DNA from: Myxacorys californica WJT36-NPBG1
GTDB lineage: Bacteria > Cyanobacteriota > Cyanobacteriia > Leptolyngbyales > Leptolyngbyaceae
Assembly (NCBI GenBank): GCA_019359315.1
Contig: JAHHHO010000003.1
Coordinates: forward strand, 1 to 64,000
Length of the DNA stretch: 64,000 nt
Direction of reading: 5' to 3'
Shown: piece after piece, positions 1 to 64,000 of the stretch
Layout: each line of letters begins with the position of its first letter
Position numbering within the stretch: position 1 is the stretch's first letter
Made by a program: the position numbers and the translations under genes
Notes under the pieces: generated by a model
The model's database searches: none
Seen by the model: the letters and a program-made list of their open reading frames with translations, nothing else
What the model was told of the DNA's origin: nothing

Positions 1-151
1 AAAACCTTGTGCTACTCGAAATCGGTTGAGATGCTCAGGCACTCAATTCGATTACTCTTGCACTACCTCAAATTTCGAGATGTGCCGATTCCATGCTAAT
101 TCATCTTCTCATTCAGCAACGCCGAAAATCTATATGGATCCAGATGTGAGT

Positions 152-739
152 CTAGGCGAACCAAGCTTGCCATGCCGCCCAGTTTTCCACAAGTCCTGCA
201 AACTCCACGTATCCCGCCGCCCTCGGATGCGCTCCGTCATAAGCTGCAACCTCTCGCATCCAAGTATCAGACTGTTTCAGCGTAGAAACCGTTTCTAGGT
301 AGGGCACAGATAACGCTTCACATGCGATCTCCATCTGCTTTGACAGTTCCTCAATCCGGGCCATTTGCTCAGCATCCTCGATCGGAGGTGCACCAATCAT
401 CAGCACTGGAAACCGCGATTTAGCCTCAGTCAGAATCGCTCGAAGATTATCTAGCGAATGGGCGATTTCCACACGTTGCCGCCCGTTTTCCACAGTCGTG
501 TCATTTGTTCCAAACGAGAATACTAACCGCCCATCTACCTCAGATGGAAGCCGCAACATCGCCTCTTGAAGCCACCGTTGACGGAGTTGCGTGCTAATCT
601 CACGACGAATGCCTAAATTGTAGTAAGTCACCTCATGCCCGTTCTGCCAAGCGGATTGGCAAATCCTACCTGCCCAACCCAGACAGCCTGGATCGCCCGT
701 ACCATTCACAAACGACTCTCCAAAAAAGCAAACGCGCAT
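152..739 (-). CDS. SGNH/GDSL-family hydrolase
   Basis: Predicted serine esterase or lipase of the SGNH fold, 195 residues, about the usual size for a single-domain member. Block I is FGESFVNG with the likely nucleophile Ser9; the usual GDS reads GES here. Block III is FGTND (Asn as oxyanion donor) and block V is DGAHPRAAGY with Asp168 and His171. I see no signal peptide, so it is probably cytoplasmic; the substrate cannot be told. It is divergent from the DUF2811 gene, and the stretch upstream of its start is the DnaA-box cluster. Three DnaA-like 9-mers also lie within the coding sequence (183-191, 465-473, 486-494). The family call is solid, the substrate open. Confidence 0.85.
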   Translation of the reverse strand: MRVCFFGESFVNGTGDPGCLGWAGRICQSAWQNGHEVTYYNLGIRREISTQLRQRWLQEAMLRLPSEVDGRLVFSFGTNDTTVENGRQRVEIAHSLDNLRAILTEAKSRFPVLMIGAPPIEDAEQMARIEELSKQMEIACEALSVPYLETVSTLKQSDTWMREVAAYDGAHPRAAGYVEFAGLVENWAAWQAWFA

Positions 740-821
740 AGTATTCCCTAAGAAATTCTTAAATCATCATTGGACTCTGATTGGACTGGCAAAACTTTAC
801 AAAACTTTACAGTTAGATCTG

Positions 822-981
822 TTTTCCCCATAGATTCCACAGGCAATCCACAAGACTTAGATTTCTTTTCCACACCTTTTCCACACCCTGCAAAAAGTTT
901 TCCACAGGATAAGAAGATAGGAGCGGCATTCCTTCGTGATCTGTGGATAAGTTCGAGAATTTGTGTTTCCACTGTGGAAAA
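822..981. other. DnaA-box cluster, candidate replication origin (oriC)
   Basis: Five 9-mers match the DnaA-box consensus TT(A/T)TCCACA exactly. TTTTCCACA is at 866-874, 877-885 and 898-906 on the plus strand. TTATCCACA is at 942-950 and TTTTCCACA at 973-981 on the minus strand. One- or two-mismatch boxes lie at 822-830, 833-841, 844-852 and 965-973. Two more exact copies (183-191, 486-494) and a near copy (465-473) sit in the adjacent SGNH gene. A 10-bp tandem repeat AAAACTTTAC (791-810) and AT-rich sequence lie on the left and could serve for unwinding. By chance about 0.5 copies of one 9-mer would be expected in the whole window. The boxes are seen directly; origin function is inferred. Neither dnaN nor dnaA is in view, so a DnaA-titration locus is the main alternative. 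Confidence 0.7.
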
Positions 982-1296
982 GCCCTTATTCCCTAAAGCA
1001 ATGTAACGAAAAAACGGCTGGAACCCTCATTCTTCCGTTGGCTCATTTTTGTCTCTCGTAAGATTGTTACCTTTCGCGATGTTGATCTTCTAGGAGCGAT
1101 CGCGCATTATGTAGCGACTAACTGAAAGCGCTCAGATGCAGCAGACCAAAGATTTCCCCAGACGGGAAGTTCAGAGACAGCATCTGATGGGCGCGAGTTT
1201 CTGATGTTCGTTTTCTCAGAAGTTATTCTTAGAACCCCAATCATCGAAGCTCCAGTTGTCAAATTCATTCACGTTACTAACGATTTGAGGTTTGTT
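982..1296. other. Intergenic stretch right of the DnaA-box cluster
   Basis: No convincing gene. It contains one HIP1-like site near 1097 and presumably the promoter and leader of the downstream DUF2811 gene. An open frame continues upstream from 1297 to 1204, but it lacks a ribosome-binding site and any recognisable extension of the family, so I treat it as non-coding. Confidence 0.5.
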
Positions 1297-1509
1297 ATGG
1301 ATACTAACGTCAGCATTCTTGTCGAGATTCCTGAAACCCTGCACCAGTCGTTTCTCAAATTTTTGGATGGTTGCCCAGAGTGGGATCAAGACCGCGTGAT
1401 GTCGGCGGCGTTGTCATTGTTTTTGCTGCAAAACCGCATGACCAACGATCGCCAGACCGCTCGCATCTATCTAGATTCTCTGTTTAAGCGTCCTGTTGAA
1501 CAGCTTTAG
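1297..1509 (+). CDS. DUF2811 family small protein
   Basis: A 70-residue soluble protein matching the cyanobacterial DUF2811 family from its first residues (MDTNVSILVEIPETLHQ) through a helical middle (WDQDRVMSAALSLFLLQN). The function of the family is unknown to me. I chose the ATG at 1297 because GAGG at 1287-1290 sits six bases upstream and the family normally starts there; a 31-residue longer frame exists but has no such support. It lies between the DnaA-box cluster and a nuclease gene on the same strand, 48 bp before the latter, so the two may be cotranscribed. Confidence 0.8.
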   Translation: MDTNVSILVEIPETLHQSFLKFLDGCPEWDQDRVMSAALSLFLLQNRMTNDRQTARIYLDSLFKRPVEQL

Positions 1510-1557
1510 TCCTTCAAAAAACACACGGTTTAGTTCTTTTTCGCGGATGGTTGAGCG

Positions 1558-2352
1558 ATGTCGTACCAAATTTCTGCTACAAAATTGCAAGCGTATAACC
1601 GATGTCCGTATGCCTATTATTTGCGCTACGAGCGGCGATTCAACTCCAATGAATTTTTTGGCTCTGCCGCGTTGGGAACATCGTTGCATCAAGCGTTGGC
1701 AATCTTGCATCGGGATTGGCATTATCACGAGCCGTTGCCTAAACGGACGTGGGTTTATCATTGCTGGGATCAGGCAAGCGCAGGGTTGACACCTACCCAA
1801 GTCGAAGAAGGGCGCGCCATTTTAGAAGGGTATTACGACAAGTTCATCACGCCAGAAGGTGCGCTGAGTAGGCCACTTGCCGTAGAGGGAAAGATCCAGG
1901 CAGTGCTGCACGTTGAGAACCTGGAGTTTCTAATTAGTGGGCGCTACGATCGCATCGATTTTATCGACGGCGGGCTAGAGCTGATCGATTACAAATCGAG
2001 CCGCGATTTCAAGATTCCGGCGAGTGATGAGATGGATTTGCAAATTGGGCTGTACTTTTTGGCGCTAGAGCAAACCTATCAGCAGAGTTTGAAATATCTC
2101 AGTTTGTGGTTTCTGAGAACGGGTGAGAAAGTCCGCTATCGGGCGACGCAACGCCACAAAAAACAAGTGCGATCGGTGATTTCTGGTCTCGCTTTGCGAC
2201 TGAGACAAGATGAGATCTGGGAACCGACGCCCGGAAAACAGTGCGATCGCTGTGCTTATGCTCGCTATTGTCCCGCCATTACAGCCGAGCCGTCCCCGCT
2301 TCCCGCTACTCTAAGCGCCTCTCCAGAGCTACAACTTGCGCTGAGGCTGTAA
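1558..2352 (+). CDS. PD-(D/E)XK nuclease, RecB/Cas4-like with Fe-S cysteines
   Basis: A 264-residue stand-alone nuclease of the RecB/Cas4/AddB C-terminal type. An N-terminal cysteine in the segment YNRCPYAYYLRY pairs with a C-terminal set CDRCAYARYC, giving the four cysteines that usually hold a 4Fe-4S cluster. The active-site core is visible as GRYDRID followed by LELIDYKSS (acidic residue, then Glu/Asp-x-Lys). It is expected to cut or resect DNA ends. No helicase or Cas gene is adjacent and no CRISPR array is nearby, so it is not an obvious adaptation Cas4. Its position next to the DnaA-box cluster suggests a housekeeping repair role, which is inference. Confidence 0.85.
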   Translation: MSYQISATKLQAYNRCPYAYYLRYERRFNSNEFFGSAALGTSLHQALAILHRDWHYHEPLPKRTWVYHCWDQASAGLTPTQVEEGRAILEGYYDKFITPEGALSRPLAVEGKIQAVLHVENLEFLISGRYDRIDFIDGGLELIDYKSSRDFKIPASDEMDLQIGLYFLALEQTYQQSLKYLSLWFLRTGEKVRYRATQRHKKQVRSVISGLALRLRQDEIWEPTPGKQCDRCAYARYCPAITAEPSPLPATLSASPELQLALRL

Positions 2353-2699
2353 TTCGACTAGTTCAGTTCATTTCTGAAATCTCAAACTCTAGTTCCCCAT
2401 GTGGGAGCTAGGGAGCGGATTTTCCTGTGTCAACAATTCTTAATTTAACGGTTGAGTGTCTAACATGAATCGGTTTATCGAACTTTCCAGGCAACAAGAA
2501 TTTGCATCCTTTCAGATCTCTATTTATAGAGACGATCGGGCTTACTGTGGCTATGCGGTTCACTGTTTCCGCAAACCTTTTGCGCCTATTCCTGCACGAG
2601 TTTACGCTACGCGCATTGCAGAAGATTTGCTCCTTAGCGAATGTTCTGTTCGGAAGTTTAACGGTTAAGCTTGACGGGATTAATTTGACGGAATTAAGT
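2353..2699. other. Intergenic region between convergent genes
   Basis: No gene that I can support. Two weak plus-strand open frames (70 and 110 codons, 2456-2834) match no family I recognise; one starts with GTG and the other runs into the opposing kinase gene. A near-perfect 14-bp tandem duplication (12 of 14 identical) occupies 2671-2698, just before the kinase stop codon. Confidence 0.5.
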
Positions 2700-4457
2700 T
2701 TAACCGGGACTTGTAGAAGCCAGTTTCAGTTCATAAGGAATTGCTTTTCTCGTCTTGGGAACGATCACAATTTGATACGTTCCTGTCTGTTCGATCCTTC
2801 CCGACCAGGACGGTTCTATCGATTCTCTTACTAAAGGCAAATCGTCAGGCGAAACGATCGAGAGACTGGCGCTTTTTGAAGGTACTTTTAGCGACAGTTG
2901 AATCTTCTGTCCTTTCTGAAGCTGCACCGTGTAGAGTTTCCCTTGTCCAGCTTTCAGCGTTTCGGATAGAGTTGCTTGTGATGTAATGTTTTTGAGTATA
3001 GATTGATTTTTAGTCGCGTTGATCTGATTCTGCGCGATCGCATACCAGACTTGACCCAACGTTCTTGGATTCATTTGTTTTCGTTCTAACTCTGGAAACG
3101 AATAGAGAAATTTTGCGTCGGTTAAAACTTCAATTGACTGATCTGTAACCTTAAGTGATTGGAGTTCTAACAACCAGGTGTTGTAACTTGCTCGATTGTA
3201 ATTCCCCATTCCGATTTGCGATTCTTGACTTAGCTGCTCTAGCGAGTTTGTCAATCTAGTTGATATCGCATTCCATTCCGGTGGTTTTTCGGTATTCAAT
3301 TTATCTTTTAGCTGCGGATATTTAATAGAAAAGATTTCATTGACCAGTTGCTCTAGCAAGTCAGGGGAAACAGCCACCGTTCGAGGCGGAGCTTTTGAAG
3401 GTTGACTCGGCGATGGCGTAGCGGCTGGAGGAGTGTCTCCAATTCGTTCGAGCTTGATCGAGGTCATCGCGTTTTCAGCAGAGGCAAAAACAGTCGGCGA
3501 TAAATGGAGAATTATTCTCCAGGCCGCAATGCTTGCAAGCCCGATCAAAACGGTGGCAAGAACGAGATCTCCAACTCTTTTCGAGGCAATTTCATTCTCC
3601 AAATCTTCGGGCTGAGTCGCACGAAGTGCATCCATCACACGCCGAGCCGATGAGTAGCGGCGATTTGGACTAGGTGATAGCATCCGATCGAGAATCTGCG
3701 AAAACTGAGGACTGATCGACATGCCTTGCCAGGTCCAACGTTGCGTGTTGCCGTCGTAAAGATCTTCGGGCGGGCATCCCGTCAGAAGAACCAGCGCGAT
3801 CGCGGCAAGAGCATACAAATCGCTGTCAGGTGCAATCCGATTTTCTAAGCGTTGCTCTGGTGGCGCAAAAGCAGTACATGGAATCAAGAGATGATCAATG
3901 GGTAAGCCAAACTCGACTAAAACAGGATGGCTACTGCGATTCTCGGAAGGTTCGCTCAGCACAATGCAATCTGGTGTCAGGTGCTGATGAAAAATCTGGC
4001 GTTTGTGGAGTGTGTTTAGCGTTGGAAGAATGGTTTCAAAAAGGTGTCTTACTTCTAATTCTGAAAACGATTGTCCTCCTGCTAAGCGATCCTTTAGGAG
4101 CGATCGATAGGTTTGTCCAACAATATATTCCCGCACCAAATATAGACGTTGTTCGTAAATTAATGCTGTTTGATAGTGGGCAAACTGAGAGGGGTTGAGT
4201 TGGTTTAGCTGCCCAAATTCGTGTTGCAATTCTTCTTTTAGGTCTTCTAAATATTGCTCGGATTGCTGCGGGTACTCGTTCAGATTGGAGTCCTGCGGAG
4301 TTTCTTCTAACACAATCCACTCTTCAAGCACACAGAATTCCTGCTGTTGTGTTTGATCGATTGCTAAATAAATCCAGCCGCATCTGCCTTGTCTCAAGAC
4401 GTTTTGAATGCGGTAGTGTTTGTGCAGAAGGGAACCGACAGGGAGAGGTGAATACAT
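2700..4457 (-). CDS. Membrane-anchored pseudokinase (Ser/Thr-kinase-like) with extracytoplasmic C-terminus
   Basis: A 585-residue protein. Residues about 10-285 follow the bacterial Ser/Thr kinase fold, including the Gly-rich start (VLRQGRCGWIY) and the APPEQR/SDLYALA block of the C-lobe. The catalytic residues are lost: the VAxK lysine position reads VLEEW, the HRDLKPxN loop reads HQHLTPDC, and DFG reads EFG. A single membrane helix at about 300-322 (LVLATVLIGLASIAAWRII) follows. It is followed by a Pro/Ser linker, an IMS-like helical region (about 370-480) and a beta-rich tail resembling a PPC domain (about 500-580). It therefore probably binds or senses something without phosphorylating. 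It is convergent with the nuclease gene upstream on the map and stands alone. Confidence 0.8.
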   Translation of the reverse strand: MYSPLPVGSLLHKHYRIQNVLRQGRCGWIYLAIDQTQQQEFCVLEEWIVLEETPQDSNLNEYPQQSEQYLEDLKEELQHEFGQLNQLNPSQFAHYQTALIYEQRLYLVREYIVGQTYRSLLKDRLAGGQSFSELEVRHLFETILPTLNTLHKRQIFHQHLTPDCIVLSEPSENRSSHPVLVEFGLPIDHLLIPCTAFAPPEQRLENRIAPDSDLYALAAIALVLLTGCPPEDLYDGNTQRWTWQGMSISPQFSQILDRMLSPSPNRRYSSARRVMDALRATQPEDLENEIASKRVGDLVLATVLIGLASIAAWRIILHLSPTVFASAENAMTSIKLERIGDTPPAATPSPSQPSKAPPRTVAVSPDLLEQLVNEIFSIKYPQLKDKLNTEKPPEWNAISTRLTNSLEQLSQESQIGMGNYNRASYNTWLLELQSLKVTDQSIEVLTDAKFLYSFPELERKQMNPRTLGQVWYAIAQNQINATKNQSILKNITSQATLSETLKAGQGKLYTVQLQKGQKIQLSLKVPSKSASLSIVSPDDLPLVRESIEPSWSGRIEQTGTYQIVIVPKTRKAIPYELKLASTSPG

Positions 4458-4585
4458 AGGAATGTCTGTTGCTATGAACGGCGTTCTAAAACTGTCTTTT
4501 GATTACTAGTATTTTGGTACTAATGTATCACTAGTCAATTTCTTGTGCCAAGTTTCATAACCAATAACTGCTACTCAGTAGTACA

Positions 4586-4615
4586 CGATCCTTCGGAGCT
4601 TCGCGAAGCGAATCG
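4586..4615. repeat. 30-bp dispersed palindromic repeat, intergenic copy
   Basis: It begins CGATCCTTCGGAGCTTCGCG and ends CGAAGCGAATCG, with internal dyad symmetry around TTCGCGAA. Its reverse complement matches a 30-bp stretch inside glpK (49587-49616) at 28 of 30 positions. A copy with about eight bases deleted lies at 51031-51055. A partial relative (TCCTTCGGAGCTTG) is seen at 11101-11114. This is a REP/HIP-like small interspersed element. Confidence 0.75.
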
Positions 4616-4668
4616 TAAAAAACTGCGTATCTAGCCCGATTTTTTCAACTCACTCTGAATTTGATTTT

Positions 4669-4708
4669 GAGAACTTTAATATTGATTTCGAGAACTTTAA
4701 TATTGATT
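4669..4708. repeat. 19-bp direct repeat, two copies
   Basis: GAGAACTTTAATATTGATT occurs at 4669-4687 and again, identical, at 4690-4708 (21-bp period). It lies in non-coding AT-rich sequence, with no visible role. Confidence 0.85.
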
Positions 4709-4887
4709 ACCAGAAAAGGAAATCTAATTTTGAGAATTGATAGATAAGTTTCTTTTAAGCAAAATTTAATTCGCTATAAACGTTTATTGATTTTGAGTTC
4801 TGGTTTATTGATTTACCTCAAACCCAATTAGATTTGCTGAGGGACTTAGCCTAAGTTGAGAGAAGCAACTAAAGCGATCGCAAGAGC

Positions 4888-4944
4888 TTTACAACAATCG
4901 CGAGACTCTGCAAGAATCGTGAGATCCTGCAAGAATCGCGGGTC
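4888..4944. repeat. Three degenerate 19-bp tandem copies
   Basis: Units 4888-4906, 4907-4925 and 4926-4944 share the pattern CTGCAAGAATCGYGAGAT; the last two are the closest match. They are too short and too close together for a CRISPR array. A tandem protein-binding site or simple slippage expansion are both possible. Confidence 0.6.
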
Positions 4945-5056
4945 TCAGTAAAACTACATTCTGTTTGCTAAGAAGTACGGTAACGACCCATGAGATAACT
5001 TGTCTACTTTAAACAGACTGAGCAGACTCTTAGTAGGACAATTTCCTAATGTCACT

Positions 5057-5120
5057 GAAAGCATAACTTCTCCATGACGGAACGCTGATGCTGCCAATCT
5101 TATCTAGAGAAGTTATGCTT
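5057..5120. repeat. Inverted repeat upstream of the Doc module
   Basis: AAGCATAACTTCTC (5059-5072) is perfectly complementary to GAGAAGTTATGCTT (5107-5120), with a 34-nt loop. The left arm, extended to 5057-5078, also recurs in inverse orientation at 5880-5901 on the far side of the toxin gene (20 of 22 identical). This could be an operator or hairpin for the toxin-antitoxin operon, or ends of a small mobile unit. Confidence 0.65.
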
Positions 5121-5264
5121 CCGATACTTAACTAAATCTCTCTACGGTCGTTACAGTCTGGTTTCAAAGTGAGAGGCGTTTACAATAGTTGGAATGTTGG
5201 CTGACAAATCTAGCGTTCCAATGCTTAGTAATAGCAGTAAGCAAAATTACCCGCTCAACACCCA

Positions 5265-5453
5265 ATGGATACTAAAGATCTCATCATTCAGGAACTCAAT
5301 CAACTCCCTGAAGCGCTATTGCCGAGGGTGCTTGAATCCATTCGTCAACTGAAAGATTCTGAACAAGACACTGCTAAAAAGCAAGTTTGGCAAGCTTATC
5401 TAGAATCAGAACAAGAAAATGAGGAGGTCTATCAGCGTCTTGCAAACTCCTAA
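5265..5453 (+). CDS. Putative antitoxin of a Doc-type toxin-antitoxin module
   Basis: A 62-residue, acidic, helical protein that lies directly upstream of a Doc/Fic-fold toxin and overlaps its start. Its tail (AYLESEQENEEVYQRLANS) resembles the C-terminal segment of small antitoxins that cyanobacteria often place before death-on-curing genes. No DNA-binding fold is obvious in it. The operon order antitoxin-toxin and the tight overlap support translational coupling. The role is inferred mainly from context. Confidence 0.7.
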   Translation: MDTKDLIIQELNQLPEALLPRVLESIRQLKDSEQDTAKKQVWQAYLESEQENEEVYQRLANS

Positions 5454-5835
5454 ATTTCTTGAGTTAGATGATGTGTTGCGGATTCACGAACGGCAGATTG
5501 AGAAATTTGGCGGAACATCAGGCGTTCGCGATCAGGGACTACTGGATTCTGCTTTGTCTCAACCGCAAGCCACGTTCTCAGGAGAACTACTTCATACAAC
5601 GGTTTGGGAGCAAGCCGCCGCTTACCTGTTCCATTTAGCCATGAATCATCCGTTCCTAGATGGCAACAAGCGTAATGCCTTTGCGGTTATGGATACCTTT
5701 TTACGACTAAACGGTTTTGTCCTAAATCTCAGTCAATCTCAAAAATACGAGTTTGTCATTCAAGTCGTGGAAAGAAAATTGAGCAAAGAAGATCTAGCAA
5801 GTTACCTTAAACAATCCTGTATCAACCGTTCCTAA
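5440..5835 (+). CDS. doc: Death-on-curing (Doc/Fic) family toxin
   Basis: A Doc-type Fic-fold protein, a family whose members phosphorylate or AMPylate targets such as EF-Tu. The signature HPFLDGNKRNAF (HxFxxGNKR) and the N-terminal LDDVLRIHERQIEKFGG typical of Doc are present, at normal family length. The start is uncertain. An ATG at 5419 lies upstream of the strong AGGAGG at 5422-5427, so that Shine-Dalgarno cannot serve it. I prefer the TTG at 5440 (LQTPKFLEL), about 12 bases after it, where the family usually begins. It overlaps the antitoxin by 14 bp and is flanked by related repeats (5057-5078 and 5880-5901). Confidence 0.85.
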   Translation: MQTPKFLELDDVLRIHERQIEKFGGTSGVRDQGLLDSALSQPQATFSGELLHTTVWEQAAAYLFHLAMNHPFLDGNKRNAFAVMDTFLRLNGFVLNLSQSQKYEFVIQVVERKLSKEDLASYLKQSCINRS

Positions 5836-5879
5836 CTTTAAAGGTTGAACCAACGAAACTGTGTTGCTTCCAAGTAACA

Positions 5880-5901
5880 GTCACGGAGAAGTTATGGTTT
5901 C
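5880..5901 (+). repeat. Right-hand copy of the repeat flanking the Doc module
   Basis: It matches the reverse complement of 5057-5078 at 20 of 22 positions, with core GGAGAAGTTATG. The pair therefore bracket the toxin-antitoxin genes in inverted orientation. Confidence 0.7.
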
Positions 5902-5938
5902 GCCATCAGAAAAGATATCGTTTTATCGACACTTAAAT

Positions 5939-6901
5939 TTAAACAATTTTAGAAGCATCATGAAACTTACTAAAATCAATCGCAGTACCATCAGGAGTGT
6001 CGATAAAAATATCCGTAAATTGATAATTCCAAAGAATGTCTCGCAGAATATAAGAATAGCGAGCGTGAATCGTTTGAGAAACAGTTTCATCAATCCCAGT
6101 CAATGAAACAACGACTTCAGTATTGTCTCGTGATAAATTCCCAGGCGTCATCCCATACAACGGACTGTCAACATCGATGGGATGCATAGCTGTCCAGGTG
6201 AGACCAAACACAGGGTTATGCTCACGACTCAGTTTAAGATCATAGAACCGTCGCATGGCTTGACCTTCTTGCGTCACCTCATTCTGCACCAAAGAAACCC
6301 ATAATCGAGCTTCCAAAATCTGATTGGTGCGCTGATTTGCCGTCCGAAACATCAGCGTTGGCACACCGTTATACGGCGCAATCACCGCCACTCGACTAAA
6401 TAGTACCTTAGCCGTTGGGCGAGCCAATCTTGCAAATGCCAATCCTGTGACTATCGCAACGCCTAATAACCCCAGCATTGCCTCAATCGACACGACAATA
6501 TTGGCATAAAAGGTATTGGGCGAAATTGCACCATAGCCAATCGTTCCCATCGTTTGGACACTAAAGAAAAAGGCATCCCAAAACGAACCCGGTTGAGCAT
6601 TGTTCAGATTGTTGTCGCCAATCAGATACGCGATCGCAAACAGTGCATTCGTGCAAATGTAGGACAGAACCGTTAATGTCCAAAACTGCGTCCAAGACAT
6701 GGTTAGCAGCAGGTAATACAGATCCTCCCAAGGAGACTGCTTCATCCCTAGCCGAATAATATTGGGGCGTCCTTTCGAGTTCAACGCTCGTCGTACCGAA
6801 TCTGACACCACTCGAGGTGGATCGCCTTGAACGTAATTTTGCTCAGCCTTGTGTCGTGAACCGCGCCCTGTTCGCGCCCATCGATTCTGAAATTTGCTCA
6901 T
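5939..6901 (-). CDS. Inward-rectifier (KirBac-type) potassium channel
   Basis: A 320-residue tetrameric-type potassium channel of the inner membrane. After a basic cytoplasmic N-terminus come the slide helix and first membrane helix (about 70-95), a pore loop with the selectivity filter TIGYG, and a second helix (IVVSIEAMLGLLGVAIVTGLAFAR). The remaining half is the beta-sandwich cytoplasmic domain typical of Kir proteins (LMFRTANQRTNQI, YDLKLSR, FGLTWTAMHPID). This two-helix plus Kir-domain plan separates it from other 2TM channels. It stands alone, convergent with the Doc module, 59 bp after the ggt-like gene on the same strand. Confidence 0.92.
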   Translation of the reverse strand: MSKFQNRWARTGRGSRHKAEQNYVQGDPPRVVSDSVRRALNSKGRPNIIRLGMKQSPWEDLYYLLLTMSWTQFWTLTVLSYICTNALFAIAYLIGDNNLNNAQPGSFWDAFFFSVQTMGTIGYGAISPNTFYANIVVSIEAMLGLLGVAIVTGLAFARLARPTAKVLFSRVAVIAPYNGVPTLMFRTANQRTNQILEARLWVSLVQNEVTQEGQAMRRFYDLKLSREHNPVFGLTWTAMHPIDVDSPLYGMTPGNLSRDNTEVVVSLTGIDETVSQTIHARYSYILRDILWNYQFTDIFIDTPDGTAIDFSKFHDASKIV

Positions 6902-6960
6902 AACGTGTGCGATCGCTAGGATGATGGAAATTCTAGCGCCTTTCTACTAAGCCAGTGTGA

Positions 6961-8586
6961 CTACCACGCCAAGGCAAGCCCATCCGCTCGTGGTTCTGAC
7001 GCCGCAATCAACGTTTCACCGGAGCGCAGAATGATTTGCCCACGACCAAACGCACTCGGTTCTGCTGAAAGTTGAATTTGATGGGCGCGATCGCTCAGCC
7101 CCACGGCCACCGTTGGAAATACAGGCGGCTCTAGCAATACTTGGTCTTTGGCAATCCATCGCCATCGGGGAGCATCTAACGCCGCCTGCGGATTCATGCC
7201 GTAATCCACCAGATTCACCACCATTTGCAAATGTCCTTGCGGTTGCATCGGTGCGCCCATCACACCGAACGGCCCGATTGGCTGATCGTCATAGCTCAGA
7301 AACCCTGGAATAATCGTGTGAAACGGACGCTTTCCAGCCGCAACTCGATTGGGATGTCCGATTTGTGTGGAGAATCCAGTGCCGCGATTATGCAGCGCAA
7401 TTCCAGTATTGGGAATCAGAATTCCACTCCCAAAGCCGTTGTAATTCGATTGAATGAACGACACCATCAATTCCTCATCAGCAGCAGCTAGGTAGACGGT
7501 TCCCCCTTTCGTCATGCCTGATGTAGGTAATGGGATAGCGCGATCGCGAATTAGTTGTCGTCGCTCTGCCGCGTACACTTTGCTCAGCAATTCTTCAATC
7601 GACAACTCCATAAATCGCGTATCGCTAACGTGGCGATAAACATCGGCGTAGGCTAACTTCATCGCCTCGATCTGCATGTGATAACTCTCGATCGAGTCCC
7701 GCCCATGTTGAGCGAGATCCAATCCTTCTAAAATGTTCAACGCCATCAGTGCCGCAATCCCTTGAGTATTGGGCGGAAGTTCCCAAACCGTTACGCCTCG
7801 ATACGTGGTTGAAATCGGCTCGACCCATTCGGCTTGATGGGTCGCAAAGTCTTCCCCAGTGAAATATCCGCCTGTCGTCTCGGCAAACTGGACAATCGCA
7901 TCTGCCAACTCTCCCCGGTAGAATGCTTCTCCTCCGGTTGTGGCGATCGCGCTCAAGGTTTTCGCATGGTTTGGGCTGCGCCAAATTTCCCCCGCTCGCG
8001 GCGCTCGTCCCTCTACAAAAAACACCTCCTGAAACGGCGCGAACTCCTCTCCGCTCAACGACACAAAGAGCGCTTCGGCTCGGCTCCACGCTCTCGCCAC
8101 TTCTGGAGAAACCGGAAACCCCTGCTCTGCATACCGGATTGCTGGCTCAAACAAGCGCTCAAACGGCAGTTTTCCCCAGCGTTTCCACAAACTCTGCCAT
8201 GCTGAAACGGCTCCCGGAACGGTAGGCGTCAGCCATCCCAGTGTCGGCATCTGTGGCAGGTCAGCAAACGGCTCAAGCGGCAGACCATGCGGGCTTTTCC
8301 CTGACGCATTCAGCCCGTGCATTCCACCATCCCACACCAGCGCAAACGCATCCGAACCAATGCCGTTCGATGTCGGTTCAACAACTGTAAGCGCAATTGC
8401 CATTGCGATCGCAGCATCCACCGCGTTTCCCCCGGCTGATAACATTTCCATTCCTGCCAGCGTTGCCAGAGATTGACTCGTCGCCACGGCTCCGCGAGAT
8501 CCCATCACCAACCGACGCTGAGAGGCATAAGGATATTGGGTTAGAGCGTCAGAACTGAGGGCGCGTTCTAGAGGATGCGATTTCAA
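6961..8586 (-). CDS. Gamma-glutamyltransferase family protein
   Basis: A 541-residue N-terminal nucleophile hydrolase of the GGT family, which is made as a precursor and cleaves itself before a threonine. The N-terminal block AGGNAVDAAIAMAIALTVVEP and the C-terminal MGAPMQPQGHLQM are typical. The processing site is GGTVYL with Thr363 as likely nucleophile. Classical GGTs have TTHxSV there, so this is the YwrD-like branch, and glutathione may not be its substrate. I see no clear signal peptide, so a cytoplasmic location is likely. It could also be a glutaryl-7-ACA-acylase-like enzyme. Family certain, substrate uncertain. Confidence 0.88.
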   Translation of the reverse strand: MKSHPLERALSSDALTQYPYASQRRLVMGSRGAVATSQSLATLAGMEMLSAGGNAVDAAIAMAIALTVVEPTSNGIGSDAFALVWDGGMHGLNASGKSPHGLPLEPFADLPQMPTLGWLTPTVPGAVSAWQSLWKRWGKLPFERLFEPAIRYAEQGFPVSPEVARAWSRAEALFVSLSGEEFAPFQEVFFVEGRAPRAGEIWRSPNHAKTLSAIATTGGEAFYRGELADAIVQFAETTGGYFTGEDFATHQAEWVEPISTTYRGVTVWELPPNTQGIAALMALNILEGLDLAQHGRDSIESYHMQIEAMKLAYADVYRHVSDTRFMELSIEELLSKVYAAERRQLIRDRAIPLPTSGMTKGGTVYLAAADEELMVSFIQSNYNGFGSGILIPNTGIALHNRGTGFSTQIGHPNRVAAGKRPFHTIIPGFLSYDDQPIGPFGVMGAPMQPQGHLQMVVNLVDYGMNPQAALDAPRWRWIAKDQVLLEPPVFPTVAVGLSDRAHQIQLSAEPSAFGRGQIILRSGETLIAASEPRADGLALAW

Positions 8587-8727
8587 ATGAAGCTCCTTCT
8601 TGTCAATTAGAAACTAGAGCATATCAACCTTTCGAGCCGCGAGAATGATCCGGAACGCGATCGCGCATCTGTGAATTTAGATCATAAGAGGACGCGCCCG
8701 CTTTGAGTCCTGGGCAGTCACCATACT

Positions 8728-9603
8728 ATGAAATACCAAGCAGCATTACTCTCTGGAGCCGTTGTTCTTTCTGCGGCAATTAGTTCCGTCGCCGCCGTCA
8801 CGTACTTTAACCGCAGTTCGCTCCCCATCATTGTGGATACGCCGGCTCAAACAACCGATTTGCAACCTGCAAAACCCGCGCCGTCCTCGGTTCCAACCGT
8901 TCCTCAGTCTCCTCAGCAACCGTCCGCAACGCTTGGGTTGCAATCATCTGACTTGACCGATTTTCCTCAGTGGCGCATTAATCTTGTCGATGAATCTTCG
9001 CAGTCTCCTGACTTTGCTCAATTTTTAGAGAAAGTGAAGCAAGCGGTTCGCGATCGCGATGCTGAATTTATTCGCAGTATTGTCACGCCGAAAACAAAGC
9101 TAGGCTTTGGCGAACATCGCTCAATTAGCTATCTCAATCCTGAAAATCCCCAGTCGCCGTTTTGGATGGATCTCGAGAAATCGTTGGCGCTTGGCTGCAC
9201 CAACGAACAAATCTTTTTCTCCTGCCCAACGGCGTTCCGGCAGTTTGACGGAGCCATCAAAGATGCACCAGCTGACCAAAAAGCATTGGCGTATGAGACC
9301 TCTGTGATTGTGGTCGGAGAGAATGTAAATGTGCGATCGCAGCCTGATTCAAACGCTCCGCTCGTTGCCATCCTCTCTAACGAGATCGTGAAGTTCGACC
9401 GCGATACCTTTAAACAAGCCATGCTGAACACGCCTAAAGTGGTTCAGCAAAGTGACCTCAATGCTTGGACTCCCGTGATTTTGCCGAATGATAAATCCGG
9501 ATACGTTTCAAATCGCTATGCCTACAATCCGTTAGGATATCGAGTCCTGTTTGCTAAGGAGAACGGTAAGTGGATCATGCAGGCGTTTGTTGTGGGTGAT
9601 TAA
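8728..9603 (+). CDS. Secreted SH3-like domain protein
   Basis: A 291-residue protein with an N-terminal membrane or signal segment (LLSGAVVLSAAISSVAAVTYF), then a Pro/Gln/Ser-rich linker to about residue 75. A helical middle region (about 90-190) follows, and the C-terminal bacterial SH3-type region contains ENVNVRSQPDSNAPLVAIL and the closing GYVSNRYAYNPLGYRV. Such domains often bind cell-wall or surface partners. It starts 141 bp from the divergent ggt-like gene, with which it may share a regulatory region. Only the domain type is recognised; no enzymatic motif is seen. Confidence 0.75.
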   Translation: MKYQAALLSGAVVLSAAISSVAAVTYFNRSSLPIIVDTPAQTTDLQPAKPAPSSVPTVPQSPQQPSATLGLQSSDLTDFPQWRINLVDESSQSPDFAQFLEKVKQAVRDRDAEFIRSIVTPKTKLGFGEHRSISYLNPENPQSPFWMDLEKSLALGCTNEQIFFSCPTAFRQFDGAIKDAPADQKALAYETSVIVVGENVNVRSQPDSNAPLVAILSNEIVKFDRDTFKQAMLNTPKVVQQSDLNAWTPVILPNDKSGYVSNRYAYNPLGYRVLFAKENGKWIMQAFVVGD

Positions 9604-9812
9604 TGGTGTGGGTGACTAATAGGATGGGTGACTGACGCAACTGAAGAGGGTTCCGTGGCTGCTAGTTTGCGATCGCGCCATCAAATGTCTAGAATTCCCG
9701 CAGGGTATGTTGCGATCGCCAACCGATTGGATTAGCTCTTGACACGGTTGAAAGAGGTTAACGTAGTTAAAGTGCGATTAGTGCAACGTGCAACTCTACA
9801 GAAACCGCCTCT

Positions 9813-10022
9813 ATGAAATCTCCGATAAATGTTTGGGACTATAAGCCCTGGTGGTGTCAGCCTTGGTCGATCCTACTTACAGGTGTGGCGCTAATTGGCG
9901 GGAGTTGGCTTTTGCTGCATCTAATTTGGGTGACGGTGCTGGTGGCAATTCCGGTGCTGGCTTGGATGGGATTCTTTCTGCTTGTCTATCCGAAGGCGGT
10001 GGCGAAAAGTATGGAACCCTGA
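9813..10022 (+). CDS. Small membrane protein, DUF6737-like
   Basis: A 69-residue protein with a conserved cyanobacterial look: VWDYKPWWCQPWSIL at the N-terminus, then two hydrophobic stretches (ILLTGVALIGGSWLLLHL and VTVLVAIPVLAWMGFFLLV). It is probably a thylakoid or plasma membrane hairpin. Function unknown. It lies 30 bp before the next gene on the same strand. Confidence 0.75.
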   Translation: MKSPINVWDYKPWWCQPWSILLTGVALIGGSWLLLHLIWVTVLVAIPVLAWMGFFLLVYPKAVAKSMEP

Positions 10023-10052
10023 CTCCTCCTATTTTTGAGGAGAACTTTTGTA

Positions 10053-11030
10053 ATGTTTCAATCGATTCCATCTGGTGAATACTCAAATGGAAATCGATTG
10101 AGCTATCCAATGATTAATTCTAGGGAAACAAGCCTGTCATTCTTGTCTACGTTGACGGTGCTATTTATCAATACGATCGCGCCTAGTCAACTTCTCGCAG
10201 CACCCGTCAATTCGGCTGGCGAAGAAAAAATTTCTCAGCAGTTAGTTCTACGGATTCTAAAGTGTCCTTCAGATTGTCTGAAAGAGATGAAACTGCTCAT
10301 AGGTCGTCTGCCGGAAAAGCTACCCGTAGACTTACCGCTACCTAGCAATGCGAAAGTAATTGCAACGCTAGTGCGGAATCAAAAACATGCAGAAGTTATT
10401 CTGGACGCAACACAGTCTCCTGATCAGATTCGAGCTTTCTACAAAGCTCAGCTTCAAGCTGCTGGCTGGAAAAACCCACGTAGCTACAGTCACTTTAATA
10501 GTGAGAGACCTGGCTTTATCGTTTCAGATAGCACCGACAATTTGCCGTTGTATTTCTGTAAGAGCGCACAAGGCCCAGGGCTAAGCATTGCATCGGGTCG
10601 TGGAAGTAGCAATGCGCCAACGGACGTTCGTCTCTACTTAGACAACGGTTCTGATATCTGCCAAGAACCGCAAGCTCAACAAACCACAGAGCCAAACGAG
10701 CAACTACCTTTACCTAGCTTGGTTGCTCCATCCAGTATTCAAGTCAGCAACGCAACCTCTATTGGAGGCGATGGCTATGGTGAAAACTTTTATGCTTCTG
10801 CCCATTTAGAAAGCCAACTCAGTGCTGCTGCAATTCAGGCTGCCTACGAAGAACAACTAACTCGCTCAGGATGGACGAAGCTTAGCACTCACAAGGATGA
10901 GTCTATTCTCTGGAGTTCTTGGAAATTAAAAGGTAAACAGGGGCAATACTTAAACGCATTGCTCACCTTCACACCAAACGAGAACAAAGCAAATCAATAC
11001 ACTGGTACGATTGTTGTGATTAAGCAGTAA
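10053..11030 (+). CDS. Secreted hypothetical protein
   Basis: A 325-residue protein I do not recognise. An N-terminal hydrophobic segment (LSFLSTLTVLFINTIAPSQLLA) ending before APVNS looks like a signal peptide. Two similar regions (about 90-155 and 230-325) each contain a DxxQxxAFYxxQLxxxGW-like pattern (QIRAFYKAQLQAAGW and AIQAAYEEQLTRSGW), pointing to an internal duplication. I chose the ATG at 10053 because GAGGAG at 10037-10042 is ten bases upstream; a TTG at 10035 overlaps that site. It follows the DUF6737-like gene closely and could be in an operon with it. Confidence 0.65.
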   Translation: MFQSIPSGEYSNGNRLSYPMINSRETSLSFLSTLTVLFINTIAPSQLLAAPVNSAGEEKISQQLVLRILKCPSDCLKEMKLLIGRLPEKLPVDLPLPSNAKVIATLVRNQKHAEVILDATQSPDQIRAFYKAQLQAAGWKNPRSYSHFNSERPGFIVSDSTDNLPLYFCKSAQGPGLSIASGRGSSNAPTDVRLYLDNGSDICQEPQAQQTTEPNEQLPLPSLVAPSSIQVSNATSIGGDGYGENFYASAHLESQLSAAAIQAAYEEQLTRSGWTKLSTHKDESILWSSWKLKGKQGQYLNALLTFTPNENKANQYTGTIVVIKQ

Positions 11031-11105
11031 TTCAACGTAGATCGTGTCTACAGCGTTTTAGAATTTAGCGATCGCCTTGCCCAATCTTCGCTAAACGCTA
11101 TCCTT

Positions 11106-11134
11106 CGGAGCTTGCTACCACAAGACAAGCTCCG
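11106..11134. terminator. Hairpin between convergent genes
   Basis: CGGAGCTTG (11106-11114) pairs with CAAGCTCCG (11126-11134): a 9-bp stem with an 11-nt loop, between the ends of a plus-strand and a minus-strand gene. There is no T-run. The left arm TCCTTCGGAGCTTG also resembles the dispersed repeat at 4586-4615, so a repeat recruited as a terminator is possible. Confidence 0.5.
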
Positions 11135-11142
11135 GGGGATCA

Positions 11143-12546
11143 CTACTCTTCGGCAGCCTCTCCGCCTACTACCACATCCCGAATTCTCAAACTTGGGCCG
11201 CCGCAACCAACCGCCAATCCGCTCTGTCCGCCCTTACCGCATCCGCCTGACTCATCCCAGAAAAAATCATCCCCGATCGCTTCGATATCTGCCAGCGTCT
11301 TAAACGCATTGCCCGAAAGCGTCACATCTCGGACAGGTTCCGCCAGTTCACCATCGCGAATCATCCACGCTTCCCCAGCCGTAAAGGTAAACATCTCTCC
11401 ATTCGTCATGCCGCCGATCCAGTTGCGGGCATACACCCCTTCTCTAATGTCATTAAACAAATCCTTCACAGGCGTCTTTCCCCGCTCGATCCATGTATTT
11501 GTCATCCGTACGATCGGCGCATATTGATAATTCAAACACCGAGCATTTCCAGTCGGCGTTTCCCCCAACTTGCCTGCCGTTTCACGAGAATGGAGCCGCC
11601 CCACCAATACGCCATTTTCAATCAACTGCGTAGTCGTCGCTGGAACCCCTTCATCGTCGTAAAAATAGCTGCCGCGATGCTCTGGGAGTGACGCTCCATC
11701 AAAAATCTGTAGCTCTGGGGAGCCGAACCGCCGTCCTAGACTCATCACCTCTAGCAAGTCAGGATTTTCGTATGCCATATCCGCTTCTGAGAGATGCCCA
11801 AACGATTCATGGACAAACAAGCCTGACAAGATTGGATCAATCACAACCGTGTACGTATTGCCTTTTACAGGAGGCAGCGCCAAAGAATTTACCGCCCGTT
11901 GTGCCGCCGCTTTTACTGGCTCATCTAAGCCCAGCAAGTCTTCAAATGCCTTTCGAGAGCCGACCGTTTCTCGCCCCGTCTGAACCATTTCGCCATCGCG
12001 GGCTGTTGCCGCAAACCGCATTTCTATATCAATCCAAGATTGTTCGATCAGCGTTCCGTCAGAGGTGGCAAGAATGATGCGCTGAGCGCTGTCACCGTAG
12101 CGTACTGAAATCGTTGCAATGCGAGGATCAACGCTGCGTAAGATGTCGCCATAGTGCTGACAGAGTTCTCGTTTTTGAATCAATGGAATCTCACGGGGAT
12201 CAGTTCCAGCGATCGCAACCGCACGAGAATCTTGAATCGGCGTCACCGGAGCCAAGATCGTTTCATCGTCGCCTACCAATCGAGCAGCGGCGATCGCGTC
12301 TTCAATCCGGTCTTTTAGACCCGATAGCTGATTGAAACTCGCAAATCCCCAGCCGCTCTTATGACACGCTCTAACCTGTCCTCCAATCGAGATGCCTTCA
12401 CTGAGCGCCTCAATTTTGTTACGTCGCAGAAGAATATCTGTGCCTTCCGCCGACTCTAATCGAATGGCGAGATAGTCCACTTGATGACGGTAGCGATGCA
12501 TCAAGTCAGACAATAGATTTTTGGCATCAGCGAGGGCATTGCTCAT
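11143..12546 (-). CDS. TldD-like metalloprotease (TldD/PmbA family)
   Basis: A 467-residue protein with the TldD zinc-site motif HESFGH (HExxxH), as in the peptidase subunit of the TldD/TldE pair that degrades or matures small peptides such as microcin B17 in enterobacteria. The N-terminal AEGTDILLRRNKIEALSEG and the C-terminal GNAFKTLADIEAIGDDF are typical of the family. I chose the ATG at 12546 (MSNALADAKNLL); the frame extends 19 codons further upstream without family similarity. A second TldD homologue sits at 27133-28605 beside a TldE, so this copy is a paralogue without an adjacent partner. Confidence 0.85.
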   Translation of the reverse strand: MSNALADAKNLLSDLMHRYRHQVDYLAIRLESAEGTDILLRRNKIEALSEGISIGGQVRACHKSGWGFASFNQLSGLKDRIEDAIAAARLVGDDETILAPVTPIQDSRAVAIAGTDPREIPLIQKRELCQHYGDILRSVDPRIATISVRYGDSAQRIILATSDGTLIEQSWIDIEMRFAATARDGEMVQTGRETVGSRKAFEDLLGLDEPVKAAAQRAVNSLALPPVKGNTYTVVIDPILSGLFVHESFGHLSEADMAYENPDLLEVMSLGRRFGSPELQIFDGASLPEHRGSYFYDDEGVPATTTQLIENGVLVGRLHSRETAGKLGETPTGNARCLNYQYAPIVRMTNTWIERGKTPVKDLFNDIREGVYARNWIGGMTNGEMFTFTAGEAWMIRDGELAEPVRDVTLSGNAFKTLADIEAIGDDFFWDESGGCGKGGQSGLAVGCGGPSLRIRDVVVGGEAAEE

Positions 12547-12667
12547 GAGACAGAGAAGCGTAACAACTGCCTTCATTGTGCAATCAATCGCAACGGGTTG
12601 CAATTGTATTCCAGTATGGGTGTTCCAGAATGGCGTTTCAGTTCGGCTTCATTAAACTAGAGCAAAC

Positions 12668-12874
12668 TTAGACCAGAGCAAACTGAGCCAAGGAGAACCG
12701 ATTCTGCGCTTCCCGAATAATTTCGCCTGCTTGAATGGCCTCCTGAAGCTGCTTTAAAGCATTGATGTCTTTCGGGTCGCAACTGCCGATCGCTAACATT
12801 TGTCGAATTAACCCTTCCGATTCGACACTGAGGCACTTGTTCTCTAGAGCGGATTGAACCAAAACTTGAAGCAT
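12668..12874 (-). CDS. Small hypothetical protein
   Basis: A 68-residue, mostly helical soluble protein (SALENKCLSVESEGLIRQML, then QLQEAIQAGEIIREAQN). It resembles short conserved cyanobacterial proteins of unknown function, but I cannot name a family. It is transcribed in the same direction as the TldD-like gene, 121 bp upstream of it. Confidence 0.55.
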   Translation of the reverse strand: MLQVLVQSALENKCLSVESEGLIRQMLAIGSCDPKDINALKQLQEAIQAGEIIREAQNRFSLAQFALV

Positions 12875-13255
12875 TGCAGCAAAGATCTCAACAGATCTAG
12901 AGGGTGACTTAGCTTCTATTATTGAAAATCTAGAGGTTAGCAGCGCTGATAGCGATCGCGCTTAGGAGTGACGTTACCTGTGGATGATTGTGATTCAGAA
13001 CACCGCTATGTCGTTTTAATTGCAATAGAGACGTGTTTTGAGTGATGATCGTGTGGGGTCTCTATGCTATTCGGGTTGCATATGCTGCCAATCCGTTCGC
13101 ATCAGATGATAGAAAATTTTGATGTTTGTCTGCAAAGCCGATCTCATTATTGACGCAGAACGCATTAACGGCATTTTGAAGTCTGGATAATTTCCATTAC
13201 CTCTGTGTAGTTAATCTGTGTAGTTAAATAGGTAATCAAACTTGCGTCAGTCTTC
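12875..13255. other. Intergenic region, divergent promoters expected
   Basis: No gene seen. It separates the minus-strand small gene from the plus-strand ligase operon and must carry promoters for both. It contains a perfect 13-bp tandem duplication TCTGTGTAGTTAA at 13202-13214 and 13215-13227, 29 bp before the ligase start, and HIP1-type sites. I found no candidate precursor peptide for a lasso or other RiPP pathway here. Confidence 0.5.
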
Positions 13256-14992
13256 ATGGATAAGGTTGCCCAACTTCTTCGTAGTGCCCAGCCGCCTCAA
13301 ATTGTTGGCTGTTGGGGATATGGAGATGATTCAACTCTGGAGGTTTTGTCGGTCCTAGATGCAACGTGTCCACCTACATTAAACAGTTCACTATTGGACG
13401 TTGGGCTGTCTGCGTCGCGGTTTTTTACTGAGCGTGAACAGGCGGATGCTTGGGCAACCGTTGCAGAAGAGCGGTTGATCTTAGGGCGAGATGCGTTTGG
13501 GCGAGTGCCACTGTATTGGACGCAAGTGGAACACGTCATTTGGTTTGCCTCACGATCGCAGGTGCTGTTGCCACTACTGAAAGAGCGAGCGATTAGCATT
13601 GAGGCGATGTATGGCTATAGCTGCTTTTCGTATGTGCCAACACCACTTACTCCCGTCCAGGGAATTAACGCAATACCGGCGGGTACAGAGATGAGTTGGA
13701 CGAGAGATGAGCAAACAATGTGCATTTCACCGCCTCAGTCCAGCCGATCGTTTGAGTGGCGAGAAGCAGACACGCTCTTAGCGGATGAATCCGATGCGAT
13801 CGCGCAACTGCAAACGTTGCTGAAAGACGCGATCGATCGCGAGACAAGCGATCTAGGCAATGAACCGGTTGGTGTGTTGCTATCGGGAGGACTAGATTCA
13901 TCGATTGTGGCGGCGTTGCTTGTGCAAGCGGGAGCCAAGGTACGAGCCTACAGTTTGGACTTTGGCGGGACAGGCACTTCAGAGTATCTTTACGCCGAGC
14001 AAGTCGCGCAGTGGCTCAACATTCCTCTGGTGAAAGTGGATGCAAGTCCGCAACGGATTCGCAACGCTCTAATTCCAACCGTACAGGCTCTAGATTTACC
14101 CTTTGGAGACGGAGTGACGGTTCCGCTTTTTCTTCTGTCAGAAGCGGCAAGTCGAGATACGCGCGTGATCTTCAATGGCGAGGGCGGCGATCAGCTATTT
14201 GCAGGCTGGACAAACAAACCGATCATTGCAGCAAGCGTCTATCAAACCCATCATCCAGGTGAGGAAGAATCGTTTACCCATCAATATCTCCGTACCTTCC
14301 ATCGGCTGTGGGGATACGAAGCTCTGGCGTACGATCCAAAGGTGTATGCTCAGGTCAAACACTTACAGGCGCAAGATTGGCTGCAAGACGCGATCGATCC
14401 GGCGTTTACCCCTTCGCTCCTATCTCGATTGCGCCGCGCTTCGCTGATGTTGAAAGGAGCACAGAACATTCATCCGCGTGCGACGGCTCTAGGGTGGGCG
14501 CACGGCTTGAAGGTGCGATCGCTCTTTTGCAATATGCCGCTCGCACAATGGACATTTGGACTGTCTGGATCGCTTTGTTTACAAGGATCGTGCGAAAAGT
14601 ATATTCTCAAACGGGCGGTGGAGGACTGGCTCCCACCCGATATAGTGTGGCGACAAAAGCGGGGAATGGGTGTACCTTTAACCGCGTGGTGTTTCAACCA
14701 ATGGTGGCATGATCTGGGCGATTGGCTAAACCCAAATCGTCTTAGCGCAGAGCAGCTATGGCAGCCTGATCTCGCCGCTCATGTTGTGGAGGGCAAATTG
14801 GGCGCTGCGATGGCGGGTCGTCGTATGGGTGAAGTGCTGTGGTTGTTGGTCATGTGGGAGATGTGGATGGCGAACGTGCATCAACCGGGCAGTCTCGATC
14901 CTCATCCACCGTCTTGGAATCATTTGTCTTGGAATCATCCGTTTTGGTTGCCGTCGTGGGTATGGAAATATCGTCAGAAATGGAAGGAATGA
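13256..14992 (+). CDS. Asparagine-synthetase-like amide ligase without glutaminase cysteine
   Basis: A 578-residue protein of the AsnB family. The ATP-pyrophosphatase domain is intact: the PP-loop SGGLDSS at residues 210-216, plus FNGEGGDQLFAG downstream, as in asparagine and beta-lactam synthetases and lasso cyclases. The N-terminal Ntn region is short and degenerate (LILGRDAFGRVPLYW remains), and there is no Cys at position 2, so it should not use glutamine as nitrogen donor. It probably adenylates a carboxylate for attack by an amine. Its stop overlaps the next gene's start (ATGA). A 15-bp duplication at 14911-14940 gives the repeat SWNHLSWNH near the C-terminus. Confidence 0.82.
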   Translation: MDKVAQLLRSAQPPQIVGCWGYGDDSTLEVLSVLDATCPPTLNSSLLDVGLSASRFFTEREQADAWATVAEERLILGRDAFGRVPLYWTQVEHVIWFASRSQVLLPLLKERAISIEAMYGYSCFSYVPTPLTPVQGINAIPAGTEMSWTRDEQTMCISPPQSSRSFEWREADTLLADESDAIAQLQTLLKDAIDRETSDLGNEPVGVLLSGGLDSSIVAALLVQAGAKVRAYSLDFGGTGTSEYLYAEQVAQWLNIPLVKVDASPQRIRNALIPTVQALDLPFGDGVTVPLFLLSEAASRDTRVIFNGEGGDQLFAGWTNKPIIAASVYQTHHPGEEESFTHQYLRTFHRLWGYEALAYDPKVYAQVKHLQAQDWLQDAIDPAFTPSLLSRLRRASLMLKGAQNIHPRATALGWAHGLKVRSLFCNMPLAQWTFGLSGSLCLQGSCEKYILKRAVEDWLPPDIVWRQKRGMGVPLTAWCFNQWWHDLGDWLNPNRLSAEQLWQPDLAAHVVEGKLGAAMAGRRMGEVLWLLVMWEMWMANVHQPGSLDPHPPSWNHLSWNHPFWLPSWVWKYRQKWKE

Positions 14993-16233
14993 GCATGGTA
15001 AAAGCAATCGATTCCTCGTCGCGACCAGTCGCGATTGAGACTCCATTTCGTTTAGAACTGGCTCAAACCCTGCTCGAAACTTACGGTTCACCGTTGTATG
15101 TGTACCAGCGCGATCGCTTAGACGAAACGATTCAACACATCACCCGCTCGATTCCCTATCCTCACACTCAGTTTCGCTTTGCCAGTGTTACCAATGGCAA
15201 CCTGTCACTACTCAATATCTTTCGTCAAAACGGTTGGGGACTCCACGCCAACACCCCCGGAGACATTTACTTAGGGCTGCACGCAGGCTTCGAGCCGATT
15301 CAGATTGTCTACAGTGGCAGCAACCTCGATCGATTTGAAATTGAACAAGCGCTCAATTGGGGCGTCACCACCTACAATCTCGACAGCCTCGATCAGCTTC
15401 GCCTCTTCTGCGCTGTCTATCAATCCCTACATCTCGGCTTTAGCCCCCGTCTGGGTCTCCGTCTAAATCTCCCCGAACTGACAGGAGACAGTCGCATTGG
15501 CGTTCATCCTGACGACTTTACCCGTGCCATCGCCATCACCGATGCAGCAGGGTTAGCCCTGAGCGGGCTTCACTTCTATCGCGGCACAGGCACAAACGCG
15601 ACTGACGCTTTTGTAAGCGCGATGGATACGGTGATTGCTGCCGCGCAAGGTTTACCTGATTGGCGATATCTCGACTTTGGTGGCGGGTTTGGCTATCCGT
15701 ATCGACATCGCGGAGGGGCAGCGTTTGATTGGCATCAGTTTGGAACAGAGTTAGATCGACGGCTCCAGCACTGTGAACGATCGATCGAGCTAGTGATTGA
15801 ACCTGGACGCTCTGCGATCGCACGGTGCGGCACGCTACTCGCAACTGTTGTTTCCGTCAAGTGGCAAGGCAACGTGCAGATCGTGGGCGTTGACACGACG
15901 GTTGCCAATTTGTCGGTTCCCTCGGTTCATGGTGGCTATCGCGAGATTGCCGCTTGGCGATCGGATACGGTGCTTCACCCAACTCAGGTTTGCGGCAACA
16001 CGACGTATTCTCGCGACTATCTCAGCAAAAGCTGTGCGCTACCTGCGCTTACAACGGGCGATGTCATCGCGATTTTAGATGTTGGTGCTTACGGATATGC
16101 GATGTCATCACACTTTCTGCATCGCCCCCGCCCGGCTGAGGTATTGCTAGAGCAAGAGGCGCATCGATTAATTCGTCAACGTGAAGCGTATAGTGTTTTG
16201 GTAGATCATCAAGTGTTTTCATCATCAAGATAG
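14989..16233 (+). CDS. LysA/ODC-fold decarboxylase homologue lacking the PLP lysine
   Basis: A 414-residue relative of diaminopimelate decarboxylase (fold III: alanine-racemase barrel plus beta domain). Family landmarks are LDFGGGFGYPY (229-239), EPGRSAIARCG (271-281) and GDVIAILDVGAYGYAMSS. However, the lysine that forms the Schiff base in (Y/F)AxKAN is replaced: FASVTN, with Val67. The catalytic Cys of GPxCxxxD aligns with Thr339 in GNTTYSRD. It may be a pseudoenzyme or a binding or partner protein. I chose the ATG at 14989, whose ATGA overlaps the upstream ligase stop and which has GGAAGG in front. It is translationally coupled to the ligase. Confidence 0.8.
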   Translation: MSMVKAIDSSSRPVAIETPFRLELAQTLLETYGSPLYVYQRDRLDETIQHITRSIPYPHTQFRFASVTNGNLSLLNIFRQNGWGLHANTPGDIYLGLHAGFEPIQIVYSGSNLDRFEIEQALNWGVTTYNLDSLDQLRLFCAVYQSLHLGFSPRLGLRLNLPELTGDSRIGVHPDDFTRAIAITDAAGLALSGLHFYRGTGTNATDAFVSAMDTVIAAAQGLPDWRYLDFGGGFGYPYRHRGGAAFDWHQFGTELDRRLQHCERSIELVIEPGRSAIARCGTLLATVVSVKWQGNVQIVGVDTTVANLSVPSVHGGYREIAAWRSDTVLHPTQVCGNTTYSRDYLSKSCALPALTTGDVIAILDVGAYGYAMSSHFLHRPRPAEVLLEQEAHRLIRQREAYSVLVDHQVFSSSR

Positions 16234-16242
16234 ACATGAAAT

Positions 16243-17544
16243 ATGAAATGTATCCAGTGTGGAACCGATAACACGTTAAAAGATCGAACCGAACATCTAG
16301 GAGCGTGTAAAAACTGCCAGCATCGGTTTGCATTTGAGCCGACTCAGATGCCAGCCGTTAAAGTCACTGACCCGATGTTTGCTAAAGCGATCGCAGATCT
16401 ATCCGCGAACAACAGCCTGTTCTACACGCCAAAGCAACTCCTCTACTTTCTAGACCGACGACTGCGATCTAAAGCTTCCATGTCAAAAGCAGGTTGGATT
16501 TTTCTTTACTTCTTTGTAACGGGCTTCTTCTCGTTACTGATTGGTAGTTTTCTGTCTGATATTTTGAATTTCAGTTTAATTCCTTGGGTTGCGATCGTAG
16601 TTAGCACGCTATTTGTCTATTTGCTGTATCGATCTAGTCGAGCCGTTCGAGCAACGACGAAGCAGCGTCGAGCTAGTGCAGAAAGTTTGATTGTCGTTGG
16701 CGTGATCATTCTTGTTGTCGGAATCATTATTAGTATTACAATCGAATCGTTCCTATTCTGCGCTTTTAGCATTGTGTTGGGTATGATGACGATCTATTTA
16801 GGTCGCTTACAGAAGAGCCGTCAAAGTGAGTTTTCTCAGGAATTCTTGATTGGGCAAAGCGATCTAGCGGAATGGCTAATACGTTGGCAAAACGTCAATG
16901 GCTCGATTGCTCAGCTGTTGCCTCCTCCAAATGAACAGGCAGCACCCGTAACGATTAGTCCAGAAATCAGCACCTATAGTTTTGATCGCTTGGTCGTGTG
17001 TGACACCGCCGCGATCGCTCAACTCCTAATCGCCAACAACTTTCATTTCGAGAACAACTGCGCGATTCTCAGCATCACGGGATATCCGCAAAGCATTTTC
17101 GACACCACAATGCAAATGCTGCGACGCAACCCCGCTCTGAAGGTCTATGTCTTTCACGATTGCAGTCCGCGCGGAGTTGAATTAATCCATCGGCTAAGCA
17201 GTAGTGAGCGTTGGTTTCAAAATAGCAATGTCGTCATGATTGATGTTGGATTGCTTCCTAAGCAAATCCTGGCAGCACAAGGCATGTTCATTCAGTCGTC
17301 GCCCGAATCAGCGCAAGCCGCTAAACAGTTGTCTCCTGAAGTTCGTGACAGTCTATCGATCGCAGACGTGGAGTGGCTAGAAGCGGGAAATTTCGTGGAA
17401 CTAGAGTCATTTAGCCCCCAGCGCTTGATTCAAGTGTTGAATCGCGGCATCGCAGGTACACAGGAACTAGACGCCAGTGGGAGCGACGGCTTCCTGCTGA
17501 TTGGCGATAGCGGCTATGTCTACAGCACCGATAGTTTTGGTTAA
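16243..17544 (+). CDS. Zinc-ribbon membrane protein with Toprim-like C-terminal domain
   Basis: A 433-residue protein I cannot assign. It opens with a zinc ribbon (MKCIQCGTDN and CKNCQHRF). A PKQLLYFLDRRL helical segment follows, then about four membrane helices (residues about 85-190). The C-terminal cytoplasmic region contains FDRLVVCDTAAIAQLLIANN and VYVFHDCSPRGVELIHRL. That spacing of acidic residues and Gly recalls Toprim-type folds, which is a guess. It starts only 9 bp after the decarboxylase homologue and so belongs to the same operon. Its stop codon overlaps the stop of the opposing ligase gene (17541-17544). Confidence 0.6.
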   Translation: MKCIQCGTDNTLKDRTEHLGACKNCQHRFAFEPTQMPAVKVTDPMFAKAIADLSANNSLFYTPKQLLYFLDRRLRSKASMSKAGWIFLYFFVTGFFSLLIGSFLSDILNFSLIPWVAIVVSTLFVYLLYRSSRAVRATTKQRRASAESLIVVGVIILVVGIIISITIESFLFCAFSIVLGMMTIYLGRLQKSRQSEFSQEFLIGQSDLAEWLIRWQNVNGSIAQLLPPPNEQAAPVTISPEISTYSFDRLVVCDTAAIAQLLIANNFHFENNCAILSITGYPQSIFDTTMQMLRRNPALKVYVFHDCSPRGVELIHRLSSSERWFQNSNVVMIDVGLLPKQILAAQGMFIQSSPESAQAAKQLSPEVRDSLSIADVEWLEAGNFVELESFSPQRLIQVLNRGIAGTQELDASGSDGFLLIGDSGYVYSTDSFG

Positions 17545-19250
17545 CGGCTCCCGTGCGCTTGCAGCCACAGTTCTAGACTTACCAATAGCCACAGCTTCAC
17601 GCCATACCGTCCCCAAACATCGCCTTCATAATCGAGCCATTGGCGAATGAGCGCTTGATTGAGATAGGGCGAGATCGCGGCATTCTTACCGAGCAACAGC
17701 GCTCTTGCCTGCCGATTCCAATACTTCCGAAATCCCAGTTGCACCGGAGCCATCATGCCACTCTTCGGACGCTTTAGAATCGCATCCGGTAGTAAATCGG
17801 CAACCGCCTGTTTCAGCACCGCTTTTTCTTCGACTCCAGACAGCTTGTAGTGAGGAGGAATCTGCATACTCAGATCAACAATGCGCTGATCAAACAGCGG
17901 CGATCGCCCGTGCAGTCCAACGGCTCCCGTCAGATTGTTCACCTTGGTTAAAATCTGGTCGGCTCCCTTAAATCTGATGTTCAATGTCATCAATCGATTT
18001 AAGTAATTTGCATCCGACTCCAGTTCTTCAGAAAAGATCCACGGTTCTGTCAGCACAGATGACCACTCGGACGTTAGCAACTGTGGCAGATCCGACGCAC
18101 ACTTGTGATACGCCATCAAATACGCTTGCAAGGCATCCTGACCCGCCACGGAGCCATACAACCGATTCATCAACATCGGCTGGTTTTTAGGGCCGCCAAA
18201 GCAAGGATCACCGCCTTCACCGTTTAAAATTACGTTTACCGACTGACGTGCTAAGGTTCCCAACAGAAAATTTGGCACGGTGAGCGGATCGCCAATCGGA
18301 TCATCCAAATACGCCATGACTTCTGGCAATCGCGCCCACATTTCCTTGAATGTAATTTCTAGAATGTGATGCTGCGTTCCACAATGCTCTGCAACCAGGC
18401 TCGAAAACGCTAATTCGTTTGGACATGCTTCACCAAAATGAATCGAATATGTATGAACCGATTTCGTATGCTTTGCGGCCAGTGCCGTGATGCAACTAGA
18501 ATCTAAGCCCCCTGAAAGAAACACTCCTACAGGCTCTTTGGGCAAATAGTCCTGCACGACTTGCTCAAGCAATACGCGGAGACGATCGCTATGCCATGTT
18601 AATGATGCGTCAATGATTTGTTCTTGCAGTTGCCAATAGCGATGTGTTTTTTCATCTGGCAATCGCAGCACTGTTCCTGGTCGCACTTCTTTAATCTGTT
18701 GCCATAGCGTTCGCTCTCCTGGAACAAACGCACAGCAAAGATAATCGCGCAACGCGATCGCATCAATGTCATTTGAGCGATGAGGTGTTAGCGATCGCAG
18801 TTGAGGCGACACCCATCGAGTCCCCTTTGTCTGGGTGTAGTAAAGCGTTTGACTCCCCGTGCGATCGCGCCCTAACCACAGTTCTTGTCGCTCTCGATCC
18901 CAAACAACGATCGCAAACATGCCAATTAATAATTTCAGCGTGTCCGTCCCAAACCGTTCCCATAGAGCGGCAATCAGCCGCAAATCGTCTTGTTGTGGCG
19001 ACAAGCCTACCGTTTGCCACAGTGCATCTGTCTGGGTCAGCCACACATCACCCACGACCACGAATCGCTCCGTAGGACTCAACGCAAACGGAATCGAGGG
19101 AGATGCATTGGTTGGAGCAACGACTGCAAACTGATCATCACGCCACAAAACATTTTCATCGGAAGCGCACCCTCCCCAAGCGACTTTCCAAGCCGTTGGG
19201 CTGACACAAGTTGAAACCGCTTTGGAGCGTCTAAAGGCATGAAATACCAT
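17541..19250 (-). CDS. Second asparagine-synthetase-like ligase without glutaminase cysteine
   Basis: A 569-residue AsnB-family protein. The N-terminal Ntn-like part is better kept than in the 13256 copy (LLIGMFAIVVWDRERQELWLGRDRTG), but it begins MVFHAF and so lacks the Cys2 nucleophile. The synthetase domain has SGGLDSS at 246-252 and LNGEGGDPCFGG. It should make amide bonds with ammonia or another amine rather than with glutamine. It is convergent with the zinc-ribbon gene (4-bp overlap of stop codons) and lies 65 bp downstream of the alpha/beta hydrolase on the same strand, a likely two-gene operon. Confidence 0.82.
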   Translation of the reverse strand: MVFHAFRRSKAVSTCVSPTAWKVAWGGCASDENVLWRDDQFAVVAPTNASPSIPFALSPTERFVVVGDVWLTQTDALWQTVGLSPQQDDLRLIAALWERFGTDTLKLLIGMFAIVVWDRERQELWLGRDRTGSQTLYYTQTKGTRWVSPQLRSLTPHRSNDIDAIALRDYLCCAFVPGERTLWQQIKEVRPGTVLRLPDEKTHRYWQLQEQIIDASLTWHSDRLRVLLEQVVQDYLPKEPVGVFLSGGLDSSCITALAAKHTKSVHTYSIHFGEACPNELAFSSLVAEHCGTQHHILEITFKEMWARLPEVMAYLDDPIGDPLTVPNFLLGTLARQSVNVILNGEGGDPCFGGPKNQPMLMNRLYGSVAGQDALQAYLMAYHKCASDLPQLLTSEWSSVLTEPWIFSEELESDANYLNRLMTLNIRFKGADQILTKVNNLTGAVGLHGRSPLFDQRIVDLSMQIPPHYKLSGVEEKAVLKQAVADLLPDAILKRPKSGMMAPVQLGFRKYWNRQARALLLGKNAAISPYLNQALIRQWLDYEGDVWGRYGVKLWLLVSLELWLQAHGSR

Positions 19251-19315
19251 AGGGAAAGCGACACAACTTTCTTTAATTGGGATCGTAGGAAGAGTTTAAG
19301 ATTAGCAGCGATCGG

Positions 19316-20200
19316 TTAAATCGGCTCAACCGATAGAATGTGGCGAGCCGTCACTTCGGGCTGCTCAATGTGAGGAACATGCTTACAATCTCGAATCCAA
19401 ACTAGCTGATTATTGGGAATATCTTGACGAAATCTTAGAGCATCGGCGGTTCCCAACACATCATCTGACTCACCCCACAGAATCAGCGTGGGCTGGCGAA
19501 TCTTACAAATCTGATCGGCTAAAAAATCGTATCCACCACTTTTCGTAAAGGAGATCGTCGCCTCATGCCATCCCGCCATTTCTGTATGCAGTAACGAACA
19601 CCGAATCAAATCAATGACTTTAGCCTCTGACCCCAGCGCCATGCTCAGCTCTAGCGCCTTCAGTTTACGCTGACGCAGATATTCTACCGCCCAATAATCG
19701 AGCGGCGGAAACAAGAATTTCACCAACGGCGGAGCAACGGTGTAACCCAAACTATCGATCAACACCAGTCGCTCAACGAGCGACGGATAGGCAAGCGCAA
19801 ACGCGATCGCAGCGGCTCCTCCCATCGATGCCCCCACTAACACCACTGGACGCCCAATCATGGTTTTCCAAAATTCGTAAAGATGAGATTGAATCGTGCG
19901 CGGACTAAACGCGATTCCTGAAGGACGATCGGTAAAGCCAAATCCAAGTAAATCGACACTCCAAGTTTCCGCTTGGGTTGCCAATCGTGGCAGAAGATAG
20001 CGAAACTCTAACAGAGAGCTATCAAAGCCATGCAGCAGCAGAATCGGAGTCTCGCCCTGCCCCTGCTGAACGTATGCCGTCTGAATCGGAATTGGGGATA
20101 GAGGAGTAGTAACAGCGCAGCGTCGAATGGACTGAACGGCGTGAATCGATTCAGGCTCAGTTAACGCCTTTACAGATGCAGGTAGAAATGGTGTGACCAT
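19316..20200 (-). CDS. Alpha/beta-fold hydrolase
   Basis: A 294-residue hydrolase of the alpha/beta fold. The oxyanion region is LLHGFDSSLLEFRYLLP, the nucleophile elbow is VGASMGG, the acid is in LWGESDDVLG, and the likely base is the histidine of DCKHVPHIEQP. The type resembles haloperoxidase- and MenH-like esterases common in cyanobacteria. It is the first gene of a likely operon with the ligase at 17541-19250, so it could trim or release that ligase's product; this is inference. A 15-bp tandem duplication lies directly upstream of its start (20201-20230). Confidence 0.85.
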   Translation of the reverse strand: MVTPFLPASVKALTEPESIHAVQSIRRCAVTTPLSPIPIQTAYVQQGQGETPILLLHGFDSSLLEFRYLLPRLATQAETWSVDLLGFGFTDRPSGIAFSPRTIQSHLYEFWKTMIGRPVVLVGASMGGAAAIAFALAYPSLVERLVLIDSLGYTVAPPLVKFLFPPLDYWAVEYLRQRKLKALELSMALGSEAKVIDLIRCSLLHTEMAGWHEATISFTKSGGYDFLADQICKIRQPTLILWGESDDVLGTADALRFRQDIPNNQLVWIRDCKHVPHIEQPEVTARHILSVEPI

Positions 20201-20230
20201 AGGGGTTTTATCAACAGGGGTTTTATCAAC
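20201..20230. repeat. 15-bp perfect tandem duplication
   Basis: AGGGGTTTTATCAAC occurs twice without spacer (20201-20215, 20216-20230), in the 5' leader of the alpha/beta hydrolase gene. It could alter the leader or promoter spacing. Confidence 0.9.
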
Positions 20231-20338
20231 GACTACTCACGGTCGTGGGCAAAGGCTGCTAAATCGTCAGATAGCAATACCGACAAATCCGGTTCGTTTA
20301 CAATAAGACCAACGAATTCTTTGCAGTCTGCACAGTTG

Positions 20339-21070
20339 ATGGACTCTATGGTAACGAATGCGTCTCAAACCAACGCTCACGCCGACTCGCCTCACTCCAC
20401 ACGAGTCGCACCGCTAGAAAGTGGCGATCGTGTATCCCGTCGAGAATTTGAGCGTCGCTATGCTGCCGCAAAACACATTCAAAAAGCAGAACTCATTGAA
20501 GGAGTTGTCTACGTGGCTGCTGCACTGCGCTTTAGAAGTCATGGCAAACCCCATGCTGAATTAATGGGTTGGTTGTTCAACTATCAAGTTTCAACTCCAG
20601 GAACTGAGTTGGCTGATAATTCAACTGTGCGGCTCGATCTTGACAACGAACCGCAGCCCGATGTTGCTTTATTTCTCGATTCGTCTGTGGGTGGGCAAGT
20701 ACACATTTCAGACGATGACTACCTTGAGGGCGCACCTGAACTGATTGCAGAAGTGGCAGCGAGTAGCGCAGCCTATGATTTGGGCGATAAGAAGAAAGCC
20801 TATCGACGCAATGGAGTGCAGGAATACATTGTGTGGCAGATGTTTGAGAACAAGCTGGATTGGTTTGTCTTACAGGACGATGAATACGTGGCCTTGACAC
20901 CCGACAAGACTGGAATCATTCGCAGTCGAGTTTTTCCAGGACTGTGGTTAGCGGCAGACGCATTATTAGCGGGGGATATGCCGTCGGTGATCGCAACGTT
21001 GCAGCAGGGGTTAGCGTCACCAGAACATGAGGCGTTTGTGCAGCAGATCCACACTTTGCAACGCGAGTAG
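20339..21070 (+). CDS. Uma2 family endonuclease-like protein
   Basis: A 243-residue protein of the Uma2 (DUF820) family, a PD-(D/E)XK-fold group greatly expanded in cyanobacteria and of unknown role. The core is visible: an AELIEGVVYV strand, HAELMGWLFNY, the PDVALFL segment (PD), LIAEVAASS (ExA/ExK-type strand) and the closing YRRNGVQEYIVWQ. The ATG at 20339 is my choice; another in-frame ATG at 20348 and a TTG at 20321 are possible. It is divergent from the hydrolase gene and convergent with the RuvC-like gene, leaving 3 bp between stops. Confidence 0.85.
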   Translation: MDSMVTNASQTNAHADSPHSTRVAPLESGDRVSRREFERRYAAAKHIQKAELIEGVVYVAAALRFRSHGKPHAELMGWLFNYQVSTPGTELADNSTVRLDLDNEPQPDVALFLDSSVGGQVHISDDDYLEGAPELIAEVAASSAAYDLGDKKKAYRRNGVQEYIVWQMFENKLDWFVLQDDEYVALTPDKTGIIRSRVFPGLWLAADALLAGDMPSVIATLQQGLASPEHEAFVQQIHTLQRE

Positions 21071-21073
21071 CTT

Positions 21074-21562
21074 CTACTTCACGTTAGCGCGAGCGCCTGT
21101 TTGAGCTGCATATGCGATCGCTAGAGCATCAGAGGCATCATCGGGTTTAGGAATCTCTGCCAGTCCAAAAATCAGCATCACCGATTGTTGAATTTCAGAT
21201 TTTTCAGCTCCGTATTTTGCGACTGCCGCTTTGACTTGAGATTGATGCAGAAAAATTGGTTCATCCAGTCCGCATTCTCCGAGCGCCAACTGAATCACGC
21301 CCAGTGCCCGCAGCACCTTATTGGCATTCGTGTTTTCTCGTGTGAAGAACGGCATTTCTAAAGCGACAACATCGGGCTTTAGGAGTTGGCAGAGTTCGCG
21401 GATGTCGTCGTGAATCTGTTTGAGTCGATCATAAATTGGCGCTTTTGCAGGCGTGACAATCACCCCATAGTCGAGCGCTTTTTCATCGTGAATTGCCCCG
21501 TAACCAATCGTTGCGATCGCGGGATCAATGCCTAAAATTGTTTTGCCTCGCAAATCTAGCAT
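21074..21562 (-). CDS. ruvC: RuvC-like Holliday junction endonuclease
   Basis: A 162-residue RNase H-fold resolvase. The four acidic catalytic positions are visible: Asp in ILGIDPA, Glu in VALEMPFF, and the Asp pair in KPDDASDALA. The segment TRENTNANKVLRALGVIQLAL corresponds to the RuvC dimer and helix region. It resolves four-way junctions in recombination, with RuvAB as partner in the standard pathway. I start at the ATG at 21562 (MLDLRGKTILGID), as RuvC proteins begin a few residues before the first Asp; the frame extends 19 codons further. It may be the genome's only RuvC or a RuvC-like paralogue. Confidence 0.85.
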   Translation of the reverse strand: MLDLRGKTILGIDPAIATIGYGAIHDEKALDYGVIVTPAKAPIYDRLKQIHDDIRELCQLLKPDVVALEMPFFTRENTNANKVLRALGVIQLALGECGLDEPIFLHQSQVKAAVAKYGAEKSEIQQSVMLIFGLAEIPKPDDASDALAIAYAAQTGARANVK

Positions 21563-21647
21563 GAGGAATATCGTAAGCCGCTCTGGTCGAGCCTGAAGGG
21601 TATATTTCTCATAATACACGCGAACTATTAATTAGAGAGGTTCTGCG

Positions 21648-22889
21648 TCATTTCAGCAACGCGATCGTACTTTCATAAAGCGAGACAAAGCGGGTTTCGT
21701 CTAACGCCTGATTGTGATTCCAAGTTGCAACCACGCAATACTGCTTTCCATTCTTAGCTTGCAGCGCTGTTGTGAGATTGATCACGCCTGGCTCTGAGCC
21801 GCCTTTGAACGCCACTCGCGCCCATGCCTGCGAATTGGAAATACCTGGATTGATGCTCATGAGCGGCAAATCTTTCACCCGATTCATGAGAGAACACAGT
21901 TCTGCGGGTGTGAAAAACCATTCGATATCAAGGGCAACCGGATCAGCAACGAATTCTTCTACACCTGGTAGAGGTCGTTGAGCAATTTCGTCTAACAAGG
22001 CACGACGGGCGGATAGATTAGCGGCTCGATAGCGTTGCAGCAAATCGTGATTCGTTTGAGCTTTTAGAATAAATGCCTCACGGGTCGTCAAAAACGGTTG
22101 ATTGCGAGGCGTCAACGGCTCGATCGCATCTCGTCCGACCAGATGAATTAGGTGATCGGTAGCAGTGTTATCGCTTTGGGAAATCATCAAAGCTGCCACC
22201 GATTGCACCGTGAGCAAAGAACCATCTGCCCAAGATTGTAAAAATCCTGAAGGCAAACTCTTCTGACGCTCTTGTAAGGAAATTACTTCATCCCAGCGAT
22301 GTTGTCCCGATTCAATTTGAGTCTTTAGTGCTGCCAGTACTGCCAGCTTAAATGCCGATCCTACTGCCAAGGGTGTGCTTTCATTTAACCCAACCTTTTT
22401 AACGTTGTTTTCTACAATCAACAGACTAACTTTACCGGGTAGCTGTTTGAATTGCGCGATCGCATCGTCTAGACTCTTAAACTGTGCCTGAACAGGTAGA
22501 AATCGTAATCCTACAATTTGTCCTTTCGGATCGAGGACAATTTTAGCTGGAACAACTCCTTTCTCGTAAACCAGTTGATAGTCGTTGCCACTTGGCTCGA
22601 CGCGCTGATACTTCCCGAGTTCAGTTGTCAAACTCATTAAAATATTTTGAACTTGTTGTACCGAAACTTGCGCTAGAAAACTGGGCGCAAACCATTCTGA
22701 AGCAACAGCATTGGCGGTAGCGAGGCGTTCTAATGCTGTTTGCGGAGTTATTGATTGCTGGTTTTGCATCGCAACGGCTGGGGTTTGGAGCAGAGGCTGA
22801 GTAAGCCCGACCACGAGTAAGACGACTAGGCTTACACGAATCAGGTATTTGGCGAACCGTAGTTGTTTAGGTAGAGACAACAGCAGCAT
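21648..22889 (-). CDS. Secreted serine hydrolase (beta-lactamase/PBP-like)
   Basis: A 413-residue protein with an N-terminal signal or anchor (YLIRVSLVVLLVVGLTQPLL, then AVA). A DUF3887-like small domain lies at about 50-150, and a class A beta-lactamase-like domain follows. The active-site motifs are SAFK (SxxK), SDN in SQSDNTATDH, and KGG in place of KTG. The protein acts outside the plasma membrane, either on D-Ala peptides or on beta-lactams. Class A-like serine hydrolases of this two-domain type are common in cyanobacteria and need not confer resistance. It is 85 bp upstream of the RuvC-like gene on the same strand. Confidence 0.82.
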   Translation of the reverse strand: MLLLSLPKQLRFAKYLIRVSLVVLLVVGLTQPLLQTPAVAMQNQQSITPQTALERLATANAVASEWFAPSFLAQVSVQQVQNILMSLTTELGKYQRVEPSGNDYQLVYEKGVVPAKIVLDPKGQIVGLRFLPVQAQFKSLDDAIAQFKQLPGKVSLLIVENNVKKVGLNESTPLAVGSAFKLAVLAALKTQIESGQHRWDEVISLQERQKSLPSGFLQSWADGSLLTVQSVAALMISQSDNTATDHLIHLVGRDAIEPLTPRNQPFLTTREAFILKAQTNHDLLQRYRAANLSARRALLDEIAQRPLPGVEEFVADPVALDIEWFFTPAELCSLMNRVKDLPLMSINPGISNSQAWARVAFKGGSEPGVINLTTALQAKNGKQYCVVATWNHNQALDETRFVSLYESTIALLK

Positions 22890-23012
22890 TTCAGTTTCCC
22901 GATCGCACTTGCTTAAAGTGTCTCACAAACGATTTCAAATCCTGATGGAACCTTGCGGAAGATTGAAATGGCAAGGTGTAGCTCTAGATAGGCGAAGAGT
23001 GAGGAAACGGGT

Positions 23013-23648
23013 ATGGTTGCACAGTTAGCTCAAGGGTTAAAGGGACTGAGTGCCGCACTATTGTTGAATCTAGCGGTTGTTCCGATTAGCGCAGCGCACA
23101 ACTCCGTAGGAACCGATCAGCCTGCAATCAGCGCAGAGCGCAATGTAAGAACCAATGTGAAAACCGCTCAAGCCGCGCCGAGAACCGCTCAATCTGCGAC
23201 GTGTAAAGTCACTCCGCCCACCAATTTGAAGAAAACAAATCGCTATGGCATCTTTGGCAATGATCAGTTTGACACTGTCGTGTGTGGATATTTAATCACA
23301 CGACAAGAAGAAATTTTTGAGCAGAACGTCAATGTTGCCTACTTTCGCATCAATAAATTCTATGATCCAGGCTTCAAAACGGCGATCAAAAAAGGGGTCG
23401 ATAGTGGAAACAGCGTTAACTCAGTTAGCAACGGAGTTTATGACTTTAATTTGGGCTGTTTAGATCGCGGCAGAATTGTAGGAGACATGATGCAAGAGAA
23501 CAAAGTTTACATTACGCCAGCAGATCAAAAAAGAATTCTTAACACATCTGTTAGTCAGCCCGTTTCTCTTGTTCTCTCGTTCGACGTACATGGTGGTGCT
23601 GACTGCACCTGCTGCAATCTTGCTGAGCAAGTTCGAGTACTACGCTAG
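23013..23648 (+). CDS. Secreted cysteine-containing hypothetical protein
   Basis: A 211-residue protein I do not recognise. The first 30 residues (LKGLSAALLLNLAVVPISAA) look like a signal peptide. The mature part contains paired cysteines (ATCKV, VVCGYL, LGCLDRG and a CTCC cluster near the end), suggesting disulfides or a metal site outside the cytoplasm. Good Shine-Dalgarno GAGGAA at 23001-23006. It opens a run of three small secreted proteins on this strand. Confidence 0.6.
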   Translation: MVAQLAQGLKGLSAALLLNLAVVPISAAHNSVGTDQPAISAERNVRTNVKTAQAAPRTAQSATCKVTPPTNLKKTNRYGIFGNDQFDTVVCGYLITRQEEIFEQNVNVAYFRINKFYDPGFKTAIKKGVDSGNSVNSVSNGVYDFNLGCLDRGRIVGDMMQENKVYITPADQKRILNTSVSQPVSLVLSFDVHGGADCTCCNLAEQVRVLR

Positions 23649-23740
23649 TAATCAATAATCCATTCATTCGGAAATTGAACAATTTATTTTTGTATCACTC
23701 TTTGTTGTGCTGCTAAGTGCGATCGCTACTATTTCTAATT

Positions 23741-24340
23741 ATGATTCACCGCAATGTCATTTCTGTTATCGGACTCACTCTAGCTTTCTTAGGCACCGCT
23801 TCATCTGCTCAAGCCCTTCCTGGGCAGAAGATCCAGACCGTATTGCAGTGGGCGCAAAAGCATTCCTTGTTATCTCCGTTTAAGCGCGACATCGGAGAGT
23901 TGAGCGGATTGCCATTCTACACCAGTGAAGCAAAAGTAAAAGGTGGCAGTATTGTGTTTGCCATGAATCCCACAGATCAAACAGACATAGTAGTTGGAGA
24001 GGAAGCGATCGCTTATCGAACTCAAAGCAATAGAGCAAATGCAGCCTTTACTAGAACGAATACGGAAGGATTAAATCTCATTCGAAGCATCTACACTCAA
24101 CCACTTGCTAACGTTGCTAACGACTTCCAACAATCGAAATATGTGGCGCGAGTTGAGTTCAATCATGTAGACCTACGATTCTTTCAAGGCAAGCGATTTG
24201 GTTATACCACTTTAGAATTCAAGGAACCCAGTCAAGGAGAACGCTTCTATCACTTCAAAGTAATTCCGTTGAAGGATCTCAATAGTGCCATTTTAAGCGA
24301 ACAGCAGTGCCGCAAACAAAGCGCTGATGGCTGCGAATGA
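23741..24340 (+). CDS. Secreted hypothetical protein
   Basis: A 199-residue protein of unknown function with a clear signal peptide (VISVIGLTLAFLGTASSAQA, cleavage before LPG). No catalytic motif is seen; the mature part is mixed alpha/beta. I prefer the ATG at 23741, since the upstream GTG at 23717 overlaps a HIP1-type site and would put extra residues before the signal peptide. It follows the cysteine-containing secreted protein by 92 bp. Confidence 0.6.
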   Translation: MIHRNVISVIGLTLAFLGTASSAQALPGQKIQTVLQWAQKHSLLSPFKRDIGELSGLPFYTSEAKVKGGSIVFAMNPTDQTDIVVGEEAIAYRTQSNRANAAFTRTNTEGLNLIRSIYTQPLANVANDFQQSKYVARVEFNHVDLRFFQGKRFGYTTLEFKEPSQGERFYHFKVIPLKDLNSAILSEQQCRKQSADGCE

Positions 24341-24560
24341 AATTCGCTCCATTGCCAAATTTAATGCATTCTGAACAACCTTTAGAATACATATCTTGAA
24401 TGCGATTCGTTTCACAAAGCTCTAGAGCTTGCGGATCACAATCCCTTGTTGTCGTTCTGCATGTCTAAATTTTCTTACTTATGGCGATCCTGTTGTTCCA
24501 TCAGGGCATTCTGGTTATACATTATGAGTAACGTTCAGCCAACCTAGCTGGAGCCACCCC

Positions 24561-24986
24561 ATGAATAAAGCCGTTGCTGTATTAACCATCTTAATGTTAG
24601 CGAGCATTCGTCCTGCCGTTGCTCAATCTCTCCAAGTTGAGCAGAGCGTAGCGCCAAATGAACCGCTTCGATCTTCACAGGTTCGACCTTCACAAAGCAG
24701 AATTCAAATGCAACCCGTTGCGCCTTCAGTGGAAGGGTTTGGAGATGCCGCTTCGTTGTCTGGGTTGCAGACGCGATCGCTAAGAGATACTTCCCTGCCA
24801 TCCCCTGCCAGCTTTAGCTTACCTGGAGTCGGGCAGTCTCCTCAGTACAGAGGCCCGCTTGGCAGTTTAGAAATTGGTGGCGGCGGTCTTGATCTGAGGG
24901 CGAATCCCTCAAATGTGTTTCCCCAAACTCCAGCTGAGTACAACACGGGGATGAAAGTGCGCTATCGATTCGATCCGCAAGATTAA
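24561..24986 (+). CDS. Small secreted hypothetical protein
   Basis: A 141-residue protein with a signal peptide (AVLTILMLASIRPAVAQ) and a mature region rich in Ser, Pro, Gln and Gly, probably disordered, ending in TGMKVRYRFDPQD. No family recognised. GGAG in front of the ATG supports the start. A strong hairpin follows the stop codon (25000-25028). Confidence 0.6.
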   Translation: MNKAVAVLTILMLASIRPAVAQSLQVEQSVAPNEPLRSSQVRPSQSRIQMQPVAPSVEGFGDAASLSGLQTRSLRDTSLPSPASFSLPGVGQSPQYRGPLGSLEIGGGGLDLRANPSNVFPQTPAEYNTGMKVRYRFDPQD

Positions 24987-24999
24987 GAGAATTTGCAGT

Positions 25000-25028
25000 G
25001 GGAGGCGGTTGAGTCGCAACCGCCTCCC
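25000..25028 (+). terminator. Strong hairpin downstream of the small secreted protein
   Basis: GGGAGGCGGTTG (25000-25011) and CAACCGCCTCCC (25017-25028) form a perfect 12-bp GC-rich stem with the loop AGTCG. It lies 14 bp after a stop codon and 45 bp before rimM. There is no long T-run, which is usual for cyanobacterial terminators. Confidence 0.8.
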
Positions 25029-25072
25029 ATACTCCTGTGATAGAGTAATCAGGGTTCGCTCATGCTCAAATT

Positions 25073-25597
25073 ATGGCGTCTGAGTTCTTAGAAATTGGCA
25101 AAATCGTGGCGGCTCACGGAATTAGGGGAGAGGTGCGCGTTTACCCAAACTCAGATTTTCCAGAGCGCTTTGAAGTGCCCGGAGAGCGGTGGTTGTTGCG
25201 TCCGAATCAGCAAGAGCCAGAACCAATTCGGTTGATTGGGGGCCGCTATTTGGATGGGAAAGGACTGTATGTTTTGCAGTTGGAAGGAGTGCGCGATCGC
25301 AGCGCAGCAGAAGCGCTACGAGGCTGTACACTCCACGTTCCAGAGCGCGATCGCCCTCAGCTTGAAGACGGCGAATTTCACGTATCAGATCTAATCGGGC
25401 TTCCGGTATATCATCAAGCCAATCAAGCTCTCGTCGGAACCGTAACCGATGTCATGACTGCGGGTCACGACTTACTAGAGGTCAAATCTCCGCAGGGCAA
25501 ATCGATTTTGATTCCGTTTGTCGAAGCGATCGTTCCTGTTGTCAATCTGCGCGATCGTCGAATCGAAATCACGCCTCCGAGCGGATTGATTGAGTGA
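25073..25597 (+). CDS. rimM: Ribosome maturation factor RimM
   Basis: A 174-residue 16S rRNA maturation factor, which helps assemble the 30S head by binding protein S19. The N-terminal RimM domain shows EIGKIVAAHGIRGEVRVYP. The PRC-barrel C-terminal half has VSDLIGLPVY, LLEVKSP and ILIPFVEAIVPVVNL. Length and order are normal. It is isolated here between two hairpins, away from the rpsP/trmD genes that accompany it in many other bacteria. Confidence 0.95.
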   Translation: MASEFLEIGKIVAAHGIRGEVRVYPNSDFPERFEVPGERWLLRPNQQEPEPIRLIGGRYLDGKGLYVLQLEGVRDRSAAEALRGCTLHVPERDRPQLEDGEFHVSDLIGLPVYHQANQALVGTVTDVMTAGHDLLEVKSPQGKSILIPFVEAIVPVVNLRDRRIEITPPSGLIE

Positions 25598-25629
25598 TCA
25601 GACATGATGAATTTAGTGATTATGCAATG

Positions 25630-25692
25630 TGGCAGCGGATGGGCTAACAGAGGCAACGAAAACCTTCCGCTAATCCATTACATCCGCTGCCA
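25630..25692. terminator. Bidirectional hairpin between rimM and tldE
   Basis: TGGCAGCGGATG (25630-25641) pairs perfectly with CATCCGCTGCCA (25681-25692) across a 39-nt loop, between two convergent genes. It is probably a shared terminator. Confidence 0.7.
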
Positions 25693-25699
25693 ACAAGCT

Positions 25700-27043
25700 C
25701 TATTCACCCGTCACTGATAGTTCATTCACCCACACTCTAGGTGCAACTCCAGATCCGGTAAATTCCAGATCTTTCTCTACGTAAATAATCGAATTCAGCA
25801 CCTCGCGAATATCACCCGCGACCGTTGCCGACTCGATGCTGATGCGCTTGCCATCTTTAATCAACCAACCATCAAACGGCAGCGAAAATGATCCTTGCAA
25901 CGCCTGCACACCTGCGTGAAGGGCGCTCAGATCGTCAATCAAAATCACATTGTCTGCTGTGTCCAGACTATATTCCTCTGAAGCAGATTCTCCCGGAAAC
26001 ACATGAAAGAAGTTCGGGCTAACCGTCACTTTTGCGCCCATATTGGCGTTTCCAGTCGGTTCTGTATTCATTCGCTTTGCTGTGCCAGCGCTGTGCAGAA
26101 AACTCGTCAACACCCCATTTGTAATCAGAGGTACGCGACGCGTCGGCGTGCCTTCTCCATCAAACGTTTCTGCTCCAACATTATCAGGATGCAGCGCATC
26201 ATCGCAGACCGAAAGCAACGGAGAGGCGATTTGAGTATTGAGCGATTCTGGCGTCGAAAGACTCTGGTTATCGAGAATGCTTTGAGCGTTGTACAAGTTA
26301 GAGAACGCGCCCAGCAAACTCAAAAAGGCTTCTGGGGAGAAAACAACCCGATACTTTCCGGTTTTTACCTTCTCATAGTTGAGATGGCTAATTGTTTTCT
26401 CAGCCGCTTCTTTGAGACAGCCGTTAATGTCGAGCTTTGCTAACCCAGTGCTGACCCGAAAGGCCCCAGCACTACGCGGCTTTCTGCCTTCTTCTTCGGT
26501 TTTGGTGTAGAGATAGAGCGATGCATACGAATGGGCTTCATGCCGCAAGGCTCCGACGCTGTTGAGATAGAAGCGATCGATATCTCGCTGCGCCAATCCA
26601 TTGTAGGGAACGCCGACGATCGCAGGATGCGCTTCTAACAATTCCTTTTCTGCACCCACAAGGGTTTGAAGCAGTTGTGAGACTTCTGCCTGCGGAGACC
26701 GATCAGTAGCGTTGGCATGAGCGATCGCGGCAGTTGCTTCAGGGCTAAAGTCGGGCACATTGTCTTTGACACCAAATGCACTCGCCTCGTGAGCCGTTTT
26801 TAGCGCCAGTTGCAAGCCGATTGGGTCAACGTCAGTGGTCGAGGTGACACCAACCGTATGAGCATCATTCCAAACGCGAACGGTAATGCCCGATCGATTC
26901 GAGGCTTTCATTTGTTGGGGTTCGCCCTGATCGACCTGCACGCTAGTTTCATCAACCGTGGAGCCGTAAATGTCAAATTTCTGAATGCCCAGTTTCTGCG
27001 CGGCGGTTTGGGCGTAGGACGCAATTTCGTTGATCGTTGGCAT
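25700..27043 (-). CDS. pmbA: TldE/PmbA family protein
   Basis: A 447-residue partner subunit of the TldD protease. The N-terminal DIYGSTVDETSVQVDQGEPQ and the C-terminal SGVAPRVWVNELSVTG are typical. The HExxxH zinc site of TldD is absent, as expected for the non-catalytic TldE. It lies 89 bp downstream of tldD on the same strand, so the two form an operon and probably a heterodimer that degrades unfolded or modified peptides. Confidence 0.9.
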   Translation of the reverse strand: MPTINEIASYAQTAAQKLGIQKFDIYGSTVDETSVQVDQGEPQQMKASNRSGITVRVWNDAHTVGVTSTTDVDPIGLQLALKTAHEASAFGVKDNVPDFSPEATAAIAHANATDRSPQAEVSQLLQTLVGAEKELLEAHPAIVGVPYNGLAQRDIDRFYLNSVGALRHEAHSYASLYLYTKTEEEGRKPRSAGAFRVSTGLAKLDINGCLKEAAEKTISHLNYEKVKTGKYRVVFSPEAFLSLLGAFSNLYNAQSILDNQSLSTPESLNTQIASPLLSVCDDALHPDNVGAETFDGEGTPTRRVPLITNGVLTSFLHSAGTAKRMNTEPTGNANMGAKVTVSPNFFHVFPGESASEEYSLDTADNVILIDDLSALHAGVQALQGSFSLPFDGWLIKDGKRISIESATVAGDIREVLNSIIYVEKDLEFTGSGVAPRVWVNELSVTGE

Positions 27044-27132
27044 AGAAATCTTCTGGTTAAATATCGGGGGCTATTGAAACGGGTAGGGATGCATCAGCAC
27101 GCATCCCTCAAGAATCATGAGCTGAACGGAAG

Positions 27133-28605
27133 TTAACGACCGCCCACTGTGATCGAATCAACCTTGATGTGAGGCTGACCGACGGTGACATAAATGCTGC
27201 CACTCACCGAACCGCAAAATCCGGCTGCCAAGCCCAGATCGTTAGAACACATGGAAATCTTGTCCATGATTTCGGTGGCTTCTCCGATCAGCGTTGCTCC
27301 TTTGAGCGGCTTGGTGATTTTGCCGTTCTCGATCAGATAAGCTTCATCGACCGCAAAGTTAAACTGTCCGGTAGGTCCAACGCTACCGCCGCCCATTTTT
27401 TTGCAGTAGATGCCTTTCTCAACCGAGTTGAACAGATCCTCAATCGAGTACTCACCTGGCGCAATATAGGTGTTTCGCATCCGACTAGCGGCGGCAAAAG
27501 TGAAACCTTGACGACGACCGCTGCCCGTTCTGGGGTGTCCGGTACGAACCGAGCCAGCGCGATCGCTGATGAAATTCTTTAGAACGCCATTCTCGATCAG
27601 CAACGTGCGCTGAGCAGGCATTCCTTCATCATCCATGTCGATCGTTCCGAAAGCGTCGGAGGTAATGCCTTCATCCCAAGCCGTCAAATTCTCATGAGCA
27701 ATCTTCTGGCCTTTTTTGTCAGCAAACGGCGTCGTTTTGCGCTCGATCTGAGTTGTCTCCAGCAAGTGACCACACGCCTCGTGGAAAATCACGCCGCCAA
27801 ACTGGTTTGCCATGATTACCGGGTAGCTACCCGACTCAACATAATCGGCATACAGCATCTTCGCCGCCGATCCTGACACATCTTCAGCGTCTGCCTTGTA
27901 GTCCCACGTTCTCAAGAAACTAGGATCGCTTGTGCTGCCCGATCGCTTGCTGATCGAAGACCGATTCGTGCCGTCTGCACAGAGTAAGCTGTAGCCAACC
28001 GATTGAGCCAGGCGAATATCGCGCGCAAACGTGCCATCGCTCGACGCGACCAAGACCTCTTGCCAATCCCGGAAATAGACCGCCCGACGCGACTGGACGT
28101 GATCCGCTTTTTGTGCCAGTTCACCATTCGCGGAGAGCAACACATCCCCCATTTCGCGCATGGAGCTACAGTTACCTAGCCAAGCATCCTTTCCTTTTTT
28201 AGTGGCGTAGTCGCGCAGCAGCTCAAGGTGAATTTCAGGAATGAATGCGTTGGGCGAGGGCAAATGTAAGCCCATGATTGACAAACCCTTCTCTAGGGCA
28301 GCTTTTAGCCCGTTGAACGACAAATCATTCGTGCTGACATAACAGTCTGCTTTGCCTCGAAACACACGTACGCCTGCTCCGGTGGAAAGCCGAGGTGAAA
28401 TGCTAGTGATGGCATCATCTTCCGCCATGCAGCTAATATAGTTCACCCGTTCTAAGAAGAATTCAATAAAATCTGCGCCTGCTGCCCGTCCTAACCCCAG
28501 CAGAATGGAAAGGGGAGCTTCCCAGGTTTCATCGAAGCGATCGGGGGCGTAGGTGTACTTAAGACTCGGTAATTCCTTAGAGATTAATAAGGTCGGTGCT
28601 TGCAT
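27133..28605 (-). CDS. tldD: TldD metalloprotease
   Basis: A 490-residue zinc peptidase subunit. The metal site HEACGH is followed by LLETTQIE. Family blocks [13 protein letters not shown] and [14 protein letters not shown] are present. First gene of the tldD-tldE operon. It differs clearly from the TldD-like protein at 11143-12546, which has HESFGH, so this genome keeps at least two TldD types. It acts in the cytoplasm; natural substrates in cyanobacteria are not known to me. Confidence 0.92.
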
Positions 28606-28934
28606 CGAAATGCCTCTTTAAATACTGGACTGGCGCTTTATTGCTCAGCTTTACTGCTCATTGTAGCGAAGGGAATAAAGACTGAAAGATAAAGAAGGGT
28701 GTGCTTTCCCTACCTGCGGCTTAAACATACCCTCGCTAGATGGCGTTGTGTTAAGAATTCTAAGAGCTACAGAGAGAAATACCCAGCGTTTCAATGAGCC
28801 ATTCTTATCCTTTACCTATCTTGAAAGAAATTTTCGTCAACCTTTTATAAAGTCTTTAAGGTTTTCTAGCTGACCTCTCAGTGAGTTTACTGAAGAAAGT
28901 AGGGAATTCCTATGACAGTTCGTGAGGTATTCCC
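28606..28934. other. Intergenic region
   Basis: About 330 bp between the divergent tldD gene and a small membrane-protein gene. It is AT-rich near 28800-28870. I see no clear RNA gene or repeat; promoters for both neighbours are expected here. Confidence 0.4.
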
Positions 28935-29087
28935 ATGCGTGAGTTACTTGCACTGCTTAGTCTTCTCCTGTGGCTGGCGTTGATGGTTTGGGTATACCGC
29001 AGTTCTCCAGAGTGGTTTTTTGTTCCATTTTTCTTCCTGGCTACATTTGCCTATTTGCGGCTAATGGAAACGAGCAAGAGTTCCTAA
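28935..29087 (+). CDS. Small two-helix membrane protein
   Basis: A 50-codon frame starting at ATG 28935, with GAGG at 28923-28926 eight bases upstream. The product reads MRELLALLSLLLWLALMVWV, a YRSSPEWF turn, then a second hydrophobic segment and a LMETSKSS tail. Two closely spaced membrane helices separated by a short polar turn suggest a real small membrane protein. Family unknown. The strong hydrophobic periodicity and the ribosome-binding site are the evidence; no homology can be claimed. Confidence 0.55.
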   Translation: MRELLALLSLLLWLALMVWVYRSSPEWFFVPFFFLATFAYLRLMETSKSS

Positions 29088-29260
29088 GAAGCAATTCTTC
29101 AGCGATCGTACGGTTCCTAGCATTGCCCTTGAGCTAATCGCGCATCTTCATCTTTATCACGCTTTCCTGCCGTTCGGCTTTCTCAACCACTTCTCTCACC
29201 GCGCGATTCTGGGAATGCGATAGGCTGGTCATGGAGTAAAATCATCTTTTTGCCCTCGCC

Positions 29261-31612
29261 ATGACTACTGACTTCTTGAGCCATCTCAACCCTTCACAAC
29301 GACAAGCGGTGGAGCATTTTTGCGGTCCATTACTGGTGATTGCGGGAGCAGGATCAGGCAAGACGCGGGCACTGACCTATCGAATCGCCAATTTGGTGCT
29401 AGAGCATCGGGTTGACCCGGAGAATATCTTAGCGGTGACGTTTACGAACAAAGCGGCTAAGGAGATGAAAGAGCGGATCGAGCGACTGTTTGCCGAGCGG
29501 GAGGCAATGCGTGAGCATGGTAAACCGCTAGAGTCGTTGCCGGGATACGTGCAGACAAAGCTACGATCGCACATCTACAAAACCATTACCAAAGATCTGT
29601 GGATTGGCACGTTTCATGCGCTGTGCTGCCGAATTTTGCGTTTTGATATCGAAAAATTTCAGGATGAGCGGGGGCGCAAATGGACAAAGGCATTTTCCAT
29701 TTTTGACGAGTCAGATGCTCAGAGCCTCGTCAAAGATATTATTATCAATCAGCTAAATTTAGACGAAAAGAAATTCGATCCGCGATCAGTTCGGTATGCG
29801 ATAAGCAATGCGAAAAACAAAGGACTTTCTCCGCAAGAGTATGAGAAAGAGCAGCCGAATTTTAGAGGTCGTGTGATTAGTAATATCTACAGCGTGTATC
29901 AAGACAAGTTAGCCGAAAACAATGCTGTAGATTTTGATGATTTAATCCTAATTCCGGTACTTCTGTTTCGTCAGAATGAACAGATTCGAGCCTATTGGCA
30001 CAAACGCTTTCGCCACATTTTAGTAGATGAATATCAAGACACAAATCGCACACAATACGATCTGATTCAACTGTTGGTTACAAATGGAGAATCAGCGACT
30101 AAATTCGATGACTGGAACTACCGCTCCGTCTTTGTGGTAGGCGATGCTGACCAGTCTATCTATTCGTTCCGCATGGCAGATTTCACCATCTTGATGGGAT
30201 TCCAACACGACTTTGGAGATGGGTTGCCGGATGACGACACCCGAACGATGGTGAAGCTCCAGGAGAATTACCGCTCCACTGAGAACATTCTCCAACTTGC
30301 GAACGAACTGATCGAAAATAACACGGAGCGGATCGACAAAATTCTCAAACCCACTCGTGGACAGGGAGAACCTGCGTTCTGCTATCGCGCTCAAGATGAA
30401 ATTGATGAAGCTGAATTTGTGGTTCAGCGAATGCGAAAGCTAGAGCAAAATAATCCTGATTTGCACTGGGGTAAGTTCGCGATTCTCTACCGGACGAACG
30501 CTCAATCGCGTGCGTTTGAAGATATTTTGGTGCGTTGGGGGGTGCCCTATAAGATTGTTGGCGGGTTGCGGTTCTACGATCGCAAAGAAATTAAAGACGT
30601 GTTGGCGTATTTAAGAGCGATCGTAAACCCTGCCGATACTATCAGCCTGCTGCGCGTGATTAATACGCCTCGTCGGGGTGTCGGCAAATCGACCGTTGAA
30701 TCTCTGCAAAAAGCTTCGATCGAGTTGGGCATTCCGCTTTGGGAGATCATCAGCGATGAAACCTCGGTTAAAACCCTGGCTGGACGCTCGGCCAAGGGAG
30801 TGATTGCGTTTGCCAATATCATTCAGAAATATCGGGAGATGCTCGATGCTGTTTCGGCATCTGAGATTGTGCAAGGCGTGTTAGAAGATTCGGGATACGT
30901 TCAAGATCTCAAGGCGCAAGGCACAGACGAAGCGGAAGATCGCTTTCAGAACGTGCAGGAACTCTACAACGCGGTGCTGCAATATGAGGAAGAAAATGAA
31001 GACGACAAGAGCTTGATTGGCTTCTTGGCGAGTGCATCCCTCGCGTCAGATTTAGACAACACGCCAGAAGAAACGACAACCGTTTCGCTGATGACATTGC
31101 ACTCATCGAAGGGATTAGAGTTTCCGATTGTGTTTTTAGTTGGGTTGGAGCAAGGCTTGTTTCCGAGCTATCGTTCTCTCGATGATCCGGCCGCGATCGA
31201 GGAAGAACGGCGGCTCTGTTATGTCGGCATTACCCGCGCTCAGGAGCGATTGTTCATCTCTCATGCTCGCGAACGCCGCTTATATGGAAATCGTGAACCT
31301 GCCAGTCCTTCGCTATTTTTGGCGGAAATGCCGCGTGAGTTAATGGATTCTAATACGGCAACCTCAATTCCAGCGAAGTGGACCAAAGGTGCGGCTCAAG
31401 CCAAGCCGCCGATTCTGGTCAACCATGCGGATGCCGATGCTGATTGGAGCGTTGGCGATCGCGTGATTCACAGCCAGTTTGGCGTGGGTGAAATTACAAA
31501 TGTCTTTGGCTCTGGAACCAAAGCAACGCTGGCGATCCGATTTGATGGCTTGCCGGGAATGAAGCGGAAGATTTTACCGATTAGCGATCGCGCCCTCCAG
31601 CCGCTCGATTAA
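29261..31612 (+). CDS. pcrA: ATP-dependent DNA helicase, PcrA/UvrD type
   Basis: A 783-residue SF1A 3'-5' helicase for repair and replication restart. Motifs in order: Q-motif region LNPSQRQAVEH, Walker A AGAGSGKT, VTFTNKAAKEMKER (Ia), DEYQDTNRTQYD (II), GDADQSIYSFR (III), QENYRST (IV), TLHSSKGLEFPIVFLVG (V) and YVGITRAQERL (VI). The C-terminal DWSVGDRVIHSQFGVGEI is the Tudor-like RNA-polymerase-binding tail found in PcrA/UvrD. Its last 4 bp overlap the stop of the opposing hicA. Confidence 0.95.
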   Translation: MTTDFLSHLNPSQRQAVEHFCGPLLVIAGAGSGKTRALTYRIANLVLEHRVDPENILAVTFTNKAAKEMKERIERLFAEREAMREHGKPLESLPGYVQTKLRSHIYKTITKDLWIGTFHALCCRILRFDIEKFQDERGRKWTKAFSIFDESDAQSLVKDIIINQLNLDEKKFDPRSVRYAISNAKNKGLSPQEYEKEQPNFRGRVISNIYSVYQDKLAENNAVDFDDLILIPVLLFRQNEQIRAYWHKRFRHILVDEYQDTNRTQYDLIQLLVTNGESATKFDDWNYRSVFVVGDADQSIYSFRMADFTILMGFQHDFGDGLPDDDTRTMVKLQENYRSTENILQLANELIENNTERIDKILKPTRGQGEPAFCYRAQDEIDEAEFVVQRMRKLEQNNPDLHWGKFAILYRTNAQSRAFEDILVRWGVPYKIVGGLRFYDRKEIKDVLAYLRAIVNPADTISLLRVINTPRRGVGKSTVESLQKASIELGIPLWEIISDETSVKTLAGRSAKGVIAFANIIQKYREMLDAVSASEIVQGVLEDSGYVQDLKAQGTDEAEDRFQNVQELYNAVLQYEEENEDDKSLIGFLASASLASDLDNTPEETTTVSLMTLHSSKGLEFPIVFLVGLEQGLFPSYRSLDDPAAIEEERRLCYVGITRAQERLFISHARERRLYGNREPASPSLFLAEMPRELMDSNTATSIPAKWTKGAAQAKPPILVNHADADADWSVGDRVIHSQFGVGEITNVFGSGTKATLAIRFDGLPGMKRKILPISDRALQPLD

Positions 31613-31833
31613 TCTGTCTTCCATTCGATATCTGGAATGTTGGCGTTTAGCATAATGTTACGCATTGTACCGATGGGCAAATCTCGACCTTTATGAAATG
31701 GCACAATCACCTGAAGGCTCGAATCTGGCTGTCTCCATTTTCGATGGCTTCCTTTTTGCGATACGAAAACAAATCCATACTGTTGCAAGATTTGCTCGAC
31801 TTCAACAGCAGTCATTCGACGGGTGCGTGTCAT
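31609..31833 (-). CDS. hicA: HicA family mRNA interferase toxin
   Basis: A 74-residue dsRBD-like toxin that cleaves mRNA. The catalytic histidine lies in GSHRKWRQP and the sheet continues with LQVIVPFHKGRDLPIGT. It overlaps the antitoxin gene upstream by 4 bp (translational coupling) and the end of pcrA by 4 bp on the opposite strand. Length is normal, so it is probably intact. Confidence 0.9.
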   Translation of the reverse strand: MTRTRRMTAVEVEQILQQYGFVFVSQKGSHRKWRQPDSSLQVIVPFHKGRDLPIGTMRNIMLNANIPDIEWKTD

Positions 31834-32033
31834 TCAACTGACACCTCTCGCACGATCGCGCTAGAGGTTAGATCTATAGGATCTGGTTCTAAGTACAGCG
31901 CGATCGCGGCTCGAATGTTGTCTAACGCTTCTTGTTCCGTTTCTCCAGCAGAGACACATCCTGGTAATTGTGGACACCAAACAGCCCAGTCTCCAGTTTC
32001 TGCATCAGGTTCAAGAACCACTTGCCATTTCAT
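31830..32033 (-). CDS. hicB: HicB family antitoxin
   Basis: A 67-residue short HicB with the partial RNase H-like fold: VVLEPDAETGDWAVWCPQLP, GCVSAGETEQEALDNIRAAI. It has no C-terminal DNA-binding domain, the short form common in cyanobacteria, so repression of the operon would need another factor. First gene of the hicB-hicA pair. Confidence 0.9.
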   Translation of the reverse strand: MKWQVVLEPDAETGDWAVWCPQLPGCVSAGETEQEALDNIRAAIALYLEPDPIDLTSSAIVREVSVE

Positions 32034-32154
32034 AGAATTTTACCTGTGCTGTCATTTCACCATCATTTCAAGTGTATAAGATAGCCTGGTTGCCAGAACT
32101 GACGGTGATGAATTTACGTTGCCTGCAAACGCTTACTTTAACGATTTTGGGTTG

Positions 32155-32928
32155 ATGAGAATTTTAAGCTGGTTACGATCGCACGCCTTACTGATTGTTG
32201 CCCTAACGTCTTTTAGTTGGGTAGTCGCGCTCAATCATAGTGGATTGCATCTCAGCGTGGGCGCATCGGTTGAACCAACGCCAATTTCGCCACTGCCGAC
32301 ACGCCCAAACTCTGCACAATTGTTGTTGAAATCACCCACTCCCAGCACGCCTGATTCATCGTTGTTGCCTGATCCACGTCCCCGCCTGCCGCTCAATACC
32401 CCTTCCCCTAAGGCTTCGCCTAAACTAGGGCACTTTCCTTACCCTCAAGCGGAGCTAAACACACTGGTTGCCATTGGTAAATACGGGGGGCGCGTGGAGA
32501 AATTAGCGCCTGAAGCCGCGATCGCATGGCAACAAATGGTCAGTGCGGCGAAAGCGAATAAGGTATCCATTGTGCCGATTTCTGGGTTTCGTAGTATTGA
32601 TGAGCAAGCAATGTTATTTCGCGATCGCGTGCGGCGGCGCGGACTGGAGGGAGCCGCTAGGAGCGTTGCACCTCCGGGGTACAGTGAACATCACACAGGA
32701 TATGCGATTGATGTTGGTGATGGTCGCGCTCCCTATTTAGATATTTCTCAAGCGTTTGCTCGCTCGTCTGCCTCTCGGTGGATGAGCAAAAATGCTAAGA
32801 AATTTGGATTTGAGTTATCGTTTCGCCCTAACAATGCTCAACGTGTGATTTATGAGCCTTGGCACTGGCGGTTTGTGGGTTCGGAGCAAGCGCTGCGACT
32901 GTTTGCAACAGCACGAGAGCGGGGATAA
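32155..32928 (+). CDS. D-Ala-D-Ala carboxypeptidase, M15/VanY type
   Basis: A 257-residue zinc peptidase acting on peptidoglycan in the periplasm. An N-terminal hydrophobic anchor (HALLIVALTSFSWVVAL) is followed by a Pro/Ser-rich linker (about 35-95). The M15B domain shows SGFRSIDEQAMLF, GYSEHHTGYAIDVGDG (HxxxxxxD zinc ligands) and EPWHWRFVG (third zinc ligand region). The start at ATG 32155 (MRILSWLRSH) is preferred over an upstream TTG at 32119. It trims pentapeptide stems; a resistance role is not implied. Confidence 0.88.
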   Translation: MRILSWLRSHALLIVALTSFSWVVALNHSGLHLSVGASVEPTPISPLPTRPNSAQLLLKSPTPSTPDSSLLPDPRPRLPLNTPSPKASPKLGHFPYPQAELNTLVAIGKYGGRVEKLAPEAAIAWQQMVSAAKANKVSIVPISGFRSIDEQAMLFRDRVRRRGLEGAARSVAPPGYSEHHTGYAIDVGDGRAPYLDISQAFARSSASRWMSKNAKKFGFELSFRPNNAQRVIYEPWHWRFVGSEQALRLFATARERG

Positions 32929-33084
32929 GGGAGAGCTTTGACCCGCTTCGCGAGGATGAGGAATGAAGAAATAAACTAGATCCTTCGTCCGCTATTTGCT
33001 CGTCGTCAGTACGTGAACCCCAAGATGGCATGTTTAGATCTCCGATTTCTTTGGGAAACAGAGGTTTTTGCCTTTTAAATATCG

Positions 33085-35940
33085 CTATAGAATCTCAATT
33101 CTGCCGCGTTGTCCATCGATCCGAACTTGCTGCCCATCGTGTAAGCGGGTTGTGGCATTCGGAATATCCATCACGGCAGGAATTCGGTATTCTCGCGCGA
33201 CGATCGCGCCGTGAGAGAGTTTGCCGCCCACCTCGGAAATGAGCCCGCCCACCTGCGCCAAAATTGCTGCCCAGCCCGAATCGGTGTAGGGCACGACCAA
33301 AATAGTATCGCGATCGAGGCGAATTCCGCTCGAGAGTGACTTCATGATTTTGATGCGTCCTTCTTTTTGTCCAGGACTTGCTCCAATGCCTTGCAACGTT
33401 TGAGAGGCTTGCCAGGTTTCTAGCTTAGGTTCGGGTGGATCGTCTCCGTACACAAGCTGCGGCACTTGGGCAAGTTGGCGATCTTGTTCAAACTGCGATC
33501 GCCGTTGTTCAATGAGACGAGGAAAGGTTGACGTCGCAGCAACGTGTCGAATCTCGTCATACTTCAGAAAGAAGATGTCTCCCGGCTGCTCTAACGTACC
33601 AGAGGTTAACCATTGTTCTTCTAACGCCACAAAGCTCCAGCGCAAGTGCGCCAACAGTCGGCTATACACTTCCGTTACCTTGCCTTTGAGATCAACTCGT
33701 TGCTGAACGCGCGATCGACTTGGCACCACCTCTCGCTCAATCGGATGAAAGTAAAACTGAGCAAACACCTCTCGAATCGGCTTTGGATCTTCTCTCCACG
33801 TAGGTATAGCAATGTCAGTTCCGACCTCGCTTAAATAGCCGTATTGCTCTAGAAACAGGTCGAACTCGGCTAACACATCCCGCCCTTGCTTCGTCTCACT
33901 CAGGTGCTCAAACAATTGCTCAGCCGTCAGTTGATGAGAAATATTGCCAGTTTGTTTTGCTCTAGTGGCAATGGCTTGAAGCGATCGCAAGGCTGCAACT
34001 TCGGGCGTTCGGCTGTTATCAATTTCATCCTCTGAAACTTTAAAGATTGACCGTCGCAACGCTGCACTGAGCGGAGCAAGGATGCTGTAGTACGTCGCTC
34101 GTTTTAGCAATTCCAGAATTTTGTCTATGCGATCTAACACCTCTCCTGTCGAAAGTTGCGTTGCTGGATGCGTTGCAAATTCGGTTAACGCAGGTGAGAA
34201 ATAGCGTTGGTCATCTCGTTGAAAATCTTTCTCCAGCCGTAGTTCTCGTCGGACTAGCTTCAGCAATCCGGGGACGTTTTGCAGCGTTGACTTTATTGGT
34301 GGCTTGCTAAACTTTGCACCTCTGGTCAAAAACTCTAAACTCTCTGGAGGCAATCCCATGCGGCGAAACGTTTGTCCTAATAGCGACGCATTAAAGTAAG
34401 CGTGAGCATAGTGCAACGTTGCCGTTTCATTAAAATCTAATCCTTGAGCTTGCTGACCTAGTACCAACGAGAACAACTCTCCCCAAACGCCACAGGTCAA
34501 CGGGCGATTGATTGACCATGTCAACGGACGAATCGCGCCCGGAATCACTTCGGCAGCAATCTTGCGCGTCCAGATCGGAATCAAGGTCGTAATCGGGCGA
34601 GATTGCAGGAGCCATAGCGTCTGGCCGTCATAGCTCCACTCAATATCTTGGGGAATGCCGTGATAGTGCGCCTCTAGATGGCGAGCTAAGTAGGCCACCT
34701 GCTGCACCAAGTGAAGCGGCACTTCCCCGCTTCCCTGCACCTCCAGCGTCATTTCATCGGGCAACGTCCAATTCGAACCGATCTCTGACACCAGCACTTG
34801 ATAACTTTCAGGCGTCACTTGCCCCGACACCACCCGTTCAGCACTGCCGGGCAACGCTTCAACCAAGACTGAATCGCCTTGCCGCGCGATCGGGTCTCGG
34901 CTAAATGCCACACCCGAAAACACGCCGCGAACCTGCTGCTGAATCAACACCACCATTGAGGTATCTGGTAAATTGCGATCGCGCCGATACCTGACCGCAG
35001 ACGGCTGATCGTAAGACGCCAAACACTGCGCGATCGCGCTCAACAGATCGCGTTGCTGTGTGATACCTAAAATCGTCTCATACTGTCCCGCCGCTGACGC
35101 GAGTTCCGAATCTTCGCCAACCGCCGACGATCGCACGACCAACGGGGTTTGCTCCGACGGCTGCAACAGTTCGATCAACGGTTGTGGATCATCTCCCGGC
35201 AGCAGCACCCATCCCATTGGAACTGGATAGCCCAATCCTTTCAGATGGGCAAGAGTCGCTGCCTTTTCTCCAACTTTATTGGCTTGCAGGGGCTGATCTA
35301 GCGAAAGAACAGCGCGATCGCCGCGAAAGAATTTAAACATGGTTTGTGAATCCGTCTGAGCCGTATCTGGCTTCAACTCCAAATCATCTGGAATTTGAGT
35401 GTAGATCCATCCCATCAGACCTGCAAGGCAAATCGATGCTCCGATTAGAGCTGAATCGTCTGCATGTCTTGCGGCAGTGAGCAACGGAAACAGAATTAAA
35501 ACTCCAAATCGCCCTAGCTTTCGTTCTCGTAGGAGAGTAAATCCGATGCCACCGATCAAAAATGTCAGAAAAGATGTGATCGGATCATGCACAATATAGC
35601 CCCACGTCACATTCGTTGTGCCCGCACCTTTACCAATCCAGTAGCGCCCAAAAACGAGAGCGATCAGCGCAATCAACTCCCATTCAGGATGATCTGGGAA
35701 GAACGATCGCGCCAACAGCACCGCCAAAATGCCCTTTAGTGCCTCAGACAACACCGCTAAAATGCCTGCCACCTTGCCGCCGTGATAAAACGCAGCCGAA
35801 ACGCTGACATTTTTCGTCCCAATTCGGCTTAATCGCTTTCGAGTCAGCGCAACCGTAATCCACTCGATTAGCGGCAATCCGCCCAAAATTGGGCACAGCA
35901 GAAAAATTAGCAGAGAACCCCAAACTTGTGTCAGTGTCAT
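33085..35940 (-). CDS. PlsY-like membrane domain fused to PEP synthase/rifampin-phosphotransferase-like protein
   Basis: A 951-residue fusion. Residues 1-200 resemble the membrane acyltransferase PlsY (several helices, ending in the WIYTQIPDD linker), but its motifs are degenerate: RIGTKNVSVS where GSGNPGATNV is expected, and FGRYWIGKGAGTTN in motif 2. Residues about 215-540 are an ATP-grasp pyruvate-kinase-type N domain (VVRSSAVGEDSELASAAGQYET, LWLLQSRPI). A central helical region follows, and the C-terminal swivelling His domain carries GGKLSHGAIVAREYRIPAVM. No PEP-binding TIM barrel is present, so this part resembles rifampin phosphotransferase more than PEP synthase. The substrate is unknown; some annotations call it glycerol-3-phosphate acyltransferase. 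Confidence 0.8.
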   Translation of the reverse strand: MTLTQVWGSLLIFLLCPILGGLPLIEWITVALTRKRLSRIGTKNVSVSAAFYHGGKVAGILAVLSEALKGILAVLLARSFFPDHPEWELIALIALVFGRYWIGKGAGTTNVTWGYIVHDPITSFLTFLIGGIGFTLLRERKLGRFGVLILFPLLTAARHADDSALIGASICLAGLMGWIYTQIPDDLELKPDTAQTDSQTMFKFFRGDRAVLSLDQPLQANKVGEKAATLAHLKGLGYPVPMGWVLLPGDDPQPLIELLQPSEQTPLVVRSSAVGEDSELASAAGQYETILGITQQRDLLSAIAQCLASYDQPSAVRYRRDRNLPDTSMVVLIQQQVRGVFSGVAFSRDPIARQGDSVLVEALPGSAERVVSGQVTPESYQVLVSEIGSNWTLPDEMTLEVQGSGEVPLHLVQQVAYLARHLEAHYHGIPQDIEWSYDGQTLWLLQSRPITTLIPIWTRKIAAEVIPGAIRPLTWSINRPLTCGVWGELFSLVLGQQAQGLDFNETATLHYAHAYFNASLLGQTFRRMGLPPESLEFLTRGAKFSKPPIKSTLQNVPGLLKLVRRELRLEKDFQRDDQRYFSPALTEFATHPATQLSTGEVLDRIDKILELLKRATYYSILAPLSAALRRSIFKVSEDEIDNSRTPEVAALRSLQAIATRAKQTGNISHQLTAEQLFEHLSETKQGRDVLAEFDLFLEQYGYLSEVGTDIAIPTWREDPKPIREVFAQFYFHPIEREVVPSRSRVQQRVDLKGKVTEVYSRLLAHLRWSFVALEEQWLTSGTLEQPGDIFFLKYDEIRHVAATSTFPRLIEQRRSQFEQDRQLAQVPQLVYGDDPPEPKLETWQASQTLQGIGASPGQKEGRIKIMKSLSSGIRLDRDTILVVPYTDSGWAAILAQVGGLISEVGGKLSHGAIVAREYRIPAVMDIPNATTRLHDGQQVRIDGQRGRIEIL

Positions 35941-36049
35941 GTGCGATCGTTCAACGTCATTCCTCTTGAAGTCTAGATCGTTTGACGTGAGTGGAGGGCA
36001 CTACTGTTTTTGGCGAATCTGAATTGAGGCGGTTATGTGAGGGGTACAA

Positions 36050-36283
36050 GTGGTTGCTTCAGGTAAGCGTCGCCAAGTTGATGCTCACTGGAAGCGAGGC
36101 ATGAGTTATCTCAAACTGGGCTGGAATTGGATTCGACTTGCCATCACCCAGCAATGGAAGATTCAGGTTTATCCGTTTCTCTCCTGTTCACCTGGCCCTC
36201 AACCTGCGATTGCTTCCCAGCGACAACACGATGAATCCCTAAAGCGTGAATTCAGCGTCCTCAGCCGCATCCCAGCTTCTTAG
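36050..36283 (+). pseudogene. C-terminal remnant of an IS4-like transposase
   Basis: Seventy-seven codons ending in a proper stop. The segment KRGMSYLKLGWNWIRLAITQ resembles the end of IS4-type transposases of cyanobacteria, as does PGPQPAIASQRQHDES further on. The catalytic DDE region is missing and no inverted repeats were found, so this is a fragment. The call rests on remembered family resemblance. Confidence 0.55.
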
Positions 36284-36315
36284 TTTTGTCAGTCAAGCAG
36301 CTCGAAGCCTGCTAG

Positions 36316-36456
36316 TCCAAACTAAAAATTCTCGACAAGTCGTATCAAACCGGAAGAAAAGTGGCTGAAGACTTCAAATCAACGATGAAAATTGTATTTG
36401 ACCGACACTTGCCTCAATGGAACTACACGGCCAAGCCAGAATTACAGGTTATTTAA
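36316..36456 (+). pseudogene. C-terminal remnant of an ISAzo13-like transposase
   Basis: An open stretch without a start ends at TAA 36454-36456. It reads YQTGRKVAEDFKSTMKIVF and then DRHLPQWNYTAKPELQ, which matches the closing motif (…WNYT…P) of ISAzo13-type transposases. It is about 46 codons long and non-functional. With the fragment just upstream it marks an insertion-sequence graveyard at the end of the NRPS cluster. Confidence 0.55.
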
Positions 36457-36481
36457 TCCACGCTCCTTAGTAAGCTCTTGA

Positions 36482-39400
36482 TCACGATGTTAGTTGCCCT
36501 TCTCCCATGCATTGCTTTAACTGTTGGGCTAAGTATTGAACATGAGGACTTCTTAGCATGGTGAGATGATTTCCTGGAATCGGACAAAGGTTGACCTCCT
36601 TCGTCAGCTTTTTCCAGCCTAACGTTGAATCCTGGTTAGTTTTGCTGGTTTTGAATAACGTGATTGGGTGGGAATACCTTTGAGGACTGTAGCTCAGGAA
36701 TGCCTCAGCATTGGCACGATAAGTTTGGAGTATGGGACGTAAGGATAGCTCATTTAGCAATTGCGATTGGCTATGCCAAACTTCAGCGGGGTTCGCGGCG
36801 CGAAGTTCGTTGTCGCCCCTCGGTTGACGCTGAAAAGACTTGAGGAAACTAGACAAAAATTGTGCGCTCTGAGTTTGAACCTGAGTTTGAAGAGAAGATT
36901 TGAGCAAGCAACCGTAATCGATTAGGAAAGGAAGCAGCGATCGCGTAAGGGTGGTTAGCACGTTGAAATTATCTCGGTAAGAGAGCTGATGCCCTGGACT
37001 TGCGGTGTCGAGCATTGCCAGTAATGCAACTTCGTGTCCGGCTTGTTCAAGCTGCTGCGCCATCTCAAAAGCAACCACCCCACCAAACGACCATCCACCA
37101 ATGTAGTAAGGGCCTTGAGGCTGAATCTGGCGAATCGCTTTGATGTAGTAGGCAGCCATCTCTTCGATCGTCGTATGCGGTGGATGACCTTCTAGGCCAA
37201 TCGGGTGCAATCCATAAAACGGGCGATTGGCTTTACCAAGTTCCAAAGTACTTTGAGCAATAGAAGTTCGCTTCGCGGAATCCGTTGGAGCGCTGAACTG
37301 CTGCGCCAACTGGTAATAGGGAAAAACAGTACCAAAGATGGGATGTACGCAAAAGAAAGGCGGCTTTGAACCTGTAGGCTGAAGCGGCACCAAGCTAGAA
37401 ATTTCGGACGCAGAAGGTGAACAATTCGCTTGATCGAGTTGCTGTGCTAATTGTTCAATTGTAGGAGCAAGAAATAAGCTAGAGAGCGGCAGCGCTCCAA
37501 CGGACTTTGCTCCGCCAACCCCATTTGGCACAGCCAATTGCTCAAAGTGCTGATGAATTTGATCCATCAGACGCATAGCTTTGAGAGAATCTCCGCCCAT
37601 GTCAAAAAAGTTTTGGGTCACGTCTATTTCTGTGAGGCCAAGCTGCTCAGCCCAAAGTTTTGCCAGAGTTACTTCTGTCTCAGTGCGGGGAGCAACCGCA
37701 GCAGTATTGAGTGACAAGGTAGCAAGAGATTGGCGATCTATCTTGCCATTAGGTAACAGGGGTAACGTGGGCTGAATGGCAATGACCGACGGAATCATGT
37801 AGGCAGGTAATCGTTGCTGTAGAAATGCCTTTAACTGGGAATTTAATTCAGGCGGTGCGGCTGAATTTGGCACAACGCAAGCCACAATATGCTTTTCCTC
37901 AACCGTCTTTTCTGCAACTTGAACAGCGACCACCGTCGCTGCGATCGCAGGATGTTGTTTCAATACGGTTTCAATTTCTCCAAGTTCAATCCGATAGCCG
38001 CGAAGCTTGACTTGCTCATCCATGCGACCGAGAAATTGAAGGTTGCCATCAGAGCGATAGCGGACGCGATCGCCAGTCTTGTACAGGCGTGAATCAGGTT
38101 TGAAGGGATTGGGAATAAAGCGTTCAGCCGTCAAATCGGCGCGATTGAGGTAGCCTTTTGCGAGTCCGTCACCTCCAATGTATAGTTCTCCGGGAACCCC
38201 AATCGCCACGGGTTGGAGATCGGAATTGAGGACATAGAGTTGAGTGTTTGCGATCGCGCGTCCAATCGTTACGGTTTGACCCACTTTCAGTTCAGCAATG
38301 GTTGACCAAACGCTTGTTTCGGTCAGTCCATAAGCGTTGAAAAAACGGCGACGCATTGCCCAGCGATCGACTAGCTCGCTTGAACACGCTTCTCCAGCCG
38401 CGATGACGACTTTGAGATCAGGCAATTCGGGTAAAAGGTTGAGCAAAGCAGGAGGAAGAGTCACATGCGTAATGTGCTGCTCCTGTAAAAATTGAACCAG
38501 GTTTGCTCCTAATCGCGAAGCAGATTGGATCAAGTAGAGAGTTGCTCCAGTCGTCAACGCCATGATGATTTCAAAGATTGACGCATCGAAGCTAAGAGAC
38601 GCAAATTGTAGAACACGATCGCTCGGTTGCACATTGAAGATTTGGTGCTGAGCCTGAGCAAGATTAGACAATCCTTGATGAGTGACAAGTACACCTTTCG
38701 GTTGCCCGGTAGAGCCAGAAGTGTAAATCACATAGGCAAGATTATTAGCGGTAACGCGGCTGAGAGGAGGATTGCTGCCGGTTCGATATTCTTGCTGATC
38801 TAGGCAGATCACAGTTTGTCCTAACTCTACAAACCGATCGACTAGCGATCGCTGAGTGAGCAAGATAGAAACTTGAGCATCCTGGAGCATGAATTGCAGA
38901 CGCTCTGTAGGATAGGTCGGATCGAGCGGAACGTAAGCACCTCCGGCTTTCAGAACAGCCAGAACCGCAATCAGCATATTAAGCGATTGCTCTACACAAA
39001 TTCCCACCAATCGGTCAGGAACAACACCGAATTGTTGTAAGGAATGGGCGAGTTGATTGCTGCGATCGCTCAGTTCACGATAGGTAAGCTGTTGGTCTGC
39101 AAAAACAACGGCAACGGCATCGGGAGTTTGGTTGACCTGCGATTCAAACCAATCATGAATACACCAATCTTTGGGGTACTCTGCCTCAGTTGCGTTCCAC
39201 TGAACTAATTGTTGATGCTGCTCAACAGCAGTCAAGATTGGCAGATCAGAGAGGCGTTGGTTGGGGGCCGCTACGATGTTTTCTAGTAACGTTTGGAAGT
39301 GCTTCAGCATGCGTGCGATCGCGGCTTGATCAAATAAATCAGTGCGGTAGACTGCCACAACGCCCAGTGTGTCTAAGCATTCTACAATTTGAAACTCCAA

Positions 39401-40615
39401 GTCAAATCGGGCTGTACCCGGATCAACAGACACAGGGCTCAAGGTTAACTTAGGCAACTCTAATGACTCAGCAGGCGAGTTTTGCAGAGCAAATACCACT
39501 TGAAACAGAGGATTGCGGTTTAAGTCGCGATCGGGTTGCAAGGCTTCTACCAATTTTTCAAACGGCAAATCCTGATGGGCATATGCGCCCAATGCGACTT
39601 CTCGCACTTGGTTGAGCAAATCTAAGAACGTAGGATTACCTGATAGATCGGTTCGCAAGACCACGCTATTTGCAAAAAAACCAATCAAGCTCTCAAGTTC
39701 GCTGTGATTGCGATTTGCAATCGGAGAGCCGACAGAGATATCAGTTTGCCCGGTATACCGAAAGAGTAATGTTTGAAATGCGGCTAACAGAGTCATGAAT
39801 GGAGTCGCATTTGCTTCATCGCTCAATTGAACGATTGCTGACTTCAATGCTTTGGGCAACACTAACGCTTCGCGTGCGCCCTGAAACTTTTCGCTAAACG
39901 TAAAGTGCAATTCCGAAGGAACCACAGTTTTCTCCCCTAGATTGGGCAGTTCCAAAATAGGAGCTGCGCCCTCTAGTTTTTGCTGCCAGTAGGCGAGTTG
40001 ACTTGCCAACACTTCTCCCTGAAGCCAGTCTTGTTGCCAATGAGCAAAATCAGCGTACTGAATTGGCAACTCGGCTAACGGTGAAGGATGCCCAGCCGCG
40101 AATGCGATGTAGAGCGCTTCTAGTTCACGAATCAACACGGCGATCGACCAACCATCCGTAACAATGTGATGCATCGTGAGCAGCAGTACATAGTTGGTTT
40201 CGTCTAATTGCAGCAGTTTTACCCGTAACAGCGCATCTTGAACCAGATCAAACGGGCGCTGAAATGCTTCAATTGTTAGTCGTTCAACTTCTGCTTGCTG
40301 GTCTGCTGGTGGCAAAGTTTGTAGATCGATTAATGGCAGAGGCAACGTCAGCTGCGGCAGCACCACTTGCCTCGGCTGCCCTCCTATCATTTTGAAATTC
40401 GTCCGTAGCGACTCGTGGCGGCGCACAATTTCATTAAACGTTTGCTCTAGAGCGGCGATATTCAGTTCGCCGCTAAGCTGGACTGCAAGCGGCACATTGT
40501 AAGCCGGATTTTCGGGCATCAACTGCTGAAGAAACCAAAGTCGCTGTTGAGCAAAGGAGGTTGGCAGGACGAAAACTTCGGCTTCCGAATCAGCATGAGA
40601 GAGCGTTTGAGTCAT
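36482..40615 (-). CDS. NRPS module 3: C-A-T-TE (release module)
   Basis: A 1377-residue peptide synthetase. Condensation domain about 15-460 (active site HHIVTDGWS). Adenylation domain about 475-960; the specificity residues read by eye give D-A-F-T-I-A-A-V-W-K, close to Phe-type codes, so an aromatic residue is likely. Carrier domain at FDMGGDSLKAM (phosphopantetheine Ser). Thioesterase about 1110-1370 with PFFCVHPIFG, the nucleophile elbow GWSFGG, MLDTASPG (Asp) and GNHLTML (His). There is no epimerase. It is the last of three genes, its ATG overlapping the previous stop by 4 bp. It releases the chain by hydrolysis or cyclisation. Confidence 0.92.
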   Translation of the reverse strand: MTQTLSHADSEAEVFVLPTSFAQQRLWFLQQLMPENPAYNVPLAVQLSGELNIAALEQTFNEIVRRHESLRTNFKMIGGQPRQVVLPQLTLPLPLIDLQTLPPADQQAEVERLTIEAFQRPFDLVQDALLRVKLLQLDETNYVLLLTMHHIVTDGWSIAVLIRELEALYIAFAAGHPSPLAELPIQYADFAHWQQDWLQGEVLASQLAYWQQKLEGAAPILELPNLGEKTVVPSELHFTFSEKFQGAREALVLPKALKSAIVQLSDEANATPFMTLLAAFQTLLFRYTGQTDISVGSPIANRNHSELESLIGFFANSVVLRTDLSGNPTFLDLLNQVREVALGAYAHQDLPFEKLVEALQPDRDLNRNPLFQVVFALQNSPAESLELPKLTLSPVSVDPGTARFDLEFQIVECLDTLGVVAVYRTDLFDQAAIARMLKHFQTLLENIVAAPNQRLSDLPILTAVEQHQQLVQWNATEAEYPKDWCIHDWFESQVNQTPDAVAVVFADQQLTYRELSDRSNQLAHSLQQFGVVPDRLVGICVEQSLNMLIAVLAVLKAGGAYVPLDPTYPTERLQFMLQDAQVSILLTQRSLVDRFVELGQTVICLDQQEYRTGSNPPLSRVTANNLAYVIYTSGSTGQPKGVLVTHQGLSNLAQAQHQIFNVQPSDRVLQFASLSFDASIFEIIMALTTGATLYLIQSASRLGANLVQFLQEQHITHVTLPPALLNLLPELPDLKVVIAAGEACSSELVDRWAMRRRFFNAYGLTETSVWSTIAELKVGQTVTIGRAIANTQLYVLNSDLQPVAIGVPGELYIGGDGLAKGYLNRADLTAERFIPNPFKPDSRLYKTGDRVRYRSDGNLQFLGRMDEQVKLRGYRIELGEIETVLKQHPAIAATVVAVQVAEKTVEEKHIVACVVPNSAAPPELNSQLKAFLQQRLPAYMIPSVIAIQPTLPLLPNGKIDRQSLATLSLNTAAVAPRTETEVTLAKLWAEQLGLTEIDVTQNFFDMGGDSLKAMRLMDQIHQHFEQLAVPNGVGGAKSVGALPLSSLFLAPTIEQLAQQLDQANCSPSASEISSLVPLQPTGSKPPFFCVHPIFGTVFPYYQLAQQFSAPTDSAKRTSIAQSTLELGKANRPFYGLHPIGLEGHPPHTTIEEMAAYYIKAIRQIQPQGPYYIGGWSFGGVVAFEMAQQLEQAGHEVALLAMLDTASPGHQLSYRDNFNVLTTLTRSLLPFLIDYGCLLKSSLQTQVQTQSAQFLSSFLKSFQRQPRGDNELRAANPAEVWHSQSQLLNELSLRPILQTYRANAEAFLSYSPQRYSHPITLFKTSKTNQDSTLGWKKLTKEVNLCPIPGNHLTMLRSPHVQYLAQQLKQCMGEGQLTS

Positions 40616-43600
40616 TTCGGATCGTTTTGAAGGGATGATAGTTTGACGCGATAACTCTCCCGCGAGAGCGGCACGATCGCGGGAACTTTGGACTTAACCA
40701 TGCTATTCTGCAAGCGTTCAATCTCGGTTGCTAATCCGTCTATTGTTGGCGTTTCAAATAAGCTACGCAGGGGTAACTCAACCTCAAAGATGTCGCGAAT
40801 GCGAGAGACCAGTTGAGTTGCTAACAGCGAGTGACCCCCCAGTTCAAAAAAGTTATCGTAGATACTGACCTGCTTTAGACTCAGCACAGTGCACCAAATT
40901 TCGGTCAGCAGTTGTTCAACTTCAGAGCGGGGTGGTGCATAGGTTTTAATCGATTGAGAGCGAGTCCCCTCAGGCTTAGGCAAAGCGCGACGATTGATTT
41001 TTCCATTCGGAGTTAATGGAAATGATTCCAGAACGATGAATTGACTAGGAATCATATAATCGGGCAGTTTTTTACTAAGGTGCGATCGCAATTGGGGAAC
41101 TAAATGCGCCGCTAACTTAGCATGTAGAGGATTATTAGCATAAGACTGCCAAGAATTAGAATGCTTTACTAATGGAAATTCAGGCGTTGTTTTATTGCCA
41201 TTGTGAATAAACAAAACATCGTAATGTCCTGCGCTAGAACCTGACTCACACAACCGAATCGTATAAGGTAATTCGTCGATCAGCGATCGCAGGGCTTCAG
41301 GATCTACACCTGATGCAGCCTGCATTCCGCGAAATTCTCCGACCGTTTCAGGAGCTTCTGCGCCCTCTAACCATTGCACCGCTTGCATTGCATGAGATAA
41401 CCGCGCATTTGGAATTTGAGTGATTCCTAAAAAGTCGGGCTGTTCGTGTAGAAGCTGTTTCACACTGGAGAGACTTAAGCGATCGTTCGTCCAGTTAAGC
41501 CACGTTGGAGAATCGGTTGGAGCCGTGATTTTGGTTCCGATATGTAGCGTCACGTTATAGCGAAACTGAGTCATTTCATTGTGGTGATGTCCTTCAGTTA
41601 AATCGATTTGAACGTGAGTGACTTCAGGAAAGCGATCGCGCAACGCCTGAAAAAAAGCGGGGTCAATTACGAGTTCTGATTCCCGAAGGATTTGGGTCTG
41701 AACTCGTTGTCTCAGTTGGGATTTATCCAGCGACGATTCCGCTTGATAAAGCTGTACCGAGGTGTGGAACGCTTTTAGCAATGGCAGACTCCGAATGTCG
41801 CCCAAGAAGATAAAGCCAGACGGGGCAGATGCGTCTTTAGGGGTGTGCAGCGCCTGAATTGCGCCCTCTATTACCTGCACCAGATACTCAATGCTAGGAA
41901 AATATTGCACAACCGAATTGAGAATGACCGCATCAAAATTTGGTGGTATTCCATCAAAATCGGTTGCCACTTTTTGCAGAAGTTCGACGTGTGGAAGTGA
42001 GCCATCCGACAACTGCTGACCAATAGAGCGAAGTCCAACCTCAGAGAAATCAGTTCCGCAGTATTGGGTACAGTGTGGAGCAAGTCGGAACAACATCAGC
42101 CCTGTACCGCAGCCAATTTCTAGCACTCGCTGAGGCTGTAATGACAGAATGTAGTCAACGCGGCGATCGACCCATTCCTGAATCTGTTTAGCCGGAAGTG
42201 GTTGCCCGGTGTAGCTACTGTTCCACCCAATAATATTAAAGGTTGGATCAACCGGAGCAGGCTGCCCGTAGGTTTCTTCATACAGCATTTGCCACTGCAA
42301 CACTTGCTCAGCTTGCAATTCTGTTGTTTGATTGGCGTCAAGGGGGTCAGGGCGTTGCGTCACATACGCGATTAAACGGGGGTCGCCTTCATGCTCATCT
42401 GCGATCGCGATCGCAGCTTGCACCGCAGGATGTTGCGCTAACGCCGTCTCAATTTCTCCGAGTTCAATCCGGTACCCGCGAAGATTGACCTGCTCATCTA
42501 ATCGACCAAGAAACTCTAACTGTCCGTTGGCTCGATAGCGCACACAGTCACCCGTTTTGTAGAGCCGCGATCCAGGGTTAATCGGATTGGTAATAAAGCG
42601 TTCAGCCGTTAGCTCAGAACGATTGAGATAGCCCCGTGCTAGACCATGTCCACCAACGTAAAGTTCTCCTTTTGCGCCAAGCGGCACGGGTTGAAGATTG
42701 GCATCGAGAACATAAAGTTGCGTGTTTGCGATCGCATCTCCAATGGTCGGAACATCGTCTGTGATTTGTCCTGATGTTGCTACAACCGTTGTTTCTGTCA
42801 ATCCATAGTTATTCACTACGGTAAATGGTAGGGCAACGGGTAATTGACGCAGCTTGTCACCGCCAATTAGTAGGAACCGCAACGCATTACTGTTGGACCA
42901 ATCAAGATCAAATATTTTCTCAGCTAAGGGGGTAGGTAGAAAGCTAATCGTAATCTGTTGCTCAACCATCCACGCTTGCAAGTGCGTAGGTGAGGTTCGC
43001 GTTATGTCGTCGGGAATGTGAATGCTGGCTCCAGCCGTAAGATAGGGAAACAGTTCCCAACCGCAAGCATCAAAGGCAATTCCAGCGACTTGAGTTGCGC
43101 GATCGCTCGCCGAAATTTCAAAGGCGCGCTGATGCCAAAATATTAGATTCAGCAAACTTCGATGTTCGACTAACACTCCTTTAGGCTGACCTGTGGAGCC
43201 AGATGTGTAGATGATGTAAGCCAGATTGTTAGCCGTAACGCAGGGATTGAGATTTTCCTGACTACAAGCTGCAAAAGTATCCCAGTGATCAAGACAAATA
43301 ACGCGCTGCTTCAAAGAATCGCAAATGTCAGAGAACCGATCGATTAAATGCTGTTGAGTCAGCAAAATTGCAGTTTGAGCGTCGTTTAGCATAAACGCTA
43401 AACGCTCTGCAGGAAAAGCTGAATCAATTGGCACATAAGCACCTCCAGCTTTGAGAATACCAAGTAATCCGATGAGTAAATCAGGAGAGCGATCGACGCA
43501 AATACCAACGGGAGTTTCGGCGGTAATGTTGTGCGAGCGCAAGTAATGGGCGAGTTGATTACTGCGATCGTTTAATTCGCGGTAGGTTAGCTGCACCGTT

Positions 43601-45282
43601 GCAGAAGCGACTGCAAGTGCATCTGGTGTGCGTTCTACTTGAGCTTCAAATAGCTGTTGAATACACTGGTCTGTAGCGTATGGAACCTGAGTGCGGTTCC
43701 ATTTCACTAGACGTTGATATTCATCAGTTGTAAGAATTGGCAATCTTGAAATCGATTGATTTGGATTCGTGGTAATGCTAACGAGTAAAGTTTGAAAGCT
43801 CTGGAGCATCTGCGCGATCGTCGCTGCATCAAATAAGTCCGTATTGTAAACCGCGAGTACCGTCAGCCCAGTTGTGCCGCCTGTTAAATCTCCCAAATGC
43901 GTAGAATGGCTGACATGAAACTCCAAATCAAATCGTGTTGTTCCCGGATCAAACTCGATTGGATTTAGTATGACTCCAGGTAACTCTAGTGCTTCTCTGG
44001 GCGCATTTTGCAAAGCAAGCACCACTTGAAATAATGGGTTGCGGCTCAAATCGCGATCGGGCTGAAGTTCTTCGACCAACCGCTCAAAGGGCAAGTCTTG
44101 GTGAGCATAGGCATCAAGCGCCACTTGCCGCGATCGCTCCAACAATTCGCTGAATGTTGGATCACCTGACAAATCTGTTCGCATCACCAAACTGTTTACA
44201 AAAAAACCAATTAAGCCTTCGATCTCACTGCGATTGCGGTTTGCGATTGGGGAACCGATCGCAATATCTGTTTGTCCGGTGTAGCGACACAGTAACGTTT
44301 GAAAGGCCGCGAGCAATGTAATAAACAGCGTCACGCCCGAATCTTGACTCAAGCTTTCTAGGGCATGGCTTAGATCAGCAGAAAGTTCTAGCGATCGCGT
44401 TGCCCCCCGGTACTGTTGAACTGGAGGTCTTGGTCTATCTGTTGGCAAGTCTAGCGCTGGCAAATTCTCAAGTTGCTGTCGCCAATAAGTTAGTTGAGAC
44501 TCTAGAACGTCTCCCTGCAACCAGTTTCGCTGCCAATCAGCAAAATCGGCGTACTGAAGTGGTAAATCGGCTAACGGAGAAGGTTGTTCATTAGCAAAGG
44601 CGGTGTATAGCGTCCCCAACTCGCGCACCAAAACTCCGATCGACCATCCATCTGAAATGATGTGGTGCAACGTCAACAACAACACAAATTCTGCTTGGTC
44701 AAGTTGTAACAATTTCACTCGCAATAGCGGAGCTTGAGCCAAGTCAAACGGCTGTTGAGACTCAGCGATCGCGAGCGTTTGCACCTGAGCAAATTGATCT
44801 TCTAACCTTAGGGATCGTAAATCAACCACGGGCAGCGACAGCGCAATATCAGGTGCAATTACCTGTACTGGGTGGGCGTCTTGCATCCGAAACCTCGTGC
44901 GAAGCGTTTCATGGCGACGAACAATCTCGTTAAAACTTTGCTCTACCGCAACAATATTGAGCGCTCCCGTCAACCGCATTGCTGTTGGAATATTGTAGAA
45001 CGCATTTCCGGGAACAAGTTGCTCTAGAAACCACAGCCGCTGTTGTGCAAACGACAGTCGTGGGGCTGAAGTGCGCCGAGGGGATCGTTGAAATTCGGAC
45101 GGTTGGAGTGTTGTTTTAGCGTGGTGCAGAAAAGCGACCAATTCTACTTTGCGATCGCGAATCTCGCGCTGTAGATTTGATGTGAGAACCCCTTCAGGAG
45201 CATTGCAGCGTAGCTTATCCCCATCAACAGAAATCTGAATATCCAGACTTCTTAGATGGGCTAGAAATTCAACTGTTTTCAA
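40612..45282 (-). CDS. NRPS module 2: TubC docking-C-A(N-methyltransferase)-T
   Basis: A 1556-residue synthetase. Residues 1-52 are a TubC-type docking domain (LAHLRSLDIQISVDGDKLRC). Condensation domain about 70-520 (HHIISDGWS). The adenylation domain begins at about 530; its code reads D-A-W-F-L-G-N-V-V-K, a published leucine code. An N-methyltransferase is inserted near the end of the A domain (about 1030-1330; SAM motif VLEIGCGTG), so the unit added should be N-methyl-leucine. Carrier domain at FELGGHSLLA. The C-terminus ends in a linker (IVPLSRESYRVK) typical of cyanobacterial NRPS ends. It overlaps both neighbours by 4 bp. Confidence 0.92.
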   Translation of the reverse strand: MKTVEFLAHLRSLDIQISVDGDKLRCNAPEGVLTSNLQREIRDRKVELVAFLHHAKTTLQPSEFQRSPRRTSAPRLSFAQQRLWFLEQLVPGNAFYNIPTAMRLTGALNIVAVEQSFNEIVRRHETLRTRFRMQDAHPVQVIAPDIALSLPVVDLRSLRLEDQFAQVQTLAIAESQQPFDLAQAPLLRVKLLQLDQAEFVLLLTLHHIISDGWSIGVLVRELGTLYTAFANEQPSPLADLPLQYADFADWQRNWLQGDVLESQLTYWRQQLENLPALDLPTDRPRPPVQQYRGATRSLELSADLSHALESLSQDSGVTLFITLLAAFQTLLCRYTGQTDIAIGSPIANRNRSEIEGLIGFFVNSLVMRTDLSGDPTFSELLERSRQVALDAYAHQDLPFERLVEELQPDRDLSRNPLFQVVLALQNAPREALELPGVILNPIEFDPGTTRFDLEFHVSHSTHLGDLTGGTTGLTVLAVYNTDLFDAATIAQMLQSFQTLLVSITTNPNQSISRLPILTTDEYQRLVKWNRTQVPYATDQCIQQLFEAQVERTPDALAVASATVQLTYRELNDRSNQLAHYLRSHNITAETPVGICVDRSPDLLIGLLGILKAGGAYVPIDSAFPAERLAFMLNDAQTAILLTQQHLIDRFSDICDSLKQRVICLDHWDTFAACSQENLNPCVTANNLAYIIYTSGSTGQPKGVLVEHRSLLNLIFWHQRAFEISASDRATQVAGIAFDACGWELFPYLTAGASIHIPDDITRTSPTHLQAWMVEQQITISFLPTPLAEKIFDLDWSNSNALRFLLIGGDKLRQLPVALPFTVVNNYGLTETTVVATSGQITDDVPTIGDAIANTQLYVLDANLQPVPLGAKGELYVGGHGLARGYLNRSELTAERFITNPINPGSRLYKTGDCVRYRANGQLEFLGRLDEQVNLRGYRIELGEIETALAQHPAVQAAIAIADEHEGDPRLIAYVTQRPDPLDANQTTELQAEQVLQWQMLYEETYGQPAPVDPTFNIIGWNSSYTGQPLPAKQIQEWVDRRVDYILSLQPQRVLEIGCGTGLMLFRLAPHCTQYCGTDFSEVGLRSIGQQLSDGSLPHVELLQKVATDFDGIPPNFDAVILNSVVQYFPSIEYLVQVIEGAIQALHTPKDASAPSGFIFLGDIRSLPLLKAFHTSVQLYQAESSLDKSQLRQRVQTQILRESELVIDPAFFQALRDRFPEVTHVQIDLTEGHHHNEMTQFRYNVTLHIGTKITAPTDSPTWLNWTNDRLSLSSVKQLLHEQPDFLGITQIPNARLSHAMQAVQWLEGAEAPETVGEFRGMQAASGVDPEALRSLIDELPYTIRLCESGSSAGHYDVLFIHNGNKTTPEFPLVKHSNSWQSYANNPLHAKLAAHLVPQLRSHLSKKLPDYMIPSQFIVLESFPLTPNGKINRRALPKPEGTRSQSIKTYAPPRSEVEQLLTEIWCTVLSLKQVSIYDNFFELGGHSLLATQLVSRIRDIFEVELPLRSLFETPTIDGLATEIERLQNSMVKSKVPAIVPLSRESYRVKLSSLQNDPK

Positions 45283-48200
45283 AACTCGACCTCCTCACGG
45301 GAATCCTTTGCTTCTGGTTCGTCGCGCTTGATCCCAGCAGGATGCACAGCGGTTGCCCAACGAACGGTCTCGATGTACTCTGCGACCTCTGCGACTGTTG
45401 GTGACTCAAACAGCAGTTGCAGGGGAATATCCACCTGCAGGCTGTCTCGGATTCGAGACGTAAGCTGCGTGGCAAGTAAGGAATGTCCGCCTGAGGTAAA
45501 GAAGTTGTCATAGAGACTAACGGGTCGCCCTAATACCTCTGTCCAAAGCTGCGCCAGTGCCGTTTCAATTGGCGTTCGAGGCGCGATCGCTTCTACCTCA
45601 GGATAAACTACATCTAATGCTGCCAAAGCTTGACGATCGACTTTGCCGTTTTGCGTCAGTGGCAGGGCGTCCACTTCCACAAACCTCCACGGAATCATGT
45701 ATTCCGGCAGTTTTGCTTTTAGAAATTGGCGTAGCCCCCCCTTTTGCACCCCTGCTGAATCTAAGACGACATAGGCCACTAATCCCCTATCTATGGGCGT
45801 AATTTCTTGAACCAAAACAATGGTTTCTCGAACCGTTGGATGCTCCAGCAGGGCACGCTCAATGTCTCCTAGCTCAATCCGAAAGCCGCGAATCTTCACT
45901 TGATCATCGCCGCGACCTAAAAACTCTAAGCGTCCGTCGGCTCGATAGTGTACCCAGTCTCCTGTTTTGTAAAGCCGCGAATCCACGCAAAACGGATTGG
46001 CAATAAAGGATTCCGTTGAACCGCTCAAATAGCCTCGTGCTACGCCCTCTCCGCCAACGTACAGTTCACCCCTTGCTCCAATCGGGACAGGCTGTAGATG
46101 AGCGTCTAACACGTACAGTTGCGTGTTGGCGATCGGGCGTCCAATCGTTGGTGTTTCTCCCGCAGACACCACACCCGATGTTGTCACGACCGTATTCTCA
46201 GTCGGGCCGTAGTTGTTCACAACGGTAAACGGTAATGAAGCAGGGGGCAATTGACGGAGCTGATCGCCGCCAATCAGGAGCGATCGTAAGGACGTACCCG
46301 ACCAATCCAGCGGCCATAGTGACTCGGCAAGCGGCGTTGGTAGAAAGCTGATCGTAATGCGTTGAGCAATGAACCAATCTCGCAATTTTTCTGGCGATAG
46401 CCGAGTTGCTTCGTCCGGGAAGTGGAGGCTGGCTCCAGCAGTGAGATAAGGAAAAATTTCCCATGCACAGGCATCAAACGCAGGAGCCGCAATTTGAGTG
46501 GCACAATCGTTCTGTGCAACTTGAAACGCTTGGCGATGCCAACTCACTAAATTGACCAATCCTCGATGCTCGATTTGAACGCCTTTTGGCTGACCTGTTG
46601 AGCCAGAGGTATAGATAACGTAAGCCAGGTCATCTGCCGTAACTTGACTAGTCGGATTGTCAGATCTGTGATGTATTTCTCCTGAATCTTGCGACACAAA
46701 GTTCGCAACATCAATCACCTTTAATTGCTCATCTCTTAATCGCTCATCTAAGGTCAGCAAGCTGTCGCTCAGATGCGATCGCGTCAATACGATCGCGACT
46801 CCAGCACCATGCAACATTGCCCTCAAACGTTCATCTGGAGAATGAGGATCAAGGGCAACGTAAGCGCCTCCAGCTTTGAGGATTGCTAACATGCCTATCA
46901 CCCATTCGCAAGAGCGATCGCAGCATAGCCCCACCAATACATCCGGTTTCACGCCGAGTTGCTGTAACTCGTGCGCGAGGCGATTGGCTCGCTCATTTAA
47001 CGCCCGGTAGGTGAACTGTTGCGTTGGAAATTGGAGCGCAATGCTGTCGGGTGTTTTTTCAGCCTGCGCCTCAAATTGCTGATGCACAAGGAGCTTCTGT
47101 GAGTAATTAACTTCAGTTTGATTCCAATCGATCAGTACTTGTTGTCGTTCTGCTGCTGACAATAATGGTAGTTCTGCGATCGCTTGATCAGGATCCGCCA
47201 CCATTCCGGCTAACAAAATTTGGAAGTGTTGTAGCAGACGCTCAATCGTCGCTGCATCAAATAGATCGGTGCTGTACTCTAATGATCCCTTCAGCCCTTG
47301 TCCGGTGTTCTCAAACGACAGCGTTAAGTCAAACTTAGCAACCTGGCTTTCGACCTCCATATAGTCCAGTGTTAGCCCAGCCAATTCTAGCGGTGGAGTC
47401 GGAGCCGATTGCAACGCAAACATTACCTGAATCAAGGGCGTATGGCTCAAACTCCGCGCTGGCTGAAGCTCTTCCACCAAGCGCTCAAACGGTAAATCTT
47501 GATGGCTGTAAGCATCTAGCGCGATCGATCTCACCTGATGCAGTAGCGATCGCACCGTGGGCTGACCCGATAAATCTGCTCGCATCACCAATAGATTGAC
47601 AAAGAAACCGATCAATTCCTCGGTTTGGCTATGGTTACGATTAGCGATTGGCGTTCCGATTGCTAAATCGGTTTGTCCCGTATAGCGAAAGAGTAAGATT
47701 TGAAACGCTGTCAGCAATGTTACAAACAACGTAACCTCAGTTTGCCCACTCAGATGTTCTAACGCCTCGGTCAAGCTTGGAGATAGCTCTAAATATTGCG
47801 TTGCTCCTCGATAACTCTGAACTGCCGGACGGGATCGATCGGTTGGTAAATCGATTGCAGGCAAACCCGCTAACTGCTGTCGCCAATAGTCTAGCTGCGT
47901 TTCCAGCACGTCACCCTGAAGCCACTGCTGCTGCCAATGGGCAAAATCTGCATATTGAATCGGTAGGTCTGGGAGCGGAGACGGGTTGCCATTCGCAAAA
48001 GCGGTATAGAGCGTGCCTAGTTCTCGCATCATCACACCCATTGACCAGCCATCTGAAACAATGTGATGGAGGGTGAGCAACAGAATATGATCTGTGGAGT
48101 CGAGGCGCAGCAATTTGGCTCTAATTAGCGCTCCTTGGGTCAGATCAAACGGGTGTTGCGATTCCTCTAAAATTAGCGGCTTAAAGCCTAGTGAAAATGA

Positions 48201-48527
48201 GTCTAGTGGAAGTGAGCTTTGTTGCACATCTACCATAGGCAAAGCAATCCTGTGCTGAGCCGCAATCACCTGAACGACCTGTCCATCGACCATCCGAAAT
48301 GTCGATCGCAGCGTTTCATGACGACGAACAATCTCATTCAGGGCTTGCTGTAGGGCAGCCACATTCAACAAGCCTGTGAGCCGAATGGCGGCAGGCACGT
48401 TGTAAACGGCACTTTGCGGCGATAACTGATCAAAAAACCATAAGCGCTGCTGAGCAAAAGAGGTCGGAAAGAGATAGGCTTCGGTTGAGGAAAGATCAGT
48501 AGGGATTGCTTTTGGAGTCATTCCCAA
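45279..48527 (-). CDS. NRPS module 1: C-A-T
   Basis: A 1082-residue synthetase, first gene of the line. It begins with a condensation domain (about 18-460, HHIVSDGWS), unusual for a first module. Either an acyl group is loaded first (lipo-initiation) or an upstream partner is encoded elsewhere. Adenylation domain about 475-960; its code reads D-A-W-F-L-G-N-V-V-K, as in known leucine domains. Carrier domain at FTSGGHSLLA. The acidic tail DEPEAKDSREEVEF is a good partner motif for the TubC docking domain of the next protein. No phosphopantetheinyl transferase or exporter is adjacent. Confidence 0.92.
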   Translation of the reverse strand: MGMTPKAIPTDLSSTEAYLFPTSFAQQRLWFFDQLSPQSAVYNVPAAIRLTGLLNVAALQQALNEIVRRHETLRSTFRMVDGQVVQVIAAQHRIALPMVDVQQSSLPLDSFSLGFKPLILEESQHPFDLTQGALIRAKLLRLDSTDHILLLTLHHIVSDGWSMGVMMRELGTLYTAFANGNPSPLPDLPIQYADFAHWQQQWLQGDVLETQLDYWRQQLAGLPAIDLPTDRSRPAVQSYRGATQYLELSPSLTEALEHLSGQTEVTLFVTLLTAFQILLFRYTGQTDLAIGTPIANRNHSQTEELIGFFVNLLVMRADLSGQPTVRSLLHQVRSIALDAYSHQDLPFERLVEELQPARSLSHTPLIQVMFALQSAPTPPLELAGLTLDYMEVESQVAKFDLTLSFENTGQGLKGSLEYSTDLFDAATIERLLQHFQILLAGMVADPDQAIAELPLLSAAERQQVLIDWNQTEVNYSQKLLVHQQFEAQAEKTPDSIALQFPTQQFTYRALNERANRLAHELQQLGVKPDVLVGLCCDRSCEWVIGMLAILKAGGAYVALDPHSPDERLRAMLHGAGVAIVLTRSHLSDSLLTLDERLRDEQLKVIDVANFVSQDSGEIHHRSDNPTSQVTADDLAYVIYTSGSTGQPKGVQIEHRGLVNLVSWHRQAFQVAQNDCATQIAAPAFDACAWEIFPYLTAGASLHFPDEATRLSPEKLRDWFIAQRITISFLPTPLAESLWPLDWSGTSLRSLLIGGDQLRQLPPASLPFTVVNNYGPTENTVVTTSGVVSAGETPTIGRPIANTQLYVLDAHLQPVPIGARGELYVGGEGVARGYLSGSTESFIANPFCVDSRLYKTGDWVHYRADGRLEFLGRGDDQVKIRGFRIELGDIERALLEHPTVRETIVLVQEITPIDRGLVAYVVLDSAGVQKGGLRQFLKAKLPEYMIPWRFVEVDALPLTQNGKVDRQALAALDVVYPEVEAIAPRTPIETALAQLWTEVLGRPVSLYDNFFTSGGHSLLATQLTSRIRDSLQVDIPLQLLFESPTVAEVAEYIETVRWATAVHPAGIKRDEPEAKDSREEVEF

Positions 48528-48828
48528 TTTATAGAAGTGATTGCTCGCAAGCGAGACAAAATTTAACTTAATTTTAGATACTCAAGAGTGTTAAGACGAG
48601 TAAGCATTGATCTAGATGACGCACTGATTTCTTTGCTTCTCTCTGTAGATGGATCTCGAGATGGGTCTCGCCTTTGAATAGGCTTGCCCTTGCTGAAATT
48701 AAACCGTGTTGAATTAAACCGTGTCGAAACGAAACCTTGTTGAAACGAAACAGAGCGTAAACCATCGACACAGAAGAAATAACGCCCACTTTGCGCTGTA
48801 GAGTGAAATTGGTTGCGGGCAAAGAACA
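48528..48828. other. Divergent promoter region between NRPS and glpK
   Basis: About 300 bp between the NRPS start and glpK. It holds four degenerate tandem units of 15-16 bp (48695-48751). No small gene or RNA is recognised; an open frame across it is low-complexity and shadowy. Confidence 0.5.
48695..48751. repeat. Four degenerate 15-16-bp tandem units
   Basis: GAAATTAAACCGTGTT, GAATTAAACCGTGTC, GAAACGAAACCTTGTT and GAAACGAAAC… follow one another without spacers, about 80 bp upstream of the glpK start. They could be iterated regulator sites (an iteron-like pattern) or simply slippage. Confidence 0.7.
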
Positions 48829-50352
48829 ATGGCAGCATCTTCTGGTTACATTCTGGCACTCGATTTAGGAACAACAGGAAATCGCGCATTCTTGTTTGAT
48901 GCGACGGGCAGTATCATCAGTCAGGCATATCAGGAATTAACCCAGTACTACCCGTGCCCCGGATGGCTAGAACACGACCCGCTTGAAATTTGGCAAACTA
49001 CCTGTGCCGTAATCCAGTCGGCAGTTCAACACGCAGCGATACAAGCTTCAGATATTCACGCGATCGGGCTAACAGTACAACGTGAAACCTGTTTGCTGTG
49101 GGATAAAACGACTGGACAACCGCTTTACAACGCGATCGTATGGCAAGATCGCCGCACTGCCTCCCAGTGTCAGCAGTTGCAGGAGCAGGGCTACGCGGCA
49201 GAGATCTTAGAGCGAACGGGACTCGTGATGGATGCTTATTTTTCTGCCACAAAATTAGCTTGGCTGTTAGAACATGTGGTCGCTGATACGAGCCTGGAGA
49301 ATGTGCTTGCAGGCACGATTGACACCTGGATTTTGTGGAAGCTGACAGGAGGCAAGGTACATGCAACAGATGACAGCAATGCCAGCCGCACGATGTTGTT
49401 TAACCTCACGACGCGGCAGTGGGATGCACAACTGCTTGAACTATTTGGCATTCCGGCACATCTGTTGCCTAATATTCAACCGAGTTTGGGGCATTTTGGT
49501 ACGACTGATTCTGGCGTAGTGGGGGCAGAAATTCCAATTATGGCAATTCTGGGAGATCAGCAAGCATCTCTGTTTGGACAGGGCTGCGATTCGCCTTGCG
49601 AAGCTCCGAAGGATCGCGCTGGTTTGGTGAAGTGTACTTACGGAACGGGTAGTTTTTTGGTTGCTCATACCGGGACTCAGATTGTCCGTTCTGATCAACT
49701 GATTGCGACCGTGGCTTGGACTCAAACCGATGCGACGGGACACAAGAGCGCGAGCTATGCCTTAGAAGGCAGTATGTTCACAACTGGGGCGTGCATTCAG
49801 TGGTTACGCGATGGTCTTCAGATCATTCGCACAGCGGCTGAAACCGAAGCTTTAGCGCAACAAGTGCCCGATAATGGAGGAGTCTACTTTGTTCCTGCGT
49901 TTAGCGGCTTAGGCGCACCGCACTGGGACATGGAAGCACGGGGGGCATTTTTGGGGTTGACAGGAGGGGTACAACGACAACACATGGTGCGCTCTGTTTT
50001 AGAAGCGATCGCGTTCCAGGTTAAAGACGTGGTGGAAACCATTCATCGCTCTGGTGCCGTGCAGATCGAGCGACTGAAGGTAGATGGAGGTGCCTGTCAG
50101 AACAATTTTCTCATGCAGTTTCAGGCAGATGTTTTAGGCATTCCCGTTGAACGACCCAAGATGCAAGATACAACCGCACAAGGAGCCGCTTTTGCCGCAG
50201 GACTAGCAAGCGGATTTTGGCAGAATGACCAAGCGTTGATCGTTCACCGTCAGATCGATCGCGTGTTTGAACCGCGAGATAGCGATCGCGCGATCTCTCA
50301 TTTTATGATGTGGCAGAATGCGGTCGAGCGGGCGAAGCATTGGACGAGCTAA
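48829..50352 (+). CDS. glpK: Glycerol kinase
   Basis: A 507-residue FGGY-family kinase that phosphorylates glycerol to sn-glycerol-3-phosphate with ATP in the cytoplasm. N-terminal LALDLGTTGNRAFLFD, AIVWQDRRTA, NASRTMLFNL (substrate pocket), TYGTGSF, ALEGSMFTTGACIQWLRD and GLGAPHWDMEARGAFLGLTGG are all typical, so it should be active. Compared with the family pattern GQxCxxxGxxKxTYGTG, it carries about eight extra residues (DSPCEAPKDRA region). These are encoded by a dispersed 30-bp repeat (49587-49616). Its last 50 bp overlap the opposing 2H-phosphoesterase gene. Confidence 0.95.
   Translation: MAASSGYILALDLGTTGNRAFLFDATGSIISQAYQELTQYYPCPGWLEHDPLEIWQTTCAVIQSAVQHAAIQASDIHAIGLTVQRETCLLWDKTTGQPLYNAIVWQDRRTASQCQQLQEQGYAAEILERTGLVMDAYFSATKLAWLLEHVVADTSLENVLAGTIDTWILWKLTGGKVHATDDSNASRTMLFNLTTRQWDAQLLELFGIPAHLLPNIQPSLGHFGTTDSGVVGAEIPIMAILGDQQASLFGQGCDSPCEAPKDRAGLVKCTYGTGSFLVAHTGTQIVRSDQLIATVAWTQTDATGHKSASYALEGSMFTTGACIQWLRDGLQIIRTAAETEALAQQVPDNGGVYFVPAFSGLGAPHWDMEARGAFLGLTGGVQRQHMVRSVLEAIAFQVKDVVETIHRSGAVQIERLKVDGGACQNNFLMQFQADVLGIPVERPKMQDTTAQGAAFAAGLASGFWQNDQALIVHRQIDRVFEPRDSDRAISHFMMWQNAVERAKHWTS
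49587..49616. repeat. 30-bp dispersed repeat inside glpK
   Basis: It matches the reverse complement of 4586-4615 at 28 of 30 positions. Within glpK it encodes most of the extra residues DSPCEAPKDR, just before the conserved KCTYGTG motif, and keeps the reading frame. A shorter relative, with about eight bases deleted, lies at 51031-51055. Confidence 0.8.
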
Positions 50353-50866
50353 CATCTGTGCCTTGAAACAGAAACTCCTCTACTAGTGCCCAAGGCCCGC
50401 CCTGATACTGCCAGAGCAGCAGTCCCTCTCCGACTCCGTTGAAGCGTTTCCACTCATCGGTAAGTTGCTCGTACAACTGCCTCGCGTCATCCGACGCAAC
50501 CTTGTTTTGAATCGTGATGTGGGGTCGATAGCCTTGGCGATCTTGAGCCGTGAGCCAGTCGCTCCATTGCGTTGCCAACCGTTGATGGAGCCGCACCAAT
50601 TCAGGAGCCTGAACTTCTACCGCTACTCCTTTGCCCAAAAACCGGGGCTTCGGAAACTCGAGAGACAGGGTTGGAGTTTGTGAACACAGCGTTTGCAGCG
50701 TCTGCCGAATGCTCGATTCCTGCTCACCTGGTAGCGCATGAAAAAGGCTGATGTGGGCAGGTATAAAATTTCTGGCGGGGGGAAAGTGCTGCTGACGAAG
50801 CTCGTTAAATCCATCAAAGGTGGATTGGTCTAGCTTGAGGGTCAGAACGAGAGGAGGGGACGACAT
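50303..50866 (-). CDS. 2H phosphoesterase / 2'-5' RNA ligase family protein
   Basis: A 187-residue protein with the two HxT/S motifs of the 2H superfamily: HISLFHAL and HITIQNK. Such enzymes act on 2'-5' linked or cyclic phosphate RNA ends; the exact reaction cannot be told. I start at ATG 50866 (MSSPPLVLTLKLD) rather than the TTG two codons upstream. The C-terminal 16 codons lie antisense to the end of glpK. Confidence 0.85.
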   Translation of the reverse strand: MSSPPLVLTLKLDQSTFDGFNELRQQHFPPARNFIPAHISLFHALPGEQESSIRQTLQTLCSQTPTLSLEFPKPRFLGKGVAVEVQAPELVRLHQRLATQWSDWLTAQDRQGYRPHITIQNKVASDDARQLYEQLTDEWKRFNGVGEGLLLWQYQGGPWALVEEFLFQGTDVSSSNASPARPHSATS

Positions 50867-51030
50867 CAGCAAACATGGTTCTAGAGGCTAACACCGTTTA
50901 CTGTAGCGAAGGGTTGAAATCATGCCATCCACTTCAAGAGACAGGGAAGTGCGATCGCTTATTAACCTCTCGACTCGCGATCGCCCACAGTTACTAAAGC
51001 GGTGTAACGCACTAATCCTAGCAGGAGTAC

Positions 51031-51055
51031 GATTGGCTTTGCGAAGGATCGCGCT
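51031..51055. repeat. Truncated copy of the 30-bp dispersed repeat
   Basis: GATTGGCTTTGCGAAGGATC followed by GCGCT resembles the glpK copy and its right flank, with CTCCGAAG removed from the middle. It lies upstream of the Uma2 gene. Confidence 0.5.
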
Positions 51056-51108
51056 CTGTCTCGACGTGCCATACTTGCTCTTATCAGTCCTCGACTTCTT
51101 TTTGTTAG

Positions 51109-51705
51109 ATGACACAAACGCCACTAAAAGAAACCCCAACTCAAGATCAACGCATTGTGTATCCGGGACGAACCTGGGAGCAGTTCAAACACATTCAGAA
51201 AGGATTTGAAGACTCGATTGGGGTACGCCTGTTTTACTATGATGGAACCATTGAAATTCTGATGCCAGGACGCGAACACGAACTCTTTGGGCACATCATC
51301 GGTTGGTTAACAACATGCTTTCTGGCGCAGAAGGGAATTTTCTTTCAGCCGACAGGCGCTATGACCCAAGAGCGAGAACAAGAGGCATCGGCTCAAGCGG
51401 ATCAGTCTTATTGCATTGGCAGCGTCAAGCCGATTCCTGACCTTTCGATCGAGGTTGTTTTCACTAGTGGCGGCATCGATAAACTTGCACGTTATCGGGC
51501 ATTAGGCGTTCCCGAAGTTTGGTTCTGGCAAGACGGGGTGTTGATGCTTTACGCGCTCAGCACCAGTGGATATGAACGCATTGATTGCAGCAACCTACCA
51601 GGGTTAGAAGACCTGGATATCGATCTACTGAAACGCTGTATTCTGCTAGCTGAAACAGATGCAGGAGAAGCAGTTAGAGTTTTCCAGCAGGCGATCGCAA
51701 GATAG
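51109..51705 (+). CDS. Uma2 family endonuclease-like protein
   Basis: A 198-residue Uma2 (DUF820) protein, a cyanobacterially expanded PD-(D/E)XK-fold family. Landmarks: GRTWEQFKHIQKGFEDSIGV at the N-terminus, YDGTIEILMPGREHE (E-x-MP-x-EHE, typical), the PDLSIEVVFTSGG strand (P-D…E-V) and the closing YRALGVPEVWFWQDGVL. It is a more standard member than the one at 20339-21070. No operon partner is evident; role unknown. Confidence 0.88.
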   Translation: MTQTPLKETPTQDQRIVYPGRTWEQFKHIQKGFEDSIGVRLFYYDGTIEILMPGREHELFGHIIGWLTTCFLAQKGIFFQPTGAMTQEREQEASAQADQSYCIGSVKPIPDLSIEVVFTSGGIDKLARYRALGVPEVWFWQDGVLMLYALSTSGYERIDCSNLPGLEDLDIDLLKRCILLAETDAGEAVRVFQQAIAR

Positions 51706-51856
51706 AAACAGCGACTGATTTCAATCAGAGCGATCGCTCCTCGTAAACCTGAATCTTTGGAAAGCGCGATCTCACCCACACCCGATTCGACTCGCGATCT
51801 CTCCTTGATCTGACTGCGTTAAATTGTCAACAGAACCTAATATCTTTAACCTCTTT

Positions 51857-51892
51857 AACCATTGGTACTCCTAAAACCATTGGTACTCCTAA
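51857..51892. repeat. 18-bp perfect tandem duplication
   Basis: AACCATTGGTACTCCTAA at 51857-51874 is repeated at 51875-51892 with no spacer, 45 bp before the orphan gene at 51938. Confidence 0.9.
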
Positions 51893-51937
51893 TCAAAACT
51901 TTCTGAAACCCTGACACAGAAGCAATAAATTACTCTG

Positions 51938-52660
51938 TTGCCAAATGTGATAATCAGAGACATTCATGATTTTTGGGATTGCTACTATTTCGAGGAATGC
52001 TCCGTGTATACGCTAACAGAAGCCGAGTTCCGCAAAGAAGCTGAACCTATGTTAAAACGAGTCTTTGTCGATTACGATTTTACTAACCAGCCTTTTTCAT
52101 CTGCTATAACTGAGCGTAGGATTGTCTATCCTTGTGGTGGCTCATTTGATGAAGCCATTCCTGTTAAAGTTTTAGTATCTGCTGCCACTGAAGTAGGTGA
52201 TGAAGGTTGTTACATAACCTCTTTATGGGAAGATGAAGGCGCTCCCCGCCATTGCTATGTCTCTCTCTCAGAACTGCTTGTTGGGTACGGTGACACCACA
52301 GGCAATGATAACCAGATGATTGGTATCAACTTAGGGATGGACATTTATGAATTAGACAGTGTTATCTACTCTGCTCAGGGTAGGTGGGGAATCATGATGT
52401 GCCATGAATATTGTGGATTACTCGGTGGTTCACCAGATTTTATGGCAATGATTGAATCAGGTGTCCCTAGTTTCAATATGCAGGTATATGATTTTTTTGA
52501 ACGTTATCGGGGTTTCAGGGAGTCTGGAATTGAACCCACCCTTGGCTGGTTGCCTCCCTTGTTAAGTCACATCTATGGACAAGAAGTTGCCAAAGTAATG
52601 CTAGCCAAGTCGCACTTAGGGTGTAGTCTGTATAAATCCAAGCAGAATCGCGATGCCTAA
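51938..52660 (+). CDS. Hypothetical protein, possibly immunity-like
   Basis: A 240-residue soluble protein without a family I can name. The segment RWGIMMCHEYCGLLGGSPDFM resembles a pattern I associate with immunity proteins of contact-dependent or polymorphic toxin systems, but no toxin is next to it. No signal peptide or membrane helix. Start codon uncertain: TTG at 51938 or GTG at 51947; no in-frame ATG follows until well inside the protein. The base composition is visibly more AT-rich and poorer in HIP1 sites than the flanking genes, suggesting acquisition by transfer. Confidence 0.6.
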   Translation: MPNVIIRDIHDFWDCYYFEECSVYTLTEAEFRKEAEPMLKRVFVDYDFTNQPFSSAITERRIVYPCGGSFDEAIPVKVLVSAATEVGDEGCYITSLWEDEGAPRHCYVSLSELLVGYGDTTGNDNQMIGINLGMDIYELDSVIYSAQGRWGIMMCHEYCGLLGGSPDFMAMIESGVPSFNMQVYDFFERYRGFRESGIEPTLGWLPPLLSHIYGQEVAKVMLAKSHLGCSLYKSKQNRDA

Positions 52661-52765
52661 CCTTCATTGCACTTGCTGTTCAACTTTGTAATCACCAATC
52701 TTTGTACTCGCTATTGATACAGATACGATAATCATACACATCTGCTCAGCGCGGCAGGAAAAGAA

Positions 52766-54049
52766 TTACAACTCATCCAGAATTTGTCGAATCACTCGAT
52801 AAATCGATTCGAGTTCATCTGTCGTAATGCAGTAAGGCGGCATTAGATAAATTGTGTTGCCCAGCGGACGAATTAGAAATCCTGCTTCTAGAAATTTGGC
52901 TTTTAGAATGGGCGCGATCGCATTGAAATAGCCGTCTGTTCCGTCTGTTTTCACCTCCATTGCCGCAATCGTGCCACAGATCCGCAGGTGTTCAAGTTTC
53001 GGATGCCCTTGCAGATACTGCACCAAGTAGCGACGGTGATGGTTTTCCATGTCCTGGAAGTGAGGCTGCTGTTGAAGGAGTTCTAATGAGGTCAATCCTG
53101 TGGCGCAGGCAAGCGGGTTGCCCGTGTAAGTGTGACCGTGATACAGCGCTTTCGTCGCGTCGTTGCTGTAGAACGCCTCATAGATCGCGTCGGTTGCCAG
53201 CGTTACCGACAGGGGTAAACAGCCGCCTGACAGCCCTTTAGAAAGACATATAATATCGGGCGCTGTAGCAGACTTCAAACAGGCAAACAGCGAACCTGTG
53301 CGACCAAACCCCGTCATTACTTCGTCATAAATTAACAGAACGCCAAACTGACGGGCAAGCTGAGCGAGGGCTTGCAGAAATTGGGGGCGGCACATCCGCA
53401 TTCCGGCGGCTCCCTGTATTAGCGGCTCAATCACGATTCCGGCATGATGCCCTTGGTTGAGCAAAAATTCGATTTTGTCCAGCGCTTCGGATTCCTTGGC
53501 TTCAACCTGCTCGTCTCCATCAAACGTCGCTGGAAACGGAACAACATCAGTTTCAAACAGCAGAGGCTGAAACGCCTGCCACCAAGGAGAACTCTTGCCA
53601 ATCGACATCGCCCCGATCGTATCACCGTGATAACCGCCCTCAAAGCTAATAAAGCGCGATCGCTGTGGCTCTCCCCCATTGTGCCAATACTGATATGCCA
53701 TCTTCAGCGCCACTTCAACCGCCGTTGAACCGTTGTCGGAAAAAAAGACGCGAGTTAGAGAAGCCGGAACATGGGTTAATAATTTGCGGGCTAGCTGCTC
53801 GGCGGGTTCATGAGTAAATCCAGCAAAGATCACCTGTTCTAACTGCTGTGCTTGCCGATACAAGGTTTGGGCGATCGCAGGGTGAGCGTGTCCATGAATT
53901 GTCACCCACCAGCTAGAAATGCAGTCCATGATCCGCCGCCCATCATCCAATTCCAGCCAAATGCCTTCGCCCTTGATGACATTAAGCGGAGGCGCGGCAG
54001 TTTTCATCTGAGTGTAGGGTCGCCAGATCGGGGAATCAGAGTTGAGCAT
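52766..54049 (-). CDS. bioA: Adenosylmethionine-8-amino-7-oxononanoate aminotransferase
   Basis: A 427-residue PLP enzyme of biotin synthesis, converting KAPA to DAPA with SAM as amino donor. Typical blocks: IWRPYTQMK, WWVTIHGHAHPAI, FSDNGSTAVEVALKMA, FISFEGGYHGDTIGAMSIG, LIYDEVMTGFGRTG (Asp of PLP) and CLSKGLSGG (Schiff-base Lys). I start at ATG 54049 (MLNSDSPIWRPYTQ), four bases after the birA stop; the frame extends 16 codons into birA. It is cotranscribed with birA, next to the biotin-dependent carboxylase operon. Confidence 0.95.
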   Translation of the reverse strand: MLNSDSPIWRPYTQMKTAAPPLNVIKGEGIWLELDDGRRIMDCISSWWVTIHGHAHPAIAQTLYRQAQQLEQVIFAGFTHEPAEQLARKLLTHVPASLTRVFFSDNGSTAVEVALKMAYQYWHNGGEPQRSRFISFEGGYHGDTIGAMSIGKSSPWWQAFQPLLFETDVVPFPATFDGDEQVEAKESEALDKIEFLLNQGHHAGIVIEPLIQGAAGMRMCRPQFLQALAQLARQFGVLLIYDEVMTGFGRTGSLFACLKSATAPDIICLSKGLSGGCLPLSVTLATDAIYEAFYSNDATKALYHGHTYTGNPLACATGLTSLELLQQQPHFQDMENHHRRYLVQYLQGHPKLEHLRICGTIAAMEVKTDGTDGYFNAIAPILKAKFLEAGFLIRPLGNTIYLMPPYCITTDELESIYRVIRQILDEL

Positions 54050-54053
54050 GAAT

Positions 54054-54920
54054 TCACCAGAGAATGTGTCCTGAGACGAACGATCGTACCTTGCCATCGG
54101 CGCATTTCAAGAGGAGATGTCCGCGATCGCTAATGCCGCCTGCCTCGCCTGAAATCTGTTTATTGCCCAAATCTACCGTGATGAAGTGACCAAGCAGAGC
54201 ATCCCGCTGGCGGAGTGCGGGTAATAGTGCTGTAAGTCCAGGGCAGTCCTCCGCGTCGCGTTTCTCTAATCGCATCAATTCTGAAGCTTGCAGTAAGTAA
54301 TGCCGCAACCGCTCCAACAACAGGAACTCGTCGGGCACGATCGGCGAGATTTGATGTAAGCTGACGGCCCGACTAATCAGCGCTTCGCGCACCTCCGAAG
54401 CAACCACACTGGCATCCAATCCAGCTTGCTCAAACTCGACACAGCGATTGAGTCCCACCCCGACTATGGCTCGTCCCATTCCACGACTCGCGGTTCCTTC
54501 GGAGTTGTACTCGGAGTTGTACAACGGGCTAATTGCTTCACACAAAATGCCTGCTAGCTTTCGCCCGTCAAATAAAACATCGTTCGACCACTTCAAGCGC
54601 AGCCGATTTTTCAAATCGGGTAGCAGATCTTCGATCGCATAAATCACTGCCAGTCCTGCTGCCAAGCTTAATTGGGGTAAATGCACAGCAGGAATTCGAT
54701 CAAGGACAATGCTGGCCGTCAACACGCCAGGAGGGGAATGCCAGATTCGCCCGTGCTGTCCTCGTCCAGCCGTTTGCTGAGGCGTAAATACTACATCTCC
54801 ATGCTGCAACCGGATTTGGGCCGTTTCGTTTGGGTGGCGCGAAGCATTCATTGCCCAAGTATTGGTGCTAGGGCAAGACTCTAGCCAGTGCAACCAGTTA
54901 GCGGCATCGGAAAGCGGCAT
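54054..54920 (-). CDS. birA: Biotin-[acetyl-CoA-carboxylase] ligase
   Basis: A 288-residue group I biotin protein ligase: no DNA-binding N-terminus, starting directly with LHWLESCPSTNTWAM. Active-site blocks are QTAGRGQHGRIWHSPPG (biotin and ATP binding) and LRLKWSNDVLFDGRKLAGILCE. It attaches biotin to carrier lysines such as that of the carboxylase encoded at 57068-60673. A 12-bp in-frame tandem duplication (54499-54522) gives the repeat YNSEYNSE in a loop. First gene of the birA-bioA operon. Confidence 0.93.
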   Translation of the reverse strand: MPLSDAANWLHWLESCPSTNTWAMNASRHPNETAQIRLQHGDVVFTPQQTAGRGQHGRIWHSPPGVLTASIVLDRIPAVHLPQLSLAAGLAVIYAIEDLLPDLKNRLRLKWSNDVLFDGRKLAGILCEAISPLYNSEYNSEGTASRGMGRAIVGVGLNRCVEFEQAGLDASVVASEVREALISRAVSLHQISPIVPDEFLLLERLRHYLLQASELMRLEKRDAEDCPGLTALLPALRQRDALLGHFITVDLGNKQISGEAGGISDRGHLLLKCADGKVRSFVSGHILW

Positions 54921-55157
54921 GATGGAACCTAGAATGAAAAATTGTAGCTGTCGCTACAATCTTGTGGACTGGTTTACAGTTATCTACCTAAAGGATCAGT
55001 TGCCTTAGAGATTTAGCTGTGCTAAAAATCTAGCTATTGCCTAGGAAGCATGTTCAGCAGAATTCTAACGTAGGGGTAGGGTATTTCAGCAAGTCTTTGA
55101 AGCTTGGCCTAGCCATCTTCTCCAGAGTTGCGCTAATTGCATCACATTTAATTCTTT
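54921..55157. other. Divergent promoter region, birA and guanidine operon
   Basis: About 240 bp between the birA start and the riboswitch. It should hold promoters for both operons. I see no good -10/-35 pair that I would commit to, and no other gene. Confidence 0.4.
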
Positions 55158-55278
55158 GCTTCTAGGGTTCCGGTCTGGCTTGCGAGCGAGATGTCTGGTC
55201 CGAGAGAAGCAGCCGCTTTTAGATCTAACTCCATCAGAGTTCAGAAGCGGTCACACGGCGGGACAAAAGCCCGGGAGA
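55158..55278 (+). promoter_or_regulatory. Guanidine-I (ykkC) riboswitch aptamer
   Basis: The conserved ykkC blocks appear in order: CTAGGGTTCCG (55162-55172), CTGGTCCGAGAGA (about 55195-55207), a variable stem with AGCCGCTTTTAGATC and AGAAGCGGT arms, and finally ACGGCGGGACAAAAGCCCGG (55255-55274). This class binds guanidinium and turns on downstream genes by blocking a terminator. It precedes exactly the gene set it controls in other bacteria. Confidence 0.93.
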
Positions 55279-55330
55279 GCCAAGCAACAGAGGGGCACTG
55301 TTGTCGGCTTCCTGGGCTTTGTTGTTTGGA
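55267..55330 (+). terminator. Riboswitch-controlled terminator
   Basis: AAAGCCCGGGAGAGCC (from about 55266) can pair with GGCTTCCTGGGCTTT (about 55306-55320), with an inner CAACAG/CTGTTG stem, followed by TTGTTGTTT. The left arm is part of the aptamer's conserved 3' end. Aptamer folding and terminator formation therefore exclude each other, an ON switch. Confidence 0.8.
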
Positions 55331-55384
55331 TCTTTGATCGTTGTTTGAGTCATTGTCTTTGAATCATCGTAACTGGAGGACTTT

Positions 55385-56116
55385 ATGGGACACACCGCGT
55401 CTACTCAACCAAACGCCGCCATCTCGCCAAACCTAGTGCTTCTAGACGAAACCGTACCAGGTGGTGCATATTGGCAGGGCGTAATCAAACGCGGCAATAC
55501 GCTGCGAGTCACTGATTTAGCAGGTTCACAAGGCGTGTCGCTACTCGCCTACAACGCCGACAATCCGATCGAGCGGCTCAACGTCGCTGACACCTCCAAA
55601 ATTCAGTTCAACGCCTTTCTCAAAAAAGGCATGGTGATCTATTCCGATATGGGGCGCGTGTTGTTCTCCATCACGGAAGATACGTCTGGCTATCACGATT
55701 TGTTAGGCGGATGCAGCAATGCCAGCCGCAATGCCGCGAAATATGAGGGCGGCGACTTTTGGCAAAATTCCCGCGATCACTTTCTCAAAGCACTAACGCG
55801 CCGGGGGTTGGGCAAAAAAGACATCATGCCTAATCTCAATTTGTTTAGTCGCGTTGCGGTCGATCCAGACGGCAAGATGAGCTTTGTAGAAGGCGGCGCT
55901 GCGGATAGCTTTATTGACCTGCGAGCAGAGATGAATGTGCTGGTGATTCTCTCCAACTGTCCGCATGTACTTCACCCCAGCAACGTGTTTGACCCAAAAC
56001 CGATTCAAGTCACCATTTGGGATTCCCCTGCACCCGAACCTGACGACTCGTGCCGGACAGCGAATCCTGAAGCAGTTCGTGGATTCATCAACACCGATGC
56101 CTTATTCGCGCAGTAA
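55385..56116 (+). CDS. cgdA: Carboxyguanidine deiminase subunit (urea carboxylase-associated protein 1, DUF1989)
   Basis: A 243-residue DUF1989 protein. In related operons the two DUF1989 proteins form a deiminase that converts carboxyguanidine to allophanate and ammonia. Landmarks: DETVPGGAYWQGVIKRGNTL, GSQGVSLLAYNADNPIERLN, YHDLLGGCSNASRNAAKY (likely metal-binding Cys and His region), and FSRVAVDPDGKMSFVEGG. GGAGGA at 55375-55380 precedes the ATG. It is the first gene after the guanidine riboswitch. Confidence 0.9.
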   Translation: MGHTASTQPNAAISPNLVLLDETVPGGAYWQGVIKRGNTLRVTDLAGSQGVSLLAYNADNPIERLNVADTSKIQFNAFLKKGMVIYSDMGRVLFSITEDTSGYHDLLGGCSNASRNAAKYEGGDFWQNSRDHFLKALTRRGLGKKDIMPNLNLFSRVAVDPDGKMSFVEGGAADSFIDLRAEMNVLVILSNCPHVLHPSNVFDPKPIQVTIWDSPAPEPDDSCRTANPEAVRGFINTDALFAQ

Positions 56117-56198
56117 TTCACTTTGGCTAAATTTACTTTGCCTAGCAATCTATCTGTCATTCATCTAGACATTGCATTTTTTGTAGGAGAACTCAATC

Positions 56199-56837
56199 AT
56201 GATCACTGCTGAACGTGTCCTTGATCCCGCTACCGCGATTTACGACGAGGTGTTACCTGCTAGACATCCCTGGTCTCATGTGGTGAAGCAGGGACAGATT
56301 CTTCGCATCGAAGATTTGGGAGGAAATCAAGCGGTCGATTTTTTGGTGTATAACGCTGATGACCCATCCGAGCGATACAGCGCTCAAGATACAACTGTTG
56401 CTCAAGGCAACATCTATTTGACCACAGACAGTAAACTGATTTCCAATGATGGTGGAGTCCTCATGACCATTCTGAAGGACACTTGCGGACGACACGATAC
56501 ATCTGGGGGAGCGTGTAGCTGTGAAAGTAATTCGGTGCGCTTTGGTTTAGATAAAAAGTACCAGCACGCCTGTGTGGAGAACTTTCTAACAGCACTGGCT
56601 CCTTACGGGCTAGGCAAACGCGATATGGTCAGTAACATCAATTTCTTTATGAATGTCCCGGTGTCAGAAGATGGCACATTAGAGATTGTTGATGGGATTT
56701 CCGCGTCAGGCAGTATTGTAGATCTGCGGGCTGAGATGAACGTGCTGGTTGCTATTTCTAATTGTCCGCAAATGAACAACCCCTGTAATGCTTACAATCC
56801 CACTCCGATTCGGTTAATCATCTGGGACGCGATGTAA
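56199..56837 (+). CDS. cgdB: Carboxyguanidine deiminase subunit (urea carboxylase-associated protein 2, DUF1989)
   Basis: A 212-residue DUF1989 protein paired with the preceding gene as the second deiminase subunit. Landmarks: DEVLPARHPWSHVVKQGQIL, GNQAVDFLVYNADDPSERY, CGRHDTSGGACSCESNSV (Cys/His-rich, probable metal site) and NFFMNVPVSEDGTLEIVDG. AGGAG in front of the ATG. It lies 82 bp after cgdA, in the same operon. Confidence 0.9.
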   Translation: MITAERVLDPATAIYDEVLPARHPWSHVVKQGQILRIEDLGGNQAVDFLVYNADDPSERYSAQDTTVAQGNIYLTTDSKLISNDGGVLMTILKDTCGRHDTSGGACSCESNSVRFGLDKKYQHACVENFLTALAPYGLGKRDMVSNINFFMNVPVSEDGTLEIVDGISASGSIVDLRAEMNVLVAISNCPQMNNPCNAYNPTPIRLIIWDAM

Positions 56838-56929
56838 GTCACAACAGAGAAGGCATAAGAAAAAACGTCTGTCCCTCTGTTATGTTGCCCTTGATTTACT
56901 CTGTGAATTCCTGTGGTGACACAATTTCT

Positions 56930-57004
56930 TTGCCCTCATCCCCCATTTAGGAAGTCAATCCAATTCTTGTTCCTTCTCCTAGGGGAGCAGTAGGGTGAGG
57001 GCAA
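56930..57004. repeat. Imperfect palindromic repeat between cgdB and the carboxylase gene
   Basis: TTGCCCTCA (56930-56938) pairs with TGAGGGCAA (56996-57004), with further pairing inside (CTCCTAGGGGAG near 56977). The CCCTCATCCCCC…GGGTGAGGG pattern resembles dispersed palindromes common in filamentous cyanobacteria. As RNA it could attenuate or stabilise the downstream message. Confidence 0.65.
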
Positions 57005-57067
57005 TTGAAAATTTGTTAGTCAACCGGCCTCTATGCCGTCTTCAAACTCCTGAGTTCAAAAGCACAC

Positions 57068-60000
57068 ATGTTCAACAAAATTCTGATTGCCAATCGAGGT
57101 GAAATTGCCTGTCGGATTATTCGCACGCTCGATCGCTTAGGGATCGCTTCTGTTGCGGTCTACTCAGAAGCAGATGCTCACGCAAAACACGTGCTCATGG
57201 CAACAGAAGCGGTGTGTATCGGTGAAGCCGCCGTGGCGAAAAGCTATTTGAACTACGATCGCATCCTAGAAGTAGCAAAGCAAACCGGGGCGGAAGCCAT
57301 TCATCCGGGCTATGGCTTCTTGAGCGAGAATGCTGAGTTTGCGGAGGCGTGTGCACGAGACAGTATTGTATTCATTGGGCCGACGCCTACTCAGTTGCGT
57401 CAGTTTGGTCTGAAGCATACTGCGCGGGAACTAGCAGAGGCGAATCAAGTGCCCCTCACGCCCGGAACGCCTTTGCTAGAAAGCTTAGAGGCAGCCCAAA
57501 CCGCCGCGATCGCAATTGGTTATCCAATCATGCTTAAAAGTACAGCAGGCGGCGGCGGGATTGGGTTGCAGGTGTGTCACACCGAACATGATCTAACAGA
57601 GGCGTTTGAGAAAGTTCAACGCTTAAGCCAAAGCAACTTCAAACAGAGCGGAGTATTTTTAGAGAAATACATTCAAACGGCTCGACACATTGAAGTGCAA
57701 ATCTTTGGAGACGGAAACGGCAATGTTGTTGCCCTCGGTGAGCGCGATTGTTCAGCACAGCGCCGCAACCAAAAAGTGATTGAAGAAACGCCTGCACCGA
57801 ATATCACTGATGAATTAAGAAAAGAACTGTCAGATGCAGCCGTGCGGCTGGGAAAAGCTGTCCATTACCAATCGGCTGGAACAGTGGAATATGTGTTTGA
57901 TGTGCAAACGCAGCAGTTTTATTTTTTAGAAGTCAATACCCGCTTGCAGGTTGAACATGGCGTTACTGAAGCCGTTAACGGAGTTGATTTAGTCGAGTGG
58001 ATGGTCAAGCAGGCATCGGGCGATCTGTTTCCCCTATCAGAGTTTCAGTATCAGCCACAAGGACACTCGATTCAGGTACGGATTTATGCTGAAGATCCAG
58101 CGAAAAATTTCCAACCGAGTTCTGGCACGTTGCATCAAGTCACGTTTCCCGACACGGTGCGCTGCGATCGCTGGATCGAGACGGGAACGGAAGTCACGCC
58201 GTACTATGATCCCCTATTAGCAAAAGTGATTGTTCACGCGGACAATCGTGAGGACGCGATCGCGCATCTCAAAACAGCGATCGACAACAGCCGCATTGAT
58301 GGCATCGAAACCAATCTGGCGTATTTGCGCCAAATTCTAGACGATTCTAGTTTCAGTCGGGGAGACCTGAGTACCCGCTTTCTAAATTCCTTTCACTATG
58401 CGCCGCTCACGATCGATGTTCTGGATGCGGGAACCTATAGCAGCATTCAAGACTATCCAGGACGGGTTGGCTATTGGAATGTAGGTGTGCCGCCGTCAGG
58501 TCCGATGGATCATCTCGCGTTTCGATTGGCAAATCGGGTGCTCGACAACCCTGAATCGACAGCAGGGTTGGAGTTTACGGTTACAGGTCCAACGTTGCGT
58601 TTCAATACCGATACCGTCATTTGTCTCACGGGTGCTGAGATGAAAGCAACGCTGAATGGTGAACCCGTACCCTTTTGGAGCGCTGTTCCGGTTCAGGCGG
58701 GAAGTACCTTGAAGCTAAAAGGCGTTCAGGGAGATGGCTATCGTACCTATTTAGCGGTCAAACATGGGTTTGATGTCCCCGATTATTTGGGGAGCAAATC
58801 GACATTTGCATTAGGCAAATTTGGCGGACATGCAGGACGAACCCTGCGTCCGGGAGATGTCCTTAAGCTGAATCAGTCGGCTGAATTGGAACACGCGGAG
58901 TCTACGCTGCCAACGGAACTGATTCCAACCTATACCAACCATTGGGAAATTGGTGTCCTCTACGGTCCTCACGGTGCGCCCGATTTCTTTACCCAAGAAG
59001 ATATCGCTCTGTTCTTCTCGACCGATTGGAAAATTCACTACAACTCAACGCGCACCGGCATTCGGTTGATTGGGCCAAAACCGAAATGGGCCCGTTCTGA
59101 CGGCGGCGAAGCTGGACTCCACCCATCTAATATTCACGATAATGCCTACGCGATCGGCACCATTGATTTCACGGGCGATATGCCGATCATCTTAGGGCTA
59201 GATGGTCCGAGTCTCGGCGGGTTTGTTTGCCCTGCCACGATCGTTCAGGCAGAACTGTGGAAAATTGGACAACTTAAACCAGGCGATACGGTTCGCTTCT
59301 ACCGTCTAACGTTTGCAGAAGCCTTGCAGCGTGAACTGGCGCAAGACCAGCAAATTGCAACGCTACAAGTCACGCCGCCAGTGCAATCTGGCGTTTCCCA
59401 AACTGTTCATTCTCCCATTCTCCATTGCATTCCTGATTCTCCTGATCACATTGGGGTCACTTATCGACAGGCAGGAGACAAGTACGTGCTGATCGAATAC
59501 GGATCTCAAATCCTCGATCTCAAACTGCGCTTTTGCGCTCATATCCTAATGGACTGGTTAATCGCCCATCACATACCGGGGATTTTGGATCTCACGCCCG
59601 GAATGCGATCGCTGCAAGTCCACTACGACAGTCGTGTGTTGTCACAACAAGCGTTGCTCGATGCTCTGATTGCTGCCGAAAACGAACTGCCCTCCGTGAT
59701 GGAAGCAGAAGTACCAACACGAATCGTACATCTACCCCTGTCCTGGGATGATGAAGCAACACAATTAGCCATTCAGAAGTACATCCAATCTGTGCGTTCT
59801 GATGCGCCTTGGTGTCCGAGCAATATTGAATTTATTCGTCGGATTAATGGGCTGGAAAGCGTCGAACAGGTGAAAGAGATTGTCTTCAGCGCCAGCTATC
59901 TGGTGATGGGGTTGGGAGATGTGTATCTCGGCGCGCCCGTTGCCACTCCACTTGATCCGCGTCAACGCTTGGTAACGACCAAATATAACCCCGCGAGAAC

Positions 60001-60673
60001 CTGGACACCGGAAAATGCGGTCGGCATTGGTGGCGCTTATCTCTGTGTGTACGGGATGGAAGGCCCGGGCGGCTATCAATTTGTAGGACGCACGCTGCAA
60101 ATGTGGAATCGCTTCAAACAAACCGCTGATTTCAGTCAACCGTGGTTGCTGCGCTTTTTTGACCAAATCCGGTTCTATCCCGTTTCGCATGAGGAATTGC
60201 AGCGCGATCGCGCTGCTTTCCTAGAAGGAAAAGTGCAACTCAAAATTGAAGAAACCACCTTCAGCCTCAAGCAATACTACGAGTCTTTAGACGCGATCGC
60301 GCCTCAAATCACTCAGTTTAAAGCGACTCAGCAAGCTGCCTTTAATGCAGAGCGCGATCGCTGGTCAGCCGCCGGAGAATTTGAGGCCGAAGCCAAGGCA
60401 GAAGAAGCGTTAGACGCAGCAGATGAAGTGGCAATTACCTTGCCGCCCGGAACAGAAGCGATCGTTGCTCACGTTTCGGCGAATGTCTGGCAAGTGCTGG
60501 TCAAGCCTGGAGATGCGGTTGCAGAAGGCGATCAACTGATGATTTTAGAAGCGATGAAAATGGAAATAGCGGTCATCGCGGATGAACCAGGCACGATCGC
60601 GGAAGTGTTCTGTCAACCAGGGCAGACAGTGACAGCAGGACAAGTTCTTGCGGCGATTCAGCTTGGGGATTGA
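57068..60673 (+). CDS. Guanidine/urea carboxylase (biotin-dependent)
   Basis: A 1201-residue single-chain carboxylase. Residues 1-445 form the biotin carboxylase ([49 protein letters not shown] region). The KipA-like half follows (about 460-780; [20 protein letters not shown]), then the KipI-like half (about 800-1080; [31 protein letters not shown]). The biotin carrier domain has EAMKMEIAV with Lys1164. It carboxylates guanidine or urea using ATP and bicarbonate. The riboswitch and the two DUF1989 genes point to guanidine as the real substrate. Confidence 0.93.
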
Positions 60674-60772
60674 GCAAGAGCGAGCGATGAGGAATGAAGC
60701 AAGATTGAATTCATCCCTTGCTGAACAAAAACCAATCGTCCTAACGGCACTACTTGAAAGGATAACAACGGT

Positions 60773-62158
60773 ATGGATTGGACAGAGAGTTTAGACCTGC
60801 GATCGCTGGCTCACCAATATGCAACAGGACAAACCACTCCGGAAGCTGTCATCAAGCTCGTCTACGATCGCATTGAGCAGTACGCTGATCCGGCGGTGTG
60901 GATTTACCTCGCCCCGATCGCTCAGTCGTTAGCTCGTGCCAAAGCCCTTGCCGATCGAGATCCTCGCCGCCTTCCTCTGTACGGAATTCCATTTGCGATC
61001 AAAGACAATTTAGATTGGGCAGGCATTCCCACAACCGCAGGCTGTCCAGCTTATGCCTACACTCCAGAACGCAGCGCCACTGTTCTTGAGCGACTGTGCG
61101 CAGCGGGTGCAATTCCAATTGGCAAAACAAACCTAGATCAGTTTGCTACTGGATTAGTAGGAACTCGCACCCCCTACGGTGTCTGTCGGAACCCATTTAA
61201 TTCAGACTACATTCCGGGTGGCTCTAGCGCAGGGTCAGGAGCCGCTGTATCTGCCGGACTTGTTAGCTTTGCCCTAGGAACGGATACGGCTGGTTCAGGG
61301 CGGGTTCCAGCGGCGTTCACAAATATCATTGGACTCAAGCCAACAAAGGGCTTGATCAGCACCCGTGGTCTCGTTCCAGCAGTGCGAACGTTAGATTGTG
61401 TGTCGATCTTTGCTCTGACGTGCGAGGATGCGGCGGCGGTGCTGCAAGTGGCGGGCGACTACGATGCAGAAGATGGATTCTCGCGTCAACCAACCGTAAA
61501 CGCATTGCCAGAGATTGCTAAATTGCGTGTCGGCATTCCCGGCGATCAGGATTTGACGTTCTTCGGAAATCACTCCGCAGAACAGCAGTATCGAGATGCG
61601 ATCGCTCATCTCCAAACCTTAGGATGCACAATAGTGCCAATCGACTTCCAGCCCTTTGCAGAGGCGGCTCAACTGCTGTACGGCGGGGCATGGGTAGCAG
61701 AACGGCTCGCCGCGATCGCAGACTTTCTTAACCCCGCCCTGATGAATCCGACCGTGTATGAGATTATTAACGGGGGCAAACGCTACGATGCCGTGGATGC
61801 TTTTCGCGGGATCTACCGCTTAGCCGATCTGCGTCAGTTAGCCGATACCCAGTGGCAAGCGATGGATGTGTTAGCTGTTCCCACCACGGGCACGATCTAC
61901 ACCGTGGCAGAAGTCGAAGCAGAACCGATCGCCCTCAACAGCAATCTAGGACGCTACACAAACTTTGTGAATCTGCTGGATCTCTGTGCTGTGGCAGTAC
62001 CAAGCGGGTTTCAATCGAACGGACTACCAACTGGCTTAACGCTGATCGCGCTTGCATGGCATGATGCCTCCCTTTGCCATCTAGGAGCCGCCTATCATGA
62101 CCTTCTTGGTGGCACTCTCGGCGCGACCAAGGTTCCTCTAAGAAGGCATGAGGGATGA
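60773..62158 (+). CDS. atzF: Allophanate hydrolase, amidase part
   Basis: A 461-residue amidase-signature hydrolase that splits allophanate to ammonia and CO2. Catalytic lysine in FAIKDNLDWAG (Lys77), the cis-serine in GGSSAGSGAAVS (about Ser152), and the nucleophile Ser175 in GTDTAGSGRVPAAF. Typical allophanate hydrolases are about 600 residues with a C-terminal domain; here the protein stops after the amidase domain (ending LRRHEG), and that domain is a separate gene 127 bp downstream. AAGGA precedes the start. Confidence 0.92.
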   Translation: MDWTESLDLRSLAHQYATGQTTPEAVIKLVYDRIEQYADPAVWIYLAPIAQSLARAKALADRDPRRLPLYGIPFAIKDNLDWAGIPTTAGCPAYAYTPERSATVLERLCAAGAIPIGKTNLDQFATGLVGTRTPYGVCRNPFNSDYIPGGSSAGSGAAVSAGLVSFALGTDTAGSGRVPAAFTNIIGLKPTKGLISTRGLVPAVRTLDCVSIFALTCEDAAAVLQVAGDYDAEDGFSRQPTVNALPEIAKLRVGIPGDQDLTFFGNHSAEQQYRDAIAHLQTLGCTIVPIDFQPFAEAAQLLYGGAWVAERLAAIADFLNPALMNPTVYEIINGGKRYDAVDAFRGIYRLADLRQLADTQWQAMDVLAVPTTGTIYTVAEVEAEPIALNSNLGRYTNFVNLLDLCAVAVPSGFQSNGLPTGLTLIALAWHDASLCHLGAAYHDLLGGTLGATKVPLRRHEG

Positions 62159-62284
62159 AGTTAAGTACAATCATTCTTTCATTAGTCAATTCATAGATTA
62201 ACCAGTTCAATCAACAGATTAACCAAAGGTTTTTCCGTTCCTTCTCCCTTTCCAACTCCATTAAGTTTATTAAGTGACGACGCT

Positions 62285-62710
62285 ATGACCTCTCAATCTT
62301 CTCCACTCGAACGGGTAAAAGTGGCGGTCGTGGGAGCACATCTCACCGGACAGCCGCTCAACTATCAACTGACGGACGAAGGGGCAACCCTAGTGCGTGC
62401 CTGCAACACTAGCCCGATCTATCGCCTCTATGCCCTGACCGGAGGAACGATCCCTAAACCTGGCTTGATTCGTCAGCGCGAGGGGGGTAGCGCAATCGCA
62501 CTCGAAGTATGGGAACTTGCGATCGCGGGCTATGGGCGCTTTGTCGCTCAAATCCCGTCTCCGCTTGGCATTGGCACTCTGGTTCTAGAAGATGGCGAAA
62601 CGGTTCAGGGCTTTATCTGCGAGTCTTACGCCGTGGCAGACGCCCGCGATATTTCTCACTTAGGAGGCTGGCGAGCGTACCTCGACCAAATGCGCCAAAC
62701 CGAATCTTAA
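62285..62710 (+). CDS. Allophanate hydrolase C-terminal domain as a separate gene
   Basis: A 141-residue protein corresponding to the gamma-glutamylcyclotransferase-like C-terminal domain of allophanate hydrolase: VAVVGAHLTGQPLNYQL, YALTGGTIPKPGL, LEVWELAIAGYGRFVAQIP and GIGTLVLEDGETVQGFICES. In full-length enzymes this domain acts on the allophanate intermediate. It has its own ATG and lies in a different frame from the amidase gene. Its stop overlaps the stop of the opposing kinase gene by 4 bp. Confidence 0.88.
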   Translation: MTSQSSPLERVKVAVVGAHLTGQPLNYQLTDEGATLVRACNTSPIYRLYALTGGTIPKPGLIRQREGGSAIALEVWELAIAGYGRFVAQIPSPLGIGTLVLEDGETVQGFICESYAVADARDISHLGGWRAYLDQMRQTES

Positions 62711-64000
62711 GGTTTAGCCGCAAGATTTGCCACAACGACGACTAGCTCTTCTGGTGAAACTGGCTTGGGAATATGGGTCTGGAACCCAGACAACAACGCT
62801 TGTCTCCGGTCTTCTTCTTTGGCATAGGCCGTCAGCGCGATCGCGGGAATTCTGCCACCCCGCTCGGCGGGCAATGCCCTAATTTGGCGAATCAGCGAAA
62901 AGCCGTCCTGATCGGGCATTCCCAGATCGGACACCAACAGATCAGGCTTAACCTGACGTAGCGCGTTGAGGGCTTCGACGGCTGATGTGACGGCGGTAAC
63001 CTCAGCGCCCGCCTGCTCAAGAATGAAGGTGATAAGGGCGAGACTGTCAGCATCGTCATCGACGGTAATCACTCGCAGCCCGCTTAGGGAACCAATCGGC
63101 TGAGTTGAGATCGACGGCTGCTGGTTAGGAGAGGAGGGTTGAACCTGTAACCCTGGCAACCGCACGCTGAACGTCGCGCCCTGTCCCGTTCCCTCGCTGT
63201 CTACTCGTACCGTTCCTCCATGCAGTTCGACCAAATGACGCACAATCGTGAGTCCTAGCCCCAGTCCGCCCTGCGATCGCGTCGTACTGCTGTCGGCTTG
63301 ACGGAACCGCTCAAACACGTGAGGCAGAAAATCGGCGCGAATACCAATTCCCGTATCCTTAACTTGGATCTGAACCCACTCACCTACCAGCTCTAACCAA
63401 ACTTCAATCCGTCCAGAGGGCGGCGTGAACTTAATTGCATTGGAGAGCAAATTCCAGACCACCTGCTGTAAACGATTTGCATCTCCAGAGACAAGACTTG
63501 CATCCGGATCGAGTAGGGTTTGGATCTGAATGGATTTTGCGTCGGCACTGGGGCGCACCGCATCGATCGCAGCCGTAATGATGGAGGGGAGCGAGACGGG
63601 CTGAAGATCCAGGCGTAGCTGCCCGCGAATGATGCGAGAAACATCCAGCAGATCATCGACAAGCTGCGCCTGCGTTTTGGCACTGCGCTCGATCGCATCT
63701 AACGCCCGAAGGCTCGTCGAAGCGTCTAATTTCCCTTGTTTCAACATCTGCGCCCAGCCCAACATCCCGTTCAGGGGCGTGCGAATTTCGTGAGAAAGAA
63801 CTTGCAGAAACTCGTCCTTCATGCGGTTAGCCGTCTCTGCTTCTACCCGCGCCGCCTGCTCTCGAATGCGCTCGGCCCGCTCTAGTTCCGCTTGTTTGCG
63901 GAGTCGAGACATCTCTAAACTTGCCCGCACTCGCGCTAAGAGTTCGCGAGCGGAGAAGGGCTTGATCAAATAGTCATCTGCCCCTGTTTCTAACCCTTCT
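62707..64000 (-). CDS. Hybrid histidine kinase/response regulator (partial, continues beyond window)
   Basis: At least 431 codons, N-terminus outside the window. The first visible residues (EGLETGADDYLIKPFSAREL) are the end of a receiver domain, so the gene does not start near 63969. Then comes a coiled-coil linker, a HisKA dimerisation domain with QVLSHEIRTPLNGMLG (phospho-His), an HATPase with VWNLLSNAIKFTP, DTGIGI and GGLGLGLTIV, and a second receiver with VDDDAD, the phospho-acceptor in LLVSDLGMPDQDG, and KPVSPEEL. It is a cytoplasmic multi-step phosphorelay protein; its signal is unknown. Confidence 0.92.
   Translation of the reverse strand, partial: EGLETGADDYLIKPFSARELLARVRASLEMSRLRKQAELERAERIREQAARVEAETANRMKDEFLQVLSHEIRTPLNGMLGWAQMLKQGKLDASTSLRALDAIERSAKTQAQLVDDLLDVSRIIRGQLRLDLQPVSLPSIITAAIDAVRPSADAKSIQIQTLLDPDASLVSGDANRLQQVVWNLLSNAIKFTPPSGRIEVWLELVGEWVQIQVKDTGIGIRADFLPHVFERFRQADSSTTRSQGGLGLGLTIVRHLVELHGGTVRVDSEGTGQGATFSVRLPGLQVQPSSPNQQPSISTQPIGSLSGLRVITVDDDADSLALITFILEQAGAEVTAVTSAVEALNALRQVKPDLLVSDLGMPDQDGFSLIRQIRALPAERGGRIPAIALTAYAKEEDRRQALLSGFQTHIPKPVSPEELVVVVANLAAKP

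Follow-up and report, generated by a model that had tools for sequence, protein, structure and literature searches.

The question raised by this locus is whether a dense cluster of DnaA boxes near the start of the window (the 64,000-nt stretch analyzed here, bases 1-64000 of the 170-kb contig C92 in a genome of 128 contigs) represents a chromosomal origin of replication, as the first-pass annotation had proposed, or serves another purpose. From sequence comparison, the cluster (positions 183-981) is almost certainly not an origin, and it is best explained as a probable DnaA-responsive region that controls DUF2811 (1297-1509).

Exact matches to TTWTCCACA were found at eight sites in the window, compared with 1.17 ± 1.20 expected, and none of 100 shuffled sequences reached eight. 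The seven exact boxes on both strands reported by the first-pass annotation were all recovered (183, 486, 866, 877, and 898 on the plus strand, 942 and 973 on the minus strand), and its estimate of about one chance site per 64 kb agrees with the shuffles. The eighth site is isolated, at 59256 on the minus strand. The conserved core holds three tandem plus-strand boxes (866-906, starting at 866, 877, and 898) with the claimed spacings of 11 and 21 bp, followed within 942-981 by two inverted boxes on the minus strand, one 44 bp on from 898 (942-950, TTATCCACA) and the other a further 31 bp on (973-981, TTTTCCACA). The near matches mentioned earlier are also present, at 465 (ATTTCCACA) and as three degenerate plus-strand boxes 11 bp apart at 822-852 (TTTTCCCCA at 822, GATTCCACA at 833, and CAATCCACA at 844), which align in most array-bearing relatives. 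As had been noted, boxes extend into the divergent SGNH/GDSL hydrolase gene (152-739, minus strand), a neighbor detected next to the array in no genome outside the genus. The two boxes inside this ORF (183-191 and 486-494, both TTTTCCACA on the plus strand) are shared with the single other genus member and absent from the rest of the family, and the array proper is therefore taken to be 822-981. Genome-wide, there are 99 exact sites versus 65 for the reversed pattern, and only three places have at least four exact boxes: the window (seven), the dnaN origin on contig C77 (five), and a cluster on contig C53 (four).

A standard dnaA-oriC-dnaN locus lies elsewhere in this genome, which contradicts the proposal that the cluster is the chromosomal origin. 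dnaA is located at C92:168456-169778, at the far end of the window's contig and about 168 kb from the cluster, and dnaN at C77:16216-17358 has five boxes directly upstream. In the other genus member (G001), dnaA, boxes, and dnaN form one contiguous locus in which the sequences ending C92 and C77 lie next to each other, and dnaN-linked boxes in a - - / + + layout recur in most of the relatives examined. The search for a larger cluster elsewhere, for example at dnaN, that the first-pass annotation suggested yields a dnaN cluster with fewer exact boxes (five versus seven). The higher count in the window is in keeping with the cluster being an origin or a second origin, and dense boxes are indeed present, yet we regard such a role as extremely unlikely. 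The cluster adjoins neither dnaA nor dnaN and is not the only one of its kind, since the genome has two DUF2811 arrays in addition to the dnaN origin. The array goes with a gene, DUF2811 is present in some genomes as two or more copies bearing such arrays, the same array also occurs on plasmids, and inspection of the cluster did not reveal an AT-rich unwinding element. GC skew decides nothing here: the genome is split into 128 contigs, and in a complete relative (G026) the sampled skew was weak and followed no regular course, in line with published skews of many cyanobacteria (PMC7198777). The array does share with the dnaA-dnaN oriC of Synechococcus elongatus, Anabaena 7120, and Cyanothece 51142 a dense set of TTTTCCACA on two strands and pairs 11 and 21 bp apart. 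Unlike those origins, it is located away from dnaA and dnaN, is tied to DUF2811, and sometimes occurs in several copies per genome. The layout differs as well, with tandem plus-strand boxes, 44 bp, and an inverted box in the array, whereas oriC in the family has the order - -, about 90 bp, + +.

The array instead travels with DUF2811 genes. The third cluster in the genome (C53:6679-7043) precedes its second DUF2811 gene, and in 30 family loci the pair formed by DUF2811 and a downstream nuclease gene always has boxes upstream. Close relatives keep the exact box offsets 0, +11, and +32 with an inverted box at +76, and the tandem pattern occurs in 40 of 42 family genomes, compared with 0 of 42 for the reversed tandem pattern. 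Across the class, an exact box precedes the gene in 29 of the 30 best PF10929 loci. Among 68 named DUF2811 loci, the 800 bp before the gene contain an exact box in 65 and two or more in 46, versus 3 and 0, respectively, of 193 control windows; the modal tandem spacing in these loci is 21 bp. The 44-bp spacing between box 898 and the inverted box at 942 also recurs class-wide. A plus/minus pair of boxes 43-46 bp apart was found in 30 of 108 upstream regions and never in shuffles, and families with a single exact plus-strand box often retain the inverted box 44-46 bp on. The 114 tandem pairs detected in 45 dnaA-positive genomes were distributed between dnaA/dnaN (n = 48), the upstream regions of DUF2811 (n = 34), and other places (n = 32). 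Across cyanobacteria, the array lies 200-650 bp upstream of DUF2811 genes, accompanied by a promoter and frequently by an RpaB (light/redox) motif, so that boxes are both upstream of and conserved with the gene, as in a DnaA-regulated promoter. Plasmid-borne DUF2811 genes had exact boxes upstream in six of eight cases examined. Because the array follows DUF2811 through paralogues, unrelated neighborhoods, and plasmids rather than holding a chromosomal place, it is best regarded primarily as a promoter region.

Large plasmids of Acaryochloris, Nostoc, Aulosira, and Leptolyngbya (L311-L318) carry DUF2811, mostly together with a box array, and a possible explanation is that they hijack host replication control.

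Further elements flank the array. At 796-813 on the plus strand, an HLR1-like motif (TTTACAAAACTTTACAGT), the better HLR1 of the window, matches with one mismatch the consensus for the response regulator RpaB (KTTACAWW-N2-KTTACAWW; PMC13421787). HLR1 motifs with at most one mismatch occur in 34 of 97 DUF2811 upstream regions and in 1 of 97 mononucleotide shuffles of them. Between the array and the promoter is a conserved block (993-1040) comprising a degenerate minus-strand HLR1-like site (AAAGCAATGTAAC, 993-1010) and an imperfect dyad, ACGAAAAA...TTCCGT (for 1001-1040, the conserved imperfect dyad is given as ACGAAAA...TTTCGT). The C53 paralogue has a near-perfect hairpin, ACAGGGGTTAAGCCCTGT, at the dyad position. 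A sigma-70-like promoter, TTGATC-17 bp-CATTAT, is predicted at 1082-1110 on the plus strand from sequence and alignment; its -35 element in relatives is TTGACA, with a 17-bp spacer. Transcription predicted to start near 1117 would give a leader of about 180 nt before the DUF2811 start codon, for which no structured RNA match was found in Rfam, and would place the boxes approximately 100-250 bp upstream of the start.

To our knowledge, cyanobacteria are the only bacterial group in which free-living species lacking dnaA have been reported. Among 390 genomes that were at least 95% complete, dnaA was called above the curated cut-off in 372 and was missing from 18. DUF2811 is present in 370 of the 372 dnaA-positive genomes, the two exceptions (G067 and G179) being drafts. 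In the 18 genomes lacking dnaA, it is absent (n = 13), broken by internal stops (n = 2; G317 and G390), or intact (n = 3; G178, G337, and G377). This co-occurrence gives a Fisher p of about 3e-22 in a test that ignores phylogeny. In a dnaN tree, the dnaA-less genomes fall into at least seven separate lineages with dnaA-positive sisters interleaved, and the genus g96, in which dnaN was not detected, forms an eighth. DUF2811 is lost or broken in six of these eight lineages, broken in one of three genomes of genus g139, and intact in G178. The pattern is correlative and comes from only about eight lineages, and the three dnaA-less genomes with an intact copy mean that DUF2811 is not strictly tied to DnaA. 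The co-occurrence points to DUF2811 as an unrecognized partner or regulator of cyanobacterial DNA replication.

Genome reduction was considered as a cause of the co-loss and is unlikely, given that the dnaA-less genomes are 2.8-5.9 Mb in size and at least 99% complete and that 16 of the 18 keep dnaN. The other two (G172 and G361, family f32, genus g96) are near-complete genomes with no detectable match to either dnaA or dnaN, the sliding clamp gene; the missing dnaN match could be due to divergence.

Where dnaA is gone, the boxes decay. In dnaA-less G178, the array has disappeared and the promoter block and DUF2811 are conserved, while its dnaA-positive congeners have two or three exact boxes. 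The g139 survivors G337 and G377 have one exact box compared with two in their congener, again with a conserved promoter. The array thus hinges on whether a genome has DnaA, being lost in the former case and reduced in the latter. In all 16 dnaA-less genomes tested, the 1 kb preceding dnaN is free of exact boxes, as it also is in some dnaA-positive genomes, and tandem pairs occur anywhere in the genome in 2 of 18 dnaA-less versus 38 of 45 dnaA-positive genomes. This selective decay is the best computational evidence for DnaA as the array-binding protein. Given their cyanobacterial consensus, their class-conserved spacing, and the reduced or lost arrays in dnaA-less genomes, the boxes are very probably real DnaA sites.

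An operator for another protein, such as DUF2811 itself, that merely resembles DnaA boxes would account for the position of the array, which is always in front of DUF2811 genes, where a small autoregulator would fit. This is very unlikely, as the same 9-mer builds the dnaN origins, the boxes upstream of dnaN are missing in all of the dnaA-less genomes tested (as in some dnaA-positive ones), and the array of G178 vanished despite an intact DUF2811 gene. A ribbon-helix-helix fold, suggested by a strand-helix-helix pattern seen by eye, obtained an hhalign probability of 3.8% against a small, three-sequence profile. The array could alternatively be a locus that titrates or resets DnaA, similar to datA or DARS, with the proximity of DUF2811 being secondary. 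Many predicted high-affinity boxes that lie in both orientations at conserved spacings, at a distance of about 168 kb from dnaA and distal to the promoter, are compatible with this idea, and in some relatives other arrays sit past the 3' end of guaA with no evident promoter nearby. Such a locus, however, would not be expected to follow DUF2811 into different neighborhoods, including those of the second paralogue and the plasmid copies, and a pure DNA sink does not predict that the DUF2811 protein itself is lost together with dnaA. We thus consider titration improbable as the main function, though the array could also act as a DnaA titrator, with a datA-like role as a side effect.

A stronger competitor, which we rate as possible though less probable than not, is that DnaA activates DUF2811 as an effector linking initiation to another process, such as segregation, division, repair, or nucleotide supply, and that DUF2811 does not act on DnaA. 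The promoter and co-loss data fit this scenario as well as they fit feedback, other bacteria use DnaA as a transcription factor (PMC8203912, PMC11317965), and one family paralogue adjoins a PD-(D/E)XK nuclease gene. On the other hand, a gene serving a general process should be rewired rather than discarded, and 15 of 18 dnaA-less genomes have lost or broken DUF2811. Direct feedback on DnaA is preferred because the DUF2811 gene is dispensable after DnaA loss.

Two or three tandem boxes just past the 3' end of guaA were seen in several families (L123, L127, L130, L173, L174, L177, L183, and L184), and in L127 and L183 this array sits between convergent genes. These arrays are candidate titration or DARS-like sites that appear not to be tied to a promoter.

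Returning to a control region for DUF2811, the protein is best read as a small member of the DnaA pathway and is probably a feedback regulator of initiation. DnaA would bind the tandem and inverted boxes cooperatively, and its level or ATP state would set DUF2811 transcription jointly with RpaB, which would add light or redox input. With less certainty, the DUF2811 protein would in turn affect either DnaA or initiation itself, and the resulting loop may tie initiation to the photosynthetic state. For this last step, we tentatively favor negative feedback over activation, a direction of regulation that we infer. The boxes are far from the predicted start for simple repression, and neither homology nor fold suggests a mechanism for DUF2811, both of which speak against this explanation. 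The binding geometry has a precedent: TTTTCCACA is the cyanobacterial DnaA box, and domain IV of Cyanothece DnaA binds two of them separated by 2 nt but shows no clear binding to one box alone (PMC4674748). The 866/877 boxes have this same arrangement and match the 2-3 bp gap between paired boxes that is preferred by E. coli DnaA (PMC11317965).

The array resembles DnaA-regulated promoters in E. coli (for example, the purH, polA, and mutH regions) in having box pairs upstream of genes. Unlike these, it is longer, lies far upstream, typically has 21-bp pairs, is found beside the motif of a light/redox regulator, and is conserved across a whole class. With E. coli datA, DARS1, and DARS2, it shares multiple DnaA boxes with conserved spacing away from oriC; unlike them, it lies upstream of genes of a single family, which is lost alongside dnaA. 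DUF2811 would resemble SirA, YabA, and Hda only in its proposed role as a protein modulating DnaA, and differs from them in that neither sequence nor fold linked it to a solved structure.

Work on S. elongatus concluded that as-yet-unknown factors besides the DnaA ATPase control DnaA in connection with photosynthesis (PMC6478999). That DUF2811 is a class-wide DnaA regulator under DnaA and RpaB control, and is the factor sought in S. elongatus, is an idea to which we give somewhat less than even weight. A tiny, near-universal, uncharacterized protein that is lost along with dnaA and has both a box array and an RpaB motif in its promoter is a concrete candidate for DnaA control. DnaA-regulated genes are known as a kind; the class-wide array, DUF2811 as its partner gene, and their co-loss are undescribed in the literature searched, in which the cyanobacterial DnaA papers found treat oriC. 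DUF2811 was not mentioned in that literature, which covers few subscription papers, nor was wording on hypothetical proteins or DnaA boxes found in the report on dnaA loss (PMC7198777).

The neighbors named by the first-pass annotation (an SGNH hydrolase, DUF2811, and a RecB-like nuclease) include a DUF2811 assignment that is confirmed by Pfam (PF10929, E 1.8e-24; 70 aa, 1297-1509, plus strand). No related solved structure was found in the PDB by sequence or, using a low-confidence AlphaFold monomer (pLDDT 56.5), by fold, and comparison of the same model and sequence with solved structures showed no homology to the DnaA regulators SirA, YabA, and Hda. A phage source was rejected, as DUF2811 has zero occurrences in 50,697 phage records. 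Among the genomes searched, the protein occurs only in cyanobacteria, with a size of 65-78 aa, and, judged by DUF2811, Myxacorys almedinensis is the closest relative (96%). The PD-(D/E)XK (RecB/Cas4-like) nuclease gene at 1558-2352 on the plus strand adjoins this DUF2811 paralogue throughout the family, directly downstream in the 30 family loci examined (L046-L075). Small genomes of 1.5-3.7 Mb in family f2 hold between two and five copies of DUF2811, a higher count than in most larger genomes.
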